The position numbers were made by a program, and so were the translations under genes. A stretch of DNA of 64,000 nt from Halalkalicoccus tibetensis (GTDB lineage: Archaea > Halobacteriota > Halobacteria > Halobacteriales > Halalkalicoccaceae), in contig NZ_JBBMXV010000002.1 of NCBI RefSeq assembly GCF_037996645.1, positions 310,001-374,000 on the forward strand, written 5' to 3'. This document shows positions 1 through 64,000 of the stretch, one piece after another. Position 1 is the first letter of the stretch. Each line of letters starts with the position of its first letter. The notes under the pieces are model-generated. The model worked only from the letters and a program-made list of their open reading frames with translations. It did not search any database and had not been told where the DNA came from.

Positions 1-1164
1 TACATCGCGAGCGGGGTCGTCGAGGGGCGGACCTTCGGGCTGACCGAGTCGATGATCATCGGGATCGTCCTCTCGCTGGTAGGGTTCGTCAGCAGCCTCG
101 GCCAGCCGTTCGCCGGACGCGTATCGGATCGGACGGGCCGACGCAAGTCCTATATCCTGCTGGGCCTGGGCGGACTGACGGCGGCGAACCTGCTGTACCT
201 GTTCGCGGGCTCGTACGTCACGCTCGTCGCGGTGCGGGCCCTTCAGGGGATCTCGATCGCGTTCATCATCCCCTCGTCTGTCGCGCTGGTCAACGAGCTG
301 GCGGGCGCGGGCACCCGCGGGGGCAACATGGGCGTCTACAACACCTTCCGGCTGGTGGGCTTCGGCTCGGGGCCGGTCGCCGCCGGCGCGCTCGTCAACG
401 CCGGGCCCTACAGCCCCCTCGGGATCGAGCTGAGCGGGTTCGAGGCGACCTTCTATCTCGCGGCCGGGGCCGCGGCACTGGGCTTCCTGCTGGTCACGGT
501 ACTGGTCCACGACCCCGCGGAGCTCGAACGCACGGAGAGGGACCTCTCGGTCGACGTCCTCGACGGCGAGGGCGGGCTCGACCCGATCTTCACCCTCGGG
601 GTCGCCTCCTTCTTCATGGCGACGGGGATCGCGCTGTTCGCGACCCTCCAGCCCGAGGTCAACGCCCGCCTCGACCAGGGCTCGACCTGGTTCGGGGTCC
701 AGTTCGCCGCCTTCGTCATCGCGCAGGTCTTCCTCCAGGTACCGATCGGCCGGGCGACCGACCGCTGGGGGCGGCGGCCGTTCATCCTCGTCGGGCTGGT
801 GTTGCTCGTCCCCACGACGCTCGCCCAGGGGATCGTACTCGACTCGGCGGTCATGCTCGCGGTGCGGTTCCTCCAGGGGGTCGCCGGCGCGATGGTGTTC
901 GCCCCCGCGCTCGCGCTCGCGGGCGACCTCGCGACCGGCGGGGACTCGGGGACGAAGCTCTCGGTGCTGACGATGGCGTTCACCCTCGGGATCGCGATCG
1001 GCCCGCTCTCGGCGGGCTTTCTCGTCTCGCTCGGCTTCGTCGTTCCCTTCGCCGTCGGGGCGGCCCTCGCGGTCCTCGGGCTGGTCCTGGTCTACACGCA
1101 GGTCGAGGAAACGGTCGGCCGGGAGAGCCCCCGGGCGGGCTCGGGGCCCGCGGCTCAGGACTGA
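1..1164 (+). CDS. MFS transporter, 5' end outside the window
   Basis: The reading frame is open from the first base and continues upstream, so the ATG at 52 is internal; 387 residues are visible. This is a major facilitator superfamily permease of the inner membrane. The MFS motif A (G-x-x-x-D-R-x-G-R-R) appears twice: GRVSDRTGRRK near visible residue 40 and GRATDRWGRRP near residue 250, one at the loop 2-3 position of each half. About eleven hydrophobic helices are visible, so only about one N-terminal helix is missing. The substrate cannot be read from sequence. Its stop codon overlaps the convergent dehydrogenase gene by 10 nt, leaving no room for a separate terminator. Confidence 0.85.
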   Translation, partial: YIASGVVEGRTFGLTESMIIGIVLSLVGFVSSLGQPFAGRVSDRTGRRKSYILLGLGGLTAANLLYLFAGSYVTLVAVRALQGISIAFIIPSSVALVNELAGAGTRGGNMGVYNTFRLVGFGSGPVAAGALVNAGPYSPLGIELSGFEATFYLAAGAAALGFLLVTVLVHDPAELERTERDLSVDVLDGEGGLDPIFTLGVASFFMATGIALFATLQPEVNARLDQGSTWFGVQFAAFVIAQVFLQVPIGRATDRWGRRPFILVGLVLLVPTTLAQGIVLDSAVMLAVRFLQGVAGAMVFAPALALAGDLATGGDSGTKLSVLTMAFTLGIAIGPLSAGFLVSLGFVVPFAVGAALAVLGLVLVYTQVEETVGRESPRAGSGPAAQD

Positions 1165-2111
1165 ACGGGGTTGGTCGGCTCCCCGCCCGCCAGCACCGAG
1201 AGGACGTCCCGGGTGACCGTCTCGCGTAGATCCGCGATCGACTCCTCGGAGTACCACGCGACGTGGGGCGTCAGGACCACCTCCTCCAGATCGAACAGCG
1301 GCGACTCCTCCGGGGGCTCCTCGGGTAGGACGTCGAGGCCGGCACCCGCGATCTCGTCGTCCTCGATCGCCGCGGCGAGCGCCCCGACGTCGACGAGTCC
1401 GCCCCGGGCGGTGTTCACGAGCACCGCGTCCTCGCGCATGGTCTCGAACGCCCCGGCGTCGAGCAGCTCGCGGGTCTCCTCGGTCAGCGGCGCGTGGACC
1501 GAGACGATCCTCGCCCTCGCGAGCAGCCCCTCCAACCCGACCTTCTCGACGCCGGCCCCCGCGAGCTCCTCCTCCGAGCGATAGGGGTCGTACGCGAGGT
1601 ACTCGAAGCCGAAGCCGGACGCCTTCTCGGCGAGGCGTTCGGGGATCGAACCGAAACCGACGAAGCCGACCGTCGCGCCCTGGAGGCGATTGATCGGCTT
1701 GCCGGCCGTCCAATCCCACTCGCCGTTCTTCACTCTCCCGTCGAACCGGGCGGTCTCGCGCACGCTCGAAAGGGTCAGCGCGAGGGCGTGTTCGGCGACC
1801 TCGTCCTGGCAGTAGTCGGGAACGTTCACGACGGGGACGCCGTGATCCGAGGCCGCATCGAGGTCGACGCTGTCGACGCCGATGCCGTAGCGACCCACCG
1901 CGGCGAGGTCGAGCGCCTCGAAGACCTCGCGGGTGATCGGTGCGTACTGGACGAGCAGGGCGTCGGCGCCGACCTCGCGGGCGGCTTCGATCACCTCCTC
2001 GGACGATTCGGCGTCCGCGCTCTCGAGCTCGACGCCCGCCTCCCTGGCGAGCTCGTGCTCGATCCCGAGGTCCGGGAAGTCGGCGTCGGTGACGAGAACC
2101 GTCGAGCTCAT
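1155..2111 (-). CDS. D-2-hydroxyacid dehydrogenase (CtBP/SerA-like)
   Basis: 318-residue NAD-dependent D-isomer-specific 2-hydroxyacid dehydrogenase, reducing 2-oxoacids in the cytoplasm. The Rossmann motif G152-F-G-S-I-P157 (GxGxxP form) is present, followed by the NAD-ribose aspartate in YDPYRSEEE (about 175). The catalytic triad is Arg236 (NTARGG), Glu265 (LPEEPPEES) and His283 (TPHVAWYS). It lacks the ACT domain of full SerA. A close paralogue with the same PEEPPE(E/D)SPL and H-x-x-W-Y-S-E-S signatures lies at 8190. The gene follows the crotonase gene with a 4-nt ATGA overlap, so the two are translationally coupled. The substrate is unknown. Confidence 0.85.
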   Translation of the reverse strand: MSSTVLVTDADFPDLGIEHELAREAGVELESADAESSEEVIEAAREVGADALLVQYAPITREVFEALDLAAVGRYGIGVDSVDLDAASDHGVPVVNVPDYCQDEVAEHALALTLSSVRETARFDGRVKNGEWDWTAGKPINRLQGATVGFVGFGSIPERLAEKASGFGFEYLAYDPYRSEEELAGAGVEKVGLEGLLARARIVSVHAPLTEETRELLDAGAFETMREDAVLVNTARGGLVDVGALAAAIEDDEIAGAGLDVLPEEPPEESPLFDLEEVVLTPHVAWYSEESIADLRETVTRDVLSVLAGGEPTNPVQS

Positions 2112-2872
2112 TCGAACTCGGGGTCGCGGTTCTCGACGAACGCTTCCATACCCTCGTGCTGGTCCTCGGTGCCAAAGAGCCCGCTCCAGAGGCGCTTTTC
2201 GTAGGCCAGCCCCGCCGACTGGTGGCTCTCGTGGACCTGGTTGAGCGCTTCCTTCGCGGCCGCGAGCGCGAAGCGGGGCTTCTCGGCCATCCGGGCGGCC
2301 ATCTCCCCGACGACGGAGTCGAGCTCCTCCGGGGGGACGACCTCGCCGACGAGGCCGATCTCGGCGGCGGCCTCCGCGTCGAGGCGCTCGCCGAGGAAGA
2401 CCATCCTCCTGGCCGCCGCGTCGCCGACCAGCCGCGAGAGGCGCTGGGTCCCGCCCCAGCCGGGAACGATCCCGAGGTCGATCTCGGTCTGGCCGAGCAC
2501 CGCGTTCTCGCTGGCGACCCGGAGGTCGCAGGCCAGCGCGAGCTCACAGCCCCCGCCGAAGGCGTAGCCGTTTATCGCGGCGATCACCGGGGCCGAATGG
2601 GTCTCGATCCGGTCGCAGATCCGGTGACCGAGCTCGGCGTACTCCATGGCCTCGGAAACCGAGAGCTCCTTCATGTAGCCGATGTCGGCGCCGGCGACGA
2701 AGGCGTCCTCGCCGGCGCCCGTCAGGACGACCGCGCGGGCGTCCTCGGTCTCCTCGATGAGCTCCTCGAGCACCCGCAAGGTGTTCGTGTTGAGCGCGTT
2801 GAGGCTGTCGGGCCGATCGACCGTGATCGTGGCGACGCCGCCCTCTCGGGTGATCGTGGCGTTCTCCGTCAT
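2108..2872 (-). CDS. enoyl-CoA hydratase/isomerase family protein (crotonase)
   Basis: 254-residue crotonase-fold protein, normal family length, acting on acyl-CoA thioesters in beta-oxidation or branched-chain/aromatic degradation. The oxyanion-hole segments AGADIGYM (60-67) and GYAFGGGCE (102-110) are clear. Both general acid/base glutamates of true hydratases are present, Glu110 and Glu130 (EIDLGIVPGWGG). It is the first gene of a two-gene operon with the downstream 2-hydroxyacid dehydrogenase (ATGA overlap). That pairing suggests a hydroxyacyl or hydroxyacid catabolic step but does not define the substrate. It is divergent from the gene at 2959. Confidence 0.85.
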   Translation of the reverse strand: MTENATITREGGVATITVDRPDSLNALNTNTLRVLEELIEETEDARAVVLTGAGEDAFVAGADIGYMKELSVSEAMEYAELGHRICDRIETHSAPVIAAINGYAFGGGCELALACDLRVASENAVLGQTEIDLGIVPGWGGTQRLSRLVGDAAARRMVFLGERLDAEAAAEIGLVGEVVPPEELDSVVGEMAARMAEKPRFALAAAKEALNQVHESHQSAGLAYEKRLWSGLFGTEDQHEGMEAFVENRDPEFE

Positions 2873-2958
2873 GGCGTGGACGACGATCCCCGGCGTCCTA
2901 AGCGTTCGGCCGGCCGAGAACGAATAAATAACGTATCACCTCCCCGTAGCGTCGGGCG

Positions 2959-3450
2959 ATGACCCTCTCGGAGGAGGCCAGGGAGCGCCTCGCGGACGTC
3001 GTCTCGCACCAGCCGACCAAGAACGCCGAACTACAGGAGCGGTGGGGGATGGAGAGCGGCAGCGAGGTCCACCAGTACCTCGAAAACGAGCTCTCGGAGT
3101 ACTACTACCGCGACGAGGACAGCCTCATCCGCGCGACGCCCGACGCCGCCGACCTCGTCGACGTCGACCCCGGGATCGAGGGGGGCGAGGACGGCACCGT
3201 CATCCGGGTGCCCGAGCTTCAGGGGCAGGTCTTCGAGGTGCTCGCGGGTCCCGAGGAGCGCTCCCAGAGCGTGGTCTCGGTGCTCCAGGACCTCCGGGCG
3301 GAGTTCGACATCGACCCCGAGGTCGGCGACGTGCGCTCGGCGCTCCAGAGCCTGAAACGCAAAGGGGTGGTCGAGGTCGAGTACCGTGCCGTTCCGACCT
3401 TCCGGAAGGTCGCGCCCCGCGAGGACGTCACCGTCGAGACCCAGGAGTAG
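2959..3450 (+). CDS. DUF5797-type haloarchaeal protein with winged-helix features
   Basis: 163-residue acidic, soluble protein that I match from memory to the haloarchaeal DUF5797 family. The N-terminus looks like a small helical HTH (residues 5-45, ending in a YLENELSEYYYRDED segment). The C-terminal half (about 85-150) resembles a second winged helix, ending in LKRKGVVEVEYRAVPTFRKV. This is compatible with a DNA-binding or adaptor role, but no target is known. A TATA-like AATAAATAACG segment at 2923-2933 lies about 30 nt upstream of the ATG, consistent with a leaderless transcript. The 3' end overlaps the convergent gene by 23 nt. Confidence 0.7.
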   Translation: MTLSEEARERLADVVSHQPTKNAELQERWGMESGSEVHQYLENELSEYYYRDEDSLIRATPDAADLVDVDPGIEGGEDGTVIRVPELQGQVFEVLAGPEERSQSVVSVLQDLRAEFDIDPEVGDVRSALQSLKRKGVVEVEYRAVPTFRKVAPREDVTVETQE

Positions 3451-4495
3451 CTCCCGCCTCCGAGCGCGCCCGGGCGCGCTCCCGGCGGCGTTCGAGCAGC
3501 TCTCTGATACCCTTCCCGGGCCCGCCCTCGATCGGCCATCCCTTCGTCCGCCAGGCGGGCGGCTCGGGCGCGAACTCGGGACAGGAACCCGAGCACTCGG
3601 CGGCGGTCTGCTCCCGGTCCTTCGCCCCGCAGTGGGGCACGAGGGCCCCCGAATCGATCCGGCCCTCGAAATGCCGGCAGTCGGGACGCATCGTGTCGAC
3701 GTAGGAGCGCCAGCCTCGCTCGTAGGCGCGCTCGGCGATCGCGAGGCGCTTTTCGGCCTTCCAGTTGGGCGAGACGTACTCGAAGCGCGCGGCCGAGCGG
3801 TCGTGACCCCCTCCGGCGGGGCGTTCGGTGATCCGCGTCCCTGGCTCGTCGGGCGCGAGCCGGCGGGGGTGCCAGCGGGCGCTCGCCCCCTCGCCCGAGA
3901 CGACGAGGATCCCGACCTCGACGGGGAGGTCCTCGAGCAGGGCGGGCTCGACGCGCTCGCCCGTCGCGCGGGTCGCGACCCAGACCTCGTCGGCGAGCCC
4001 GAGCGCGACGTCGCGTTCCAGCTGATCGCCGAGCGCGCGCGCCGCGCTGGCGTCGAGGTCGGGTTTGTTCTCGATGGCGACGATCCTCAAAACCCAGTCG
4101 GGGTACTCGAATCGGCGGCGGATCTCGACCCGGTTGCTCCGCTTCCTGACGTCGAGGATCTCCCTACTATCGGCCTCGTGGATCGACTCGCGCACGTAGC
4201 GCCACGGGTAGCCCGGGTGGGGCAGCGCGTGGCGGTAGTAGGCCCACTCGGCGGGCGCGTTCCGGACGACATGGAGGAGGTCCGAGTCCAGACGCTCGCG
4301 GCCGAACGCCTCCCGGCGGGCAAGCCCTTCGGGATCGACCTCGAGGACGATCGTGTCCCAGCGCCGCCCGCGGGTCCCGAGTTGGCGCGAGACGATCGCG
4401 GGAACGGGGTCGCTCTCGGGGGGCCAGTTCCGTTCGGCCCACCGACAGACCCGGAGCTCGAAGCCGAACTCGTGGTCGATCCGCTCGCGCGTCAT
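3428..4495 (-). CDS. DUF5787 protein, possible PD-(D/E)XK nuclease fold with cysteine cluster
   Basis: 355 residues, matched from memory to haloarchaeal DUF5787, function unassigned. A conserved-looking core has Asp47 (RRWDTIVLEVD) and an E-x-K at Glu142/Lys144 (RIVAIENKPDLDA) on a predicted beta-strand, followed by a helix with D161. This layout resembles PD-(D/E)XK nucleases. The cysteines are C17 near the N-terminus, then C273, C289, C301 and C305 near the C-terminus. That distribution is like the Fe-S staple of Cas4/AddB-type nucleases. Both points are inference from motif spacing. The C-terminal 40 residues are Arg-rich and probably disordered. Confidence 0.65.
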   Translation of the reverse strand: MTRERIDHEFGFELRVCRWAERNWPPESDPVPAIVSRQLGTRGRRWDTIVLEVDPEGLARREAFGRERLDSDLLHVVRNAPAEWAYYRHALPHPGYPWRYVRESIHEADSREILDVRKRSNRVEIRRRFEYPDWVLRIVAIENKPDLDASAARALGDQLERDVALGLADEVWVATRATGERVEPALLEDLPVEVGILVVSGEGASARWHPRRLAPDEPGTRITERPAGGGHDRSAARFEYVSPNWKAEKRLAIAERAYERGWRSYVDTMRPDCRHFEGRIDSGALVPHCGAKDREQTAAECSGSCPEFAPEPPAWRTKGWPIEGGPGKGIRELLERRRERARARSEAGATPGSRR

Positions 4496-4542
4496 ACGAC
4501 GAGAGCTCCGTCCGCGACCGGCCTAAGTCGTTCGAACCGGGA

Positions 4543-5112
4543 CTACCCGTCACGGTCGAGGTCTGCGTCGGCGTCCCCATCCGGACCGTCGATATCGAAG
4601 TCGGTCCCGTCGACGTCCCGGTCGATGCCGTCGTGGTCACGATCCGGGCCATCGTGGTCTCGATCGATCCCATCGCCGTCGCTGTCCCGATCGGGGCCGT
4701 CGTGGTCGCGGTCCGGACCGTCCGCATCGAAATCGTCCCCATCACTGTCCCGATCGACGCCGTCGTGGTCCGCGTCAGCGCCGTCGGCGTCGGCATCCGA
4801 ACCGTCCGCGTCGCGATCGCTACCGTTCCCCGGGCTCCGGGACCGGACCCCGCTCTCGGGCCGTTCGGTCTCGTCGGGATCCTCGCCGACGTCGCGCCCG
4901 GTCGCGTAGAGGATCACGGGCGGGAGGACGTAGGCGGCGATCGCCAGCCACGCGAACGCGGGGTCGATGAACAGCAGCAGGCCGAAGGCCGTCAGCGCCG
5001 CCGTCGCCGCCGCGTGGATCGCCGTAGTCGTGTATCGGCGGTAGTACGCCCAGAAGCCGCGGGCTCGTTCCGTGATCGCGGACGTCGGTCCGGGGTCGGT
5101 GCGGGCGGTCAT
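4543..5112 (-). CDS. membrane-anchored protein with D-x-D-x-D-G repeat tail
   Basis: 189 residues in two very different halves. Residues 1-80 contain a basic, Tyr-rich start (WAYYRRYTTT) and two hydrophobic helices (about 32-52 and 54-72). From residue 95 to the end the protein is an almost uninterrupted run of D-R-D-x-D-G-x-D and D-x-D-x-D-G units, about 15 of them. Each resembles an EF-hand or thrombospondin type 3 calcium loop. The tail would be extremely acidic and could bind divalent cations or tether the surface. The repeat DNA is a degenerate tandem array, so copy number may vary between strains. No family recognised. Confidence 0.75.
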   Translation of the reverse strand: MTARTDPGPTSAITERARGFWAYYRRYTTTAIHAAATAALTAFGLLLFIDPAFAWLAIAAYVLPPVILYATGRDVGEDPDETERPESGVRSRSPGNGSDRDADGSDADADGADADHDGVDRDSDGDDFDADGPDRDHDGPDRDSDGDGIDRDHDGPDRDHDGIDRDVDGTDFDIDGPDGDADADLDRDG

Positions 5113-5249
5113 CGGACCGCCCGCCGGGCAGGTGTCATACGGACCCTACGGCGCCCGCACGTTTCAGTGTCCGTCCCGCGAGCCGGGGGCTGGTCGGGGC
5201 CGGACTCCGATGCCGGGCCCGCTCGACGAGTCCGAACGACGAGCCCCGG

Positions 5250-5675
5250 TCAGTAGCCCTCCTCGTCGAGGAACTCGTGGGCGTCCTCGAGGATGTCCCG
5301 GGGGCCGTCCTGCGTGATGGTGTTGATCGCCTGTTCGTAGTCGCGCCACTGGAGGTCGCGATGCTCGGTCGAGAGCTCGGCCGAGGCCTCGAAGGACTCG
5401 GCGATGAACAGGTGGACCGTCTTGTGGATCGTCTTGCCGTTCGCCTGGAAGACGTAGTCGTACTCGTCGCGGAAGCCGTCGATGAGCCGGAAATCGGCGA
5501 TGCCGGCCTCCTCTTTCACTTCGCGTATCGCGGTCTGTTGGAGCTCCTCCTCGCCCTCAACGCCGCCCTTGGGGAACTCCCAGTCCCCCGGGCGGCTCTT
5601 GAGGAGGAGGTACTCGCGCCGTCCGCGCGTATCCCGGAAGAGGATCGCGCCGGCGCTTGTCGCGTCTACCGTCAT
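5250..5675 (-). CDS. Nudix hydrolase, diadenosine tetraphosphatase type
   Basis: 141-residue cytoplasmic Nudix protein. The Nudix box G-x5-E-x7-R-E-V-x-E-E-A-G-I is complete (about 36-58, beginning GGVEGEEELQQTAIREV), and the catalytic glutamates are all present. The N-terminus TSAGAILFRD with LLLKSRPGDWEFPKGG matches bis(5'-nucleosyl)-tetraphosphatases, which clear Ap4A and related dinucleotides. The Tyr/Asp-rich C-terminus (QWRDYEQAINTIT) also fits that subfamily. It is monocistronic with flanking gaps of 137 and 183 nt. The start is the first ATG of the frame. Confidence 0.85.
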   Translation of the reverse strand: MTVDATSAGAILFRDTRGRREYLLLKSRPGDWEFPKGGVEGEEELQQTAIREVKEEAGIADFRLIDGFRDEYDYVFQANGKTIHKTVHLFIAESFEASAELSTEHRDLQWRDYEQAINTITQDGPRDILEDAHEFLDEEGY

Positions 5676-5858
5676 TGCCGTTTATACCCCGCCGACAGTT
5701 AAGAGAATATCGGAGTGGGGATATCCGGCGGCGACGTCGAGCGAGGCCGCTCAATCGGCCGGACGGCCCGTCCGGATCGGCATTTCGGCTCGGGAGCCAC
5801 GGGGGACGATTCGGACGACTTTTGATCCCCGGCGTCCACAGTAGTCGTAGATTCAGCC

Positions 5859-6185
5859 ATGACCTTCGTCACCAAACTGACGCTCCAGAGCGGGGACCGG
5901 GCGGTCCTCGACCGGGTCGTCGACGAGATCGCCGAGTTCGTCGAGCGAAAGGGCGCCGAGATGAAAGGACCACACCCGAGCCCGCCCGAGACGCTGCGGG
6001 TGCCCCAGCACAAACGAACGACGGGCGGCGACAGCTTCGGCTCGTGGTCCTACACGGTCTACACGCGCACCATCGAGATCGTCGGCCACGACTCGGTCGC
6101 GCGCCAGGTGATGGATCGCGAACGCCCCGCGGGCGTCCACCTCGGCGTCGAGGTCGAGCGGGTCCGGCAGGTCGGATCGAGTTAG
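5859..6185 (+). CDS. uS10-like ribosomal protein paralogue
   Basis: 108 residues resembling ribosomal protein uS10 and the mitochondrial uS10/mL48 family, but not in a ribosomal operon. The uS10 features visible are the N-terminal strand-helix TKLTLQSGDRAVLDRVVDEI, the central LRVPQHKRTT loop and the closing TRTIEIVG strand. Haloarchaea carry a true rps10 next to EF-1A elsewhere; this copy is a divergent paralogue and may not be ribosome-bound. It is preceded by a 183-nt gap and followed 30 nt later by the M20 amidohydrolase gene. Confidence 0.7.
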   Translation: MTFVTKLTLQSGDRAVLDRVVDEIAEFVERKGAEMKGPHPSPPETLRVPQHKRTTGGDSFGSWSYTVYTRTIEIVGHDSVARQVMDRERPAGVHLGVEVERVRQVGSS

Positions 6186-6215
6186 GTTAAGTGACCCCCG
6201 CTCGTCGGGTGGGAC

Positions 6216-7490
6216 ATGAGCGTCGACCACCTGATCGAGATCAGACGCGACCTACATCGCCACCCCGAGCCCGCGTGGCGCGAGTTCTACACCACCTGCC
6301 GCATCGTCGAGGAGATCGAACGCATCGGCGTCACCGACCTCTACGTCGGGCGCGACGCGATCGACGCCGACGAACGCATGGCCGTCCCCGACTCCTCGGA
6401 GCTCGTCGAGTGGTTCAACCAGGCCCGCGAGGCCGGCGCGAAGGAGGACGTCCTCGACCGGCTCGACGGCGGCTACACGGGCTGTGTGGCCGTCGTGGAA
6501 CGCGGCGAGGGTCCCACGATCGGGCTGCGGGTCGACATCGACGGGCTGCTCCGCGAGGAGAGCCGGGCCGACGAGCACGCGCCCGCCGCGGGGGGCTTTC
6601 GCTCCGAGAACGAGGGCGCGATGCACGCCTGCGGGCACGACGCCCACGCGACCATCGGCCTCGGCGTTCTGGAAGCGATCACGGAGAGCGACTTCCAGGG
6701 CACCCTGAAGGTGTTCTTCCAGCCCGGCGAGGAGATGATCGCGGGCGGGAAGGCGATGGCGAAGAGCCCACACCTCGCGGACGTCGAGTACCTGCTGGCG
6801 CTGCACATCGGCCTCGACCACCCGACAGGAGAGATCGTCGCCGGGATCGACGACTTCCTCGCGGTCTCGCACCTCCACGCGGAGTTCTCGGGCGAGCCCG
6901 CCCACGCGGGCGCCGAGCCCGACGCCGGCGAGAACGCCGTCCAGGCGATGGCCGCCGCGATCCAGAACCTCTACGCGATCCCCCGGCACAAGGACGGAGC
7001 GACCCGGGTCAACGCCGGGCAGGTCGGCGGCGGCACCGCCTCGAACATCGTCCCCGAGCACGCCTACATCGAGGGGGAGGTCCGCGGCCAGACCACCGAG
7101 CTGATGGAGTACATGCGCGAGCGCGCCGAGCGCGTGCTGCAGGGTGCCGCCGAGATGCACGGCTGTACGGTCGACGTCGAGACCAAGGGCGAGGCCCCCA
7201 GCGCGAGGAGCGACCAGCAGCTCGTCGACGTCGTCTCGAGCGTCGCGCGCACCCGCCCGGGCGTCGAAAGCGTCCTCGAGCGCGACTCGCTCGGCGGCAG
7301 CGAGGACGCGACCTATTTGATGAGAGAGGTTCAGAAGAACGGCGGCTACGCTACCTACGTCGGGATCGGCACCGATCACCCCGGCGGCCACCACACCGCG
7401 ACGTTCGACGTCGACGAGGCGAGCATCGGCATCGGGATCGACGTGGTGGGCCGGGCGATCGAGGAGATCGCCGCGACCCAGCCCGAATAG
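6216..7490 (+). CDS. M20D-family amidohydrolase (AbgA/IAA-amino acid hydrolase type)
   Basis: 424 residues, normal for M20D metallohydrolases that cleave N-acyl or N-aminobenzoyl amino acid amides. Visible elements are the R-V-D-I-D-G-L strand (105-111), the metal-binding M-H-A-C139-G-H141-D-A-H segment, the glutamate pair in FFQPGEE (172-173), and a late H-rich TDHPGGHHTATFDVDE segment. The middle domain with FSGEPAHAGAEPDAGENAV is the dimerisation lid. The start at 6216 gives a usual N-terminus (LIEIRRDLHRHPEPAW). It is upstream of, but not clearly linked to, the methyltransferase gene. Cytoplasmic; natural substrate unknown. Confidence 0.85.
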   Translation: MSVDHLIEIRRDLHRHPEPAWREFYTTCRIVEEIERIGVTDLYVGRDAIDADERMAVPDSSELVEWFNQAREAGAKEDVLDRLDGGYTGCVAVVERGEGPTIGLRVDIDGLLREESRADEHAPAAGGFRSENEGAMHACGHDAHATIGLGVLEAITESDFQGTLKVFFQPGEEMIAGGKAMAKSPHLADVEYLLALHIGLDHPTGEIVAGIDDFLAVSHLHAEFSGEPAHAGAEPDAGENAVQAMAAAIQNLYAIPRHKDGATRVNAGQVGGGTASNIVPEHAYIEGEVRGQTTELMEYMRERAERVLQGAAEMHGCTVDVETKGEAPSARSDQQLVDVVSSVARTRPGVESVLERDSLGGSEDATYLMREVQKNGGYATYVGIGTDHPGGHHTATFDVDEASIGIGIDVVGRAIEEIAATQPE

Positions 7491-7548
7491 GAAGCGGTAT
7501 CCGAGCCGTTCCACGCAGTATATAGTTCCCACGCACCTCCAAGCCGGT

Positions 7549-8166
7549 ATGGACCCCGACGACGTCCGCCGGGACTGGGCCGAGCGCTCGGGGCGGTTCT
7601 CGCCGGCGTACTACGCTCGAATCGGGCCAAACGAGGTGAGCGAGACCCTCGCCAGCGTGCTCGCCCACTACGTCGACGAGGGGGCGGCGATCCTCGAGGT
7701 GGGCTGTGGCTCCGGGCGCCACCTCGCGCACCTGCGCGAGCAGGGCTTCGAGAACCTCGCCGGGATCGACATCAACGACGACTCGTTCGACGTGATGGCC
7801 GAACAGTACCTGCGGCTCGCAGAAACGGGGACGTTCCACGTCGGCGCCCTCGAGGAGCTCGTCCCGGAGTTCGAGGACGGGGCGTTCGACGTCGTCTACT
7901 CGGTCGAGACCCTCCAGCACGTCCACCCGGACGACGAGTGGGTGTTCGACGAGCTCGCCCGGGTCAGCTCGGACCTCCTGATCACCGCCGAGAACGAGGG
8001 CAACGGCCCCGATCGGGGACGAACGGACGCCGCCGTGAGCTACGTCGACGACGAGTTCCCGCTCTACCATCGCGACTGGAAGCGGGTGTTCACCGACAGG
8101 GGGCTGGCCCAGCTGATCCGCGAGCCCACCTCCCGGGACACCATACGGGTGTTCCGAACGATCTGA
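7549..8166 (+). CDS. class I SAM-dependent methyltransferase
   Basis: 205-residue stand-alone Rossmann methyltransferase. Motif I is ILEVGCGSGRHLAHL (about 45-59). The motif II acidic residue is in NLAGIDINDDSF (about 69-79) and motif IV in FDVVYSVETLQHVHP (about 104-118). There is no extra targeting domain, so the substrate (small molecule, lipid or protein) cannot be inferred. A TATA-like AGTATATAG segment at 7518-7526 is centred about 27 nt before the ATG, fitting leaderless transcription. Its end lies 23 nt from the convergent dehydrogenase gene. Confidence 0.85.
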   Translation: MDPDDVRRDWAERSGRFSPAYYARIGPNEVSETLASVLAHYVDEGAAILEVGCGSGRHLAHLREQGFENLAGIDINDDSFDVMAEQYLRLAETGTFHVGALEELVPEFEDGAFDVVYSVETLQHVHPDDEWVFDELARVSSDLLITAENEGNGPDRGRTDAAVSYVDDEFPLYHRDWKRVFTDRGLAQLIREPTSRDTIRVFRTI

Positions 8167-8189
8167 TCGCCGCCGATCCGGTCCCCGAG

Positions 8190-9155
8190 CTACCAGTCGT
8201 CGGTCACCGGGTTGCTTGGCTCCTCGCCGCTTAGCACGCGCGCGACGTCGCCCGCGACCTCGCGAGCGAGGTCCTCGCGTGCGGACTCGGAGTACCAGCC
8301 CGCGTGCGGGCTCAGGAGGACGTCATCGCGCCCGAGCAGCGGCGAGTCCTCGGGGGGCTCCTCGCGCATGACGTCCAGCCCCGCGCCCTTGATCTCGCCG
8401 TCCTCGAGGGCTTCGGCGAGCGCGTCCTCGTCGACGATCCCGCCGCGGGCGGTGTTCGCGAGGACGGCGTGATCGAGCATCGCCTCGAAGGCCTCCCGGT
8501 CGAAGGTACCCTCGGTCTCGTCGGTCAGCGGGAGGTGGATCGAGAGGAGGTCGGAGCGTTCGAGCAGCTCCTCGAAGCCGACCGACTCGGCGTTGTAGGA
8601 CTCGATCTCGCCGTCGGGCAGGTAGGGGTCGTGGACCGCGATCTCGCAGCCGAAGCCCTGGACCATCGTCGCGAGCCGGCGGGGGATCCGCCCGAAGCCA
8701 GCGAGCCCCAGGGTCGCGTTCCGGAGGCGGACGGTCGGCTCGCCGACCCGCCAGTCCCAGCCGCCGTCCCGTACTTCCTCGTCGTAGGCGGGGAGGTTCC
8801 GCGAGCAGGCCAGCAAGAGCGAAAGCGCGTGGGTCGCGACCTCGTCCAGGCAGTAGGTCGGCGCGTTCACCACCGTGATACCGGCATCCGCGGCGGCGTC
8901 GATGGCGATGTTGTCGACGCCGATCCCCGCGCGGCCGACGACCCGCAGTTCGTCGGAGTCGAAGACCCCCTCGGTGACGGGCGTGCGCGTGTCGACGATC
9001 AGCGCGGCGGACTCGCGTGCGGCCTCGCGTACCTCCTCCTCGTCGCGGAGCTCCCGAGAGACGACCTCCGCGTCGACGTCCGAGAGGGCCTCGCGGTGGA
9101 TCTCGAGGTCCGACTCGTCGGCCTTCGCGTCGCTGATGACGACTCGATGTGACAT
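8190..9155 (-). CDS. D-2-hydroxyacid dehydrogenase, paralogue of the gene at 1155
   Basis: 321 residues when started at the ATG at 9155 (MSHRVVISDAKADESDL); the frame extends upstream, but that part is low-complexity and Arg-rich. It has a GxGxxP Rossmann motif (AGFGRIPRRLATM) with the NAD-ribose Asp in HDPYLPDG. The catalytic Arg is in NTARGG, the Glu in MREEPPEDSPL and the His in SPHAGWYSES. Many blocks are shared with the first copy (R-x-G-I-G-V-D, Y-C-x-D-E-V-A-x-H-A-L, W-D-W), so both come from one duplication. It is probably a NAD-linked 2-oxoacid reductase. Confidence 0.85.
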   Translation of the reverse strand: MSHRVVISDAKADESDLEIHREALSDVDAEVVSRELRDEEEVREAARESAALIVDTRTPVTEGVFDSDELRVVGRAGIGVDNIAIDAAADAGITVVNAPTYCLDEVATHALSLLLACSRNLPAYDEEVRDGGWDWRVGEPTVRLRNATLGLAGFGRIPRRLATMVQGFGCEIAVHDPYLPDGEIESYNAESVGFEELLERSDLLSIHLPLTDETEGTFDREAFEAMLDHAVLANTARGGIVDEDALAEALEDGEIKGAGLDVMREEPPEDSPLLGRDDVLLSPHAGWYSESAREDLAREVAGDVARVLSGEEPSNPVTDDW

Positions 9156-9253
9156 GTGTCCGTACTCTCGGGGCGAGGCAGTTAGCCCTTCGGCGTGCCC
9201 ACGAAACGCTGGCGGAAAAAGGCGCGCGGAAACGACGCGGGAACCGGAACCGA

Positions 9254-9778
9254 TCAGTCGGCGGCGGCGGGCTGGGCCTCGACCTGCTCGAGGACCGTCG
9301 AGAGCCACGCGGGCAGGTCGGCGGGGTAGCGCGCGGTGATCAGGTTCTCGTCGACGACGCACTCCTCGTCGACGAACGTCGCGCCGGCGTTCTCGATGTC
9401 GACCTGGATCGCCCAGAAGCCGGTGGCCTCACGGCCCTCCAGCACGTCCGCGCTGATCAGCAGCTGGGCGCCGTGACAGACCGCCGCGATCGGCTTGCCG
9501 CTCTCGTCGAACTCCTCGACGAGCGTGACGGCCTCCTCGGCCTCGATCCGGAGGTCCTCGGGGGCGTTGCCGCCCGGAACGACCAGCAGGTCGTACTCGT
9601 CCTCGCTGGCCTCGCTGATGGCCAGATCGGCGTCCATCTCCTCGCCGATCTTGCCCGTCACCGACTCGCCGTCGGGCGTGGCAAGCTCGACGCCGATCCC
9701 CGCCTCCTGCAGGCGATAATAGGGATAGGTGAGCTCGCTGTCCTCGAACCCGTCGGTAGTGACGATGAGTGCGTCCAT
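9254..9778 (-). CDS. DJ-1/PfpI family protein
   Basis: 174 residues from the ATG at 9778 (MDALIVTTDGFEDSEL), the normal length for PfpI-type DJ-1 proteins. The frame continues upstream without homology-like sequence. The nucleophilic elbow is AAVCHGAQLL with Cys101-His102, and the conserved acidic partner is in GFEDSEL (Glu12/Glu15). YDLLVVPGGNAPEDLR is the family's oxyanion region. Family members act as glyoxalase III/deglycase or proteases, and sequence alone cannot choose. A TATAAAC-like element sits at 9836-9845 on the coding strand, implying a short leader. Confidence 0.85.
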   Translation of the reverse strand: MDALIVTTDGFEDSELTYPYYRLQEAGIGVELATPDGESVTGKIGEEMDADLAISEASEDEYDLLVVPGGNAPEDLRIEAEEAVTLVEEFDESGKPIAAVCHGAQLLISADVLEGREATGFWAIQVDIENAGATFVDEECVVDENLITARYPADLPAWLSTVLEQVEAQPAAAD

Positions 9779-9904
9779 AGCAGCTCTTCCTACGGCTGCC
9801 AGCCACGAAACGGCCGGCGTAGCAATGGCGCGGTGTTTATAAGAGCGTGCCACCCAGTGCCCCGTTCGCACGCCCCAATATCACCGTCGTTTATTCTCAA
9901 ATGA

Positions 9905-9910
9905 GTATAT
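9905..9910 (+). promoter_or_regulatory. TATA box of the NhaC antiporter gene
   Basis: TATATA in an AT-rich GAGTATATATTCC stretch, centred about 28 nt before the ATG at 9936. This is the standard spacing for a haloarchaeal leaderless transcript. It also lies in the gap between this gene and the divergent DJ-1 gene. Confidence 0.6.
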
Positions 9911-9935
9911 ATTCCTCGAGTGCATAGCCCGGGCG

Positions 9936-11408
9936 ATGGCAGAGATGGGCTTCGCGCCGCGTTCGTACGGGGAGATTCCCGAGGAGCACCGGCCCTCGAT
10001 CGGGCAGGCGCTCGTCCCGGTGGTCGGGATGGTCGTCTTCCTCACGGTCGGGGCGATCGGCTTCGGGCTGGACCCGCACATGCCGCTGCTGTGGGGCTGT
10101 GTGCTGACCGGGCTGGTGGGCCGGTACTGGCTCGGCTACACGTGGGACGAGCTCTTCGAGGGGATCTCGGCCGGGCTGACGATGGGGATCCAGGCGCTGT
10201 TGATCCTCTTCGTGATCTACATGCTCATCCCCGTCTGGATCGGCTCCGGGACGATCCCCGGGCTGATCTACTACGGGCTGGAGCTGCTCACGCCAGAGGT
10301 CTTCCTCCCGGCGACGGCGCTGATCGCGACCGTCTCGGCGTTCGCGATCGGATCCTCGTGGACCACCGCCGCAACGCTGGGCGTCGCGCTCATGGGGATC
10401 GGCCAGGGGCTCGGGGTGCCGGCGCCGATGACCGCCGGCGCGGTGCTGACGGGCGCCTACACCGGCGACAAGATTACGCCGCTTTCGGACACCACGAACC
10501 TGGCGGCCGCGGTCACCGGGACCGACCTGATGGAGCACGTCAACACCATGCGCGTCGGCACCGGCCTCGCGCTGGCGATCGCGCTGGTCGCCTACGCCTA
10601 CCTCGGGCTGCGAATATCGGGATCGATCCCGGCGGGACAGGTCGAGACGATCCAATCGGGGATGCTCGCGGGCTACGAGATCAGCCCGCTCGTCTTCCTC
10701 CCGCTCGTGATCACCTTCGGGCTCGCGCTCGTGGGCTATCCCGCGCTGCCGGCGCTGGTCGCCGGCGTCTTCGCGGGCGTCGCGACGATGCTGCTCGTCC
10801 AGGGGACCGGCTTCGCCGAGGCGTGGACGGTCGCCCAGACGGGCACCGACCCCGCGACGGGGACGGAGCTGGTGAACGAGCTGCTCGCGAGCGACGGCCT
10901 CGACGGCTCGGCCTGGACGATCTCGATCGTCGCCGTCGCGCTCTCGCTGGGCGGACTGCTCGAACGCACCGGCGTGCTGGCCGCGCTCGCCAATGGGATC
11001 GAGCAGTTCATCCACGGCGTCGCGGGACTGACGATCAGCACCGGGGTCACGGCCTTCGCGATGAACGGGCTCGCGGGCCAGCAGTACATGAGCATCGTCA
11101 TCCCGTCGATGACCTTCCGGGGCGTCTACGACGAGTTCAACCTCGAGAGCCGGAACCTCTCGCGGGCCGTCGAGGCCGCCGGCACGACCACGAGCGTGCT
11201 GATCCCGTGGAACGCCGGCGGCGCGTTCATGACCGCGACCCTCGGGGTCTCGCCGCTTTCCTACGGACCGTACTACTTCCTCGGGTTCCTCTCGCCGGCG
11301 ATCCTCTTCGTCATGGGGCTGACCGGCTGGGGGATCACGTACAGGGAGGGCGGCCCGGCCGGCGAGGCCAGCGAGCGGCCGAAGCGGGCCCCGGCCGACG
11401 GCGACTGA
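9936..11408 (+). CDS. nhaC: NhaC-family Na+/H+ antiporter
   Basis: 490-residue polytopic inner-membrane protein with about eleven hydrophobic helices. It matches NhaC antiporters: an early GQALVPVVGMVVFLTVG helix, FAIGSSWTTAATLGVALMGI in the core (about 130-149), the charged GAYTGDKITPLSDTTNLAAA loop (about 169-188), and late ETGVxAFAMN-like and WNAGGAFM segments. It would extrude Na+ in exchange for H+, as expected in a halophile. The NhaC family also includes amino acid and malate/lactate exchangers, so cation specificity is inferred. The start is supported by the TATA box 28 nt upstream. Confidence 0.85.
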   Translation: MAEMGFAPRSYGEIPEEHRPSIGQALVPVVGMVVFLTVGAIGFGLDPHMPLLWGCVLTGLVGRYWLGYTWDELFEGISAGLTMGIQALLILFVIYMLIPVWIGSGTIPGLIYYGLELLTPEVFLPATALIATVSAFAIGSSWTTAATLGVALMGIGQGLGVPAPMTAGAVLTGAYTGDKITPLSDTTNLAAAVTGTDLMEHVNTMRVGTGLALAIALVAYAYLGLRISGSIPAGQVETIQSGMLAGYEISPLVFLPLVITFGLALVGYPALPALVAGVFAGVATMLLVQGTGFAEAWTVAQTGTDPATGTELVNELLASDGLDGSAWTISIVAVALSLGGLLERTGVLAALANGIEQFIHGVAGLTISTGVTAFAMNGLAGQQYMSIVIPSMTFRGVYDEFNLESRNLSRAVEAAGTTTSVLIPWNAGGAFMTATLGVSPLSYGPYYFLGFLSPAILFVMGLTGWGITYREGGPAGEASERPKRAPADGD

Positions 11409-11460
11409 CGGTTCTCCTGCAAGCCGTCGACTGAACCGCCCGGCGTTCGTGGTCACGACC

Positions 11461-12531
11461 ATGCCCGCGGAGTACGAAGTCGTCGTGGTCGGCGGCGGTC
11501 CGGGCGGCCTGACGGCCGCCCTCTACACGACGCGACTCGGCCACGAGACGGCGCTAATCAACCGGGAAGGGGGCCGATACACGGCGGTCGAACACGTCCA
11601 CAACCTGATCGGGGTCTCCGAGGAGACGACCGGCCGCGAGATCACGGAGCTGGCGTTCGCCCAGCTCGAGGAGTACGGCGCCGACCGCTACGACGACACC
11701 GTGGCCGACATCGACGTCGTCGGGGGCGAGGGTGAGAACGGGGGGCGGCGGTTCCGCGTCGGGGGGCGGGACGTCGAGGCGCTGGCCGATCGGGTCGTGC
11801 TCGCGACCGGCTTCAAGGACGCGCCGCCGTCGTTCCCGGAGCTGACGCGCTACACCGGCCACGGGCTCCATTACTGCCTGCACTGTGACGCCTACTCGCT
11901 GATCGACGAGCCAGTCTTCGTCTTCGGCCACACTGAGAGCGCGGCCCACGCGGCGATGGTGCTGCTCAACTTCACCGCCGACGTCGAGCTGCTGCTCAAC
12001 GGCGCGGAGCCCGAGTGGAACGAGGAGGTCGGCAAGCAGCTCGGAGCCCACCCGCTCGAGGTCCGCGAGGAGGAGGCCGTCGCGGTCCATCCCCGCGACA
12101 GCGAGGGGCCCAGACCGGAAATCGGAGCGATCGAGTTCGCGGACGGAACGGTACGGGAGTACACCGGCGGCTTCGCGATGTACGGCTCGACGTACAACAA
12201 CGAGCTCGCCGTCTCCCTCGGCTGTGAGCTCGCCGAGGACGGCGCCGTCGAGGTCGACGACCACGGCCGCACCTCGGTCGAGGGGGTCTACGCAGTCGGC
12301 GACGTCACCCACGGCCACAACCAGACCCCGATCGCTATGGGCGACGGCGCGAAGGCCGGCATCGCGCTCCACCACGAGCTGCGGACGTTCCCGCTGTCGC
12401 CCGACGCGATCGGTTCCGACGGGGGTGAGACGGTCGACGTCGAGGTGCCGGGGCTCCCCGACGGGATCCGCGAGACCGCCCGCGAGGTAAATGAAAGCGA
12501 CGAACACGCCGGCATGACGCCCGGCGAATAG
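11461..12531 (+). CDS. thioredoxin-reductase-like FAD/NAD(P) oxidoreductase
   Basis: 356 residues from the ATG at 11461; an in-frame GTG four codons upstream is less likely because the ATG begins MPAEYEVVVVGGGPGG. The FAD-binding GGGPGGLTAA is at 11-20. A redox-active C139-L-H-C142 sits exactly where thioredoxin reductases carry C-x-x-C. The closing FAD motif is GVYAVGDVTHGHNQTPIAMG. The second nucleotide-binding region (VFVFGHTESAAHAAM) lacks a canonical GxGxxG, so the NAD(P)H site is atypical. It could be a thioredoxin/glutaredoxin reductase or a ferredoxin-linked relative. No thioredoxin gene is adjacent. Confidence 0.8.
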   Translation: MPAEYEVVVVGGGPGGLTAALYTTRLGHETALINREGGRYTAVEHVHNLIGVSEETTGREITELAFAQLEEYGADRYDDTVADIDVVGGEGENGGRRFRVGGRDVEALADRVVLATGFKDAPPSFPELTRYTGHGLHYCLHCDAYSLIDEPVFVFGHTESAAHAAMVLLNFTADVELLLNGAEPEWNEEVGKQLGAHPLEVREEEAVAVHPRDSEGPRPEIGAIEFADGTVREYTGGFAMYGSTYNNELAVSLGCELAEDGAVEVDDHGRTSVEGVYAVGDVTHGHNQTPIAMGDGAKAGIALHHELRTFPLSPDAIGSDGGETVDVEVPGLPDGIRETAREVNESDEHAGMTPGE

Positions 12532-12591
12532 GTCCGCCCGGCGAGCACGCCGATCGGCCCATGAGCGGGGTTTTGCTCAGCGTTCGGTGGG

Positions 12592-13959
12592 TCAGTACTT
12601 CGCCTCGGCGCCCGTCGTCTCGTAGACCCGGTCCATGATCGCGTCGCGCTCGCGCTGCCAGCCCGCGAGCGCCGAGGGTCGGTCGGGGTAGCGCTCGTAG
12701 TGGGAGAGCAGCTCGTCGGCGACGCGCTTCGTCCTGTAGAAGTCGAGGATCGTCCCCCAGTGACCGAAGCTGCCGACGGCGGCCTGGAGCTTGAGCTTCA
12801 GCCCGAAGTCCGTGCTGCCGGAGTAGAGCGCCTCGGCGAGGTTCTCGCCGGGCATCGCGACAAGCAGGCTCGTCAGGTCCGAGACGTCGACGGCGGTCGC
12901 CATGATGTTGTAAACGTCGAGCGCGGCGTAGCGCCCGCCGTAGTGGTCCATCACGCGCTCGTTGTAGTCCCAGAGCATCGCCTCGCTCGTGTCGCCGGCC
13001 TCCAGCGCGCGGATCGCCTGCTCGCCCGCGTACTCGCCGGCGTACGCGGCCCCCGCGATCCCGCCACCCGTGGTGGGGTTGACGTGGCCAGCAGAGTCGC
13101 CGACGGCCATGAAGCCCGGCGCGACCGCCGAGTCGTAGGGCCGGCGGGTGGGTAGTGCGGCCCCGAGCTTGTCCTCGACGGTGGCGCCCTCGAACTCCGG
13201 TCGGGTCGCCAGGTCGCGCTTGAGGTCGTCGACCAGTTTCATCGGCTCCTCGTTCATCTGGAAGCCCACGCCGGCATTGATCTCGGTGCCGGTCCGCGGG
13301 AAGTACCAGAGGTAGCCCGCCGCGCGCTTGGTCGGCTTGAACACCAGCGCGTCCTTCCACTCGACCTCCTCCTCGACGTGGACGATCTCCCGATACGCGG
13401 AACAGAACTGCGAGTAGGTGACGTTCGTGTCGAAGGTAGTGTCGGCGAGGTCGGCCTTGTCCTGGAGGATCGACAGCGCGCCCGCCCCGTCGATGGTGAT
13501 ATCGGCCTCGACGGTGAGGCCCTCGCCCTTCCGGTTGGCCTTCACGCCCGTGACCCGGTCGCCGTCCTGGAGCACGTCCTGGACGACGGTGTCGTAGGAG
13601 AACTCGACGCCGGCCTCGGCGGCGCCCTCGATGATCGCCCTGCCGTACTCCAGTCGGTCGATCACCGCGAGCTCGCCGGGCACGGGGATGTCGAGGACCG
13701 TGTCGTGTTCGGGCAGCTCGAAGCGGCCGTGGTCGACCTCGGTGTTGGTCATCGAGCGGTCGAGCTTCGATCGGGGGATCGCCCCCGGGAACTCGTCGGC
13801 TCCCTTCAGGGCGTCCCCGCAGGCGATGTGGCCGGCCTCCTCCTCCGTTTTGCGTTCGAGGACGAGGACGTCGTAGCCCGCATCGGCGATCGTCGCCCCG
13901 GCGTAGCAGCCCGCCGTGCCGGCCCCTACGATAGCGACGTCGCACTCTCGTGTAGTCAT
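12592..13959 (-). CDS. geranylgeranyl reductase family flavoprotein
   Basis: 455 residues from the ATG at 13959 (MTTRECDVAIVGAGTAG); nine further upstream codons are open but look like leader. It has an N-terminal FAD GxGxxG motif, the ERKTEEEAGHIACGDALKG substrate loop, and the mid-chain AVGDSAGHVNPTTGGG motif typical of digeranylgeranylglycerophospholipid reductases and related menaquinone/phytyl reductases. These saturate isoprenoid chains of archaeal lipids and quinones at the membrane. The divergent neighbour is a plant-type ferredoxin, a plausible electron donor. Haloarchaea carry several paralogues, so the exact lipid is unresolved. Confidence 0.8.
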   Translation of the reverse strand: MTTRECDVAIVGAGTAGCYAGATIADAGYDVLVLERKTEEEAGHIACGDALKGADEFPGAIPRSKLDRSMTNTEVDHGRFELPEHDTVLDIPVPGELAVIDRLEYGRAIIEGAAEAGVEFSYDTVVQDVLQDGDRVTGVKANRKGEGLTVEADITIDGAGALSILQDKADLADTTFDTNVTYSQFCSAYREIVHVEEEVEWKDALVFKPTKRAAGYLWYFPRTGTEINAGVGFQMNEEPMKLVDDLKRDLATRPEFEGATVEDKLGAALPTRRPYDSAVAPGFMAVGDSAGHVNPTTGGGIAGAAYAGEYAGEQAIRALEAGDTSEAMLWDYNERVMDHYGGRYAALDVYNIMATAVDVSDLTSLLVAMPGENLAEALYSGSTDFGLKLKLQAAVGSFGHWGTILDFYRTKRVADELLSHYERYPDRPSALAGWQRERDAIMDRVYETTGAEAKY

Positions 13960-14069
13960 ATGGTTGCTTGGCCGCGCGACGGGCAAAACGCTTTAGGTCG
14001 AATCCGGTCGTTCCGTCGGCGACACGACGGGAGATAAAGCGTTTTGAGCGAGTTGGCTGTAGGGGTGCT

Positions 14070-14420
14070 ATGGCCACCTACTCCGTCGAGTTCGTCGGCA
14101 CCGGCGAGACGATCGAGGTCTCGGACAAGGAGACGATCCTCTCGCGATGTATCGAGGAGGGGATCGCCCAGGAGTACTCCTGTCGCGTGGGGATGTGTCT
14201 CGCCTGCACCGCCGAGATCGTCGATGGCGAGGTGACCCAACCCGCCGCGCGCGGGCTGACCGAGGAGGAGGCGGCGGGGTTCGCGCTGACCTGCATGGCC
14301 CGCCCGCAGTCGGACCTCCGGCTCGACCGCGGGAAGTACCCCCCGAGCATCGCGATCGACGAGGGGGCGAACCACACCGTCAGCGGGTCAGGGTCGGACC
14401 TCGCGGCCGACGACGACTAG
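14070..14420 (+). CDS. 2Fe-2S plant-type ferredoxin
   Basis: 116 residues from the ATG at 14070 (MATYSVEFVGTGETIEV). The four [2Fe-2S] ligands are C38, C43, C46 and C75 in the C-x4-C-x2-C...C arrangement (YSCRVGMCLAC, TCMA). The C-terminal 25 residues are acidic and Ser/Asp-rich. It is divergent from the geranylgeranyl-reductase-family gene across 110 nt and could supply electrons to it or to other reductases. The haloarchaeal domain insertion of the main ferredoxin is absent, so this is an accessory ferredoxin. Its stop shares CTAG with the convergent gene. Confidence 0.88.
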   Translation: MATYSVEFVGTGETIEVSDKETILSRCIEEGIAQEYSCRVGMCLACTAEIVDGEVTQPAARGLTEEEAAGFALTCMARPQSDLRLDRGKYPPSIAIDEGANHTVSGSGSDLAADDD

Positions 14421-14950
14421 CTCTCCTCCTCGCTCTCGCTTTCGCCCTCTCCCCCGTCCCTGGTCTCAGTTTCAGTCTCGGTCTCGGTCTCGTGCCGGCG
14501 GATCGCCGCGACCGTGTTCTGGACGTACTTGATCGCCGTCGCAATCGCCATCAGCCCGCTCATCAGCTCCTGCTGGGTCGCGCCGTCGGGGTAGATCCGG
14601 TGTTCGAACTGAAGCGAGTCGACGTTCGGGAACTCCGTGGAGCTCTCCTCCTCGTCGAGGAAGGTGTAGAAGCCGGGCGTCGCGGCGAACACCGGCCCGA
14701 TCCGCGAGAGCAGCTCGTAGCGCTGGTCGGGGTCGGCGATCACGGCCGCAGTGCGCTCGGTGTCGAAGGCCGCGCGGCCGACGACGCGCAGCGGCCCCCA
14801 GGTGTCCTCCTTGATGACGTTCAGCGGGATGTGCGAGAGGCGACACTGGATGCTGTATTCGGCGGCGTTGTCGGTGGTCCGTTCGACGTCCTGGACCACG
14901 CGATCGTCGAGCCACTTCTCGACCTGGTCCGCGCTGATGTCGTCGACCAT
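14417..14950 (-). CDS. conserved haloarchaeal hypothetical protein with Glu/Thr repeat tail
   Basis: 177-residue acidic, soluble protein. Residues 1-140 look like one alpha/beta domain: SADQVEKWLDDRVV, then strands EYSIQCRLSHIPLNVIK and LRVVGRAAFD, a DPDQRYELLSRIGPVFAATPG helix region, and a final LMSGLMAIATAIKYVQNTV helix. The layout is reminiscent of YbjN/type III chaperone-like folds, but this is only an impression. The tail from about 152 is an ETETETETE run followed by Glu/Ser, encoded by a short tandem DNA repeat at 14466-14492 that may slip. No function assigned. Confidence 0.65.
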   Translation of the reverse strand: MVDDISADQVEKWLDDRVVQDVERTTDNAAEYSIQCRLSHIPLNVIKEDTWGPLRVVGRAAFDTERTAAVIADPDQRYELLSRIGPVFAATPGFYTFLDEEESSTEFPNVDSLQFEHRIYPDGATQQELMSGLMAIATAIKYVQNTVAAIRRHETETETETETRDGGEGESESEEES

Positions 14951-15041
14951 GCCGACCCTTCGCGCGCCGCGGGTAAATGGATCGGTGCTGCGCCTGCCGG
15001 CCCGGGCGAAGGGCTATTCGCCCGCGGCTCCTACGGAAACC

Positions 15042-15548
15042 ATGCCACGGGTCGAGCAGCTGTTCATCGCACGCGAGGACTCCGCCCCGATGGAGTCCCT
15101 GGAGTCGGTCGCGGCCGTCAAGGGCGGACTGGAGGGCGATCACTACTGCACGGGGACGGGCTACTACTCGCCGTACGACGTCTGTGAGGTGACGCTGATC
15201 GAGGGCGAGGCGATCGACGAGATCGACGAGGAGTTCGACATCGACCTCTCGGACGGCCGCCACCGCCGCAACGTCGTCACCCGCGGGGTCGAGGTCCACG
15301 ACCTGCTCGGGACCACCTTCAGGGTCGGCGACGCGGTGCTCCGAGGGACGCGTCCGCGCCCGCCGTGTGCTCACGTCGAGCAGGTCGCCGGCGAGGACGG
15401 GGTCGCCCGCGCGCTGAAGAACAAGCGCGGCGGGGTCTGTGCGAAGGTCGTCGAACCCGGTCGGATCGCACTCGACGACGGGATCGAGGTGCTCGAGGAG
15501 GACGCACAGACGATGGGCCGACGGATCGCCGAGCGCCTGGGCTGGTGA
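15042..15548 (+). CDS. MOSC domain protein
   Basis: 168 residues from the ATG at 15042, preceded by a weakly purine-rich leader. It matches stand-alone MOSC (MoCo sulfurase C-terminal) proteins: an N-terminal MPRVEQLFIAREDSAPMESL strand, the GLEGDHYC loop near residue 30, QLTLIEGEA-like EVTLIEGEAID, RRNVVTRGVEVHDLLG (about 69-84), and the conserved Cys of the family in RPRPPCAHVEQ (about 111). MOSC proteins handle sulfur or molybdopterin, for example in N-hydroxylated base reduction. Its stop abuts the convergent acetamidase stop with no spacer (TGATCA). Confidence 0.85.
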   Translation: MPRVEQLFIAREDSAPMESLESVAAVKGGLEGDHYCTGTGYYSPYDVCEVTLIEGEAIDEIDEEFDIDLSDGRHRRNVVTRGVEVHDLLGTTFRVGDAVLRGTRPRPPCAHVEQVAGEDGVARALKNKRGGVCAKVVEPGRIALDDGIEVLEEDAQTMGRRIAERLGW

Positions 15549-16514
15549 TCACTCGGGGAAGACGCTCTCGGGGACGAACGCCGTGACCGTCCAGTTGGGC
15601 GCGTCGACCACCTCGCTGATCTTCAGGTCGACGGCGACCGAACAGAGAATGTACGCCTCCGCCCGGGAGAGCCCCCGCTCGGCCGAGAGATGGTCGATCA
15701 TGTGGCGGATCGCAAGCTTGGTCGCCTCCATCAGGTCGTCGCTGATGCCGGTCGTCCCGTACATCGGCTCGTCCTCGCCGCTGGCGGTGAACGGGCCCGT
15801 CGTCTCCAGGCGGGGCTGGGCGATGTCGGCGTCCTTCTCCAGGCCGAAGCGCGCGGTGACGAACATCGGGGCTTCGATCCCGGTTACGCAGACCTCGCCG
15901 TCACCCTGTGCAGCATGACAGTCTCCCGTCGAGAACAATGCACCATCGACCTCCACTGGGAGATAGACCGTCGAACCCGCGGTCATCTGCTTGACGTCCA
16001 TGTTGCCCCCGACGTCCCGCGGCGGGAGGGTGTCGTGTTCACCCGTCTCGGCGGGGGCGTTCCCGATCGTGCCCGGGAACATGGCTAGCGGGATCTCGAT
16101 GCCGTCGACGAACTCCGCGGAGTCCTCGCCGAGCTCCCACATATGGAGCCCCGCGTCCTCGAACTCCTCGGGCAGGAGCCCGAGCCCCATCTCGCCGGGC
16201 ATGAACCCCGTAAAGCCCCAGCCTTTGTGCTCGAACTCGAGCAGCTCGACGACCAGCGCGTCGCCCGGTTCGGCGCCCTCGATCTCGACGGGGCCCGTCA
16301 GCGGGTGAACCGGGTCGAAGCTCGCGTTCGCGAGGTCGTCGACGTCGGAGTCGGGTGTCAGCTGTCCGTCGAGGGCGTCCCGACACTCGAAGCGCACGAC
16401 CTCGCCGGGTTCGACCGTCAGGACGGGGTCGAGAGCGTTGTCCCAGGCGTTGTGGACGTTCTCCGCGTCGTCGCTCAGCTCGTGGTCGATCTCGTAGTCT
16501 GTGGCCGCCATCAC
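15549..16514 (-). CDS. acetamidase/formamidase family protein
   Basis: 321 residues (or 320, since the second codon is also ATG) of the FmdA/AmdA family, which hydrolyses short-chain amides to ammonia and carboxylate. Visible signatures are GPVEIEGAEPGDALVVELLE, HAAQGDGEVCVTGIEAP near residue 200, and a closing LSAERGLSRAEAYILCSVAVDLKI-type helix, as in the family. Length is normal. It is cytoplasmic and could provide nitrogen. Upstream on the same strand lies the hairpin array and then the sugar-acid dehydratase gene. Confidence 0.85.
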   Translation of the reverse strand: MMAATDYEIDHELSDDAENVHNAWDNALDPVLTVEPGEVVRFECRDALDGQLTPDSDVDDLANASFDPVHPLTGPVEIEGAEPGDALVVELLEFEHKGWGFTGFMPGEMGLGLLPEEFEDAGLHMWELGEDSAEFVDGIEIPLAMFPGTIGNAPAETGEHDTLPPRDVGGNMDVKQMTAGSTVYLPVEVDGALFSTGDCHAAQGDGEVCVTGIEAPMFVTARFGLEKDADIAQPRLETTGPFTASGEDEPMYGTTGISDDLMEATKLAIRHMIDHLSAERGLSRAEAYILCSVAVDLKISEVVDAPNWTVTAFVPESVFPE

Positions 16515-16611
16515 ACCGCATCCTCCGCGGTCACACCCGATAAAACCGAACGTAGCGGCGAAATCGAGAGGCGGTTTCTGGCTGATCCGACGGGCAGAGC
16601 TCAGTGTATCC

Positions 16612-16782
16612 GACGAAGCTCACTCTTCATCGAACACTGCCGAACAAAGCTCGGCAAGCTTGACTTCGCTTCGCTCAGTCAAACAGCGCGAGGCGGTGCC
16701 TCGCTGGCCCGACGAGGACTCAGGCCTCGTCGAACAACGCAAATCAAAGATTTGCTGGCTTGACTTCGGCTTACGCCTCGTC
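16612..16782 (-). repeat. tandem paired-hairpin array, ~50-bp period, four units
   Basis: On the minus strand four units follow each other from the dehydratase stop codon. Each unit starts TGTTYGAY and has hairpin A, an imperfect palindrome whose centre contains a stop codon. A short RTCRRGC-type linker follows. Units 1-3 then carry hairpin B with a 7-bp stem and 3-nt loop. Hairpins A are at 16762-16782, 16711-16731, 16662-16680 and 16612-16631. Hairpins B are at 16739-16755, 16688-16704 and 16639-16655. B stems differ completely (GCAAATC, GCGAGGC, GCCGARC) yet each is self-complementary. The first hairpin A contains the real stop of the dehydratase gene. Confidence 0.8.
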
Positions 16783-18009
16783 GAACAGCTCCTCGCCCGA
16801 CACCATATGCTCCTCGACGGTGTCGAGGTCGAGGGTCAGGCCGAGACCCGGCGTCTCGGGAATGTCGATGTAGCCCTCCTCGATGACGCTCTCCTCGACG
16901 AGGTCCTCCCACCACTCCAGCTGGTAGGAGTGGAACTCCACCGCAAGCGAGTTGGAGATCGCGGTGCCGACGTGGGCCGAGGCCATCGTTGCGACGGGCG
17001 AGGAGACGTTGTGCATCGCGACGGGCATGTAGTAGGTGTCGGCGAAGTCGGCGATCTTGCGGGTCTCGCGCATCCCGCCGACCTTCGGCATGTCGGGCGC
17101 GAGGATGTCGACGGCCTGCTCGTCGACGAGCCCGCGGTGGCCGTGCTTGCGGTAGACGTTCTCGCCGGCGGCGATCGGCGTCGAGGTCTGCTCGGTGACC
17201 TCGCGCTGGACGTCGTGGTTCTCCGGGGGCACGGGGTCCTCGAGCCACCAGATCGGGTACTCCTCGAGGCGCTCGGCCAGCCGTTTGGCGCTCCCGCCGG
17301 CGAAGGACCAGTGACAGTCGAAGGCGACCTCCGCGCGGTCGCCGACGCGGTCGGTGACCGCCTCGACGATGTTCACCTTGTGGTCGATCTCCCGGTCGCT
17401 GAGGTGACGGTTCGCGCGGTCCTTCTCCTCGCCGCTGGGCACGTCGAGGTCGAACTTCAGGGCGTCGTAGCCCAGCTCCTCGACGACGCGCTCGGCCTCG
17501 TCGGCGTTCGACTCGGGCTCGCTCTCGTCGCCCGCGTGACAGTCACAGTAGACCCGGACCTGGTCGCGGTACTTCCCGCCCAGAAGCTGGTACGCAGGGG
17601 TGTCGAGGATCTTGCCGGCCACGTCGTGCAGCGCGATCTCGATGCCCGCGACCGCGGTGACGGTCACGCCCGCGATCGAGCCCTCGCCGGACATCTTCTG
17701 GATCAGGTGCTCGAACAGCCGGTCGATGTCGAGGGGGTTCTCGCCGACCAGGAACGGCGTCATCCGGTCGATGAGCTCGGGGACGCCCGCACCCCAGTAG
17801 GCCTCGCCGGTGCCGACGATCCCCGCGTCGGTGTAGATCCGCACCAGCGTCCACGGGAAGTTCCCGTCGATCATCGTCGTCTGGACGTCCGTGATCTGGA
17901 CGTCGCGCCCGCCCTCCCGTTTGGCCTCGAGCCCCATCGTGTTCGCTGAGAGCTCCCGCATCGTGTACTCGGCGTTGGGGTCGTGCAGCTGTCTGTAGTC
18001 CCGAACCAT
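16771..18009 (-). CDS. enolase-superfamily sugar-acid dehydratase (gluconate/xylonate type)
   Basis: 412 residues from the ATG at 18009, the length of haloarchaeal gluconate (Gad) and xylonate (XacD) dehydratases. Mandelate-racemase-family residues are visible: Lys185 in ALKFDLDVP, metal ligands Asp231 (AFDCHWSF), Glu257 (WWLEDPVPPE) and Glu283 (IAAGENVY), and His333 (AMHNVSSP). The enzyme would dehydrate an aldonate to a 2-keto-3-deoxy acid. A DHDPS/KDG-type aldolase gene lies 0.6 kb upstream and glucose dehydrogenase 8 kb away, so a semi-phosphorylative Entner-Doudoroff role is likely. Gluconate versus xylonate cannot be decided here. Confidence 0.8.
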   Translation of the reverse strand: MVRDYRQLHDPNAEYTMRELSANTMGLEAKREGGRDVQITDVQTTMIDGNFPWTLVRIYTDAGIVGTGEAYWGAGVPELIDRMTPFLVGENPLDIDRLFEHLIQKMSGEGSIAGVTVTAVAGIEIALHDVAGKILDTPAYQLLGGKYRDQVRVYCDCHAGDESEPESNADEAERVVEELGYDALKFDLDVPSGEEKDRANRHLSDREIDHKVNIVEAVTDRVGDRAEVAFDCHWSFAGGSAKRLAERLEEYPIWWLEDPVPPENHDVQREVTEQTSTPIAAGENVYRKHGHRGLVDEQAVDILAPDMPKVGGMRETRKIADFADTYYMPVAMHNVSSPVATMASAHVGTAISNSLAVEFHSYQLEWWEDLVEESVIEEGYIDIPETPGLGLTLDLDTVEEHMVSGEELFDEA

Positions 18010-18058
18010 ACCTCCGAGTGGCGCCCTCAACGCCAAAACAGTAGGGGTTCGAATTGAG

Positions 18059-18074
18059 TACTCGAATCCGAGTG
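18059..18074. promoter_or_regulatory. TrmB-like operator (one mismatch) upstream of the dehydratase
   Basis: TACT-N7-GAGTG, one base from the TACT-N7/8-GAGTA motif I recall for the haloarchaeal sugar regulator TrmB. It lies 50 nt upstream of the dehydratase ATG and 57 nt upstream of the divergent PPOX gene, next to a GAGTACTC palindrome. The position upstream of the dehydratase core promoter would allow activation or shared control. Confidence 0.45.
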
Positions 18075-18130
18075 ATGTATTCCGCGGCGTCGGGCCGCAG
18101 CTTCAAGGTCGTCCCGTCCCCTGCTCCGGC

Positions 18131-18586
18131 ATGGACGTCGTCGAAGACACGCTCGCCGTCGACATCGAGACCTTCCTCGCGCGCCCGCTGTTCTGCTTTC
18201 TCGCGACGGCCTCGCCGGAGGGGCCGCGCGTCTCGCCGCTGTGGTATCTCTGGGAGGACGAGGCGATCTGGATCGTCGTCAACCCCGAGCTGAAGAGCTA
18301 TCCAGAACGGGTCGAGAACGACCCGCGGACCGCGCTCGCGGTCGTCGACTTCGACGCCTCCCGAGGACTGGTCCAGCACGTCGGCATGCGCGGGGAAGCG
18401 AGCGTCGAGGCGTTCGACCCCGGGAGGGCCAAGCGGCTGTTCCGGCGGTATCTCGGCCCCGAGGAGGGCTGGGACGGGCGCTTTCACGCCGTCTTCGATC
18501 GAAGCGATCGCTACCGGCTCGTCAGGTTCGAGCCCGAGACGGTCGTCGCGCGCGATCAGTCCTACGCACCGGGCGGGCCGTTATAG
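18131..18586 (+). CDS. pyridoxamine 5'-phosphate oxidase-fold protein
   Basis: 151-residue split-barrel flavin/F420-binding protein. The N-terminal IETFLARPLFCFLATASPEGP and SPLWYLWEDEAIWIVVNPE segments are typical of the PPOX-related family that binds FMN or F420. The LKSYPERVENDPRTALAVVDFD segment supplies phosphate-binding residues. True PNPOx catalytic residues are not evident, so a general oxidoreductase or cofactor-binding role is more likely than vitamin B6 synthesis. The start ATG is followed by good family-like sequence. The 3' end overlaps the aldolase gene by 6 nt tail to tail. Confidence 0.8.
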   Translation: MDVVEDTLAVDIETFLARPLFCFLATASPEGPRVSPLWYLWEDEAIWIVVNPELKSYPERVENDPRTALAVVDFDASRGLVQHVGMRGEASVEAFDPGRAKRLFRRYLGPEEGWDGRFHAVFDRSDRYRLVRFEPETVVARDQSYAPGGPL

Positions 18587-19477
18587 CAGGTCGAGACTCT
18601 CCAGGTCCTCGACCATCGCCTCCTCGCTCTCCTCGTCCATCAGCTGCAGCGGGCTCCGAAGCGGGCCGGCATCGAAGCCGACGTGGGGCAGCGCGCTCTT
18701 GACCCCGGCCATGTAGGAGCCGTACTTGATCGCGTCGCGCACGTCGTAGACGTCGCTCTGGAGCTCGCGGGCGCGCTCCTCGTCGCCCTCCTCGTAGGAC
18801 TCGTAGAGGTCCGCGACGAGCTCGGGATAGACGTTCGCGACGGCGCTGACCATGCCCGAACAGCCGATCTCGAGGCCCGGGAATAGAAGGGAGTCGGACC
18901 CTGCAAGAAAGGTCAGCTCGGGGTGGGCGTCGATCGCCTGGGCGAGCCACGGGACGTCCTTGCTCGAGTCCTTGACCCCGGCGAGGTTCTCGATCCCGGC
19001 GAGCTCCGCGAGGGTGTCGAGCGACAGCGCGTTGCCGGTCTTGCTCGGGATGTGATAGATATAGATCGGCAGGTCGACCGCTTCGGCGACCCGACGGTAG
19101 TGGTTCAGGGCGGCGTCGCCGTCCAGCGGGTAGTAGTACGGGGTGACGACGACGAGTCCGTCGGCGCCGGCCGACTCGGCGTGTGCGGCGGCCGCGACGG
19201 TCTCGTAGGTGCTGGGCGCGCCGACGCCCGCGATCACGGGAACCTCGTCGATCTCCTCCGTCACGGCCTCGACGACGCCCTTTCGTTCCTCGCCGGTCAG
19301 GAGGGGAAACTCGCCGTTGGTGCCCAGCGGGAAGACGCCGTGTGCGCCGCCGTCGACGACGTACCGTGCGTGGGCCGCGGTCGCCTCGTAGTCGACCTCC
19401 TCGTCGTCGTCGAAGACGGTGATCGTCGGCGGGATCACACCCTGAAGCGAAAGCGGATCGTTGGAGCCGGTGTGCAT
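18581..19477 (-). CDS. DHDPS/KDG-aldolase family protein
   Basis: 298-residue class I aldolase barrel of the DapA/KdgA family. Signature elements are LGTNGEFPLLTGEER (51-65), Tyr141 in YIYHIPSKTGN, and the Schiff-base Lys169 in AGVKDSSKDV. In haloarchaea DapA homologues serve as 2-keto-3-deoxy-(6-phospho)gluconate aldolases as well as in lysine synthesis. The sugar-acid dehydratase gene just downstream on the same strand favours cleavage of KDG/KDPG or a related keto-deoxy acid. It follows the AsnB-like gene by 25 nt, so the two may be cotranscribed. Confidence 0.78.
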   Translation of the reverse strand: MHTGSNDPLSLQGVIPPTITVFDDDEEVDYEATAAHARYVVDGGAHGVFPLGTNGEFPLLTGEERKGVVEAVTEEIDEVPVIAGVGAPSTYETVAAAAHAESAGADGLVVVTPYYYPLDGDAALNHYRRVAEAVDLPIYIYHIPSKTGNALSLDTLAELAGIENLAGVKDSSKDVPWLAQAIDAHPELTFLAGSDSLLFPGLEIGCSGMVSAVANVYPELVADLYESYEEGDEERARELQSDVYDVRDAIKYGSYMAGVKSALPHVGFDAGPLRSPLQLMDEESEEAMVEDLESLDLL

Positions 19478-19502
19478 GTCCGTGCAGTCGGGACCCGTGG
19501 TC

Positions 19503-21227
19503 TTAATGGCTGGCGGTGCGCTCGCCGGGGACGAGCGTGCGTCCCTCGGGCGGGCAGACGATCTCCTCGGGCGAGAGCGCCCCCTCGCCCGCGACCGCGT
19601 CGACCCAGGTCTCGACGTCGTGAACCCGGAGCTTCAGCCGGACGCTACAGGGGTGCAGCGACGGCGAGTCGGGAAGCAGCGACCGATCGAGATCGTACTC
19701 CTCGTAGACCGAGCGGCGGTCGGGCCACGGCTTCCCGAAGGAGGTCACCGGGAGGTTGCGCCGGAGGAACCCCTCGACCTGGTTGAGCACCGAGACGGTC
19801 CGCGGGCGGTCTGGCGGCCGGTAGCGGAGGACCTCGGGATCGAGGCGCCGGATCGCGGCGAGGAAGGTCTCGGTGCTCCGGTGTTCGGGTGGGGTCGAGA
19901 GATGCCAGTCGATCAGCTCGCTGTCGGCACAGACGAACGACTCGGTGAACTGGTCGGCCAGGTGGGTGCGAAACGACTTCGAGGGGAGGTTCTTGACCCC
20001 GAAGACGCTCGGGAGGTCGTGTTCGCGCGTACAGCGCTCCCGGCAGCGTTCGAGCTCGTCCTCGAGCGACGCCTCCAGGCGGGCCTCGGGGTCGGGGACC
20101 GACTCGCAGCCGTCCAGCAGCGTCGTGCTCTCGGGCATGATCCCGAGCTTCCTGTCGGTGAGGAAGTCGAGGGCGTCTGGCTCCTCGGCGAGCCCCGAGA
20201 GCTTGATCGACTTCCCGAACGCGCCGACGCGCTTCTTCTGGACGAAGAACTCCTTGAGCAGCGAGTCGATCGCCCAGCCGTGATACATCACGTCGGCGTT
20301 CGCGAGGCGCTCGACGCCGCGCTGGTGGATGTGGATCGACTCGCCGATCCCGTTGGTGTAGCGGACCGTGTCGATGTCGGTGCAGAAGTACGAGCCGTCG
20401 ACCGGTAGGACGCGATGGGTCGCGTCGTACTGTTCTGCGAGCTTCCTCGCGACCCGGACCTCCGAGGCGGTGTCGGTGCCGACGGTGTAGCAGCACTCGA
20501 TGTCGGGGATGCCCGCGAGCAGCGTCCGCGAGTCGTAGCCCGCGCCCAGGAGGACGGCCTTCCTCCCCCGCAGGTCGGCGCGCCGCGAGAGCGCCCGTTC
20601 GAGGCGGTCGGCGAGCTCGCCGGCGTGGTCGAACTCGCGGGGGCGGTAGACGAACCGATCGAGACGGTCGGTCGAGTCCGAACGCAGAACGCCGTCGAAG
20701 GGGGTCCGCGAGACCTCCTCGAAGAGGGTCCGGTCGCCGAGGACGACGCTGATGTGAGCCAGCTCGAACAACGAGTCGGGATCGAGCGCCAGCCCCGGAA
20801 CGAGCCGGGCGAGCCGTGTCGCGTCGGTGCCGAACGCCCGCGGGCCGACGGCGTCGGTGTAGAAACACTCCCAGGAGCGGATCGGGTCGGTGTAGACGGC
20901 CGCCCGGTCGCCGTCGTCGACCGCGACCAGATACGAGCCGTTGAGCCCCCCGAGCGCGTCCCGCCCGCGCTCGCGATGGGCCTCGAGGAACCAGCGGGCC
21001 GGGTCGTCGACGCCGTCGGGAGTGTAGATCTCCCCCCAGATCACACAGCAGCCCTCCCCGTCCTCGTGGGCGGCGCTGCGGTGTGGCGCGCCGAGATCCG
21101 GGTCGCGGATCCCGACCGAGAGCGAGCCCGTCGAACAGACCCGGTCGAACTCCCCCTCGTCGCGCGCGTCGGCGAGCGCCTCCCGGTCGCCGAACACCCC
21201 GAACAGCTCCTTTCGCATCATGTCCAT
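19503..21227 (-). CDS. asparagine-synthase-related protein lacking the N-terminal Cys
   Basis: 574 residues with AsnB-like architecture: an N-terminal Ntn-like half (about 1-170; GCCVIWGEIYTP, DALGGLNGSYLVAVDDGDRA) and a C-terminal PP-loop half. The start MDMMRKELFGVFG has no Cys at position 2, so glutaminase activity is not expected. The PP-loop is LLGAGYDSRTLL (226-237) instead of the usual SGGxDS form, so even the ATP site is altered. C-terminal features such as NGIGESIHIHQRG are consistent with a small-molecule amidotransferase relative. Possible roles are envelope or secondary metabolite modification, but none is shown. A TATA-like ATAT segment occurs 57 nt upstream. Confidence 0.75.
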   Translation of the reverse strand: MDMMRKELFGVFGDREALADARDEGEFDRVCSTGSLSVGIRDPDLGAPHRSAAHEDGEGCCVIWGEIYTPDGVDDPARWFLEAHRERGRDALGGLNGSYLVAVDDGDRAAVYTDPIRSWECFYTDAVGPRAFGTDATRLARLVPGLALDPDSLFELAHISVVLGDRTLFEEVSRTPFDGVLRSDSTDRLDRFVYRPREFDHAGELADRLERALSRRADLRGRKAVLLGAGYDSRTLLAGIPDIECCYTVGTDTASEVRVARKLAEQYDATHRVLPVDGSYFCTDIDTVRYTNGIGESIHIHQRGVERLANADVMYHGWAIDSLLKEFFVQKKRVGAFGKSIKLSGLAEEPDALDFLTDRKLGIMPESTTLLDGCESVPDPEARLEASLEDELERCRERCTREHDLPSVFGVKNLPSKSFRTHLADQFTESFVCADSELIDWHLSTPPEHRSTETFLAAIRRLDPEVLRYRPPDRPRTVSVLNQVEGFLRRNLPVTSFGKPWPDRRSVYEEYDLDRSLLPDSPSLHPCSVRLKLRVHDVETWVDAVAGEGALSPEEIVCPPEGRTLVPGERTASH

Positions 21228-21441
21228 CCCCGGTCACGGTCGTCACGAAGGGCGACGATACCGGCATTGCTAACCGGAGACATATAACTGTATCAGGATC
21301 GGGACCAGTCCGTCAGCGCCCGCCGGACGACCCGTAGCCCCGAGACGGGCTCAGCTCGATCGGCTAGTATCGTTTCGGTGGGTGTTCGCCCGGTCGACCG
21401 GCGCACGAAGGGTTATGGGGACGATCGGCCTAGCGGAACTC

Positions 21442-22584
21442 ATGGCACGCGAGATCAGCGCCGAGCGCTTCGAGCGCATGCAGCGGACCGACGAGCCGTT
21501 CACGCTCGTCGACACCCGCCCCGAGGAGAGCTTCGAGGCCTGGCACATGCCGGGGGCGGTCAACTTCCCCTTCGGCAAGGAGGCGACGCTCGACGACGAG
21601 CGGGCCGCGGAGCTCGATCGGTCGATCGACGGCGACCGCCCGCTCGTCACCGTCTGTGCGAAGGGGATCTCCTCCGGGAACTTCGCCGACGAACTCGACA
21701 GGGCGGGCTACGACGACGTGGCGGTGGTCGAGGGCGGCATGGAGGCCTGGAGCGCGGTCTACGACGTCGTCCCGATCGCCTTCGATTCGATGGAAGTCCT
21801 CCAGATACAGCGCCGGGCGAAGGGCTGTCTGGGCTACGTGATCTGCGATCCCGAGTCGGGCGAGGCGGCGGCCGTCGACGCGACCCGTCACACCGGCGAG
21901 TTCGTCGACGCCGCCCGCGAGCGCGACTACCAGATCACGGCCGTCCTCGACACGCACGTCCACGCCGACCACGTCTCGGGCGGGCGCGAACTCGCTTCCG
22001 AGCTGGGCGTTCCCTACTACCTCGGCGAGCGCGCCCGCGAGCGCGGGTTGGAGTACGAGTACGAACCCCTGGAGCGAAACGAGGTGCTGGAGGTCGGCAG
22101 TCTCGAGATCAAGGCGCTCCGGACGCCCGGCCACACCGGTGAGATGGTGAACTACCTCGTCGGGAGTACGGCACTGCTGAGCTCCGATACGCTGTTCGTC
22201 GACGGGACGGGGAGAACCGAACTCGAGTTCAGCGAGGACGCCGGCGAACGGGGCGCGCGCATGCAACACGAGTCGATCCACCGAACCCTGCTCGCCGAAC
22301 CCGATTCGGTCACCCTGCTGCCGGGTCACGTCACCGTCACCGACGAGGGCGAGTTCGAGGGCGGCGTTCCGGGCGAGCCGGTCCGCGCGACCGTCGGCGG
22401 ACTTCGAACGGGGCTCGACGTCCTGGCGCTCGACGAAGAGGCGTTCGTCGAGCGGAGCCTCGAGAGCCTCCCCGAGAAGCCGCCCAACTACGAGCGGGTG
22501 ATCGACGTCAACCGGGGCGTGGAGGCGATCGACGAGGACGAGGCCACCGAGCTCGAGCTCGGGCCGAACAACTGCAGCGCGTAG
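21442..22584 (+). CDS. rhodanese-MBL fusion hydrolase
   Basis: 380 residues from the ATG at 21442; in-frame GTG (21382) and ATG (21415) starts lie upstream but precede no conserved sequence. The N-terminal rhodanese domain (1-110) has active-site Cys72 in VCAKGISSG. The C-terminal metallo-beta-lactamase domain has H172-x-H174-x-D176-H177 (THVHADHVSG), then GHTGEM, SSDTLFVDG and LLPGHV. Persulfide dioxygenase relatives usually carry rhodanese at the C-terminus, so the order here is reversed. It probably oxidises or transfers sulfane sulfur in the cytoplasm. Confidence 0.85.
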   Translation: MAREISAERFERMQRTDEPFTLVDTRPEESFEAWHMPGAVNFPFGKEATLDDERAAELDRSIDGDRPLVTVCAKGISSGNFADELDRAGYDDVAVVEGGMEAWSAVYDVVPIAFDSMEVLQIQRRAKGCLGYVICDPESGEAAAVDATRHTGEFVDAARERDYQITAVLDTHVHADHVSGGRELASELGVPYYLGERARERGLEYEYEPLERNEVLEVGSLEIKALRTPGHTGEMVNYLVGSTALLSSDTLFVDGTGRTELEFSEDAGERGARMQHESIHRTLLAEPDSVTLLPGHVTVTDEGEFEGGVPGEPVRATVGGLRTGLDVLALDEEAFVERSLESLPEKPPNYERVIDVNRGVEAIDEDEATELELGPNNCSA

Positions 22585-22628
22585 CGGGAAACAACGGCTA
22601 AAAGGCCGCTCGGCCCTAGCCAGTAGCC

Positions 22629-23459
22629 ATGACCGAGCCCGTGGTCGGCCACCTCCGGGACCAGGAAACCATGGTAGCGCGCGTCGAAAGCGGGGCGGCC
22701 CCCGACTGGGTCGGGGATCACTGGCGGACCTTTCGCGACGGGCTGCTTGGCGAGCGAAACGGCAGTCCGTTCCCCTGTTTCTTCGGCGCCGAGTCGGTCC
22801 GCGATGGCGACCCGCTCTACACGGCGGTCCCCTCGATGACCGACAAGGACGCCCTGCTGGAGCTCGGCGGAACGCTCGCGGAGTACCTCGACGTCTACGA
22901 GGACCACAACGACCAGGCGTCGCTGGTCGCCTTCTTCCGGCCGCCCGAACGCGAGCTATCGGAACGCGAGTACCACGAGGCGCTCTGGCACGTCCTCCAG
23001 TTCCTCCACGTCCACGACCCCGAGCCCTGGCCCGAGGACATCCCGACCGATCCCGACGACCCTCACTGGGAGTTCTGTTTCGCCGGCGAGCCGATGTTCC
23101 CGACCTGCCGGGCGCCGTTCTACGGCGATCGGAAGAGCCGCTACTGCCCGATCGGCCTTGAGATCACCTTCCAGCCCCGCGCGCTGTTCGAGAACCTGAA
23201 CGTCACCGGCGACACCGCGGCCGGAAAACACGCCCGCGAGGTGATCCAGGGCCGACTCACCGAGTACGACGGCGTCTGTCCCCACGCCGACCTGGGCGAC
23301 TGGGGCGTCGAGGGCGACCGCGAGTGGAAGCAGTACCTGTTCTCGGAGGACCCCGAACAGGCGCCCGACACCTGCCCGATCAACGTCTCGCGGGAGCACC
23401 CGAAGGCCGCCCCGGCGCGACCGACATCCGTCTCGGAGCCGAGGGCCGGGGATGACTGA
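22629..23459 (+). CDS. YqcI/YcgG family protein
   Basis: 276 residues with YqcI/YcgG signatures: [13 protein letters not shown] near 45-57, the [10 protein letters not shown] helix, [15 protein letters not shown] (about 143-157), and the conserved Cys-rich C-terminal part. The family has no established biochemical role, and the conserved Cys and His suggest metal or heme interaction. The C-terminal 20 residues are basic and Pro/Ala-rich, unlike the acidic body. It overlaps the next gene (isochorismatase family) by 8 nt, so the two are a translational pair. Confidence 0.75.
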
Positions 23460-24027
23460 GGACGGACCCGTTCTCCTCCTCGTCGACCTCCAGACGGGGT
23501 TCGACGACCCGAAATACGGCGAGCGCAGCACGCCCGACGCCGAGTCGAACGCCGCCCGCCTCCTCGAGGCCTGGCGCGAACGCGACTACCCGCGCGTCCA
23601 CGTCCGCCACGACTCCACCGAGCCGGACTCCCCGCTCCGGGGCGACGGGCCGGGGTTCGCCTGGAAGCCCGAGACCGAGCCACGGGATGGCGAACCGGTG
23701 TTCACGAAACGGGTCAACTCGGGGTTCATCGGGACGGAGTTGGAAAGCTGGCTCCGCGAGCGCGGTCACGACTCGGTCGTCGTCGTCGGTCTCACGACCG
23801 ACCACTGCGTCTCGACCACCACGAGGATGGCCGAGAACCTCGGCTTCGACGCCACGGTCGTCTCCGACGCCACGGCGACGTTCGAACGCGAGGGCCCCGA
23901 CGGCGAGCGCTTCCCCGCCGACGAGATGCATCGGACCGCGCTCGCCCACCTCGACGGCGAGTTCGCGACCGTCGCGCCGACCGAGGAGGTCGTCGACGGG
24001 CTCGACCGATCTCGATCCGAGGGTTGA
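23452..24027 (+). CDS. isochorismatase-family cysteine hydrolase
   Basis: 191 residues, usual family length. The catalytic triad of cysteine hydrolases is visible: Asp in [12 protein letters not shown] (near 11), Lys in [11 protein letters not shown] (near 84) and Cys in [13 protein letters not shown] (near 122) with the preceding cis-peptide region. Such enzymes hydrolyse nicotinamide, ureidoacrylate, isochorismate or related amides, and the substrate is not evident. The start overlaps the YqcI/YcgG gene. After its stop begins a 300-nt AT-richer gap. Confidence 0.85.
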
Positions 24028-24327
24028 CTCTGATCGACGATCGAAGCGTATTTCCCCCATAGGAGTTTGATTCTACCATCGTTCGAGACTATTGTAGTAT
24101 AATAGGCGATAAAGTCACGTCAGTACTGTTCATACGGTAAATTTATTACCCGAGCGGGAAACGGTGAGGTATGGTGTGACACGAGATATCACGAACGGCG
24201 GCGTTGGATCGTTGTCCGAGCCTCAAACGTCATGTGTGATCATCCGAATCCGTGACCGCCGGGGCGACGTCCCCGGCACTCCTCCCGAAGCGAAGCCCGC
24301 GGCGTGTTTCTGCGACGACCGACCCGT
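24028..24327. other. 300-nt intergenic region with promoter-like and hairpin elements
   Basis: This is a clear local drop in G+C. GGTAA-ATTTA-TTACC at 24136-24150 is an inverted repeat enclosing a TATA-like TTTATTA. About 22 nt after it a GTG at 24164 opens a 65-codon frame that runs into the 3' end of the convergent HAD gene. Its composition is unlike a conserved protein, so I do not call it a gene. A 7-bp hairpin (GCCGGGG/CCCCGGC) at 24258-24277 may end the HAD transcript. A small RNA from the TTTATTA promoter is possible. Confidence 0.4.
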
Positions 24328-25575
24328 TCAGTCGAGACTGACCAGCCGGTTGAGCGCGTAGACCGTTCGGAGCATGTCCGCCGAGCGTCCGGGTCCGAAG
24401 ACCAGCTCGTCGGCCCCCCGAACGTGTTCGAGGACGTCCTCGGAGGCGTGCTCGGGCGCGGCGCCGATCCCGCTTCCCTCCTCGGCGACCCACTCCATCA
24501 CCCGCAGGTCGCTCTTCGAGTCACCCATCACGAGCGCGAAGGGGTCCTCGACCGCCAGCACGTCGAGGGCTGCCTCGACGCCGACCACCTTGTTGAGCTC
24601 GAGCGAGCCGATCTCGGCGGCGTCGCCCTCGTAGTAGGCGACGTCGATCCGGTCGAAGTAGTCGGCGAGGGCCTCGGGCACCTCCTCGGGGTCGACCTCG
24701 GGCGGCGAGCCCCGCTCCTCGAGCACGTCACGGATCTCGGGGTCGCTGTCGGCGTAGAACGCGCGGGCGAACCCGCCGGCCGCGTCTGGATCGACGTCGG
24801 CATCGGCGACCTCGGCGACGGCCTCGCCCAGCAGGCCGAGCTCGTAGACCAGCGCGTCGTCGATGATCTCGATCGCCTCCTCGGAGCCGATCTCGAAGTT
24901 GGGCTTCATCGTGACGTTGAACTCGTTGCCCTGGAGGTGACAGCCCCGCCTGAGCTCCTCGGGGGCCTCCCGGAGCACCCGCGAGCGGACGTCGTCGAAC
25001 ACCGAGACGATGCCCTCGTCGAGATCCTCGTAGAGCAGGTGTTTGGTGTCGGCGCCGTGGCCCGGCGTGAACACGCCCGTTCCGGCCTCGTAGACGATCG
25101 AGAGCTCCCCCGAGTGGACGATCTCGCTGCCCAGCCCCTGGATCATGAAGCCCTTGACGTTCTCCAGCGTCTGGCCCGTACAGATCACGATCGGAACGCC
25201 GTCCTCGTGGAACTCGGTCAGTAGGGAGAGCGTCTCCCTGGGAATCTCGTTGTCGGTGTCCCCCGCCGATCTGAGGGTTTCGTCGACGTCGAGCACGAAG
25301 ACGTTCACCCCGCGGCCGTGCTTCGAGTGCAGGTCGAGCGCGGTGAAGGCCTGCTCGCGGGTGGCGTGGGCCGCGACCTCGGCGTAGGCCCCGTCCGGGA
25401 AGCCCGCGCGGATCTCGGATTTTCGCCGGTCGAGCTCGTCGCTCGCGCGCTCCCAGTGTTCGAGGGCGACCCGCGAGTCGACGGGCGGGAACAGGTCGAC
25501 GAGGTCCTGGTAGGCCTTCAGCGAGTCCGCCTCGTGATCCTCGTAGAGGCGATAGAGCAGGTCGTATCGTTCCAT
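24328..25575 (-). CDS. HAD-superfamily phosphatase with N-terminal helical extension
   Basis: 415 residues from the ATG at 25575. Residues 1-88 are a helical, acidic segment not typical of simple HADs. The HAD core then shows motif I with nucleophile Asp96 and Asp98 (VFVLDVDET), motif II Thr in VICTGQTLENVKG, motif III Lys in LNKVVGVEAALDVL and motif IV in LVMGDSKSDLRVM. The cap is large (about 150 residues), suggesting a Cof or sugar-phosphatase type. Divergence from glucose dehydrogenase hints at sugar phosphate turnover, but the substrate is unknown. Confidence 0.75.
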   Translation of the reverse strand: MERYDLLYRLYEDHEADSLKAYQDLVDLFPPVDSRVALEHWERASDELDRRKSEIRAGFPDGAYAEVAAHATREQAFTALDLHSKHGRGVNVFVLDVDETLRSAGDTDNEIPRETLSLLTEFHEDGVPIVICTGQTLENVKGFMIQGLGSEIVHSGELSIVYEAGTGVFTPGHGADTKHLLYEDLDEGIVSVFDDVRSRVLREAPEELRRGCHLQGNEFNVTMKPNFEIGSEEAIEIIDDALVYELGLLGEAVAEVADADVDPDAAGGFARAFYADSDPEIRDVLEERGSPPEVDPEEVPEALADYFDRIDVAYYEGDAAEIGSLELNKVVGVEAALDVLAVEDPFALVMGDSKSDLRVMEWVAEEGSGIGAAPEHASEDVLEHVRGADELVFGPGRSADMLRTVYALNRLVSLD

Positions 25576-25656
25576 ACCCGCCGCTGCTCGCCCGAACGCC
25601 AAAAGAATGGGTATCGCCCTTCCCGCGCGCTTCGCCGGGTGTATCGCCGCCGCTCG

Positions 25657-25664
25657 AATATTTA
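25657..25664 (+). promoter_or_regulatory. TATA box of glucose dehydrogenase
   Basis: AATATTTA centred 51 nt before the gdh ATG, implying a leader of about 25 nt. Its 3' end overlaps the TrmB-type operator. Confidence 0.55.
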
Positions 25665-25678
25665 CTCGTAGTGGAGTA
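25663..25678. promoter_or_regulatory. TrmB-type operator, perfect TACT-N7-GAGTA
   Basis: TACT-CGTAGTG-GAGTA, inside a longer inverted repeat TTACTC-N6-GAGTAA (25662-25679). It overlaps the end of the gdh TATA box and the start-site side. The consensus TACT-N7/8-GAGTA is the motif I recall for the haloarchaeal regulator TrmB. Binding here should block TFB/TBP loading and so repress gdh. Confidence 0.6.
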
Positions 25679-25711
25679 ACTGTTTTTGCCCGTCGGACCC
25701 TCGTCGGGAGC

Positions 25712-26788
25712 ATGGACGCACTGGCGGTTCGGAAGGGCGAGCACGAGCCCAGCGTGATCGATATACCGGAGCCCGTGCCCGGTGAGGGCGAGGCGCTCGT
25801 CAGGACGCTGCGGGTGGGGGTCGACGGAACGGACCGGGAGGTGCTCGAGGGGGGTCACGGGGAGTTCCCCGCGGACGAGGAGTACCTGGTGCTGGGCCAC
25901 GAAGCCGTCGGGGTCGTCGAGGATCCCAATGGAACGGAGTACGAGGCGGGCGACGTCGTGGTGCCGACCGTTCGGCGGCCGCCCAACGGCGAGAACGAGT
26001 ACTTCGAGCGCGGCGAGCCCGACATGGCCCCCGAGGGCGAGTACCACGAGCGCGGCATCGTCGGCGCCCACGGGTTCATGGCCGAGTACTTCACGAGCCC
26101 CGCGGAGTACCTCGTGCGGATCCCCGACGAGCAGGCGCCGCTTGGCTTCCTGATCGAGCCCATCAGCATCACCGAGAAGGCGCTCGACCACGCCTACGCC
26201 TCGCGGTCGGCCTTCGAGTGGAACCCCGAGAGCGCCGCCGTGCTCGGCAACGGGAGTCTGGGGCTGCTGACGCTCGCAACCTTCGTCCACACCCACCCCT
26301 TCGAGCGGACCTACTGCGTGGGCCGGCGCGATCGGCCGGATCCGACCATCGAGATCATCGAGGGGCTGGGCGCGACCTACGTCGACTCGCGGGAGACGCC
26401 CGTCGACGAGCTCTCGAGGGAACACGAGGGGATGGACCTGGTCTACGAGGCGACGGGCTACGCGAAACACGCCTTCCAGACGATCGACGCGCTCGCGCCA
26501 AACGGCGTCGGGGCGCTGCTGGGCGTGCCCGGCCCCTGGGAGTTCGAGATCGATGGCGGAACGCTTCACGAGGAGCTGGTGTTGCACAACAAGGCGCTGG
26601 TGGGAAGCGTCAACTCCCACGTCGGCCACTTCGAGGGCGCGAGCGATACCCTCGGGAGCCTTCCGGAGGAGTTCCTCGACTCGCTGGTGACCGGCGTCCA
26701 CGGGCTCGACGACTGGGAGGCGGCGTTCGCGGATGACGATACGACTATAAAAACGGCGGTCGAATTTGCCGCGTATGAAGAACGTTGA
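25712..26788 (+). CDS. gdh: glucose 1-dehydrogenase
   Basis: 358-residue medium-chain zinc dehydrogenase oxidising glucose to gluconolactone with NAD(P), first step of the semi-phosphorylative Entner-Doudoroff pathway. Zinc-site residues match the haloarchaeal enzyme: Asp38 (GVDGTD) in place of the usual Cys, His63-Glu64 (LGHEAVG), and Glu149 (LIEPISITEK). The nucleotide-binding segment is VLGNGSLGLLTLA. The family is well known from Haloferax mediterranei. The start is the ATG at 25712. The gene ends 14 nt inside gfcR. Confidence 0.9.
   Translation: MDALAVRKGEHEPSVIDIPEPVPGEGEALVRTLRVGVDGTDREVLEGGHGEFPADEEYLVLGHEAVGVVEDPNGTEYEAGDVVVPTVRRPPNGENEYFERGEPDMAPEGEYHERGIVGAHGFMAEYFTSPAEYLVRIPDEQAPLGFLIEPISITEKALDHAYASRSAFEWNPESAAVLGNGSLGLLTLATFVHTHPFERTYCVGRRDRPDPTIEIIEGLGATYVDSRETPVDELSREHEGMDLVYEATGYAKHAFQTIDALAPNGVGALLGVPGPWEFEIDGGTLHEELVLHNKALVGSVNSHVGHFEGASDTLGSLPEEFLDSLVTGVHGLDDWEAAFADDDTTIKTAVEFAAYEER
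26746..26752 (+). promoter_or_regulatory. internal TATA box of gfcR within the end of gdh
   Basis: TATAAAA centred 26 nt before the gfcR ATG, the standard leaderless spacing. It lies inside the gdh coding sequence, where the encoded residues are TTIKTAV. It gives gfcR its own transcript in addition to read-through from gdh. Confidence 0.6.
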
Positions 26789-27410
26789 CGACCTGATCGA
26801 GAGCGCGGCCGAGCTGGCCGAGCGGGGGCTCTCGAAGGGCGAGATCGCGGACGAGCTGAACGTCTCCCGGGAGACGGCGAGCTGGCTGGTCGAGCGAAGC
26901 GGCGGGGCCGAGCCGCCCGCCGAACCCGAGATGCGCAGCGAGCCGACGGACTTCCACGTCGACTGGAGCGCGATCGGGCGCGACAGCGCGCGCCTCTCGT
27001 ACGTCTCGCAGGCGATGGCCGATCTCTTGGGAAAGCAGGGCGAGGAGATCGACCTGACGGTGGGGATCGAGAAGGCGGGCGCGCCGCTGGCGACGATGGT
27101 CGGCCGGGAGCTCGACACCGACCTCTGTACGTACGCCCCGCGCAAACACCAGTGGGAGGAGGGCGACATGGACGAGCTCGGCGGGAGCTTCTCGCGGAAC
27201 TTCGCGGCGATCCGCGACCGCGAGTGCTACGTGATCGACGACACGATCACGAGCGGCACCACGATGCGCGAGACGATCGAGGCGATCCGCGAGCAGGGCG
27301 GCGAGCCCGTCGCCTGCGTCGTGCTGGTCGACAAGCAGGGCGTCGAGGAGATCGACGGCGTCCCCGTCTACTCGCTGGTGCAGGTCCTCCCCGTCGGGGG
27401 CGAGGAGTAG
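26775..27410 (+). CDS. gfcR: GfcR-type transcriptional regulator (PyrE-like PRTase with HTH)
   Basis: 211 residues from the ATG at 26775. The N-terminal HTH (about 5-45; GLSKGEIADELNVSRETASW) is followed by an orotate-phosphoribosyltransferase-like domain with the PRPP loop CYVIDDTITSGTTMRE (about 152-167). GfcR, formerly annotated PyrE2, activates glycolytic genes in Haloferax volcanii. There too it is adjacent to glucose dehydrogenase, so the synteny supports the name. The 14-nt overlap with gdh plus the internal TATA box suggest dual control. Confidence 0.85.
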   Translation: MKNVDDLIESAAELAERGLSKGEIADELNVSRETASWLVERSGGAEPPAEPEMRSEPTDFHVDWSAIGRDSARLSYVSQAMADLLGKQGEEIDLTVGIEKAGAPLATMVGRELDTDLCTYAPRKHQWEEGDMDELGGSFSRNFAAIRDRECYVIDDTITSGTTMRETIEAIREQGGEPVACVVLVDKQGVEEIDGVPVYSLVQVLPVGGEE

Positions 27411-27452
27411 CCACACCGACGGAGGCTTCACGCCCGGGAGGCTAGACCGCCC

Positions 27453-28574
27453 GTGACGCGACGGGGGCTGCGGTACTACCCGATCGAGGTCGCGAGGCGG
27501 CTGCGCCACTACGCCGAGAAGCGGCTTTACGGGTACGCCGATCGGGGCACGCTCGCGGAGGCCGCGGCGTCGATCCTGGCCGAGCGGGCGGCGAACGGCT
27601 TCAGGGCCGGGGGCCACTTCCAGGGGGTGTGGCCCCGCGACCTCTGTTTCGCCGCCCCGGGGCTGGTCGCGAGCGGGCTCGGCGACGAGCTCCGGGTGAC
27701 GACCGAGGGGCTCGTGGAGCGCGTCGCCGAGTCGGGGACGTTCTACACCGACTTCCACGACGGGTTCGAGGCCGCGACGCCCGCCGAGGGCGTCGATACG
27801 TTCCCGGCGCTGGTCGTCCTCCTCGACGAGACCGGCGGGATCGACCCCCACGGCGACGCGGTCGCCGCCCTCGCAGAGTTCCATCGTCGGAAGTTCTTCG
27901 ACCCCGGTTCGGGGATCGTCGACGGCGCCGGCAGCGCCTGGTGGGACTCGGCGGCCGACCCACGGGAGGCGTACAACACCGCGATGCTCCTGACGGCGCT
28001 CGAGCGCCTGGCGGAGCGCGGGGTCGAGACGGCCTACGCGGGGTGGGGGTCGGCGATCCGGGAGGGGTTGTCGGGGCTGTGGAACGGGCGGTTCTTCGAC
28101 GAGGCCCGCGGCTCGTCGGTCCTCGCCTGCGACGCGAACGTCGTCCCGCTGTACTTCGGCCTCGTCGGGGACCGGCGGGCCGAGCGGATCGTCGGGGCGC
28201 TCGACGACCTCCGGACGGAACACGGCCTACGGATGCGCGAGCGGCCCTTCTCCTACGGCGAGGTCCACCCCTACTTCCTGTTGCACCGCGACTACCACGA
28301 CGGGGTCTGGCCGTGGAACAGCTTCATGTACGCGAACGGGCTGGTCCGCTACGGGTTCGACGGGCGCGCCGAACGGGAGGTCGAGCGCGTCGAGCGCCGT
28401 CTGCGTCCGTACGGGACCTTCCTCGAGGCGCTGGCCCCGGACGGGACGGCCTACGAGAGGCGCGGCTACGCCAGCGCGGAGGACTTCACCGTCGCCGCGG
28501 CGCTGTGGACCGAGTACCGGGTCCGGACCGGCCGCCCGCCCGACTCGATCGCCGCGGACGGGGCCCCCAGCTGA
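27453..28574 (+). CDS. six-hairpin glycosidase (glucoamylase-like)
   Basis: 373 residues from a GTG at 27453; no ATG is better placed. The (alpha/alpha)6 pattern and aromatic motifs recall GH15 glucoamylases and amylo-alpha-1,6-glucosidases: FQGVWPRDLCFAAPGLVASG (about 57-76), DSAADPREAYNTAMLL and YHDGVWPWNSFMYANG (about 285-300, with a potential catalytic acid region). No signal peptide is seen, so it acts in the cytoplasm on stored or imported oligosaccharides. It is 42 nt after gfcR, which supports a carbohydrate role. Exact family not certain. Confidence 0.7.
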   Translation: MTRRGLRYYPIEVARRLRHYAEKRLYGYADRGTLAEAAASILAERAANGFRAGGHFQGVWPRDLCFAAPGLVASGLGDELRVTTEGLVERVAESGTFYTDFHDGFEAATPAEGVDTFPALVVLLDETGGIDPHGDAVAALAEFHRRKFFDPGSGIVDGAGSAWWDSAADPREAYNTAMLLTALERLAERGVETAYAGWGSAIREGLSGLWNGRFFDEARGSSVLACDANVVPLYFGLVGDRRAERIVGALDDLRTEHGLRMRERPFSYGEVHPYFLLHRDYHDGVWPWNSFMYANGLVRYGFDGRAEREVERVERRLRPYGTFLEALAPDGTAYERRGYASAEDFTVAAALWTEYRVRTGRPPDSIAADGAPS

Positions 28575-29993
28575 TTAGCCCTCGGTCCACTCGACGGGGT
28601 ACTCCCGGGGCGGGTCCTCGACGAACGCCTCGAACGCCCCGAGATCGACCGGCGCGGGCATCGGATGGCGGTCGGGGATCGCCTCCGGCAGCGCCGCGTG
28701 ATACCGGTAGTACGTCCCGAAGTCGGCGGGGTATTTCGAGGGGTCGACGCCGAGGAACTGTCCCTGTCGCTCGGCGCGGGCCAGGAGCGAGCGCCACCGC
28801 TCGACCGGCGCCTGGCCGGCGGCACGGACCCCGTTCGAGACCGGCGTCAGGTCGATGGCCTCGTAGGGATCGGCCGCGTCGAGGTAGCCCTCCAGCGAGT
28901 CGGCGTCGGGGCCCGCGTTGAACGTCATCCAGTAGGGGACCGAGCCGGTCCTGAGCGCCCACCACGGCTGGAGGAGCGCGAACGACCCGACGAGCAGCCG
29001 GTCGCCGCCGATCCCGCGGCGTCGGTACTGATCGCGGTAGAAGTCCGCGACGAGCCCGCTCAGCTCGTTGGAGCCCTTGAAGGAGAGCCGGCGGACGTCG
29101 TAGCCCCGCTCGTCGGCCACGCGCTCGACGTCCGTGCCGAGCGCCGGTTCGAAGCCCCACTCGGCCTCGGTGCTCTGTTCGTCGGCCGCGGGCGCGTCCC
29201 ACATCCGGCGGCCGTCGCCGTGGCGTTCGAGGAACGCCCGGACGCGCTCGCTGCCCTCGCGGTACTCCTCGGGCGGGAGCCCGCCGGGCGCGCCGAACTG
29301 GAAGACGTGGCGGTCGTCGACCCGGGTGGTCGGCCACTCGAGCTCGCAGTCGACGAGGATCACGGTCCCGCCGGGCTCGAGGACGGCGTCCAGGAACTCC
29401 TCGTACGCGGGGCCGAGCCGACGGGACTTCACGCGGAAGTAGGCCGCTCGCGCGAGGGTGAGCTGGTCCTGGTTGGGATCGAACGCCTGGTGGAGCTCGA
29501 CGTCGGGGTTGGCCTCGAGCAGCGCCCGGGCGTGTTCGCGCCCCCACTCGAGGTCCTCCTTCGGCTCGTTGGGGTCGACGTCCCGCCGGACGGGCAGCAG
29601 GAACGTCTGGGGGAGCCATGGGATCCCGAGCAGGGCGGCCAGGTGCACGGCTGCGCCGTTGGCCGATCCGACCATCACCGCGGGATAGCCCCGTTCGGGG
29701 TAGCGGTCGGCCGCCCATCGCCGGAGGGCGCCGACGTCGACGTCGCCGAGGGCGTCGGGGTCGATCGCCTCCGCGGCGGTCCCACGTCGATAGAGGACCT
29801 GCCGGGCGCCCTCGGGGAGGTAGTTGCCGTAGGGCAGGATCGAGGCCGCCCGCTGGGGCGCGAGCCCGAGGGCGGGGATGTCCTCGCCGTAGTGATACCG
29901 CGACAGCGCGCGAAGCAACGTCGTCCCGGAGTCGATGCCCGCGAGCGGCCCCGGCAGCGACCGGTGTTCCTCGAGCCATCGGAGGGCGCTCAT
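28575..29993 (-). CDS. unrecognised 472-residue protein
   Basis: Start chosen at the ATG at 29993 (MSALRWLEEHRSLPGPLAGID); 41 open codons upstream are Arg/Ala-rich without similarity. A GSANGAAVHLAALLGIPWLP segment (about 108-127) recalls a nucleophile elbow or nucleotide-binding turn, and GGTVILVDCELEWPTTR (about 208-224) looks like a Rossmann strand-turn. Nothing is diagnostic. The GSNELSGLVADFYRDQYRRR and YYRYHAALPEAIPDRHPMP segments suggest one large soluble domain. It ends flush with the convergent glycosidase. Function unknown. Confidence 0.65.
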   Translation of the reverse strand: MSALRWLEEHRSLPGPLAGIDSGTTLLRALSRYHYGEDIPALGLAPQRAASILPYGNYLPEGARQVLYRRGTAAEAIDPDALGDVDVGALRRWAADRYPERGYPAVMVGSANGAAVHLAALLGIPWLPQTFLLPVRRDVDPNEPKEDLEWGREHARALLEANPDVELHQAFDPNQDQLTLARAAYFRVKSRRLGPAYEEFLDAVLEPGGTVILVDCELEWPTTRVDDRHVFQFGAPGGLPPEEYREGSERVRAFLERHGDGRRMWDAPAADEQSTEAEWGFEPALGTDVERVADERGYDVRRLSFKGSNELSGLVADFYRDQYRRRGIGGDRLLVGSFALLQPWWALRTGSVPYWMTFNAGPDADSLEGYLDAADPYEAIDLTPVSNGVRAAGQAPVERWRSLLARAERQGQFLGVDPSKYPADFGTYYRYHAALPEAIPDRHPMPAPVDLGAFEAFVEDPPREYPVEWTEG

Positions 29994-30148
29994 GGCGGGA
30001 TCGGCCTCCGGCTCCGCTGCTCGTCCGACGCCGCGCGAGGGGGACTGGCGTCCATGGCAGGAGGTGGCGGGGCCACCGCCAAAAACCCACCGCGGGGCGG
30101 CCCGAGCGCAACACAACGGCTTTCCCCCTCGAACGACTACGGCAGGGT

Positions 30149-30493
30149 ATGACGTTTCAACCGAACAGCGGGCTCTCCCAGGAGGAGGTCACCGAGCGCG
30201 TCGACAGCGCGATCGAGGAGAACGAGGTGGTGCTGTTCATGAAGGGCAACCGGCTGATGCCCCAGTGTGGGTTCTCACAGCGCGCGGTCGACCTGATTAC
30301 CCAGTACCGCGACGACGTCGAGTGCGTCGACACCCTCGAGTCGCTCGACGAGTACCGCGTCGCGCTCTCGGAGCACAGCGGCTGGGAGACGACGCCCCAG
30401 ACCTACGTCGACGGCGAGTTCATCGGCGGCAGCGACGTCCTCGCGGAGATGGACGAGCGCGGCGAGCTCGAGCCGGCGCTGGCGACGGAGTAG
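30149..30493 (+). CDS. monothiol CGFS glutaredoxin
   Basis: 114 residues. The active site is MPQCGFSQRAVDL (about 45-57) with the single Cys of CGFS-type (Grx4/GrxD) glutaredoxins. The GSH-cofactor residues W-E-T-T-P-Q-T and GGSDVLAEM are conserved. CGFS proteins carry and transfer [2Fe-2S] clusters. Haloarchaea use gamma-glutamylcysteine rather than glutathione, so the ligand probably differs. It is 136 nt upstream of the acidic protein that precedes the CysD-like genes. A poly-T tract (about 30530-30534) after it could be its terminator or the next promoter. Confidence 0.88.
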   Translation: MTFQPNSGLSQEEVTERVDSAIEENEVVLFMKGNRLMPQCGFSQRAVDLITQYRDDVECVDTLESLDEYRVALSEHSGWETTPQTYVDGEFIGGSDVLAEMDERGELEPALATE

Positions 30494-30629
30494 GTCCTCC
30501 GGCCGTCACGATCGATCGCAGGCAGTAGCTTTTTACAGGGAAAGCCCATATATGTCTGGAGCACCTACTATAGCCTGCACGGGCGCGATCGCGAGCCGCA
30601 AACCACCCCACGAGACCCATCCATCAACA

Positions 30630-31199
30630 ATGTCAGGGCGCGTATATCAACTTCATTCGACGCTGGAACTGCCCCTCGAGGACGTCACCGACTACTTCGA
30701 GTCGGACCCGGAGCTTCCGGAGCAGATCGAGGACATCGAGATCACGAGGCGCAACAACACGCTCATCATCAAATCCGCTGCCCGCGAGGGGACGGTGAGC
30801 AAGTACACGCCGACCGCCCAGCTGAAGGCGAGCGTCGCCGAGACCCGCGTGTACGAGGAGGAGCCCGAGAACGGCCCCGGCGCGCCGCCCGCCTGGGGCG
30901 AGGAGGAGGAGGAGATCCCCTCCGAGCTCGTCGAGTTCGCCGCCTTCAAGGGCGACCGCGAGACCGTTCTCCAGAACACCGCGCTCCAGTTCCCCATGTT
31001 CGAGGTGCTCTGTGACCTCGCTCAGGAGGCCGAGAAGGGCACGCTGACCGCCATCGCCGAGCGCGACGGCGAACTCGAGGCCACGAAGATCGTCGACGGC
31101 GAGAAACGCCCCGCGACCGTCGAGGTCGTCGAGGGCCCCGGCCCCGAGAGCAGCCCCAAGAACGGCGTCAACTGGCGCGACAACAAGTTCATCACCTGA
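30630..31199 (+). CDS. acidic haloarchaeal protein upstream of the CysD-like gene (DUF7110-like)
   Basis: 189 residues from the ATG at 30630 (MSGRVYQLHSTLELPLEDV). An in-frame ATG at 30552 would add 26 residues and sits near a TATA-like TTTTTAC, so the longer form is possible. I associate it from memory with DUF7110, not firmly. The N-terminal 80 residues look like a small alpha/beta domain (EDIEITRRNNTLIIKSA). A Glu-rich linker follows (about 90-105), then a helical part (VEFAAFKGDRETVLQNTALQ). It is 84 nt before the CysD-like gene on the same strand, so may be functionally linked. Confidence 0.65.
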   Translation: MSGRVYQLHSTLELPLEDVTDYFESDPELPEQIEDIEITRRNNTLIIKSAAREGTVSKYTPTAQLKASVAETRVYEEEPENGPGAPPAWGEEEEEIPSELVEFAAFKGDRETVLQNTALQFPMFEVLCDLAQEAEKGTLTAIAERDGELEATKIVDGEKRPATVEVVEGPGPESSPKNGVNWRDNKFIT

Positions 31200-31283
31200 T
31201 CCGCGTTCGATCGGGGGAGCTGTCACCACACCTCGTAACAGGCCGTAAGCGCTTAGTGCGTGGTAATTAAATCTCATTAGCGT

Positions 31284-32255
31284 ATGCCAGACGGCTTTCC
31301 CGACTACTTGGACGTCGACTACGAGGACGGCGAGGGACAGGACCCCGAGGAGTACCCGACGCTCGATACGAAGATCGAGAAGGCGATCGAGGTCACCCGA
31401 CGGGGGCTCGAGCAGTACGAGACCCCCGCGGTGATGTGGACCGGCGGGAAGGACTCGACGCTCACGCTGTACTTCATCAAGGAGGTCGCCGAGGAGTTCG
31501 ATCTCGAGGTACCCCCGGCGGTCTTCATCGACCACTACCAGCACTTCGACGAGATCCACGACTTCGTCGAGAAGTGGGCCGACGAGTGGGACCTCGAGGT
31601 CATCTACGCGCGCAACGACGACGTCGGCGCGTACGTCGACGAGCACGGTCTCGAGCCCGGCGACGACATCGAGATCGAGGAGCTCGACGAGCAGAACCGC
31701 CACCACGTCCGCGACCTGCTCGAGTACGAGGAGGACACCTTCCCGTTCCTGCTCGACACCTACGTCGGCAACCACCTGCTGAAGACGGTGGCGCTGAACA
31801 ACGCCCTCGAGAAGCACGACATCGACGGCGTCATCTCCGGTGTGCGCTGGGACGAACAGGAGGCCCGCGCCGACGAGACCTTCTTCAGCCCGCGCCACGA
31901 CCCCGAGATCTACCCGCCCCACGACCGCATCCAGCCCATCCTGCACTTCGACGAGCGCGCCGTCTGGGACGCGTTCTGGTACGTCGTCGTCCCCGAGACC
32001 GTCGAGGGCTACCCCGAGGAGGGCTACATCCCCGAGGGCTACGACGATCTCCCCGAGGGCATCTCCCAGGAGGACATCCCGATCTCGCCGAAATATTTCG
32101 AGGGCTTCCGGTCGCTCGGCAGCGAGATCAGCACCCAGAAGTCCACCGACGACCCGGCCTGGCTCCAGGACGTCGAGAACACCGTCGAGCGCGAGGGCCG
32201 CGCCCAGGACAAGGAGGACCTGATGGAGCGCCTTCGCGATCTGGGCTACATGTGA
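31284..32255 (+). CDS. CysD-like PP-loop protein, copy 1 (annotated elsewhere as PAPS-reductase family)
   Basis: 323 residues. The layout follows CysD, the ATP-pyrophosphatase subunit of bacterial ATP sulfurylase: PP-loop WTGGKDSTL (about 52-60), PPAVFIDHYQHFDEIHDFVE, LLKTVALNNALEK, the SGVRWDEQEARADETFFSPR signature (CysD has GARRDEEKSRAKE), PILHFDERAVWDAFW, GFRSLGSE, and a closing LRDLGYM. There is no cysteine anywhere, so it cannot be a PAPS reductase. No CysN GTPase is in the window. It should adenylate an unknown oxyanion or other substrate. It was duplicated with the gene at 32792. Confidence 0.78.
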   Translation: MPDGFPDYLDVDYEDGEGQDPEEYPTLDTKIEKAIEVTRRGLEQYETPAVMWTGGKDSTLTLYFIKEVAEEFDLEVPPAVFIDHYQHFDEIHDFVEKWADEWDLEVIYARNDDVGAYVDEHGLEPGDDIEIEELDEQNRHHVRDLLEYEEDTFPFLLDTYVGNHLLKTVALNNALEKHDIDGVISGVRWDEQEARADETFFSPRHDPEIYPPHDRIQPILHFDERAVWDAFWYVVVPETVEGYPEEGYIPEGYDDLPEGISQEDIPISPKYFEGFRSLGSEISTQKSTDDPAWLQDVENTVEREGRAQDKEDLMERLRDLGYM

Positions 32256-32409
32256 GCCGTCGATAGTTTTCCCTTCGCGATCCGTCGCTTTTTCCGACTG
32301 ACCGAACGGCGTATTCACTCCCCGTCGTGGTCCCGTCCGTTCGGGACCCGTGTCACGGTGAAGCGTGGCTTAGTGACGTCCTACACCCGTGAGACCGGCT
32401 TTCAGAGAA

Positions 32410-32417
32410 TATATTTA
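32410..32417 (+). promoter_or_regulatory. TATA box of the small membrane protein gene
   Basis: TATATTTA centred about 28 nt before the ATG at 32442, typical leaderless spacing. Confidence 0.55.
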
Positions 32418-32441
32418 CGGGGCCGGACCCTACCCGGTAGT

Positions 32442-32672
32442 ATGAACGAATCCACCCGTTCGCGGACCGTAGCGAACCGTTTCAAGGACCCCGAAGTGAC
32501 GATCGCGGCCGGCCTCCTCGCGATCGGCGCGGCGATCTACGCCGTCGAGACGGTCGCCCCGTCGCTCCTGCTCGACGGCGGCGACCCGGCCACCCTGGCC
32601 GCGGTCTTCGGCGTCATCGGCCTGCTCTACCTCGCGGTCCTGCTGGTCTCGACGACGGTCGACCGGGCCTGA
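32442..32672 (+). CDS. small two-helix membrane protein
   Basis: 76 residues from the ATG at 32442, which has its own TATA box. A basic N-terminus (TRSRTVANRFKD) leads into two hydrophobic helices (about 20-38 and 50-70) joined by a LLDGGDPATLA loop. No family recognised. It sits between the two CysD-like genes but has a separate promoter. A 7-bp, 4-nt-loop hairpin (CCCGAGG/CCTCGGG) at 32696-32713 follows and may terminate its transcript. Confidence 0.6.
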   Translation: MNESTRSRTVANRFKDPEVTIAAGLLAIGAAIYAVETVAPSLLLDGGDPATLAAVFGVIGLLYLAVLLVSTTVDRA

Positions 32673-32791
32673 GAAACGAACGACGACCACCGCGTCCCGA
32701 GGCCGACCTCGGGTCGCGGGCCGAGCGGATCTTTTCGATTGAACGGCACGACGGCACCAACATAGATGGCGGTCCGGTACGTCGGTGCCGG

Positions 32792-33745
32792 GTGATGAGC
32801 GAGTTCCCGACGTACCTCGACGTCGATTACGCCGACGGCGAGGGCGAGAGCCCGGCGGACTACCCGACGCTCGACGCCAAGACCGAGAAGGCGATCGAGG
32901 TGACACACGACGCCCTCAACGAGTACCGAAACCCGGCGGTGACCTGGACCGGGGGGAAGGACTCGACGCTCGTGCTCTACTTCGTCCGGGAGGTCGCCCG
33001 CGAGTTCGACCTCGGGATGCCGCCCGTCGTGTTCATCGACCACTTCGAGCATTTCCCGGACGTGATCGCGTTCGTCGAGAAATGGGCCGAGGAGTGGGAG
33101 CTCGACCTGCGCTACGCCAGAAACGAGGAGTTCGCCCGCCTCGCCGAGCCCGGCGGCGAGATCCCGATCGACGCCCTCGGCGAGGAGAACCGCCGCGAGC
33201 TGCGCGACCGGCTGGAGTTCGAGGGCGATACGTTCCGATTCAGCGCCGACAGCTACGAGGGCAACCACCTGTTGAAGACGGTGGCGCTCAACGGCGTCAT
33301 CCGCGAGGAGGGGTTCGACGGGGTGTTCTCGGGCGTGCGCTGGGACGAGCAGGCCGCCCGCGCCGACGAGACCTTCTTCAGTCCGCGCCACGATCCCGAG
33401 AAGTACCCGCCCCACGACCGGATCCACTCGATCCTCCAGTTCGAGGAACGGGCGGTCTGGGACGCGATGTGGAACCACGTCGTCCCCGACGCCGTCGAGG
33501 GCTATCCGGCGGGTCGCGTCCCGCAGGACTACGACGACCTGCCCGCCGGGATCGAGCCGGCGGACCTGCCGGTGGGCCCGAAGTACTTCGAGGGCTTTCG
33601 CTCGCTGGGCAGCGAGAACGGCTCGACGAGAAGCGACGACCGCCCCGCGTGGCTCCAGGACCTCGAGGGCACGACCGAGCGCGCGGGCCGTTCCCAGGAC
33701 AAGGAGGACCTAATGGGGCGGCTTCGCGACCTCGGTTATATGTGA
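32792..33745 (+). CDS. CysD-like PP-loop protein, copy 2
   Basis: 317 residues; the first two codons are both ATG, so the start may be 32795. It is colinear with copy 1 with long identical blocks: PTLD, WTGGKDSTL PP-loop, VFIDHFEHFPD, GNHLLKTVAL, SGVRWDEQAARADETFFSPR, KYFEGFRSLGSE, DKEDLM and LRDLGYM. The middle loop is shorter and more divergent (RLAEPGGEIPIDALGEENRR). It also has no cysteine. Same inferred chemistry as copy 1: AMP transfer to an unknown acceptor. The promoter is probably the GATCTTTTCG region about 60 nt upstream. Confidence 0.78.
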   Translation: MMSEFPTYLDVDYADGEGESPADYPTLDAKTEKAIEVTHDALNEYRNPAVTWTGGKDSTLVLYFVREVAREFDLGMPPVVFIDHFEHFPDVIAFVEKWAEEWELDLRYARNEEFARLAEPGGEIPIDALGEENRRELRDRLEFEGDTFRFSADSYEGNHLLKTVALNGVIREEGFDGVFSGVRWDEQAARADETFFSPRHDPEKYPPHDRIHSILQFEERAVWDAMWNHVVPDAVEGYPAGRVPQDYDDLPAGIEPADLPVGPKYFEGFRSLGSENGSTRSDDRPAWLQDLEGTTERAGRSQDKEDLMGRLRDLGYM

Positions 33746-33746
33746 G

Positions 33747-33935
33747 CTAGCGGTGTGTCGCGCGGTACTCGCCGTGTTTGACGCCGATCGCGAGCATGAG
33801 GAGGCCGAAGACCACCATCGACGGGAGCACCATCATCAGGACGGTCCCCATCGTCATCATCGGGGACGTCCCGACGACGCCGAGGGCGATCAACGCGACG
33901 AACACCGCCGCCGTTTTCGGGAGATCGAACTCCAT
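33747..33935 (-). CDS. small DUF7333-like membrane protein
   Basis: 62 residues, with hydrophobic helices at about 8-25 and 30-50 separated by a Met-rich turn (SPMMTMGTVLMM), and a His/Lys-bearing C-terminus (GVKHGEYRATHR). I associate it from memory with haloarchaeal DUF7333, moderately sure. It is predicted in the cytoplasmic membrane. Its stop lies 1 nt from the convergent CysD-like copy 2. The 144-nt gap that follows towards 34080 holds a CCCC-TTCGT-CGGGG hairpin and no gene I can support. Confidence 0.6.
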   Translation of the reverse strand: MEFDLPKTAAVFVALIALGVVGTSPMMTMGTVLMMVLPSMVVFGLLMLAIGVKHGEYRATHR

Positions 33936-34079
33936 ACCTACCCCTTCGTCGGGGCGAGAATAAGGGTTCCGCGGCGGGGCCCGATGGAGGGGATACTTGT
34001 CCCTACGGAACCGATACAGGTGAGGATCGTTCGGCCGACGTTCGGGATCGGTGCCGGCCGCTCGGCGGTCGTTCGACCG

Positions 34080-34229
34080 TCACGCGACGTGGTACCGGGC
34101 GATCGCCTCCCCGTCGCACTCGGGACACCGCGTGACGCCGGGGTCGACTGTCGTCCCGCAGTGTCGACACTCCGAGACGGTCGGTTCGGGCTCCGAGAGG
34201 TACGCCCGCACAGTATCGATGAGGGGCAT
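34080..34229 (-). CDS. 49-residue zinc-ribbon protein
   Basis: This small gene reads MPLIDTVRAYLSEPE at its start and then has two C-x2-C knuckles: C21-R-H-C24 and C35-P-E-C38. Short amphipathic helix, zinc ribbon, and a final EAIARYHVA segment complete it. It resembles the many haloarchaeal micro-zinc-finger proteins. The ATG at 34229 and the TGA at 34080-34082 bound it clearly, and codon use is ordinary for the genome. Function unknown, perhaps regulatory through protein or nucleic acid contact. Confidence 0.7.
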   Translation of the reverse strand: MPLIDTVRAYLSEPEPTVSECRHCGTTVDPGVTRCPECDGEAIARYHVA

Positions 34230-34267
34230 GGGTGATTCATCCCTCGTCGGTCGGAGGTAATAATCGT

Positions 34268-35011
34268 TTAGATTCTCCCGCGGCGGGAGGGGCGGACCAG
34301 ATCCGCCAAGGCGAGGGTACAGCCGAGCATCCAGCCGAGGGGGACGACGAGACCGAACCAGGCGCCGACGGCGGCGAGCCCGCCGAGGGTGGTGCCGTCC
34401 GGAACGGGGTCGCTCGCCCCAATGGACGCGAGCGACCCCTCGAGAAGGCCGACGGCGAGTACCGAGCTACCCGGGAGGGACGCCGAACTAAGGGTCATCG
34501 GGAGGGATCCGACTACCAGAACCGGGAGGACGATCGCCGCCAGTCCCAACGGGTACGCGAGCAGAACGGCCGCCTTCCGCCCGCCGCGCGAACACGGGAC
34601 GGCGGCCGCGGCCGCGAACGTGCCGACGACGGCCGCGGCCGCGACGAACCCCCACCGGGAAAACTGCAGATACGCCATCGCCGTCAGTCCGCCCCAGAGC
34701 AGCGCTGAGAGCGCGACGACGCCCGCGATCCCGAGGTCCGTCGCCATCCGACCGATCCGGCGAACGGGGGCCCGCACCGCGAAGCCGACGGCTACCAGGG
34801 GGTAGAGAAGCACCACGACGAGCGCGCCCAACCCGGCCCACCCGCCGTACGCGACCAACCCGGTCGTCGCGCTCGGTATACCGTTTCCGGGGACCGGGCC
34901 CATGGCCACCCGCCGGGACGGGAAGGCCAACCCCATCCATCCGGCGTGGAGCCGCCGCAGGTCGACGTCGATCGCCCCGACCGGCCCGGGACGGCGTGAC
35001 CGCACTGCCAT
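34268..35011 (-). CDS. polytopic membrane protein of unknown function
   Basis: 247 residues with about six hydrophobic helices (about 50-77, 90-113, 115-138, 146-170, 180-197 and 205-235) and a basic N-terminus (MAVRSRRPGP). The possible later start at residue 26 (MGLAFPSRRVAMG) cannot be excluded. It resembles the haloarchaeal permease-like membrane proteins without any motif that fixes substrate. An AT-rich run (about 35014-35050) upstream gives promoter candidates for this gene. No neighbour points to its role. Confidence 0.65.
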   Translation of the reverse strand: MAVRSRRPGPVGAIDVDLRRLHAGWMGLAFPSRRVAMGPVPGNGIPSATTGLVAYGGWAGLGALVVVLLYPLVAVGFAVRAPVRRIGRMATDLGIAGVVALSALLWGGLTAMAYLQFSRWGFVAAAAVVGTFAAAAAVPCSRGGRKAAVLLAYPLGLAAIVLPVLVVGSLPMTLSSASLPGSSVLAVGLLEGSLASIGASDPVPDGTTLGGLAAVGAWFGLVVPLGWMLGCTLALADLVRPSRRGRI

Positions 35012-35062
35012 ACCACCACAATATCATAAAATTACTTTACTGTTTCGGCAGATTATAACCTT

Positions 35063-35881
35063 CTACCAGGAGGCGAAGCTCGGGTCGACCTGGCGTTCTT
35101 CCGTATCGATCCCGTCGATGACCTCGATATCCTCGGCGTCGAGGTCGAGCGAGAGGGAGTCCCAGTTGTCGCGGATGTGCTCCTCGCCGGTGGCCTTGGG
35201 GATCGCCGTGATCCCCTTCTCGCGGAGCCACGCGAGGCTGACCTGGGCCTCGCTGGCGCCGTGTTTCTCGGCGATCTCCCCCAGCTCGGGGACGTCGAAG
35301 ACCTCGCCGCGGGCCAGCGGCGAGTACGCCACCAACGGGAGGTCGTGCTCGTCGGCGTACGCTCGCAGGGACTCTTGGGGAAGGAGGGGGTGGCACTCGA
35401 TCTGGTTCGCGAAGATCGGCACCGAGCTCGCCTCCCGGGCCTCGTCGAGGTGTTCGGGCTCGAAGTTCGAGACGCCGACGTTCTCGACGAGCCCGTCGGA
35501 GACGAGCGTCGAGAGCGCGTCGAACGTTTCCTCGGGGTCGTACTCGCCGGCCGGCCAGTGGACGTAGAGGAGGTCGACGTAGTCGACGCCGAGCTTCTCG
35601 AGGCTCTCCTCGGTGCTCTCGATGACGTCGTCGTGTGCGAGGTTCTCGATCCAGACCTTGGTCGCGAGGAAGACCTCCTCGCGGTCGACGTCCGCGCGCG
35701 CGATCCCCTCGCCGACGCTCTCCTCGTTGCCGTAGATCTGGGCGGTGTCGATATGCCGGTAGCCCGTCTCGAGGGCCGTCCGGACGCTTTCGGCACACTC
35801 CTCCTCGTTCTCCCACGTCCCGAGGCCGAGGACCGGCATCCCGTCCACGGTAGCGACGTCGTCACTGGTCGGTGAGTCCAT
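35063..35881 (-). CDS. aldo/keto reductase
   Basis: 272 residues of the AKR superfamily, a (beta/alpha)8 barrel with NADPH. Catalytic residues are visible: Asp near 46 and Tyr near 51 (GYRHIDTAQIYGNEESVG), Lys near 78 (FLATKVW) and His near 109 (VHWPAGEY). The cofactor-binding C-terminal part shows AIPKATGEEHIRDNWD. It is close to the 2,5-diketo-D-gluconate reductase-like AKR3/5 type by its GVSNFEPEHLDEA segment. Substrate unknown; cytoplasmic carbonyl reduction is expected. Confidence 0.88.
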   Translation of the reverse strand: MDSPTSDDVATVDGMPVLGLGTWENEEECAESVRTALETGYRHIDTAQIYGNEESVGEGIARADVDREEVFLATKVWIENLAHDDVIESTEESLEKLGVDYVDLLYVHWPAGEYDPEETFDALSTLVSDGLVENVGVSNFEPEHLDEAREASSVPIFANQIECHPLLPQESLRAYADEHDLPLVAYSPLARGEVFDVPELGEIAEKHGASEAQVSLAWLREKGITAIPKATGEEHIRDNWDSLSLDLDAEDIEVIDGIDTEERQVDPSFASW

Positions 35882-35950
35882 ACCCGAAAGTGGGACGAGC
35901 GTCGAATAGGCCTTGGGAATGCGGTCAGATAGTGGGGTTCGAAACCGGCC

Positions 35951-37633
35951 TCAGAGCGCGCTTCCGGGGTGGTACTCGCCGAAGGCCTCCCGGAGGACGT
36001 CACAGATCTCGCCGGTCGTCGCCTCGCTCTTCACCGCCTCGAGGATGTACGGCATGACGTTCTCCTCGCCCGCCGCGGCCTCGCCCAGCGCCGCGAGCGC
36101 GTCCTCGACGGCCCCGTCGTCGCGTTCCTCCCTCACGGACTCCAGCCGGCTGATCTGGCGCTGCTGGTCCTCCTCGGTGACCTCCTCGATGTCCATCTCG
36201 GGGTCCTCGCTCACCTCGTACTCGTTGACGCCGACGATCACTCTACTACCGTCCTCGATCTCCTCCTGGCGCTCGAAGGCCACGTCCTGGATCTGCCGTT
36301 GGACCCACTGGTCCTCGACGGCCTGGAGCATCCCGCCCCGGTCGTCGACCTCCCTGATGAGCTCGAACGCCTCCTCCTCGAGCTCGTCGGTGAGCGCCTC
36401 GACGTAGTAGCTGCCCGCGAGCGGGTCGATGGTGTCGGCGGCGCCCGACTCGTGGGCGAGGATCTGCTGGGTTCGCAGCGCGGTGCGAACCGACTTCTCG
36501 GTGGGCAGCGCGAGCGCCTCGTCCTTGCCGTTGGTGTGGAGGCTCTGGGTCCCCCCGAGAACGGCCGCCAGCGCCTGATACGCGACCCGGACGACGTTGT
36601 TCTCGATCTGCTGGGCGGTGAGCATCGAGCCGGCGGTCTGGGTGTGGAACTTCAGCTGCTTTGCGGCCTCGGTCTCGGCGTCGAACCGTTCCTCCATGAT
36701 CCGTGCCCACATCCGCCGTGCGGCGCGGAACTTCGCGACCTCCTCGAAGACGTCGTTGTGCGCGTTGAAGAAAAAGGAGAGCTGGGGAGCGAACTCGTCG
36801 ACGTCCTGGCCGGCATCGAGGGCGGCCTCGACGTACTCGATGCCGTTTCCGAGGGTGAAGGCCAGCTCCTGGGCCGCGCTCGCGCCGGCCTCGCGGATGT
36901 GATAGCCCGAAATGGAGATCGTGTTGAAGTTGGGCACCTCCTCGGCGCAGAACTCGAAGACGTCGGTGATGATCCGCATCGAGGGTTCAGGCGGGTAGAT
37001 GTAGGTGTTGCGGGCGATGTACTCCTTCAGCAGGTCGTTCTGGATCGTTCCTCTGAGTTCCTCTCGGGGGACGCCCTGCTCGTCGCCGACGGCGATGTAC
37101 ATCGCGAGCAGCACGCTCGCGGGCGCGTTGATCGTCATGCTCGTCGAGACCTCGTCGAGGGGAATGCCCTCGAAAACGGTCCGCATGTCGTCGAGCGAGT
37201 CGATCGCCACGCCGGATTTGCCGACCTCGCCGGCGGCCATGTCGGCGTCCGAGTCGTAGCCCATCTGCGTCGGTAAGTCAAAGGCCATCGAGAGGCCGGT
37301 CTGCCCCTGGTCCATCAGGTAGTGGTAGCGCTCGTTGGTCTCGACGGCGCTGCCCATGCCGGCGTACTGGCGCATCGTCCAGAGCCGGCCTCGGTACATC
37401 GTCGAGTACACGCCCCTGGTATAGGGGTCCTCGCCGGGGAAGCCGAGGTCCTCCTCGTAGTCGAGGTCCGCCACGTCGTCGGGCGTATAGAGCGGCTGGA
37501 TCTCGTGGCCGGCCGTGTCGGTCGTGAACCGTTCCTTTCGCTCGCCGAAGCGGTCGATCGTCGGGCCCCGAGTCTCCTCCTCCCAGCGCTCCTTCCCCTC
37601 GCGGATCGATTCGAGATCCTCCTGGTCGAACAT
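35951..37633 (-). CDS. mcmA1: methylmalonyl-CoA mutase large subunit (catalytic part)
   Basis: 560 residues from the ATG at 37633; upstream in-frame codons look like non-coding leader. It matches the archaeal MCM alpha chain lacking the B12 domain: [40 protein letters not shown] (about 105-124), [28 protein letters not shown], and [17 protein letters not shown] near 330. It interconverts methylmalonyl- and succinyl-CoA with adenosylcobalamin and needs a separate B12-binding subunit, which is not in the window. Haloarchaea use it in propionate and methylaspartate-cycle metabolism. Cytoplasmic. Confidence 0.9.
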
Positions 37634-37722
37634 GCGAAACCGTACCGCGCCCAGGCTCTTAAGACCGCGCTCCGCCCGTTTCGCTCCGTGTCGTTTTTCC
37701 CCGCCGCGATCCAACGCAGCCC

Positions 37723-37974
37723 ATGGACAGGCCGGTCGCGCCCGAGGAGAACGAGGGCTCGCCGATCCCGACCGACGACCGGAGCGACCGCTGGCGGGCG
37801 GCCAAGTACACGTCCCCGTTCGTCGCGCTGGGGATCATGAACGTCGCGCTGGTGCTGGGTTGGGGGCTCGAGCCGCTGTGGGTCTTCGCGATGCTGCCCC
37901 CGATCCTCTTCATCAGCGTGCTCACCTGGGTCGCCTTCAAGAGCGGCTTCGTCACCGACCGCGAGGACTACTAA
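37723..37974 (+). CDS. small two-helix membrane protein
   Basis: 83 residues. The N-terminal 28 are polar and basic ([20 protein letters not shown]). Two helices follow (about 32-50, [15 protein letters not shown], and 53-72, [20 protein letters not shown]), ending [10 protein letters not shown]. It is divergent from the mutase gene across 89 nt and convergent with the acetyltransferase gene, sharing the CTAA of its stop. The family is not recognised. It may be a haloarchaeal small envelope protein. Confidence 0.65.
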
Positions 37975-38543
37975 CCGCCCGTATCGTACTTGTAGGTCGC
38001 CGAGTCAGGGTCGATCCCGAACTCCTCGGGGGGAAGCGACTCGCCGGCCTCCGCGACCTCGGTCGCCGGCGCGGCCTCCTTGAACCGCTCGCGCAGGCGC
38101 TCGGGCATCGAGAACTCCCCGACGGGGAGGGTCATCGCGATCACCTCATCGCCGTCCTCGCGCTTGGCGTCGAGGCGCTCGGCGAGGGCCGCGGGGAGCG
38201 CGGAGCGCTCGACGGGCTCGAACCCGAACTGGAGCAGGTAGTCGGGTTCGGGCGCCAGCGCGTGGACCGATTCGAACCCCTCGTCGCCCGCGTAGCCGAC
38301 GAGCCGTTCGACGACGTGGGCGCCGACGCCCTGCCCCCGCCAGGACTCGACGACCCCGAGGCTCGTGATCTCGGGGGCCTCGTCGTGGAGCCGGAGCCGA
38401 CCGAAGCCCGCCTTCCGGCCCGTCTCCTCGTCGAGCGCGACGACGTACTCCTCGGGGCGAAACGCCGCGCCGTCGAGGCCCATCCGCTCGATCCCGTCGC
38501 GGAGCCAGGCCTCCTCGCGGTTCTTGGCGCGTCGGACGTACAT
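37971..38543 (-). CDS. GNAT N-acetyltransferase
   Basis: 190 residues with a clear acetyl-CoA loop, VVESWRGQGVGAHVVERLV (R-x-x-G-x-G form), near residues 64-82. The strand before it (EITSLGVVES) and the Ser/Thr-containing helix after are typical of GNAT folds. The family acetylates N-termini, antibiotics or metabolites, and the substrate is not evident. The acidic C-terminal 60 residues (EAGESLPPEEFGIDPDS) extend beyond the core. The start is the ATG at 38543. Confidence 0.85.
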   Translation of the reverse strand: MYVRRAKNREEAWLRDGIERMGLDGAAFRPEEYVVALDEETGRKAGFGRLRLHDEAPEITSLGVVESWRGQGVGAHVVERLVGYAGDEGFESVHALAPEPDYLLQFGFEPVERSALPAALAERLDAKREDGDEVIAMTLPVGEFSMPERLRERFKEAAPATEVAEAGESLPPEEFGIDPDSATYKYDTGG

Positions 38544-38623
38544 GGCCGGGCTTACGCCCGCCGGAGTAAAAGCCTTTCACGGCGACCGAAAGCTTGAATC
38601 GCGCCGCCTTCGAACCCGGGGAC

Positions 38624-38917
38624 ATGAGCGACGACGACGAAGCCGAGGAGGAAGAGGCCCCGCTCGTCGAGCTGGGCGAGGGAACCCCGGTCGAGGGGGC
38701 CCCGCTGGCCCGGGTGGCCTCCCGGCTCCACTGGCCCGTACAGCGCAGCGAGATCCGACGCAAGGAGGGCGACGCGGTCGTCCGAACGCCCGACGGCCCG
38801 ATGGAGGTCGGCGAGATCCTCGAGGGCACCGGGGTCAGCTACTTCGAGAGCCGCCAGGAGTTCCTCGACGCCTGCCGCGAGGTGACCGGGACCGGCCCGG
38901 TCCCGACCGCCGAGTAG
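38624..38917 (+). CDS. DUF5789-like protein
   Basis: 97 residues from the ATG at 38624; an in-frame TTG at 38594 is less likely. It begins with an acidic run (DDDEAEEEEAP), followed by PLARVASRLHWPVQRSEIRR and a DGPMEVGEILEGTGVSYFESRQEF segment. I match it from memory to haloarchaeal DUF5789. The conserved second half suggests a small regulatory or wHTH-like domain. Its TAG is immediately followed by the ATG of the CPBP gene, so the two are cotranscribed and probably coupled. Confidence 0.65.
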   Translation: MSDDDEAEEEEAPLVELGEGTPVEGAPLARVASRLHWPVQRSEIRRKEGDAVVRTPDGPMEVGEILEGTGVSYFESRQEFLDACREVTGTGPVPTAE

Positions 38918-39577
38918 ATGCGCCTGCTGGGACGGCTCTCGTGGGTCCAGCGCTCGCTGTTGGTCGCGGGGGTCGTCCTCCTCGTCTGGGTGAGCTGGCC
39001 GACCGACGGCATCAGCCAACGGGTCGTCCGCGACACCCTGCTCTACCTGCTGGTCCCGCTCGGGCTCGGGCTCGCCCACGGCCGCCACATCGGCTGGCGG
39101 GTCGACCGGCGGGCGATCGTCGACACGATCGCGCTGTCGGCGTTCGTCCTGCCGTTCTACCTCGTTGGCTCGACCCTTCCCAGCGTTCGGGAGTTCTACC
39201 CGATGTGGGAGACCGCCCCCGAGCTCGGGAGCTTCGTTCCCCACGCCGTCCAGCTGTTCGTCCTCGCGCTGGCGACCGAGACCTACTTCCGGGGGCTGCT
39301 CTGTGTCGGCGTCCGGGACCTCGGGGCGAAATGCGTCCTCATCAGCCCGATCGTCTACACGCTGTTGCACCTCGGCAAGCCGCCGATCGAGCTCGCGCTC
39401 TCGGGGCCGACCGACGTGCTGTTCGGCGCCGTCGACTACCACGCCGACTCGATCCTCCCCTCGACGGTCGCCCACGGCTGCGGGCTCGTGTTGCTCGACT
39501 GGCTCGTCCTGCATGACCCGATCCTCCCCCCGGAGACCGTCCTGCAGTGGTTGTCCTGGCTCCCGCTCCCCTTGTAG
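38918..39577 (+). CDS. CPBP-family membrane protein with altered EExxxR motif
   Basis: 219-residue membrane protein with about seven helices. It resembles CPBP/Rce1-type intramembrane proteases: the motif region is ALATETYFRGLL, where the usual E-E-x-x-x-R reads T120-E121-x-x-x-R125. The first glutamate is therefore replaced. Later motifs are YTLLHLGKPP and ILPSTVAHGCG, the His of the third motif being conserved. Loss of the first Glu may reduce or remove peptidase function. CPBP proteins also take part in immunity or bacteriocin processing. It starts directly after the DUF5789 stop. Confidence 0.75.
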   Translation: MRLLGRLSWVQRSLLVAGVVLLVWVSWPTDGISQRVVRDTLLYLLVPLGLGLAHGRHIGWRVDRRAIVDTIALSAFVLPFYLVGSTLPSVREFYPMWETAPELGSFVPHAVQLFVLALATETYFRGLLCVGVRDLGAKCVLISPIVYTLLHLGKPPIELALSGPTDVLFGAVDYHADSILPSTVAHGCGLVLLDWLVLHDPILPPETVLQWLSWLPLPL

Positions 39578-39625
39578 GCTGTCGCCGGCGGACCTTTTTT
39601 GGGGCCATCGGACGATGTGCCGGAC

Positions 39626-40147
39626 ATGAGCCTACCGATCGACCCGGAGCAGCTCACCCGGGAGGACATCGGCGAGCGAAGCGTCACGCTGAACATGGGC
39701 CACGACGAGGCGGTCGAGCACGTCCGCCAGACGTTCGAGGCGGCCGGCTTCGGCATGCCCGTCGAGTTCTCGCCCTCGGAGCTGCTGCGCGAGAAGATCG
39801 ACGCCGATCGCGACCCCTACTACGTGCTCGGCGCGTGCAACCCCGAGATGGCTGACAAGGCCCTCGAGGTCACCCGCGAGATCGGCGCGCTGTTCCCCTG
39901 TAACGTCGTCGTCTGGGAGGTCGAGCCCGGCGTCCAGCAGGTCCATCACGTCTCGATCATGAAGATCGCCCGGCTGAACGGGATCGCCCCCGACAACGAC
40001 GACTGGGAGGAGGTCGTCGACGGGACGAGACGGATGGTCGAGGAGGCCTTCGACGACCTCGAGACGACCGACGACGCCGGCGGCGGCGAGAAGCCCCGCG
40101 GGCGCCAGGGCGGCAAGCAGGAAGGGAGCGGCGGCAGCCCGCAGTAG
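39626..40147 (+). CDS. DUF302 domain protein
   Basis: 173 residues from the ATG at 39626. The DUF302 core runs from VTLNMGHDEAVEHVRQTFEA to GACNPEMADKALE and LFPCNVVVWEVEPGVQQV (about 20-110), as in this widespread family of unknown function. The Cys in FPCNVVV and the YVLGACNP segment are conserved. The C-terminal 45 residues are Gly/Lys-rich and likely disordered. CTTTTTTGG at 39591-39599 lies about 30 nt upstream and could be its TATA box. It ends flush with the convergent membrane gene. Confidence 0.8.
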   Translation: MSLPIDPEQLTREDIGERSVTLNMGHDEAVEHVRQTFEAAGFGMPVEFSPSELLREKIDADRDPYYVLGACNPEMADKALEVTREIGALFPCNVVVWEVEPGVQQVHHVSIMKIARLNGIAPDNDDWEEVVDGTRRMVEEAFDDLETTDDAGGGEKPRGRQGGKQEGSGGSPQ

Positions 40148-40363
40148 TCAGTTCTCGCGGTCCTCGTGGAGCTGGTCGGCCCACGCGTCGCCGTCCTCGA
40201 ACCGACCCTCGAACTCGGCGAAACTGACCGGGTCGGCCGCCCCGCCTTCGTAGACGACGCGCTCGATCAGCACCGCGAGCACGACCGGCAGCAGGAGCGT
40301 GACGGCGATCAGCGCGAGCAGGCCGAGCTCGAGCGTGGAGAACGCGACGACGGACGCGAGCAT
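40148..40363 (-). CDS. single-helix membrane protein
   Basis: 71 residues. One hydrophobic helix (about 12-35, LGLLALIAVTLLLPVVLAVLI) is followed by an acidic cytosolic or surface tail (AEFEGRFEDGDAWADQLHED). It directly follows the 57-residue membrane gene by 39 nt, so the two may form a small operon. No family recognised. Its 3' end abuts the DUF302 gene tail to tail. It could be a membrane adaptor of the TatA- or SecE-like size class, but nothing supports that specifically. Confidence 0.6.
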   Translation of the reverse strand: MLASVVAFSTLELGLLALIAVTLLLPVVLAVLIERVVYEGGAADPVSFAEFEGRFEDGDAWADQLHEDREN

Positions 40364-40402
40364 ACTAGAGGCTACGGGTGGGGCGGAATAAGCGTTGGCC
40401 CG

Positions 40403-40576
40403 TCAGTCGTCGACGCGCTCGCGCAGCGCCTCGATCTCGGTCTCCAGCTCCTCGATCCGGCCGGTGCGCTCGCGATAGAGGTGGACGCCGACAAGCACCG
40501 CGAGGATCGCCGGCGCGAACAGCAGGAGGAACACCAGGATGACGACCACGAGCTCGACGCCGCCGAGGACGATCAT
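40403..40576 (-). CDS. 57-residue membrane protein with coiled-coil tail
   Basis: The gene encodes an N-terminal hydrophobic helix (MIVLGGVELVVVILVFLLL and on to about residue 33) and a charged heptad-like tail (RIEELETEIEALRERVDD). This is a TatA-like layout: a short N-terminal membrane helix followed by an amphipathic/coiled-coil helix. No twin-arginine partners are nearby, so the TatA idea is structural only. Start ATG at 40576, stop TGA at 40403-40405. Confidence 0.65.
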   Translation of the reverse strand: MIVLGGVELVVVILVFLLLFAPAILAVLVGVHLYRERTGRIEELETEIEALRERVDD

Positions 40577-40624
40577 ACCCCGGATCGGGCGACCCGCGTC
40601 ATAGCCCTTCTGGTGGGCCGGGGC

Positions 40625-41932
40625 TCAGGCCGAGAAGTCCGCGAGCGACGCCTGGACGCCCGCGACCATCTCCGAGGAACGCCGGAGGTCGCTCGACGAG
40701 ACGGGGAGATGTGACTCGACGCCCCGAACGGCGTCGTGGAAGGTCTCCGCGACCCCGCTCTCGCCCTCGAAGGCGTCCCGGACGCTCTCGCGGATCTGCC
40801 ACACGCCCACGGGAGCCCAGTACTCGTCGGAGACGTGTCTCAGTACCAGCACCTTCGCCTGGCGGCCGATCTCCTCCAGATACTCGAGGGCCGCGAGCCG
40901 GGTCGCATAATAGGCGCCGGCCGTGCCGCCGTCGACGTATTTCGTTCGGCCCTCGTAGCCCTCGTGGTCGCTCGCGACCCACACGTCCGAGTCGACGGGG
41001 TTCCAGACGCTGCCGGGCGCCTTCATCTCGACGAGCTCGAACTCCCAGTTGCCCGGGGTCAGGATCGCCCAATAGCGATTGCCCATGTACTCGCTCGAGA
41101 ACACCCGCGTCTGGTCGACGCTTGGGTTCGAGCGGATCGAGCCCCGGAGGAACTTCCCGATCGTGTCGTCGACGGCGGTGATCGACCAGCGGGTCGGGAC
41201 CAGCCGCCGGGTCTCGGCCTCGCCCAGCGCGCCCGCCGAGAGGATGCGGTTGATCTCGTAGACGTCGAATCCCCGTCGGTAGAGGTAGGTCATCGCGCCC
41301 TCGGCGCGCCAGTCGTCGTCCTCTAAGGTCTTCTCGACGGCCCGCGGGACGTGGGGGTTCTCGGTCAGGGTCGCGGACTCGGCGCCCGTCCGGGGGCCCC
41401 GTGGCGCGGCAGTGTCGCCGTCCGGGAAGTCGAAGTCCAGTCGGGAGTCCGAGAGGCCGATCTCGACGTCGACGGGCCGGTCGGCGATCGCGACCTCGCG
41501 CTGGGTGCCGACGAAGCCGTCCCAGACGTCGTGGACGTTCGGGGAGCCGGTCTTGGCGGTGGTCGGGCTCTCCCCGACCGAACGGACGTCGGTGAAGCGG
41601 TTGGCGTTCAACAGCCCGGTCCGGCGCTGGACGACGTCGTCGATCGAGAGCCCCTGGCGGTACCAGCCGCTGTCGGTGGCGTACTGCTCGGCGTGGTCCT
41701 CGTCGCCGACCGGCGAGAGCAGGCCGGTCGACACCTGCGGGTAGTTCGAGTGGCCGACGAAGATCGAGGGGGCGGTCGAGCCGACCAGCGAGTCCCCCGA
41801 GAGGGCGTCTGAGAAGCGGTCCTCGACCTCGTCGAGGTACTGCGTGATCCCGTAGGACTTCTCGCGGGCGAGGCGGCGGCGCTCGGCGGCCTCGTCGCGT
41901 TCGAACCCCTCGAGGTACTCGTCGAGTCGCAT
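40625..41932 (-). CDS. nreA: NreA, archaeal DNA repair protein with PCNA-interaction motif
   Basis: 435 residues with the Nre-family body: SGDSLVGSTAPSIFVGHSNYP near 45-65, ANRFTDVRS, GSPNVHDVWDGFVG, HVPRAVEKTLEDDDWRAEGA (about 195-214), and KAPGSVWNPVDSDVW. The C-terminus carries a PIP-like motif Q427-x-x-L430-x-D-F433 for binding the PCNA sliding clamp, as known for the Haloferax protein. NreA acts in mitomycin C damage repair. The protein is soluble and nuclear-body-free. It lies downstream of TFB on the same strand. Confidence 0.85.
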   Translation of the reverse strand: MRLDEYLEGFERDEAAERRRLAREKSYGITQYLDEVEDRFSDALSGDSLVGSTAPSIFVGHSNYPQVSTGLLSPVGDEDHAEQYATDSGWYRQGLSIDDVVQRRTGLLNANRFTDVRSVGESPTTAKTGSPNVHDVWDGFVGTQREVAIADRPVDVEIGLSDSRLDFDFPDGDTAAPRGPRTGAESATLTENPHVPRAVEKTLEDDDWRAEGAMTYLYRRGFDVYEINRILSAGALGEAETRRLVPTRWSITAVDDTIGKFLRGSIRSNPSVDQTRVFSSEYMGNRYWAILTPGNWEFELVEMKAPGSVWNPVDSDVWVASDHEGYEGRTKYVDGGTAGAYYATRLAALEYLEEIGRQAKVLVLRHVSDEYWAPVGVWQIRESVRDAFEGESGVAETFHDAVRGVESHLPVSSSDLRRSSEMVAGVQASLADFSA

Positions 41933-42037
41933 TCGACGTTTATAGGACGCGAAGCGGCTTGAACGTTCGGCTGGCGGGCGCTCGGGGGCGATCCGCGCCG
42001 GGGCACGGAGCGCGAAACGGCCGGCGAGAGCGACGGG

Positions 42038-43009
42038 TCAGCTGTGGATGCCCATCGCCTCGATCTGTTCCTGATAGCGGTTCCGGATGGTGACTTCCGT
42101 CACCTGCGCGACGTCGGCGACCTCGCGCTGGGTCTTCTTCTCGTTACAGAGAAGCGAGGCGGCGTAGATCGCCGCCGCCGCGTAGCCCGTGGGGGACTTG
42201 CCCGACAGCAGGCCCTCCTCGGCGGTCTTCTCGATTATCTCGTTGGCCTTCGACTGTACCTCCTCGCTGAGTTCGAGTTCGGAGCAGAATCGGGGGACGT
42301 ACTTCTTGGGATCGACGGGACGCATCTCGAGGCCGAGCTCCTGGGAGATATACCGATAGGTCCGGCCGATCTCCTTTCGCTCGACCCGCGAGACCTCGCT
42401 GATCTCCTCCAAGCTCCGGGGAATGCCCTCCTTGCGACACGCCGCGTACAGCGCCGCGGTGGCGACGCCCTCGATCGAGCGCCCGCGGATGAGGTCCTCG
42501 GAGAGCGCCCGGCGATAGATCACCGAGGCGACCTCCCGGACCGAGCGGGGGACGCCGAGCGCGCTGGCCATGCGGTCGATCTCGCTGAGTGCGAACTGGA
42601 GGTTTCGCTCGCCGGCGTCCTTCGTGCGGATGCGCTCCTGCCACTTTCGCAGTCGGTGCATCTGGCTGCGTTTCTTCGAGGAGATCGACCGGCCGTAGGC
42701 GTCCTTGTCCTTCCAGTCGATCGTGGTGGTCAGCCCCTTGTCGTGCATCGTCTGGGTGGTCGGCGCGCCCACCCTCGATTTGCTCTGGCGCTCGGAGTGG
42801 TTGAACGCCCGCCACTCGGGCCCGGGGTCGATGTTCCCCTCCTCGACGACCAGGCCGCAGTCATCGCAGATGAGTTCACCCCGATCGGAGCTCTTGACGA
42901 GGTCGTCGGACCCACACTCCGGACAGGTGCGGACCCCTTCGTCCTCCTGGGCTCCCTCGGGTTGCTCCGTCTCGTGCTCGCGCTCCCGCTGACGGGTGGA
43001 CCGTGTCAT
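42038..43009 (-). CDS. tfb: transcription initiation factor TFB
   Basis: 323 residues. The zinc ribbon has C29, C32, C48 and C51 ([19 protein letters not shown]). The B-reader/linker follows ([19 protein letters not shown]). Two cyclin-like repeats with HTH (about 130-210 and 225-320) contain [20 protein letters not shown] and [18 protein letters not shown] binds BRE and TBP and recruits RNA polymerase. Haloarchaea have many TFB paralogues, so this may be a specialised one. Two TATA-like TTAAG sites precede it. Confidence 0.92.
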
Positions 43010-43013
43010 CGCA

Positions 43014-43045
43014 CTTAAATAGTAGTGGAACCGGTGTACTTAAAC
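43014..43045 (-). promoter_or_regulatory. paired TATA-like elements upstream of tfb
   Basis: CTTAAAT at 43014-43020 and CTTAAAC at 43039-43045 (top-strand reading). The second is centred 33 nt from the tfb ATG, the first only about 8 nt. The distal one is the better core promoter. The proximal one may mark a second site or autoregulatory TBP/TFB binding. Confidence 0.4.
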
Positions 43046-43187
43046 CCTTGGGCAGGTTCGAGTCCCGACTCAAAGGACGGAATCCGTGGAGGGGCGAATT
43101 CTCCCGGAAAGAGGTGCCAGCGGGCCGATATCGGGCGGCGGACGGAGACCAGAACGGCTATAGTCGAGAACCGGCCAGCGTCAGACA

Positions 43188-43781
43188 ATGCCGTCCCTCC
43201 CCCACGATCCCGACGAGGCCCGCGAGAAGCTGGAGGCCGCCGGGGCGACCGTCTCGGCGGGCAACACCGACCACGAGCGCTGGCGCGCGACGCTGGGCGA
43301 CGCGAACGCGGTCGCCTACGAGGACACGGTCGTCGTCCAGGGCGCCCGTCCCGCCGACATCGAGTCGGTGCTCCGGGAGGCCGGCGGGCGGGTCCACTGC
43401 TACTTCGACGGTGGCAGCCGGGGCAACCCCGGCCCGGCGGCGATCGGTTGGGTGCTCGTCTCGGGCGACGGGATCGTCGCCGAGGGGGGCGAGCGGATCG
43501 GCGAGACGACGAACAACCGCGCGGAGTACGAGGCGCTGATCCGGGGGCTCGAGGCCGCCCGCGAGTACGGGTTCGACGAGGTGGAGATCAACGGGGACTC
43601 ACAGCTCGTGGTCAAGCAGGTCCGCGGCGAGTGGGACGCCAACGACCCCGGGATGCGCGAACGGCGCGTCCGGGCCCGCGAGCTGCTGTCGGGGTTCGAG
43701 GAGTGGTCGATCACGCACGTTCCGCGGGAGGTAAACGAGCGCGCGGACGAACTCGTCAACGAGGCGTTCGAGAATGGCTGA
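43188..43781 (+). CDS. rnhA: ribonuclease HI (archaeal type)
   Basis: 197 residues. The RNase H domain begins near 70. Catalytic acidic residues are Asp74 (CYFDGGSRGNPGPAAIG), Glu113 (NNRAEYEALI), Asp137 (INGDSQLVV) and Asp187 (EVNERADELVN). It cleaves the RNA of RNA/DNA hybrids. The first 65 residues form a separate alpha/beta extension (GATVSAGNTDHERWR) common to haloarchaeal copies. It is divergent from tfb across 178 nt and overlaps the following gene by 8 nt. Confidence 0.9.
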   Translation: MPSLPHDPDEAREKLEAAGATVSAGNTDHERWRATLGDANAVAYEDTVVVQGARPADIESVLREAGGRVHCYFDGGSRGNPGPAAIGWVLVSGDGIVAEGGERIGETTNNRAEYEALIRGLEAAREYGFDEVEINGDSQLVVKQVRGEWDANDPGMRERRVRARELLSGFEEWSITHVPREVNERADELVNEAFENG

Positions 43782-44328
43782 GCTACCCGAGGAGACGGTC
43801 GAGGAGGCGACGCGACTGACGAGGCTCGCGCGACGGGCGAGCGACCCCGACGAGGCGGCGGCCTACCGCGCGCACCGTGAGGAACTGCTCTCCGAACACG
43901 GCTTCACCGCCCGCGTCCGCGAGGAGGACGCGACGGCGACGCTGGTGCTCCATCCCGACGGGTGGATCGAGGACGGGACGATCCGCCCCGACCGGGTCGA
44001 CGACACCGATCGGGCGATCGAGGTGCAGGTCGCCGGTCCTGAGAGCCCCGATGACTGGGACGCGGTCGAGAAGCACAACCGCGCGGTCGCCCGCCGGGTC
44101 CGGGAGGCCCACGGCGAGGTCCACGGGGAGAACGCCGAGGCGTTCGCCGACTTCATGGGCAACCACTACGCGAAGCCGGTCGAGCAGGCGACCCCGGAGG
44201 AGCGAGCGGAGTTCCTCTCGGAGTACTTCGTGCGGAACGCGTGGCCGAGCGAGGAACAGAAACGGCGCATCGAGCGGTCGCTACAGCACGTGGAGGCGGC
44301 CGCGAAAGCCGATCCGGATCGGCGTTAG
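43774..44328 (+). CDS. RNase HI-linked haloarchaeal protein (DUF7108-like)
   Basis: 184 residues, acidic and helical, matched from memory to DUF7108 without certainty. Features are an EATRLTRLARRASDPDEAAAY helix pair at 10-30, a small strand block (TATLVLHPDGWIEDG) near 55-70, and an RREAHGEVHGENAEAF-like helix, then FMGNHYAKPVEQATPEER (about 125-143). It shares an 8-nt overlap with rnhA, so expression is coupled. A role alongside RNase HI in nucleic acid metabolism is a guess from context. Confidence 0.65.
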   Translation: MAELPEETVEEATRLTRLARRASDPDEAAAYRAHREELLSEHGFTARVREEDATATLVLHPDGWIEDGTIRPDRVDDTDRAIEVQVAGPESPDDWDAVEKHNRAVARRVREAHGEVHGENAEAFADFMGNHYAKPVEQATPEERAEFLSEYFVRNAWPSEEQKRRIERSLQHVEAAAKADPDRR

Positions 44329-44684
44329 TCGTGCGCGGCAACCAGGTCGCCGACGTCCTCGGCGCGCTCCTCGTCGGTGATGAGCTTCGAGAAGACCCAG
44401 TTGAGCTGGCCCAGAACCGTCTCGTAGCCGTCGTCGGTGAGCTCGTACTGGTTGGTGCGCTTGTCCAGCTCGCTTTTCGCGACCAGGTCGCGCTCGACCA
44501 GGTCGTCGAGGTTTGGGTAGAGCCGGCCGTGGTTGACCTCCGTGTCGTAGTAGCTCTCCAGTTCGCGCTTGATCGCCAGCCCGTACATCGGCTCCTCCGC
44601 GAGGATCACGAGGATGTTGTGCTGGAACGCGGTCAAATCGTGTGCCGTCTGCTGGGTGCCCGGAACAGATTGTGCCTCTGACAT
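44325..44684 (-). CDS. PadR-family transcriptional regulator
   Basis: 119 residues from the ATG at 44684, which is set by a TATA box 27 nt upstream; longer in-frame starts run through that promoter. The winged-helix core is LTAFQHNILVILAEEPMYGL...IKRELESYYDTEVNHGRLYPN (two adjacent segments), with the PadR H-G-R-L-Y-P motif and the LVERDLVAKSELDKRTNQYEL wing. It probably binds as a dimer through its C-terminal helix. It is divergent from pyrophosphatase across an AT-rich 196-nt gap and may control itself or that gene. Confidence 0.85.
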   Translation of the reverse strand: MSEAQSVPGTQQTAHDLTAFQHNILVILAEEPMYGLAIKRELESYYDTEVNHGRLYPNLDDLVERDLVAKSELDKRTNQYELTDDGYETVLGQLNWVFSKLITDEERAEDVGDLVAAHD

Positions 44685-44707
44685 CGCTATAGAACATGTC
44701 ATCCCGC

Positions 44708-44714
44708 TATTTAA
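44708..44714 (-). promoter_or_regulatory. TATA box of the PadR-family gene
   Basis: TTAAATA on the coding (minus) strand, centred 27 nt before the ATG at 44684. It supports the short start of that gene and leaderless transcription. Confidence 0.6.
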
Positions 44715-44880
44715 CACTTGCCAACCATTCCATTTATTTCTGTTGAAAATATAACTTGTTACCCACAAACATCATAAATTGAATATTGATTAGCGGATAA
44801 TGTTTTATACCGGACATGATTGGGGAACGGCCGGAGTGTCGAAAGGACTTTTTTCCCGCCCTGAGCAGGTCGAGGTGCAT

Positions 44881-45414
44881 ATGAGCAACCTCTGGGAGGA
44901 CTTGGAGACCGGACCGAACCCGCCCGAAGAGATCTACGCGGTCGTCGAGTGTCTCAAGGGCGAGCGCAACAAGTACGAGTACGACAAGGACATTCCGGGC
45001 GTGATGCTCGATCGGGTGCTCCACAGCAACGTCCACTACCCCTCGGACTACGGCTTCATCCCGCAGAGCTACTACGACGACGAGGACCCCTTCGACGTGC
45101 TCGTGCTCGTCGAGGACCGGACGTTCCCCGGCTGCGTGATCGAGGCGCGTCCCGTCGCGCTGATGGGGATGGACGACGACGGCGAGCAGGACGACAAGGT
45201 GATCGCCGTCCCGACCGAGGACCCCCGGTTCGACCACATCGAGGACCTCGAGGACATCCCTCAGCAGACGATCGACGAGATCGACGAGTTCTTCTCGACG
45301 TACAAGAACCTCGAGGAGGGCAAGGAGGTCGAGACGCTGGGCTGGGAGGACCGCGAGGCCGCCTACGACGCGATCGAGCACTCCCAGGAGCTCTACGAGG
45401 AGCAGTTCGGCTGA
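44881..45414 (+). CDS. ppa: inorganic pyrophosphatase
   Basis: 177 residues from the ATG at 44881; an earlier in-frame ATG at 44800 runs through promoter-like AT-rich DNA. Family I PPase signature D-E-D-P-F-D-V (YYDDEDPFDVLVL, near 75), metal-binding aspartates and the catalytic NKYEYDKD and SDYGFIPQSY segments are present. It hydrolyses pyrophosphate to drive biosynthesis in the cytoplasm. A TATA-like GTTTTATACC lies at 44797-44806, giving a leader of about 50 nt, and the gap is shared with the PadR-family gene. Confidence 0.9.
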   Translation: MSNLWEDLETGPNPPEEIYAVVECLKGERNKYEYDKDIPGVMLDRVLHSNVHYPSDYGFIPQSYYDDEDPFDVLVLVEDRTFPGCVIEARPVALMGMDDDGEQDDKVIAVPTEDPRFDHIEDLEDIPQQTIDEIDEFFSTYKNLEEGKEVETLGWEDREAAYDAIEHSQELYEEQFG

Positions 45415-45497
45415 TACCCACGAGTAATCACCGTCCGCCGTTCGGATGTGTTATAATTATGGGTAATCTTTTGAACGTCCGGGACCTACGATGTCGT

Positions 45498-45614
45498 ATG
45501 GCAGCACGCACAGCCGCGGTGGGTCTCGCCCACCCGACAGTCGTCCCGACGAACTTCGACGCCGAAAGCGAGACGGAGGCCCGAGGCGACGAGGGCGCCG
45601 GCAGCGACCGGTAG
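45498..45614 (+). CDS. possible 38-residue protein
   Basis: A short frame MAARTAAVGLAHPTVVPTNF followed by an acidic tail (SETEARGDEGAGSDR). A good TATA candidate TTATAATTA at 45451-45459 lies 40-45 nt upstream, giving an 18-nt leader. An in-frame ATG at 45459 would lengthen it by 13 residues but overlaps that TATA box. No family recognised. It could be an unstructured small protein or a leader of the AlkP-superfamily gene 50 nt further on. Confidence 0.4.
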   Translation: MAARTAAVGLAHPTVVPTNFDAESETEARGDEGAGSDR

Positions 45615-45664
45615 CACGGGACGTGAAACGAAGCTTCTTGTAGGGGACGCCAGTAGAGGGGGGC

Positions 45665-47008
45665 ATGGGTCTCTTCGATCGGATACGCGGCGGCGAAGAA
45701 AAGCCCCGCGTCGCGTTCGTCGGTATCGACGGTGTCCCGTATTCGCTCCTTTCCGAGCACCCCGAGGAGTTCCCGAACTTCGCGGCGATCGCCGACGAGG
45801 GGACCGCCGAGGCGATCGAGAGCATCGTCCCGCCCGAATCGAGCGCCTGCTGGCCCTCGCTGACGACCGGACAGAACCCCGGCGAGACCGGCGTCTACGG
45901 CTTTCAGGACCGCGAGAACGGTTCCTATGACACCTACGTCCCGATGGGTCGGGACGTCCAGGCCGACCGGCTCTGGGACCGGGTCACCGATGCCAGCCGG
46001 AAGGCGACGGTGATGAACGTCCCCGTGACCTTCCCGCCCCAGCGCACGGTCCAGCGGATGGTCTCGGGTTTCCTCTCGCCCGGGCTGGAGAAGGCGGCCT
46101 ACCCCGACGAGCTCGGCGAGACGCTCTCGGGGCTCGACTACCGGATCGACGTCAACGCGAAGCTCGGCCACGACGAGGACAAACGGGAGTTCATCGAGGA
46201 CGCCCACGCGACGCTCGACGCGCGCTACGAGGCCTTCTCGCACTACATCGCCGAGGACGACTGGGACCTCTTCTTCGGCGTCTTCATGACCACCGACCGG
46301 GTCAACCACTTCCTCTTCGAGGACTACGAGGAGGAGGGCGAGTACTACGACGAGTTCATGGAGTTCTACCGGAAGCTCGACGGCTACATCGGCGATCTCC
46401 GGGAGAGCCTCGCAGACGACGTCACGCTCGTGGTCGCGAGCGACCACGGCTTCACGACCCTCGACTACGAGGTCCACTGCAACCAGTGGCTCGCCGAGGA
46501 GGGGTGGCTCTCCTTCGAGGACGACGACCACTCCGAACTGGGCGACATCGCGACCGACGCGAAGGCGTACTCGCTGATCCCCGGGCGCTTTTACATCAAC
46601 CTCGAGGACCGAGAGCCGCGGGGAAGCGTCCCGCAGGAGGAGTACGATGCGGTCCGCGACGAGCTCAAGGCCGACCTCGAGGCCCTCGAGGGGCCCGACG
46701 GCCGGAAGGTCTGCGAGCGCGTCGTCGAGAAGGAGGACGCCTTCCGGGGCGAGCACGACGACATCGCGCCGGACCTGGTGGCGATCCCCTCCCATGGCTT
46801 CGACCTCAAGTCGGGCTTCAAGGGTCACGGCGAGGTCTTCGGGAAGGGGCCGCGAAACGGGATGCACAGCTTCGACAACGCGACCCTACACATCGACGGC
46901 GAGGCGTCGATCAGCGACGCCAACCTCTACGACATCGCGCCGACGATCCTCGACCTGATGGAGGTCGAGTACGACCGCGGCGAGTTCGACGGCGCGAGCC
47001 TGGTCTGA
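45665..47008 (+). CDS. alkaline-phosphatase-superfamily phosphodiesterase/nucleotide pyrophosphatase
   Basis: 447 residues of the type I phosphodiesterase/AP superfamily. Metal site 1 Asp is in FVGIDGVPYSLL (near 21), the nucleophile in PESSACWPSLTTGQNPGETG (about 57-76), the Asp-His pair in VVASDHGFTTLD (near 262) and a late His in FKGHGEVFGKGPRNGMHSF. Haloarchaeal relatives hydrolyse phosphodiester or phosphonate bonds; the substrate is unknown. No signal peptide is seen, so it is likely cytoplasmic. It follows a short putative ORF by 50 nt. Confidence 0.85.
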   Translation: MGLFDRIRGGEEKPRVAFVGIDGVPYSLLSEHPEEFPNFAAIADEGTAEAIESIVPPESSACWPSLTTGQNPGETGVYGFQDRENGSYDTYVPMGRDVQADRLWDRVTDASRKATVMNVPVTFPPQRTVQRMVSGFLSPGLEKAAYPDELGETLSGLDYRIDVNAKLGHDEDKREFIEDAHATLDARYEAFSHYIAEDDWDLFFGVFMTTDRVNHFLFEDYEEEGEYYDEFMEFYRKLDGYIGDLRESLADDVTLVVASDHGFTTLDYEVHCNQWLAEEGWLSFEDDDHSELGDIATDAKAYSLIPGRFYINLEDREPRGSVPQEEYDAVRDELKADLEALEGPDGRKVCERVVEKEDAFRGEHDDIAPDLVAIPSHGFDLKSGFKGHGEVFGKGPRNGMHSFDNATLHIDGEASISDANLYDIAPTILDLMEVEYDRGEFDGASLV

Positions 47009-47053
47009 GCGCGGACCGACGGTATTCTTCAACCCCGGCCCCGTAGCCCGGGT

Positions 47054-47482
47054 ATGCTCTATCGCGATCTCGACGGGAGCGAGGCCGAGAGCCCCGAGGA
47101 CCTCAGAGAACAGTACGAGGCGGAACTCGCCGGCGTGATCGATGAGGTCGGCGTCGAGCACGCAGCTGAGGAGACGGGGATCGACGAGGACACCCTGGCG
47201 GCGCTCGCGGCGGGCGAGTCGCCCGAGCTCACCGTCGAGGAGGCTTGCGGTATCCTCGCGCTCTCCGAGGACGAGCCCGACGCCGAGATCGTCCGTGCGG
47301 AGGTCGAGGACCGTCTTCTGCTGGGTATGACCACCGCCGTGCTCGACGTCGACACCATCGCGGCGAACCTCGATAGCGACCTCTCGGGCAAGGAGGTCCA
47401 CCAGCGCGTCGAGGGTCGCGCGCCGATGACGCTCGCGGAGTACGCCGAGATCCACCAGTTCATCGGGGAGCGAAAGCGCTGA
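47054..47482 (+). CDS. DUF5791-type haloarchaeal protein
   Basis: 142 residues, strongly acidic, all helical in appearance. The region EELRE...YEAELAGVIDEVGVEHAAEETG (about 20-44) resembles a cro/C1-like HTH, with EEACGILALSEDEPDAE and MTLAEYAEIHQFIGE also visible. I match it from memory to DUF5791. Its last base overlaps the ATG of the SDR gene, so translation is coupled. Perhaps a DNA-binding or chaperone-like small protein; no evidence for the target. Confidence 0.65.
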   Translation: MLYRDLDGSEAESPEDLREQYEAELAGVIDEVGVEHAAEETGIDEDTLAALAAGESPELTVEEACGILALSEDEPDAEIVRAEVEDRLLLGMTTAVLDVDTIAANLDSDLSGKEVHQRVEGRAPMTLAEYAEIHQFIGERKR

Positions 47483-48360
47483 TGCGGGTCGCCATCCTGG
47501 GCTGTGGCTACGTGGGAATCGAGCTCGGCCGCCAGCTCCTCGCACGCGGCCACGAGCCGATCGGGGTCCGCCGATCGTCGGAGGGCTGTGAGGCGATCGA
47601 GGACGCGGGCTTCGAGGCGATGCGGGCGGACGTCACCGACAGCGAGGCGCTCTCGCGGGTGCCCGACGTCGACGCGATCGTCTTCGCCGCGAGCTCGGGG
47701 GGTCGGGGCGCCGAGGCCGCCCGCGGGATCTACGTCGAGGGGCTTCGGACCGCCATCGAACAGTTCGCGGGCCGCGCCGACCCGCCCGACCGCCTGGTCT
47801 ACACCTCTAGCACCGGCGTCTACGGCGATCACGGCGGCGACTGGGTCGACGAGGCCACCCCGACGGAGCCGACCACCGAGAAGACCCGCGTACTGCGAGA
47901 GGCCGAGGAGGTGGCCCTCGACTCGCCCGTCACGGGCACCGTCGTGCGGTTTGCGGGGCTGTACGGGCCCGACAGGTACCGACTGGAGCGGTATCTGGAG
48001 CGACCCGTGACCGAGGGCTACCTGAACATGATCCACCGCGACGACGCCGCCGGGGTCGTGCGCTACCTCCTCGAGGAGGACCTCGCGCGCGGCGAGACCG
48101 TACTGGCCGTCGACGACGAGCCCGTCGGCAAGTGGGGGTTCGCCGACTGGCTCGCCGAGCAGTGCGGCCTGCCCGAGCCGCCCAAGGAGACCAAGGAGGA
48201 ACGGCTGGCCGACGACGACCTCTCGGAGCCCGCCCGCCGGCGGATCCTCACGAGCAAGCGCTGTTCGAACGAGAGGCTCCGCGAGCTGGGTTACGAGTTC
48301 TCGTACCCGACCTTCCGGGAGGGGTATCGCGAGGCGGTGAAGGCCTACCCGAGCCGGTAG
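47482..48360 (+). CDS. NAD-dependent epimerase/SDR family protein
   Basis: 292 residues, extended/atypical SDR. The N-terminal cofactor loop is LGCGYVGIELGRQLLARG (about 5-22), and the active-site area reads LVYTSSTGVYGDHGG (about 108-122) with Y near the usual YxxxK spacing replaced by a YGD turn. The conserved GLYGPDRYRLERYLERP segment follows. Relatives include YeeZ-type NAD(P)-binding proteins of unknown substrate. It overlaps DUF5791 by one base. The start is ATG, directly preceded by the DUF5791 TGA. Confidence 0.78.
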   Translation: MRVAILGCGYVGIELGRQLLARGHEPIGVRRSSEGCEAIEDAGFEAMRADVTDSEALSRVPDVDAIVFAASSGGRGAEAARGIYVEGLRTAIEQFAGRADPPDRLVYTSSTGVYGDHGGDWVDEATPTEPTTEKTRVLREAEEVALDSPVTGTVVRFAGLYGPDRYRLERYLERPVTEGYLNMIHRDDAAGVVRYLLEEDLARGETVLAVDDEPVGKWGFADWLAEQCGLPEPPKETKEERLADDDLSEPARRRILTSKRCSNERLRELGYEFSYPTFREGYREAVKAYPSR

Positions 48361-48398
48361 GGCCGACAGTATATCCCGTCCGGGGCGGTACTCTCCCC

Positions 48399-49487
48399 AT
48401 GGCGACCGCAGACGGCACCTGGGCCTACCGGGACCGCTTCGGCGACGAGTTCGGCCGGACCTACTTCAGGCGCTTCGGCGACGGCGTCGTCTCCAGTTTG
48501 GGGATCGGCACCTACCTGGGCGAGCCGACCGACGTGGTCGACGACGAGTACGAAGAATCGATCACGACGGCCCTGGAGAACGGCTGTAACGTCCTCGACA
48601 CCGCGATCAACTACCGCCATCAGCGAAGCGAGCGAGTGGTGGGACGGGCCCTCGCCGAGGCCGACGTCGAGCGCGAGGAGGTGCTCGTCGCGACCAAGGG
48701 CGGCTTCCTCCCCTTCGACGGCGAGCGACCCGCAGACCCGGGCGAGTACGTCCGCGAGGAGTACGTCGAGCCGGGGATCGTCCCCCGCGAGGAGCTGGTC
48801 CGGGGCAGCCACTGCATCGCGCCCGGGTTCATCGAGAACCAGCTCGATCGCTCCCTCGACAACCTCGATCTGGGGGCGATCGATCTCTACTACGTCCACA
48901 ACCCCGAGGCCCAGCTGGAGGAGCGCTCCCGGAAGGCGGTCTACGACCGGCTCGAGGAGACGTTCACCCGACTCGAGGAGCGCGTCGCGGCGGGCGATCT
49001 CAGGTATTACGGCGTGGCGACCTGGGACGCCTTCCGGGTGCATCCCGAGCACGCGAACCACCTCTCGCTGCCCGAGGTCGCCTCGCGGGCGCGGGCGGCG
49101 GCGAAGGAGGCGGGCAACACCGCGACGCACCTCCGGGCGATACAGCTGCCGTTCAACGTCCACATGGCCGACGGGTTCACCGTCGAGGCCCACGAGGGGG
49201 CGGAAGGGGCCGAAAGCGCGCTCTGGTTCGCCCAGAAGGCGGGGCTGAACGCCTTCGCGAGCGCGAGCATCGGACAGGGCCGGCTCGCGGAGGGACTGCC
49301 CGAGTCGGTCGCGGAGCGCCTGGAGGGCGAGTCATCGGCGGGGAAGGCGATCAACTTCGCGCGCAGCGCGCCGGGGGTGACGAGCGCGCTCGTCGGGGCG
49401 AGTAGTAGAGAACACGTCCGCGAGAACCTCGACGCCTGTCGGTTCGACCCGATGGGCGCGGAGGCGTTCGACCGGGTGTTCGAGTAG
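48399..49487 (+). CDS. aldo/keto reductase, larger haloarchaeal type
   Basis: 362 residues from the ATG at 48399. AKR signatures are SSLGIGTYLGEP, NVLDTAINYRHQRSERVVG (catalytic Asp and Tyr), VLVATKGGF (Lys) and IDLYYVHNPEAQL (His). It is longer than the first AKR of this window and closer to the AKR-like family that spans TadA-type extensions, with an extra insertion near 105-130 (EEYVEPGIVPREELVRG). A TATA-like CAGTATATCC (48367-48376) is about 27 nt before the ATG. NADPH-dependent carbonyl reduction is expected. Confidence 0.85.
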   Translation: MATADGTWAYRDRFGDEFGRTYFRRFGDGVVSSLGIGTYLGEPTDVVDDEYEESITTALENGCNVLDTAINYRHQRSERVVGRALAEADVEREEVLVATKGGFLPFDGERPADPGEYVREEYVEPGIVPREELVRGSHCIAPGFIENQLDRSLDNLDLGAIDLYYVHNPEAQLEERSRKAVYDRLEETFTRLEERVAAGDLRYYGVATWDAFRVHPEHANHLSLPEVASRARAAAKEAGNTATHLRAIQLPFNVHMADGFTVEAHEGAEGAESALWFAQKAGLNAFASASIGQGRLAEGLPESVAERLEGESSAGKAINFARSAPGVTSALVGASSREHVRENLDACRFDPMGAEAFDRVFE

Positions 49488-49550
49488 GGGACGCGGCAAC
49501 CCCGGCGCGTTCCGAAAACGTTGGGGCCCGCCCGCGTCTCGGGTGCGGTA

Positions 49551-50723
49551 GTGGCCACGACCCGCCTGTTCGTCTCGCTGTGCTCGATGGCGTTCCTCAT
49601 CAACCTCGTGCGCGTCGTCTACGCGCCGCTGGTCGAGCCCCTGCAGGCCGCCTTTTCGGTGGGCCCCGGGACCATCGGGCTGGTCGTTACCCTCGTCTGG
49701 ACCGGCAGCGCGCTCCCCCGAATCCCGATCGGCTACCTCCTCACCGTCATCCCGCGCCACCGGGTCGTCCTGCTTTCGGGGGCGACCCTCGCCGGCGCCT
49801 CGCTGCTCGCGACGTTCGCGAACTCCGTGGTCACGCTCGCGCTGGGCGCCTTTCTCATCGGCACCGCCACGAGCGGCTACTTCGTCTCGGCGAACCCGTT
49901 GATCAGCGAGCTCTACTCGGGGCAGGTCGGCCGGATGCTCGGAATCCACGGCACCGCGACCCAGCTCGCGGCCGTGATCGCCGCCCCGCTCGTGAGCCTC
50001 GCGCTGCTGGTCTCCTGGCGGCTCGTCTTCGCGCTGATCGCGCTCGCGGCGCTGATCGCGACCGCGATCCTCTATCGGATCGCGAAACGCACCGAGTTCC
50101 CCGCCGCGAGCGGGGTCGACCGGGACTTCGTGGGCGCGATCCGCGGCGAGTGGCGCCTGATCGCGATCGGGGTCGCCGTCTTCGGCGCGGCGAGCTTCCT
50201 CTGGCAGGGGATCTTCAACTTCTACCCCTCCTACATGGAGACCGCCCGCGGGTTCGACCCCGCCACGGCCCGTAACCTGCTGACGGTGGCCTTCGCCGCC
50301 GGCGTGCCCGCCTTCTGGATCAGCGGCCAGCTGGTCGACCGGCTGCCGACGCTGCCGTACCTCTTCGGGATCATCGGGTCGTTCATCGCGGGCGTCCTCC
50401 TGCTGACCGTAACGGATGGACTGTGGGGGATCGTCCTCCTCAGCGCGGTCATCGGCTACGTGATCCACAGCATGTTCCCCGCGGCCGACGCGTTCCTGCT
50501 GTCGTCGTTCCCCGACGAGCACCGCGGGGGCGCCTACGCCACCTTCAGCGGCGGGATGATGTTCGGTCAGGCCTTGGGGAGCTGGTTCGTCGGCGAGCTC
50601 GTCGAGTACGGGGTCGGCTACGACGCCGTCTTCCAGGGGCTCGCGCTCGCGCTCGCGGTCCTCGTGGGCGCGTTCGCGCTGCTCGGCGCCACGGGCCGGC
50701 TGCCGGCGGCGACGGACGCGTAA
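49551..50723 (+). CDS. MFS transporter
   Basis: 390 residues from a GTG at 49551 (VATTRLFVSLCSMAFL); a TTG at 49521 would add ten poorly conserved residues. About twelve hydrophobic helices are visible. Motif A is only weakly kept (GYLLTVIPRHRVVLLSG, about residue 65), and its second-half copy is FWISGQLVDRLP. This is the NarK/OFA-like drug or metabolite transporter class by overall look, substrate unknown. It is followed 46 nt later by the glycosyltransferase gene, whose promoter may be CTTTTA at 50731-50737. Confidence 0.8.
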   Translation: MATTRLFVSLCSMAFLINLVRVVYAPLVEPLQAAFSVGPGTIGLVVTLVWTGSALPRIPIGYLLTVIPRHRVVLLSGATLAGASLLATFANSVVTLALGAFLIGTATSGYFVSANPLISELYSGQVGRMLGIHGTATQLAAVIAAPLVSLALLVSWRLVFALIALAALIATAILYRIAKRTEFPAASGVDRDFVGAIRGEWRLIAIGVAVFGAASFLWQGIFNFYPSYMETARGFDPATARNLLTVAFAAGVPAFWISGQLVDRLPTLPYLFGIIGSFIAGVLLLTVTDGLWGIVLLSAVIGYVIHSMFPAADAFLLSSFPDEHRGGAYATFSGGMMFGQALGSWFVGELVEYGVGYDAVFQGLALALAVLVGAFALLGATGRLPAATDA

Positions 50724-50769
50724 CGGCCCGCTTTTACCCGCTCGCCCGAAGTGACGAACAGAGAGACGG

Positions 50770-51861
50770 ATGGAGTACGTCCAGGAACGGATCGCGACGC
50801 TGCACGACCTGACGGGGCCGACCCCCGAGGCGCCCGTCGACCGTGCGGCCGTCGTCGTCCCGATGACCGAACGGGAACTCGCCGGGCTGGCCCCCGAGCG
50901 CACCCTCGCGGCGCTCGAGGAGGTCGACCCCGCCCGCGTGGTCGTTCCCCTTCGCGCGCCCGCAGAACGGGTCGGGGCGTTTCGCGACTGGCTCGCGGGG
51001 TTCGACCTCCCGCTGACCCTCCTGTGGTGTAACGCGCCACAGGTGGAGGAACTGCTCGCCGATCACGGGCTCGACGCGCCGGCGGGAAAGGGCCGGGACG
51101 TCTGGCTCGGGCTCGGGCTCGCGGCCCGCGAGGAGTTCGTCGCGCTCCACGACGCCGACGTGAAGAGCTACGACGCCTCGCACGTCCCCCGGCTGCTGGC
51201 GCCGCTCTCGGGGTCCGGCTTCGCGTTCTCGAAGGGCTACTACGCCCGCGTCGAGAACGGGCGGCTCTACGGCCGGCTGCTCAGGCTGTTCTACGAGCCG
51301 CTGGTCGCCGCCCTTCGGGATCGTCACGACGCGCCGGTCCTCGAGTATCTGGACGCCTTCCGGTACGCGTTGGCCGGCGAGATGGGTTTCACCGCCGAGC
51401 TCGCCCGCGAGCTGCGCCTCCAGCCCTCGTGGGGCCTCGAGGTCGGCGTGCTGGGCGAGACCTTCGAGCTCGCCGGCTTCGAGGGGAGCGTCCAGGTCGA
51501 TCTGGGCGTCCACGAGCACGACCACCGGGCGGTCGGCGGGGCGACCGGCCTCGCGGGGATGAGCGAGCACGTCGCGAACGCGCTCTTCGGGGTCCTCGCC
51601 GAACGGGGCATCGAGCCCGAGTTCGACGGCCTCCCCGAACGCTACCGCGCGAGCGCCGAGCGGTTCGTCCGGGGTTACGCCGCCGACGCCGCGTTCAACG
51701 GTCTGGAGTACGACCCGGAGGACGAGCGCTCGCAGGTCGACACCTACGCGGAGGCGATCGTCCCCGCGGAGGGTGACCTCCGGCTGCCCGCCTGGTCGGG
51801 GACGTCGCTGGAACCGGCCGACGTCGTTCGCGCGAGCGACCGGGCGCTCGACACCCTCTAG
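50770..51861 (+). CDS. GT-A glycosyltransferase (glucosyl/mannosyl-3-phosphoglycerate synthase-like)
   Basis: 363 residues. GT-A nucleotide-sugar elements are AAVVVPMTERELAG, GKGRDVWLGLGLA (about 104-116), the metal-binding D-A-D in VALHDADVKSYD and PSWGLEVGVLGETFELAGF (about 218-236). These match the GpgS/MpgS class that makes glucosyl- or mannosyl-3-phosphoglycerate, precursors of compatible solutes. No phosphatase partner gene is adjacent, so the product is unresolved. Its stop shares the CTAG with the convergent small protein gene. Cytoplasmic. Confidence 0.72.
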   Translation: MEYVQERIATLHDLTGPTPEAPVDRAAVVVPMTERELAGLAPERTLAALEEVDPARVVVPLRAPAERVGAFRDWLAGFDLPLTLLWCNAPQVEELLADHGLDAPAGKGRDVWLGLGLAAREEFVALHDADVKSYDASHVPRLLAPLSGSGFAFSKGYYARVENGRLYGRLLRLFYEPLVAALRDRHDAPVLEYLDAFRYALAGEMGFTAELARELRLQPSWGLEVGVLGETFELAGFEGSVQVDLGVHEHDHRAVGGATGLAGMSEHVANALFGVLAERGIEPEFDGLPERYRASAERFVRGYAADAAFNGLEYDPEDERSQVDTYAEAIVPAEGDLRLPAWSGTSLEPADVVRASDRALDTL

Positions 51862-52094
51862 CGGCGCTCGCCCTCGCTCCCGAGCCGGTCGGCCATGTGC
51901 TCGACGCTGGAGTCGAGGCGCGAGTCGCCCGCGATCCGCCACTCGTCCCCGTCGCGTTCGACCCGGTCGATCGACTCGAGTTCGGAGAGGCGTTCGTCGA
52001 CGGCGTCGGGATCCGCCCCGAGGCCGCGGGCGATCCCCTCGGTCGTAGCGGGGTCGACCTCCCGGAGCGCCTCGAGGAGCGCGGTGTCGTCCAT
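51858..52094 (-). CDS. small winged-helix protein
   Basis: 78 residues; MDDTALLEALREVDPATTEGIARGL (two adjacent segments) looks like an N-terminal HTH and LSELESIDRVERDGDEWRI is the wing. The C-terminus is polar (SVEHMADRLGSEGERR). It is a typical haloarchaeal small transcription-factor candidate of the MarR/wHTH size. Its target is unknown. It is divergent from the gene at 52169 across 74 nt. Stop codons with the glycosyltransferase overlap 4 nt. Confidence 0.75.
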   Translation of the reverse strand: MDDTALLEALREVDPATTEGIARGLGADPDAVDERLSELESIDRVERDGDEWRIAGDSRLDSSVEHMADRLGSEGERR

Positions 52095-52168
52095 GGCGAC
52101 GGAAGGAGGGGCGGCGGGAAAGCCGTTGCGCCGAGGGGTTCTTGGGGTCGGCCCCTCGATGGGGAGCC

Positions 52169-52576
52169 ATGCTCAGCGACGACGAGCTCGCGGGGATCTG
52201 TGACCTCTTTGGCGCGCTGACCCGCGAGGAGCTGCGGGAGGCGCGTTCCGAACTGGCCTTCCGACAGGGTCGCGATCCGGGCCCCGAGAAGCGGGTCGAG
52301 GGGGCGATCGAGGCCTACGCGCTGGTCGAGCACGATGGGCTGCTCCTGGCGGGTCCGGCGGCCTTCCCGACGCTCCCGGAGGGCGCGGGCGACCTGCCGC
52401 ACATCCTCGAGGTCCCCGAGCGGGAGGTCGACCGGGAGGCGGTCGGCGAGCGGGTGCTCGAACGGCTCCGTGCGGAGGACGACCCCGAGCTGGCCCGGGA
52501 GGTGAGCTACGACCTCGAGGCGTGGGCGCCGGTCGACGCGAGCGGGGTCCGCGAGCGCGAGCAAGAACGGCTATAA
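52169..52576 (+). CDS. haloarchaeal DUF7109-like protein
   Basis: 135 residues from the ATG at 52169. The body reads LSDDELAGICDLFGALTREE and EARSELAFRQGRDPGP at the N-terminus (about 2-40), then YALVEHDGLLLAGPAAFPTLP and a long acidic helix (EVPEREVDREAVGERVLERL). I associate it from memory with DUF7109, weakly. It is 24 nt before the Nudix gene, so probably in one operon. Perhaps a small helical regulator. No function known. Confidence 0.6.
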   Translation: MLSDDELAGICDLFGALTREELREARSELAFRQGRDPGPEKRVEGAIEAYALVEHDGLLLAGPAAFPTLPEGAGDLPHILEVPEREVDREAVGERVLERLRAEDDPELAREVSYDLEAWAPVDASGVREREQERL

Positions 52577-52600
52577 CGCGCGAGCCGGTAGGGTCGGGCG

Positions 52601-53182
52601 ATGGACCTCAGTCGGGTCAGGGGCCACGAGCCCCGCCGGGTCACGGACGAGAGGCGCGAGGCGGCGGTGCTCGTGCCCGTCGTCGAGCGGGGCGGCCAGC
52701 CCCACCTGCTGTTCACCAAGCGCGCCGAGGACCTCTCCGATCACCCCGGCCAGATGAGCTTCCCCGGCGGCGGGCGCGAGACGGTCGACGAGGACATCTA
52801 CGCGACCGCGCTGCGGGAGGGCAACGAGGAGATCGGGCTGCGCGAGGAGGAGGTCGAGCTCGTTGGCCAGCTCGACGACATCCGCACCGTCACCCATTTC
52901 TCGATCACGCCGTTCGTCGTCAGGGTGCCCGACCGGGTCTACGAGCCCGACGACCGCGAGGTTGCCGAGATCGCCGTCCTGCCGATCGCGGGCCTGATCG
53001 ACGACGCGAACCACGAGCTCGAGCGCCGCGAGCACCCCCACTACGGCGAGATCGTCATCCACTACTTCCACGTCGACGGCTACACCGTCTGGGGGGCGAC
53101 GGGACGGATCGTCGTCCAGTTCCTCGAGCTGGCGACCGACTGGCGCGCGCCCGAGCGCCTCGACCCCGAGTCCTACGGATAG
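52601..53182 (+). CDS. Nudix hydrolase, CoA pyrophosphatase type
   Basis: 193 residues. The Nudix box is FPGGGRETVDEDIYATALRE followed by GNEEIGL (about 67-93). The preceding FTKRAEDLSDHPGQMSFPGG is the CoA-pyrophosphatase (NudL) signature, LLxxRSxxLRxHxGQxxFPGG. It would cleave CoA or related dinucleotides to AMP and phosphopantetheine. Start MDLSRVRGHEPRRV at the ATG 52601. Downstream of a DUF7109-like gene by 24 nt. Cytoplasmic. Confidence 0.88.
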   Translation: MDLSRVRGHEPRRVTDERREAAVLVPVVERGGQPHLLFTKRAEDLSDHPGQMSFPGGGRETVDEDIYATALREGNEEIGLREEEVELVGQLDDIRTVTHFSITPFVVRVPDRVYEPDDREVAEIAVLPIAGLIDDANHELERREHPHYGEIVIHYFHVDGYTVWGATGRIVVQFLELATDWRAPERLDPESYG

Positions 53183-53235
53183 CGCCGAACGGTACGAACG
53201 ATACGCTTTTGCGCCCGAGCGCGGTAGGGAGGCCA

Positions 53236-53307
53236 ATGACCGAAGGACCGTCGAACCGCGTTCGAACGCCCGCCAGCGCGGGGGCCCGCGTTCCGCGCCG
53301 ACAGTGA
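53236..53307 (+). other. 23-codon leader ORF overlapping the next gene start
   Basis: ATG at 53236 preceded by GGGAGG and a TATA-like CTTTTG about 25 nt upstream. It encodes a basic 23-residue peptide and ends in TGA at 53305-53307, which overlaps the GTG start of the DUF7388-like gene (GTGA). This would couple translation. It could be a regulatory leader or a chance frame. Confidence 0.35.
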
Positions 53308-54104
53308 GCCAGTTCTCCGAGGAACCGATGCTGGCCGGAGAGGACGTCCGCTCGACCGGGCTCGACGCCGCCGCGCTCAAACCCGCCGAGTGCGACGTCT
53401 CCCGCGGAACGGAGCTGCCCTTCGACTCCCTGGTGATCGACTACGAGGGGCAACGCCACCTCCCCGAGCGAGGCGTGCTCGCGGAGCTCGCCGAGGAGAG
53501 GGAGCTCTACCTAACCACGCCCGTCCGCGCCGACGGCTTCGACCCGCTGGGCGACGACTCGCTGCTCGCGGAGCTTCCGGAGGGAGCCAAACGGGTGCTC
53601 GTCGCGGGCCACGGCGCCTACCTCACAGAGGACGAACGGTCCAGAGCCGTCGCGCCGCGGCTCGGCGCGGCCGCCGAGGCCGACCCCGACGCCTGGGTCG
53701 GCACCGAGGGCGTCGAGCGGCTCGCGCTCGCGACGGGCGCGCCACAGTTCGAGCTGCTGGGGCGCTCGACTGAGCGCGACCTCCGGGCGCTGCGGGCCGC
53801 CGGCTTCGAGGGGGAGGTCGCCGTCTACGCGCCAACCGTGCTGACGGACGACGCCGACGAAGTGCTCGACGCGCTCGGCGGCTACGTCTCGCGGCGGCGG
53901 CCGGTCGCCCGCGCGCTGCCCGAGGGCGCGCCGACGGACGCGGCGGCGACGGGACGGGCCCGCGAGGTGCTCTCGGCGGCCAGCGGCGACTTCGCGCTCG
54001 TGGGCGATGTCGAGGCGGTACGCGAGCAGGTCGGGTCGCTCAAGGCGGCCGGCGCGGACACGGTCGTCGGCTATCCGGCCCGCGGGATCGGGGAGTTCCT
54101 GTAG
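53304..54104 (+). CDS. DUF7388-like protein with luciferase-like C-terminus
   Basis: 266 residues from the GTG at 53304. An ATG at 53328 (MLAGEDVRSTGLDAAALK) is in frame and may be the real start, as the first eight residues are not conserved-looking. The fold seems TIM-barrel-like: LDAAALKPAECDVSRG, DSLVIDYEGQRHLPE, YLTTPVRADGFDPLG. The end FALVGDVEAVREQVGSLKAA resembles the C-terminus of F420-dependent luciferase-like oxidoreductases. I match DUF7388 from memory only. It is preceded by a leader ORF. Confidence 0.6.
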   Translation: MSQFSEEPMLAGEDVRSTGLDAAALKPAECDVSRGTELPFDSLVIDYEGQRHLPERGVLAELAEERELYLTTPVRADGFDPLGDDSLLAELPEGAKRVLVAGHGAYLTEDERSRAVAPRLGAAAEADPDAWVGTEGVERLALATGAPQFELLGRSTERDLRALRAAGFEGEVAVYAPTVLTDDADEVLDALGGYVSRRRPVARALPEGAPTDAAATGRAREVLSAASGDFALVGDVEAVREQVGSLKAAGADTVVGYPARGIGEFL

Positions 54105-54139
54105 CGGGAGTCAAGTAGCCGGCCCGCACACGAGCCGCC

Positions 54140-54172
54140 ATGGGACGATCAGCAGGAGGAACGGACCGATGA
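54140..54172 (+). other. 10-codon leader ORF overlapping the FAD oxidoreductase start
   Basis: ATG at 54140 starts a 10-residue frame ending in TGA at 54170-54172, which overlaps the ATG of the next gene (ATGA). A GGAGG Shine-Dalgarno core lies inside it at 54154-54158, 10-15 nt before the main ATG. It suggests translation re-initiation or attenuation, but no functional peptide is claimed. Confidence 0.35.
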
Positions 54173-55269
54173 GCGTCGCGATCGTCGGCGCCGGCGCGGT
54201 CGGGCTCACGGCCGCCCACGACCTCGCGCGGGCCGGCGAGGACGTCGTCGTGTTCGAGCGCGGCGAGGTCGGCTCGGGCAGCACCGGCCGCGCCGCGGGC
54301 GTGCTCTACGACGCCTACGCCGAGGACGTCGACGCGCGGATCGGACGCCGGGCGATCGAACGTTTCCGCGAGCTCTCGGGCGAGGGCGACTTTCGTTTCC
54401 ACGAGACGCCATATCTCTGGTTCGCCCACGCGGGCGACGAGCACCGGGGCGGGGCGATCCGCGAGCAGGTCCCGCGGATGCAGCATCACGGAATCGACGC
54501 CGCGCTCGTCGGTCGTGCGGAGCTCGTCGAACTGGCGCCGGATCTGGAAACCGACGACGTCGGAGTCGCGGCCGTCGCCCGGAACGCGGGCTGGACCGAT
54601 CCTGCGACCTACGCCGAACTGCTGGCCGGGAAGGCCCGCTCAGCGGGCGTCGAGATCCGAACGGGGACGGAAGCGGTGCTCACGGAGGGCGGAGGCAGTG
54701 TCCGGGTCGACGGCGAAAGCGAGCCCTTCGATGCCGTCGTGGTCACTGCAGGTGCACACACCGCGCGAGTGGTCGGGGAGGCGGGCTACGACCTCGCGAT
54801 GAAGCCCTACCGGGTGCAGGCGCTAACGACCGAGGAAGGGGCCGAAACGCCGATGGCCTACGACGCGACCGAGGGGTTCTATCTGCGCCCCGATTCGGGA
54901 GGGTTGCTCGTCGGCGACGGCACCGAGGAGGTCGAAAGCGATCCCGACGGGTGGGACCGGGAGGCCGACAAATCATTCGTCGAGTCGGCGACGGCGCGGG
55001 TCGAAGCGCGGTTCGGGCGGGAGGTGGCAGTCGATCGCTCCTGGGCCGGGCTCTGTACCGCGACGCCCGACGGCGACCCCCTGCTGGGCTGGCTCTCGGA
55101 GGACCTGTACGTCGCGACGGGCTGGCAGGGCCACGGGTTCATGCGCGCGCCGGCGATCGGCGAGACGATCGCCCGCGAGCTCCGGGGCGGGTCGGGGATC
55201 GGGCAGTTCGACCCGACGCGCTTCTCGGGCGACGAGGCGTTCCCGATCGTCGAGGGGATGGCGCTCTAG
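54169..55269 (+). CDS. FAD-dependent oxidoreductase (DAO/glycine oxidase type)
   Basis: 366 residues. The FAD motif IVGAGAVGLTAAHDLARAGE (about 5-24) is followed by VVVFERGEVGSGSTGRAAG. DAO-family segments AVVVTAGAHTARV and LCTATPDGDPLLGWLSED (about 300-317) with GWQGHGFMRAPAIGE near the end are clear. Such enzymes oxidise sarcosine, D-amino acids or glycine derivatives with O2 or other acceptors. The start ATG has a strong Shine-Dalgarno GGAGG and follows a 10-codon leader ORF. It shares CTAG with the Hsp20 gene. Confidence 0.85.
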   Translation: MSVAIVGAGAVGLTAAHDLARAGEDVVVFERGEVGSGSTGRAAGVLYDAYAEDVDARIGRRAIERFRELSGEGDFRFHETPYLWFAHAGDEHRGGAIREQVPRMQHHGIDAALVGRAELVELAPDLETDDVGVAAVARNAGWTDPATYAELLAGKARSAGVEIRTGTEAVLTEGGGSVRVDGESEPFDAVVVTAGAHTARVVGEAGYDLAMKPYRVQALTTEEGAETPMAYDATEGFYLRPDSGGLLVGDGTEEVESDPDGWDREADKSFVESATARVEARFGREVAVDRSWAGLCTATPDGDPLLGWLSEDLYVATGWQGHGFMRAPAIGETIARELRGGSGIGQFDPTRFSGDEAFPIVEGMAL

Positions 55270-55748
55270 GCGGGGGTGCCGACCGACTCGTCGTCGGGGG
55301 TCGTCGACCCGTCGTCGGGCGAGGCGGTGTCGATCGTCTCGCCGTCCTCGATGGTGACGGTCGTCGCGTCGTCCTCGCCCTTCGGGATGCGTACCTGGAG
55401 CGTGCCGTCGTCCTTGAGCGTCGCGGTTGCGGCCTCGGGGTCGATCGCGGCGTCCTCGGGCAGGCGGACGTGGCCGTCGAGCGAGAGCCCGCGGCCCGGC
55501 AGGCGCATCTCGAAGCCCTCGTGGAACTCGCGGAACCGCTCGAGGCGCACCCGGACCTCGCCGTTGGCGAATCGGACCTCGACGTCGCCGGCCGAGACGC
55601 CGGGCGCGTCGAAGACCGCGAGGTAGGCGTCGTCGCTCTCGAGCAGGTCGGCGTCGAGCGGGCGGGACTCCTGGACACGACTCGAGACCCGGCCGACGCT
55701 CTCGGCGACGCGGTTGCCGACCGACTTGCCGATCTCCCAGACCTTCAT
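55266..55748 (-). CDS. Hsp20/alpha-crystallin small heat shock protein
   Basis: 160 residues from the ATG at 55748, which overlaps the stop of the small zinc-finger gene (ATGA). The alpha-crystallin domain runs about 45-125: LLESDDAYLAVFDAPGVSAG, VRLERFREFHEGFEMRLPG and the closing DGTLQVRIPKGEDDATTVTI. The I-x-I/V C-terminal oligomerisation motif is not obvious. It acts as a holdase chaperone in the cytoplasm. It is second in a two-gene operon and is convergent with the FAD oxidoreductase (CTAG overlap). Confidence 0.88.
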   Translation of the reverse strand: MKVWEIGKSVGNRVAESVGRVSSRVQESRPLDADLLESDDAYLAVFDAPGVSAGDVEVRFANGEVRVRLERFREFHEGFEMRLPGRGLSLDGHVRLPEDAAIDPEAATATLKDDGTLQVRIPKGEDDATTVTIEDGETIDTASPDDGSTTPDDESVGTPA

Positions 55749-55903
55749 AGTTCGACCGCCTCCAGACAGTCGACGCCGCCGCAGTAGGGACACGAGAAGT
55801 CCCCGACGCCGACGTCGTCGGGCATGTCGTAGGTGTAGTGGAGCTCGAACATGTCGAGTTCGCAGCCGTCGTCCGTACAGACGACTTCGAGGGTCGCGGG
55901 CAT
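55745..55903 (-). CDS. small zinc-finger protein (DUF7559-like)
   Basis: 52 residues from the ATG at 55903 (MPATLEVVCTDDGCELDM); a ten-residue upstream extension is open but unlikely. Two C-pairs, VVCTDDGCELDM and FSCPYCGG, could bind one zinc. The middle is LHYTYDMPDDVGVGD. I associate it from memory with DUF7559. It overlaps the Hsp20 gene by ATGA and is the first gene of that operon, so it may have a stress-related role. Divergent from the phosphoesterase. Confidence 0.75.
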   Translation of the reverse strand: MPATLEVVCTDDGCELDMFELHYTYDMPDDVGVGDFSCPYCGGVDCLEAVEL

Positions 55904-55976
55904 GGAGCTCCCTAGGTCCGCCGCGATTATCAATGCCGTGGGTGGCTTCTAAGTGCTCGCCGGCCGACCCCCCGAC

Positions 55977-56468
55977 ATGCGAATCGGCGTCATCTCCGAC
56001 ACCCACGACAACGTCGCGGCGATCGAGCGCGCGACCGAGACCTTCCGCGAGGAGGAGGTCGAGACCCTGATCCACTGTGGCGACTTCATCGCCCCGCCCG
56101 TCCTGCCCTTCTTCGAGGGGTTCGAGCTTCACGGCGTGCTCGGCAACAACGACGGCGAGGTCGCGGGCCTCGAGGCGGGCTTCGAGGAGCTCGATGGCGA
56201 GCTCCACGGCCGCTTCGCCGAGCTCGAGTTCGACGGAAAGCGCTTCGCCGTGCTTCACGGCGAGTTGACGGAGGAAGTCGAGGGCTACGCCGAGTCGGGC
56301 GAGTACGACTACGTCTGCTACGGCCACCACCACGAACGCGAGCTCCGAGAGGTCGGCGACACCCTCGTAGTGAACCCCGGCGCGCAGTTCCCGACGGTGC
56401 CCGACGAGCACCGGACGGTGGCGATCGTCGACACCGAGACCGGGGACGTCGAGTTCCGCGAGGTCTGA
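55977..56468 (+). CDS. YfcE/MJ0936-type metallophosphoesterase
   Basis: 163 residues from the ATG at 55977. All calcineurin-fold metal motifs are present: GVISDTHDN (5-13), HCGDFI (near 38), GNNDGE (near 58), HGE (near 95) and YGHHHERE (near 115). Length and layout match the YfcE family phosphodiesterases, which hydrolyse small phosphodiesters. Cytoplasmic. The start lies 74 nt from the divergent zinc-finger gene. Confidence 0.9.
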   Translation: MRIGVISDTHDNVAAIERATETFREEEVETLIHCGDFIAPPVLPFFEGFELHGVLGNNDGEVAGLEAGFEELDGELHGRFAELEFDGKRFAVLHGELTEEVEGYAESGEYDYVCYGHHHERELREVGDTLVVNPGAQFPTVPDEHRTVAIVDTETGDVEFREV

Positions 56469-56537
56469 GCCGCCGGCCCGGCGGGCACGGGGGCTCACCC
56501 GCCGGGGTTATGTTAATAGACAACACTCTACAGGACG

Positions 56538-56960
56538 ATGTACGAGACCATACTCGTCCCGACCGACGGCAGCGAGCAGGCATCGGCGGCGATCCCACAC
56601 GCGTTCGACCTCGCGGGGACGTACGGCGCGACGGTCCACGCGCTCTGTGTGGTCGACAGGGCGGCGACCCGGCAGCTCGCGCCGACGAAGGCCGAGTCGA
56701 CGATGGAGGCCGTCGCCGAGGAGGCACGGCGCGTCACCCGGGAGATCGCCGACCGGGCGGCCGAGGCCGGCGTCGACTGCGTCGCGGTCGTCGAGGAGGG
56801 CGCGCCCGACGACACCATCCTGAAATACGTCGACGAGCACGACGTCGACATGGTCGTGATCGGGGGGCGAAAACGCTCGGCGACGGGCAAGCTCCTCTTC
56901 GGGAGCGTCACCCAGTCGGTCGTGCTCCAGGCGGACGTCCCGGTGACGGTGGTGGGCTGA
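56538..56960 (+). CDS. universal stress protein (UspA family)
   Basis: 140 residues, single Usp domain. Start MYETILVPTDGSEQASAA with the metal/ATP-binding Asp. The C-terminal ATP motif G-x2-G-x9-G-S is complete in VIGGRKRSATGKLLFGSVTQ (about 112-131), so it probably binds ATP. TTATGTTAAT at 56507-56516 lies about 26 nt upstream and is a plausible TATA box. These proteins respond to stress or salt shifts. Followed 55 nt later by the radical SAM gene. Confidence 0.9.
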   Translation: MYETILVPTDGSEQASAAIPHAFDLAGTYGATVHALCVVDRAATRQLAPTKAESTMEAVAEEARRVTREIADRAAEAGVDCVAVVEEGAPDDTILKYVDEHDVDMVVIGGRKRSATGKLLFGSVTQSVVLQADVPVTVVG

Positions 56961-57015
56961 GACGGGCCGAGCCACGAGCCACATCCGTTTTACCGGTCGG
57001 GGGTCTACGCCGCGT

Positions 57016-58716
57016 ATGACCGACCCGGCGGACCTCTCCGTGACGCTGGTCGACGGCTACGTCGACGAGCCGGCCCACTTCGGCGTCCCCCCCTACATCT
57101 CGACGTATCCGCGCTACACGGCGGGCGCGCTGGTCGATGCGGGCGTCGCCCGCGAGGAGATCACCTACCACACGATCGACGAGCTGCGCGACGATCGATC
57201 GAAATGGCGCGACGTCGAGGAGGCGGACCTCATGCTCTACATCGGCGGGATGACGGTTCCAGGGAGCTACGTCGGGGGCACCCCCGCCGAGCCCGACGAG
57301 GTCAAGAAGCTGGCGTGGGTCTCGCGGGGAACCAGCCTGATGGGCGGGCCCGTGAAGTTCGGCGTCGGCGAGGAGAACGCCGGCGCCCAGGAGACGGAGC
57401 GAAAGGACCTCGACTACGACTTCGTCGCGAAGGGCGACGTCGAGGCCGCCGCCTACGACCTCGTCGAGTCGGGGTTGGAGGGGTTCAACAGTCGGATGCG
57501 GGACAACCGGGAGATCGACCGCTGGGGCCGGAAGGGCGCGTTCGTGATCGAACAGCACCCCAACCACCCCGACTACCTGATCTGCGAGATGGAGACGTCC
57601 CGTGGGTGTGCCTACCGGTGTTCGTTCTGTACCGAGCCGCTCTACGGCGACCCCGCCTTCCGCAGCGCCGAGTCGGTCGTCGGCGAGGTCTCGCAGCTCG
57701 CCGATCGGGGCGCACGGCACTTCCGGCTGGGCCGCCAGGCCGACATCCTCGCGTTCGGCGGCGATGGGGAGGCGCCCAACCCCGACGCGCTGCGCGAGCT
57801 CTACGGCGGGATCCGGGAGGCCGTCCCCGACCTCGGGACGCTGCATCTGGACAACATGAACCCGGTGACGATCGTCGACTACCCCGAGCGCTCGCGCGAG
57901 GGGATCCGGATCATCGCCGAGCACAACACGCCGGGCGACACCGCGGCGTTCGGGCTGGAGAGCGCGGATCCCGTCGTCCAAGAGGAGAACAACCTGCTCG
58001 TGAGTGCCGAGGAGTGTCTAGAGGCGGTGCGGGTGGTCAACGAGGAGGGGGGCTGGCGACCCGGCGAGGAGCCCGGTACGGGGCCGTCCCACGGCGAGGG
58101 TGCGGGCGACCGTCTCCCGAAGCTCCTACCTGGAATCAACCTCGTTCACGGGCTGATGGGCGAGCGCCCGGAGACCTACGAGCACAACAAGGCGTTCCTG
58201 CAGCGGGTCTATGACGAGGGGCTGATGGTCCGGCGGATCAACATCCGCCAGGTGATGGCGTTCGCGGGCACGGAGATGGCCGAGACGGGCGCCGACATCG
58301 CCCGCGAGCACAAGGAGCGGTTCAAGCCCTACAAGCGCGAGGTCAGGGAGGAGATCGACAACCCGATGCTCAAGCGGGTCGCGCCCGCCGGCACGGTGCT
58401 CGAGGACGTCCACATGGAGTACCACGAGGAGGGGACGACGTTCGGGCGCCAGCTGGGCACCTACTCGCTGCTGATCGGGGTGCCCGGCGAGCACGAACTG
58501 GGAAGCTCGATGGACGTCGCGATCGTCGACCACGGCTACCGCTCGGTGACGGGGGTGCCCTATCCTCTCGACGTCAACGGCGCGTCGATGAACGAGCTGA
58601 CGGCCGTGCCGGGGATCGGGAAGTCCACCGCGGGCGACATCGTCGTGGGCCGGCCCTACGAGTCTGCGGGCGAGGCCGGCGAGAAGGCGGGCGTGGACCT
58701 CTCGCGGTTCGCCTGA
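57016..58716 (+). CDS. radical SAM protein with C-terminal helix-hairpin-helix
   Basis: 566 residues. The radical SAM cluster is C198-A-Y-R-C202-S-F-C205 (C-x3-C-x2-C) within RGCAYRCSFCTEPLYG. The N-terminal part (about 1-180) is an unfamiliar domain with YVDEPAHFGVPPYISTYPRY and MLYIGGMTVPGSYVGGTP. The C-terminus has a TRAM-like basic block and an HhH motif MNELTAVPGIGKSTAGDIV (about 531-549). It resembles archaeal methylthiotransferase-like radical SAM proteins; the substrate is unknown. The strong terminator hairpin 32 nt after its stop marks the end of its transcript. Confidence 0.85.
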   Translation: MTDPADLSVTLVDGYVDEPAHFGVPPYISTYPRYTAGALVDAGVAREEITYHTIDELRDDRSKWRDVEEADLMLYIGGMTVPGSYVGGTPAEPDEVKKLAWVSRGTSLMGGPVKFGVGEENAGAQETERKDLDYDFVAKGDVEAAAYDLVESGLEGFNSRMRDNREIDRWGRKGAFVIEQHPNHPDYLICEMETSRGCAYRCSFCTEPLYGDPAFRSAESVVGEVSQLADRGARHFRLGRQADILAFGGDGEAPNPDALRELYGGIREAVPDLGTLHLDNMNPVTIVDYPERSREGIRIIAEHNTPGDTAAFGLESADPVVQEENNLLVSAEECLEAVRVVNEEGGWRPGEEPGTGPSHGEGAGDRLPKLLPGINLVHGLMGERPETYEHNKAFLQRVYDEGLMVRRINIRQVMAFAGTEMAETGADIAREHKERFKPYKREVREEIDNPMLKRVAPAGTVLEDVHMEYHEEGTTFGRQLGTYSLLIGVPGEHELGSSMDVAIVDHGYRSVTGVPYPLDVNGASMNELTAVPGIGKSTAGDIVVGRPYESAGEAGEKAGVDLSRFA

Positions 58717-58969
58717 GAAGGTTATATACCGAACGGAGTAGGGCGGTCCGCGAGCGAACGCCGTTCGCTCGCGGTTTTTAGTGCGCTCACTGTGCGACGT
58801 TCAGTGGCGTCAGCGGGACCGAAACCCCGCGGACAGGTTTTTCGAGTAGCGCGGGAGCAGAGCTCCCGCGAACCATGCGAACGGCGGCTTCGCTGCCGTG
58901 AGCAGAGAGTGGTACCCGCAGTGCGCCGAAGGCGCACGAGGATACCCGACGATGAAAAACGTGCGTGTC
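58717..58969. repeat. convergent intergenic hairpin cluster
   Basis: This 253-nt gap between convergent genes holds several hairpins: CACTG/CAGTG at 58788-58806, GCGGG/CCCGC at 58813-58830, GCGGGAGC/GCTCCCGC at 58851-58869, ACGGCGGC/GCTGCCGT at 58881-58899 and GTGCGCC/GGCGCAC at 58921-58937. The last three have 3-nt loops. A T-tract follows the TRAM stop on the minus strand (AAAAA on top at 58956-58960). No protein frame is supported. The same short-stem, 3-nt-loop style as the array at 16.6 kb is notable. Confidence 0.7.
58748..58779 (+). terminator. long hairpin plus T5 terminator of the radical SAM gene
   Basis: A perfect 12-bp stem with a 3-nt loop (CCGCGAGCGAAC-GCC-GTTCGCTCGCGG) followed directly by TTTTT at 58775-58779. 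It lies 32 nt after the radical SAM stop. It looks like a bacterial-style intrinsic terminator, unusual for archaea that usually use T-tracts alone. Confidence 0.75.
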
Positions 58970-59374
58970 TCAGACCGATTCGTCGATGACTTCGCCGACC
59001 GCGAAGTTCGATTTGACCTGGCTGACCTCGACCTTCACCTGCTCGCCGATCTCGGCGCCGGGAACGATGATCACGTAGCCCCGCTCGACGCGGGCGATGC
59101 CGTCGCCCTGTTTGCCGATGTCCTCGATCTCGACGTAGCGGATCTCGCCCTCCTCGACGGGGGGCTGGGGCTCGCTCGAGGGTCGGCGGCTGCTGCTGGC
59201 CTTCTTCTCCTCGGGTTCGGTCTCCTCGCGGGAGATGAGCGCGACACGATAGGTCTCGCCGGGGTCGAGCGAGCCCGTCTCGACCTCGCTTTCGGGGATC
59301 TCGACGGTGTAGCTGCCGTTGGTTTCGGTGAGTTCGGCGTTGAACAGACACAGGAGTTTATCAGAGATTTGCAT
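58970..59374 (-). CDS. TRAM-domain protein
   Basis: 134 residues. The TRAM domain occupies the C-terminal half (about 75-134), with EIRYVEIEDIGKQGDGIARV, GYVIIVPGAEIGEQVKVEV and NFAVGEV. TRAM domains bind tRNA/rRNA and structured RNA. The N-terminal part (LLCLFNAELTETNGSYTVEI) is a small beta domain joined by an S/P-rich linker (SSSRRPSSEPQPPVEE). Haloarchaea have several such RNA-binding proteins. Its stop is followed by a T-tract and the hairpin cluster. Start ATG at 59374. Confidence 0.88.
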   Translation of the reverse strand: MQISDKLLCLFNAELTETNGSYTVEIPESEVETGSLDPGETYRVALISREETEPEEKKASSSRRPSSEPQPPVEEGEIRYVEIEDIGKQGDGIARVERGYVIIVPGAEIGEQVKVEVSQVKSNFAVGEVIDESV

Positions 59375-59389
59375 GGGGAGATCTCCACG

Positions 59390-60055
59390 CTAATCGTGGG
59401 AGTCGCCCCTAATAGTAGTGTCGCCGATCTCGCGTCCGTCGGGCCGTTTCGGGCCCTCCGAGTCGTGGACGATCGTCGATCCCTCGACGGGCCGATAGTT
59501 CTCGCGTACCCCGATCGCCTCCTCCAGTTCGCGGACCGCGCGCTCCTTGAGCGCCGCCGCCAGCTCCTCGGCCTCCGCCCGCGAGATGTCGCGGCCCAGC
59601 CCCTCGCACTCGTGGGCGCGGACCATCCCCTCCTCATCCACTGCCTCGCCCATCGGCTGGCTGGTCCCTCCGAGCGCGACGCTGAAGGGGTAGGTCCGAC
59701 AGATCAGCGGGCGCTCGTCGTGGACGGTGCAGGCGCCGGTCCCGTCCTCGTCCTCGGCGTAGAACGTGCAGTCCCCACAGCCGTCGGTCTGCAGCGCCCA
59801 CTCGAAGGTCTGGCCCTCGCCGGCCTCGTCGAGCCCGTAGGGCATCGGACGGGCGACGTCACGCCAGTCCCGTTCTTCGTCCTCCAGCTCCCGGACCTCG
59901 TCGGGGAAGACCGTCGCCGTGTGGGGATCGTCGGCCTCGCTCTTACAGCACGCACCACACCGGGTGCACTCGAAGCCGATGGACTCGATGGCGTCCGCGA
60001 GCCCGCCGACGTCCAGCCCGCGGGCGCGCTCCAGTTCGGTCTCGAGCGACTCCAT
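59390..60055 (-). CDS. YkgJ-family cysteine cluster protein
   Basis: 221 residues. The YkgJ pattern C-x2-C-x3-CC is at ECTRCGACCKSEA (about 29-41), and further Cys are in CGDCTFYAEDEDGTGACTVH (about 93-112) and PLICRTYPF. These eight cysteines form the Fe/Zn-cluster-binding core of the family. The function is unknown; the family is linked to flagellar/pilin and RNA modification in some species. It is upstream of the TRAM gene on the same strand (15-nt gap), so the two are cotranscribed. Start ATG 60055. Confidence 0.85.
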   Translation of the reverse strand: MESLETELERARGLDVGGLADAIESIGFECTRCGACCKSEADDPHTATVFPDEVRELEDEERDWRDVARPMPYGLDEAGEGQTFEWALQTDGCGDCTFYAEDEDGTGACTVHDERPLICRTYPFSVALGGTSQPMGEAVDEEGMVRAHECEGLGRDISRAEAEELAAALKERAVRELEEAIGVRENYRPVEGSTIVHDSEGPKRPDGREIGDTTIRGDSHD

Positions 60056-60091
60056 GGCTCGACGAGGACCCGGCGAGCCAAAAGGCCGTCG

Positions 60092-60838
60092 TCAGTCCCG
60101 GACCCGGGCGCGCTCGCCGTCCCACTCGAGTTCGCCCTCCGCGGCGAGCTTCTCCAAATGAGCTTCGACGGTCAGCGAGGCGAGCTCCGCGACTCCCGAG
60201 AGATCCTTCTCGTAGGCCGCGTCGCGGATCGCTTCTACCTCGTGGTTCCCGGCCTCGACCGCTTTCCGGACCCGGCGCTCTCGCTCCAGGCGGTGCTCGG
60301 TCAGCCCCTCGAGCCGGTTTTTCGGAGCCTCGATCGGCTCGCCGTGGCCCGGATGGAGGACCCGGAGGTCGAGCTCCCGGAGCCGGCGAAGCGAGTCGAG
60401 ATAGATGGTCATATCGGCGCCCTCGCCGCCGACGAACACGCTGCTCTCGGCCATCGCGAGGTCGCCACAGATCGCCGCCTCACCCGTCGAGAGGGCGACG
60501 TGGTCGGGCGCGTGGCCCGGCGTCTCGAGGACCGTGAGCCCGGCGAGGCGATCGCCATCGGCGAAGGTCTCGTCGGGTTCGATCCCCGTGGCCTCCTCGA
60601 AGCGCGCCTCGTGGCCCGCGAGCGCCCAGACGGTCCGGGAGTCGGCGTACTCCGAGACGGCCCCGACGTGGTCGGGGTGGGTGTGGGTGACCGCGACGTG
60701 GGTCGCGCGCTCGGCGGCGTCGTCGAGCGCGTCGGTGCGCGCGGCGGGGTCGACCAGCAGGTCGCCGACGAGGTAGGCGTTGGTCGTGCCGGTCGGCGCG
60801 CTGGTCGCGACCGGGACGGGGAACCGACGGAGCTCCAT
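60092..60838 (-). CDS. MBL-fold metallohydrolase
   Basis: 248 residues. Metal ligands are in HVAVTHTHPDHVGAVSEY (H-x-H-x-D-H, about 48-65), HAPDHVAL (His near 114) and AICGDLAMAESSVFVGG (Asp near 127), with the last His in LHPGHGEPI (near 163). The C-terminal 70 residues form a wHTH-like helical tail (VEAIRDAAYEKDLSGV), as in the LACTB2-like/glyoxalase II-like family. Cytoplasmic; substrate thioester or phosphodiester unknown. It lies 36 nt upstream of YkgJ, same strand. Confidence 0.85.
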   Translation of the reverse strand: MELRRFPVPVATSAPTGTTNAYLVGDLLVDPAARTDALDDAAERATHVAVTHTHPDHVGAVSEYADSRTVWALAGHEARFEEATGIEPDETFADGDRLAGLTVLETPGHAPDHVALSTGEAAICGDLAMAESSVFVGGEGADMTIYLDSLRRLRELDLRVLHPGHGEPIEAPKNRLEGLTEHRLERERRVRKAVEAGNHEVEAIRDAAYEKDLSGVAELASLTVEAHLEKLAAEGELEWDGERARVRD

Positions 60839-60868
60839 GCCGGGGATAGATCCCCGACCGGCGAGAAG

Positions 60869-61144
60869 CTACCGGCGCAGGAAGTGGACCTGTTTGCGGG
60901 CGTCGCGGAAGCTGTAGCGCGAGTCGACGATCCCGGACTCTTCGAGGCGGTTCAGCGCGTAGCGAACGGTACGGTCGGGCAGCAGCGACTCCTCGGCGAG
61001 CTGGCCCTGCGAGAGCGGCGAGTCGGTCTCGAGGACCTTCGCGACGAGCTTCGCGCTCGGGGGCAGCTCGACGAGGCGCTCGCGGTATTCCTCGTCCGAC
61101 AGGACCGTCTCGGACCCACCCAGCTGATCCGCACGTGTACTCAT
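60869..61144 (-). CDS. small HTH regulator of the MarR/TrmB-like type
   Basis: 91 residues from the ATG at 61144; eight extra codons upstream are open. A winged helix spans about 35-90: AKLVAKVLETDSPLSQGQLA and LLPDRTVRYALNRLEESGIV (recognition helix), SRYSFRDARKQVHFL (wing). The family is common in haloarchaea next to metabolic genes. It is 30 nt upstream of the MBL gene and may regulate that operon. It is divergent from the PPOX gene over 129 nt rich in A/T. Confidence 0.82.
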   Translation of the reverse strand: MSTRADQLGGSETVLSDEEYRERLVELPPSAKLVAKVLETDSPLSQGQLAEESLLPDRTVRYALNRLEESGIVDSRYSFRDARKQVHFLRR

Positions 61145-61273
61145 ACCCATCCCTCGCAAGGGGTTCATGGTAAACGTTGGCTATATGTTTGTGTAAACAG
61201 TCCATATAACATAAGGAGTATAATTACCACACCGAGGGAACGGTTTACCCGGGTCCCGCGCGTACGACGGGGC

Positions 61274-61672
61274 ATGGAGGAGATACCGGAGGAGTACGAG
61301 GAGCTGTTCGGCCGGAAGACGTTCGCCCACGTCGCGACGCTGATGGAGGACGGCACGCCGCAGGTGACGCCGGTGTGGGTGGATTACGACGGCGAGCACG
61401 TCCTGATCAACACCCTCCGCGGGCGCCAGAAGGAACGCAACCTGACGCGGAACCCGAAGGTGGGGCTGTCGCTCCTCGACCCCGAGGACCCCTACACCTA
61501 CCTCTCGATCCGCGGGGAGGTCGCGGAGGTGACGACGGAGGGGGCCGTCGAGCATATCGACGCGCTGGCCCGGCGGTACATGGACGTCGAGGAGTACCCG
61601 TATCACGACGGAGAGGACGCCGAGCGCGTGATCGTCAAGATCCGCCCGGATCGGGTCGTGGCGGGCCAGTGA
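61274..61672 (+). CDS. PPOX-class F420/FMN-binding protein
   Basis: 132 residues from the ATG at 61274. The split-barrel flavin/F420 fold is clear: FAHVATLMEDGTPQVTPVWV (about 17-36), VLINTLRGRQKERNLTRNPK (about 45-64) and YTYLSIRGEVAEVTTEG (about 76-92). The subgroup is F420-dependent PPOX reductases used by archaea and actinobacteria for redox reactions. The start follows a TATA-like TATAATTACC (61222-61231) by about 48 nt. A separate relative is at 18131. Its stop is 40 nt from the methyltransferase start. Confidence 0.88.
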   Translation: MEEIPEEYEELFGRKTFAHVATLMEDGTPQVTPVWVDYDGEHVLINTLRGRQKERNLTRNPKVGLSLLDPEDPYTYLSIRGEVAEVTTEGAVEHIDALARRYMDVEEYPYHDGEDAERVIVKIRPDRVVAGQ

Positions 61673-61712
61673 TCCAGTAGGCCTTTATCCCCCGGCCGGA
61701 GTATGTGAGATC

Positions 61713-62420
61713 GTGAAGGGCAAGGAGTGGTACCAGGCGACCGAGGTCGCCGAGGAGTACGAAGACAAACGGTTCTCCCAGGGCGGTCGGTTGATCGACC
61801 GCCAGGAGAAGGAGGCGGTCAGCACCGCGCTCGGCGACCTCGAGGGGAAGAAGGTCCTCGAGATCGCCTGTGGGACCGGGCGGTTCTCGGTGATGCTCGC
61901 GGCCCGCGGCGCGGACGTCGTCGGTCTGGACATCTCGGACGCGATGCTCTCGCAGGGCCGCGAGAAGGCCCGCGGGGCAGGGCTGTCCGAGCGCGTCGAG
62001 TTCGTCCGTGGGGACGCGGCTCGCCTGCCGTTTCCCGACGACCACTTCGACGCCGTGCTCGCGATGCGGTTCTTCCACCTCATCCCCAACCCCGATCGGT
62101 ATCTCGAGGAGATCCGCCGGGTGACGAGCGACCAGCTCGTCTTCGATACGTTCAACACGCCGAGCACGCGCTCGATCTACAACCGGCTGTTGCCGATGGG
62201 CTCGCGGCTCTACGAGGAGAGCGACGTCAGCGCGATGCTCGAGCGCACGGGCTACGAGCTGACCGACTCGACCCACGACTTCCTGCTTCCCTACGGCTTC
62301 TACCGGGCGATCCCGCGGTCGGTCGCCGACGCGTTCTACCGCGTCGAGTCCGGGCTCCGGGACACCGAAGCGGGCGACGGGTTCGCGTCGGTCACGTACT
62401 GGGACGCACGGATCAACTAG
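61713..62420 (+). CDS. class I SAM-dependent methyltransferase
   Basis: 235 residues from a GTG at 61713. The motif I cofactor loop is VLEIACGTGRFSVMLA (about 49-64), motif II acidic residue in DVVGLDISDAMLSQG, and motif IV in FDAVLAMRFFHLIPNP (about 111-126). The N-terminus (WYQATEVAEEYEDKRFSQGG) is typical of Ubi/menaquinone-type or small-molecule methyltransferases. A TTTATCC stretch at 61684-61690 lies about 28 nt before the GTG and supports this leaderless start. No neighbour defines its substrate. Confidence 0.85.
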   Translation: MKGKEWYQATEVAEEYEDKRFSQGGRLIDRQEKEAVSTALGDLEGKKVLEIACGTGRFSVMLAARGADVVGLDISDAMLSQGREKARGAGLSERVEFVRGDAARLPFPDDHFDAVLAMRFFHLIPNPDRYLEEIRRVTSDQLVFDTFNTPSTRSIYNRLLPMGSRLYEESDVSAMLERTGYELTDSTHDFLLPYGFYRAIPRSVADAFYRVESGLRDTEAGDGFASVTYWDARIN

Positions 62421-62477
62421 CGCCGGCGCGACCCCAGTCCACTGTATTTTTAGTGTTCGGGTGCGGTATCGGGTGGT

Positions 62478-63431
62478 ATGGAGTTCTCCGTCGTGGTCCC
62501 GACCCTCAACGGTCGGCGGCAGCTCGTGGGGTGTCTCGACGCGCTCCGCGAGCGCCTGCCGACCGCGGAGACGGTCGTGGTCAACGGGCCCTCGACGGAC
62601 GGGACCAGCGGCATGCTCCACGAGCGCCCCGACGTGGACGTGCTCGTCGAGATAGCCGACAGGAACATCAACGTCGCGCGCAACGCCGGCCTCGAGGTCG
62701 CGGGCGGCGAGGCCGTGGCGCTGCTCGATCAGGGCCACCGGATCGAGGACGGCTGGGCGGGGGCGATCGAGCGCGGCCTCGAGGGGAGCGACGCCGTCAC
62801 CGGGCCGACCCACCGGCCGATCCGGGGCGGGGTCACCACCGAGGCGCGCGAACACCGCACCGTGGTCGGCCGGGAGGTCACCTACTTCAACGGCGGCAAC
62901 GTCGCGCTGACCCGCGAGGCGATCGACGAGCTCGACGGGTTCGACGAGTACCTCGAGACCGGCGGGGCCCGGGACCTGGCCCACCGGCTCGCGGGCCAGG
63001 AGCGGGCCGTGAGCTGGCAGTCCGGGATGGGCGTCCGCGAGGGCGTCGAGACCGACGGCGGCGAGGACGGCGACCCGCGGGTCGTGAGCCAAGGGGGGAG
63101 CTTCGTCGGCAACGAGGCCCACCGCCGATGGGGGCTCAAGTACCGGGCGCTCGCCTACCGGCTCGCGAAGAACTACGGGCCGCGCCCGAGCGTCCTCCGG
63201 CGTCTGGCGGGCCATTCGACCGTCGACGGGGTCAGCTCCGCACGCGGGGTGCTCAGGGGCGAGGTCAAGCCGACGGCGTGGGTCGGCGGCGGGAGTGCGG
63301 TGACCGCGAACACGCTGATCGGGCTGAAGGACGGCCTCCGTGCGCGCGCGAGCGACCGAACGACGCGTCGCAACCCCTACGGGATCTCCGGGCGTCGCGA
63401 CCGGGCGGTCGAACGGTACGACTGGCGGTGA
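62478..63431 (+). CDS. family 2 glycosyltransferase
   Basis: 317 residues. The GT-A fold begins with FSVVVPTLNGRRQLVGCLDA (about 3-22), the donor region has VALLDQGHRIEDGW (the D-x-D place is a DQ), and the acceptor region includes YFNGGNVALTREAIDELDGF. It resembles haloarchaeal cell-surface polysaccharide or glycoprotein GT2 enzymes acting at the cytoplasmic membrane face. The absence of a clear DxD makes the mechanism uncertain. No other glycosylation genes neighbour it. A TATA-like TATTTTTAG at 62445-62453 lies about 29 nt upstream. Confidence 0.8.
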   Translation: MEFSVVVPTLNGRRQLVGCLDALRERLPTAETVVVNGPSTDGTSGMLHERPDVDVLVEIADRNINVARNAGLEVAGGEAVALLDQGHRIEDGWAGAIERGLEGSDAVTGPTHRPIRGGVTTEAREHRTVVGREVTYFNGGNVALTREAIDELDGFDEYLETGGARDLAHRLAGQERAVSWQSGMGVREGVETDGGEDGDPRVVSQGGSFVGNEAHRRWGLKYRALAYRLAKNYGPRPSVLRRLAGHSTVDGVSSARGVLRGEVKPTAWVGGGSAVTANTLIGLKDGLRARASDRTTRRNPYGISGRRDRAVERYDWR

Positions 63432-63506
63432 GCGGGTTTCACCCGAAGAACGCGGGCGGGAAGCGGGATGACAGCGGTTCGCACCGTCGTCCCGAGTAGA
63501 AAACAT

Positions 63507-63513
63507 TATATAG
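63507..63513 (+). promoter_or_regulatory. strong TATA box of the thermosome gene
   Basis: TTATATA with an upstream GAAAAC BRE-like run, centred about 36 nt before the ATG at 63546. A transcript would carry about a 10-nt leader. It is the clearest core promoter in the window. Confidence 0.65.
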
Positions 63514-63545
63514 AACCGCTAACGACCCTTATCTGAGAGATACAC

Positions 63546-64000
63546 ATGTCACAAGCATCACAGCGGCGCATGGGCGGACAGCCCGTTTTCATCCTCAGCG
63601 ACGACAGCGAGCGCACCAAGGGTCGGGACGCGCAGTCCTCGAACATCTCGGCCGGGAGGGCGGTCGCCGAGGCCGTACGGACCACTCTCGGGCCCCGCGG
63701 GATGGACAAGATGCTCGTCGATAGCTCGGGCGAGGTCGTCATCACCAACGACGGGGCGACGATCCTCAACGAGATGGACATCGAGCACCCCGCGGCCCAG
63801 ATGATCGTCGAGGTCGCCCAGACCCAGGAGGACGAGGTCGGCGACGGGACGACGACGGCCGCCGTATTGGCGGGTCAGCTGCTCGCGCAGGCCGAGGATC
63901 TGCTCGAGGACGACGTCCACCCGACGACGATCGTCGAGGGCTACAACGAGGCCGCCCGCATCGCCCAGGGGGCGATCAACGACCTCACCCAGCGCGACGA
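63546..64000 (+). CDS. thermosome (group II chaperonin) subunit, 3' end outside the window
   Basis: The visible 151 residues begin [20 protein letters not shown] and include the chaperonin ATP motif [20 protein letters not shown] (about 45-64) and the [12 protein letters not shown] segment (about 98-109) of group II chaperonins. The ATG at 63546 is supported by the strong TATA box. The gene continues past base 64000. It encodes a cytosolic ring chaperonin subunit (Ths/CCT). Which paralogue (ThsA, B or C) cannot be told from the N-terminus. Confidence 0.92.

Follow-up and report, generated by a model that had tools for sequence, protein, structure and literature searches.

What is the tandem series of hairpins that follows a sugar-acid dehydratase gene in Halalkalicoccus tibetensis, and how do such series arise at the end of a gene? 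The window, that is, the whole stretch of 64,000 nucleotides that was analysed, carries on its minus strand an enolase-superfamily (MR/MLE) dehydratase gene (16771-18036), assigned from its open reading frame, its Pfam MR_MLE_N/C domains and its PDB relatives. Its NCBIfam relatives are galactonate/gluconate dehydratases, with scores below the cut-offs, and its top named relative is that of Halalkalicoccus paucihalophilus (91% identity). The protein ends in ...GEELFDEA, the final codons being CTG TTC GAC GAG GCG TAA. Downstream on the same strand, an acetamidase/formamidase-like gene (15549-16514; open reading frame, NCBIfam formamidase relative, Pfam FmdA_AmdA) lies outside the element and bounds it. 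A sequence-only reading of this DNA had described tandem hairpin units on the minus strand from the dehydratase stop, and had proposed either a mobile or recombining 3'-end module or a structured RNA. Every element that it described is present.

The array comprises three full units of about 50 nt and a decayed fourth. In each, GTTYGAY, an in-frame stop codon in a hairpin loop and RTCRRGC together form hairpin A, within which RTCRRGC pairs with GTTYGAY (weakly in unit 4), and hairpin B follows. Counted from the G of GTTYGAY, the units start at 16786, 16735, 16684 and 16635 on the minus strand; the spacing of about 50 bp reported earlier was right, but the positions given then as hairpin A starts (16762, 16711, 16662 and 16612) lie about 24 nt too far downstream. 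Unit 1 (16736-16786, minus strand; 57.0 bits with our covariance model) reads GTTCGACGAGGCG-TAA-... GTCAAGC and then hairpin B. Its hairpin A (16758-16786, minus strand) holds in the loop the genuine dehydratase stop (16773-16771), which had been placed correctly in this unit, and its hairpin B (16736-16757, minus strand) is GCAAATC-TTT-GATTTGC; this 22-nt stretch is also found at locus L151, a different family. Unit 2 (16685-16735, minus strand; 56.1 bits) has the pseudo gene end FDEA-TGA, an 11-bp hairpin A, GTCGGGC and the hairpin B GCGAGGC-ACC-GCCTCGC. In unit 3 (16636-16684, minus strand; 57.7 bits), the pseudo gene end FD-TGA and the hairpin A core GAGCGAAGCGA are followed by GTCAAGC and by hairpin B, TGCCGAGC-TTT-GTTCGGCA, with 8 bp including one G.U. 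Unit 4 (16587-16635, minus strand; 17.6 bits) combines an 11-bp hairpin A carrying FDEE-TGA with a decayed B-like stretch. The stops TAA, TGA, TGA and TGA and the peptides before them (LFDEA, LFDEA, LFD and VFDEE) had been read correctly; the RTCRRGC linker holds for units 1-3 (GTCAAGC, GTCGGGC and GTCAAGC) but only weakly for unit 4 (GTCGGAT).

The sense strand of the array folds at -120.8 kcal/mol (z = -5.5), with none of 200 shuffles equally stable, as against -100.5 kcal/mol (z = -2.9) for the antisense strand. In the minimum free energy fold of the entire array, the hairpin A arm of unit 1 pairs with other units. Tandem Repeats Finder did not detect the window's array, because the stems diverge.

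Is this architecture peculiar to H. tibetensis? With a covariance model built from 34 units, 74 of 145 haloarchaeal genomes and 34 of 58 genera gave matches (E <= 1e-4); because the search scored only so many candidates in each genome, weak copies elsewhere may exist. The 29 loci retrieved from the head of the list all sit at the 3' end of a gene of this dehydratase family (73-92% identity), as do 16 of 20 further regions, mainly second or weaker matches, the other four lying elsewhere. Strong matches were restricted to the dehydratase family in the genomes searched; the weaker ones away from it (L181, L188, L190 and L191) are each a single site and are only putatively the same element. Behind the dehydratase, about half of the sampled haloarchaea carry one to five units of about 50 bases each. 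Orthologs with one to several units in their 3' flank occur in Natrinema, Natronorubrum, Halovivax, Halorussus, Haloprofundus, Halogranum and others, orthologs in some other haloarchaeal species have a 3' flank without units, and full arrays are absent from about half of the orthologs in a near-random distribution. Furthermore, two more dehydratase paralogs in the genome of the window (75% and 56-59% identical) have one unit each, immediately 3' of the stop, and all three unit loci of this genome are dehydratase ends. A covariance-model search of related genomes, as the sequence-only reading had suggested, therefore recovers the same architecture behind orthologous genes, and this is the strongest independent evidence that the array is not a product of chance.

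It had also been claimed that structure is kept while sequence diverges, and random drift, with no compensatory change and no such period elsewhere, had been named as the outcome that would speak against the proposal; when this was put to the test, the proposal was not refuted. Our first count of covariation took units partly picked for structure, and it was repeated on 86 distinct units chosen solely for lying between two GTTYGAY sites 48-52 nt apart. Across these unselected units, hairpin B covaries strongly: 92% of its cells were paired, compared with 64% on average and at most 69% in shuffles and 31-38% in slid registers, and 169 cells were double-changed, compared with an average of 51 and at most 72 in shuffles. 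Hairpin A was paired in 84% (shuffles, 78%, maximum 80%) with a nearly fixed outer arm, although these counts are not independent events because the units are interrelated. The internal mismatches of hairpin B on the sense strand comprise 10 G.T and no A.C. This wobble bias matches what would be expected if the folded sense strand matters, and it suggests selection on RNA or on one DNA strand, which mobility alone would not require. The stop codon sits in the hairpin A loop, and in 75 of 95 distinct A hairpins the loop is GNA or GNRA closed by C-G (GCG-TAG-C, GCG-TAA-GC or GCG-TGA-GC), a loop type that yields DNA mini-hairpins of high stability (PMC4686876). A known RNA family was rejected, as the Rfam 15 covariance models gave no match to the array up to E = 1.

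That units 2-4 of the window resemble gene ends can now be generalized. Across arrays, FD, FDEA, FDPA or a similar ending is followed in frame by a stop in 61 of 66 middle units, compared with 1 of 66 in each other frame and 41 of 1261 control GTTYGAY sites. Among middle units ending in FDEA and a stop, variation is limited to third codon positions and the stop codon, as it is in real gene ends. Real gene ends have Leu before FD in 109 of 120 cases; middle units mostly have V, L, S or A there, because in them this codon is part of the end of hairpin B. The copied segment therefore begins at GTTYGAY, and exchange at this motif would convert a middle unit into a gene end. Extension of the protein by translational read-through was rejected, since unit spacings are divisible by three in just 28 of 126 cases.

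How stable are these arrays over time? On the dehydratase tree, array presence changes at least 34 times (58 rows with and 59 without; 39 for shuffled labels), and the strongly supported branches alone force 14 changes. Loci L160 and L162 have five and three units, respectively, and downstream DNA that is 94% identical; two of their B hairpins are identical, some A hairpins have been replaced and one extra unit adjoins the gene. The order of units differs between L165 and L185. These comparisons are all between species. Hairpin B identity is 0.586 within arrays and 0.573 between species, so the arrays are not mainly local duplications, and a simple tandem repeat was rejected on this ground and on the negative Tandem Repeats Finder result. 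However, L046 and L179 contain perfect tandem copies of units, and therefore slippage contributes. We infer that units are drawn from a pool common to the species. At L047 (3716-3880), the hairpin B of the second unit is apparently split by about 110 nt inserted at its loop.

A gene other than the dehydratase offers a parallel case. Six genomes from two genera (G029, G041, G047, G065, G099 and G119) have an NAD-epimerase-like gene, which may be the archaeal glucose-6-phosphate dehydrogenase, and behind it a repeat of the gene's final ~45 codons and stop, preceded by a hairpin pair. The displaced 3' end is clear in four fully read loci (L204, L205, L213 and L214), and at L205 it is present as two tandem copies, 206 bp apart.

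What process could account for these observations? On balance, we consider it probable that the array is a recurrent, fast-turning-over paired-hairpin module at the dehydratase 3' end, in which whole units are gained and lost at GTTYGAY. A gained unit would supply a fresh coding end and push the old end downstream, a lost one would let a downstream unit become the gene end, and the gene would never be broken, each unit remaining usable as its end. Such dynamics could arise if units insert or recombine at the GTTYGAC direct repeat, through single-strand DNA or fold-back synthesis. The mobile or recombining module of the sequence-only reading is well supported by the shifts in unit number between close species, the scattered presence on the gene tree and the pseudo gene end in every unit, whereas mobility itself is putative. 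A bolder version is possible, though we hold it tentatively: structure-recognised mini-cassettes of about 50 nt, each a hairpin pair with a replacement end, would build up precisely at the 3' ends of particular host genes and be exchanged between haloarchaeal genera by a putative recombinase acting on folded sense-strand DNA, and would then represent a novel class of mobile or recombining DNA. Y1/RAYT mobility is not required: Y1_Tnp (IS200/IS605 TnpA) is absent from the genome of the window and present in 99 of the 145 sampled haloarchaeal genomes, without association with arrays (48 of 74 array genomes versus 51 of 71 others, p = 0.38). The longest downstream open reading frames at 59 array loci included no integrase, transposase or IntI among the top 25 of 48 Pfam families. 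Viral attachment sites likewise gained no support, three consensus forms of hairpin A having no exact match in IMG/VR, a weak test as only exact patterns were sought.

The other proposal of the sequence-only reading, a structured RNA, is compatible with much of this evidence. Tandem hairpins in the dehydratase mRNA could stabilise it, stop read-through or help termination, with the fold under selection; the compensatory pairs, the more extreme z of the sense strand and the one-sided wobbles of hairpin B all fit, and there is a precedent for hairpin-driven termination in Haloferax volcanii, in which one tested hairpin gave 59% termination (PMC7237163). Yet we think such a structured 3' untranslated region somewhat unlikely as the full account, for a purely structural RNA leaves unexplained the in-frame stops and synonymous-only change of non-coding units, and also the near-random lack of full arrays in about half of the orthologs. 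Under the favoured module the mRNA would bear the sense-strand fold as well, and an RNA role may coexist with unit turnover. Could the arrays instead be a neutral product, in which fold-back template switching makes palindromes at gene ends, replication slippage multiplies them and ordinary recombination between species, acting on the region around the gene, exchanges them? The gene end is copied in inverted orientation in hairpin A, whose mostly C-G-closed GNA/GNRA loops could prime fold-back, the perfect copies at L046 and L179 look like slippage, and haloarchaea are described as highly recombinogenic (PMC3988388). Nevertheless, units from a single array resemble one another no more than units from different species do, recurrent B types are common to different families, and 34 of 58 genera with arrays at one gene family would make a strong hotspot for a neutral process, which we accordingly judge unlikely. 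Finally, an integrative element that exploits and regenerates gene 3' ends might attach at hairpin A, its repeated integration and excision leaving arrays as scars. Elements that integrate in gene ends habitually regenerate the end, direct repeats flank every unit, and the gene end is regenerated here, with a displaced 3' end also at the NAD-epimerase-like gene. We regard this as improbable, however, given that no cargo longer than about 120 nt was seen between units, that the downstream Pfam families listed (top 25 of 48) include no integrase, and that hairpin A sequences differ within an array.

No prior description of a gene-end module of this kind was found in the searchable literature, although several known systems share some of its features. 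REP/BIME palindromes with their RAYT (Y1) transposases are likewise short, often clustered, outside genes and variable in copy number, but REPs are dispersed and conserved in sequence with a GTAG tag (PMC3733652). The arrays here, by contrast, are tied to a single gene family, their stems have no common sequence, each unit carries a host gene end and Y1 is not needed. A dispersed REP was also rejected within the genome of the window, where there are only the three loci at dehydratase ends and the B hairpin has 9 sites versus 6 in the control. Integrons exist in archaea (PMC9668308), and attC/CALIN arrays resemble those described here in having tandem sites after stops, a fold kept as sequence diverges, and changes in unit order and number. 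No cassette genes lie between units, which are spaced at 47-78 nt. Furthermore, integron core boxes are GTTRRRY/RYYYAAC, and those of the units differ from this form. Integrative elements that target gene 3' ends, such as e14 in icd, also regenerate the end and displace the old one, as in the 61 in-frame middle units and the epimerase-like gene, but the units here are of about 50 nt, with no cargo or integrase found near arrays among the Pfam families listed. By analogy, the module may work like these elements and like structure-recognised attC arrays, and we claim membership in neither. The PATE, MITE and SMR elements of Haloquadratum are haloarchaeal, short, palindromic and without a transposase gene; PATEs are dispersed and relate to IS605-type transposons, SMR-A is about 110 bp with terminal inverted repeats (PMC3119063), and these elements are not known to form arrays at gene ends. 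A CRISPR array, with identical repeats and unique spacers, was rejected because both A and B vary within arrays.

If our favoured reading is true, what unites the arrays as a repeat family is a common fold and not a common sequence; the family is linked to a single metabolic gene in many genera, and gene ends are swapped in it without breaking the gene. The arrays also record, in nature, how palindromes originate and become numerous at gene ends, and they lend themselves to the study of structure-guided recombination or of tandem 3'-UTR hairpins in archaea. Comparable paired-hairpin repeats elsewhere in haloarchaea point to a broader class that has yet to be catalogued. The B type GAYAGRCGRGCGNAGYGAGYCTRTC occurs away from the dehydratase too, and of the 73 occurrences of the core GAGCGNAGYGA in the DNA examined, many of them from the arrays themselves, 44 have complementary arms of at least 5 bp; altered control cores mostly had 0 or 1 such occurrences, with 7 of 35 for the close variant GAACGNAGYGA. 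In other genomes, in the middle of loci L239-L252, lie free-standing paired-hairpin elements of about 54 bp (hp1-GGCTCG-hp2-CGGT), with arms that are variable yet complementary and a nearly constant GGCTCG linker; L242 has a tandem series. Palindromes in frame inside genes, as at L211 and in the displaced copies of L204 and L205, recall the Rickettsia palindromic elements, which belong to another lineage, have another anatomy and are not known to occur as arrays at gene ends. At L211 (approximately 1450-1530), a gene that resembles precorrin-8X methylmutase contains the paired-hairpin element in frame, close to the N-terminus of its product. In the middle of L188 and L190, a B-like hairpin, CCGAGCTCTGCTCGG, lies away from any dehydratase, apparently within other genes.
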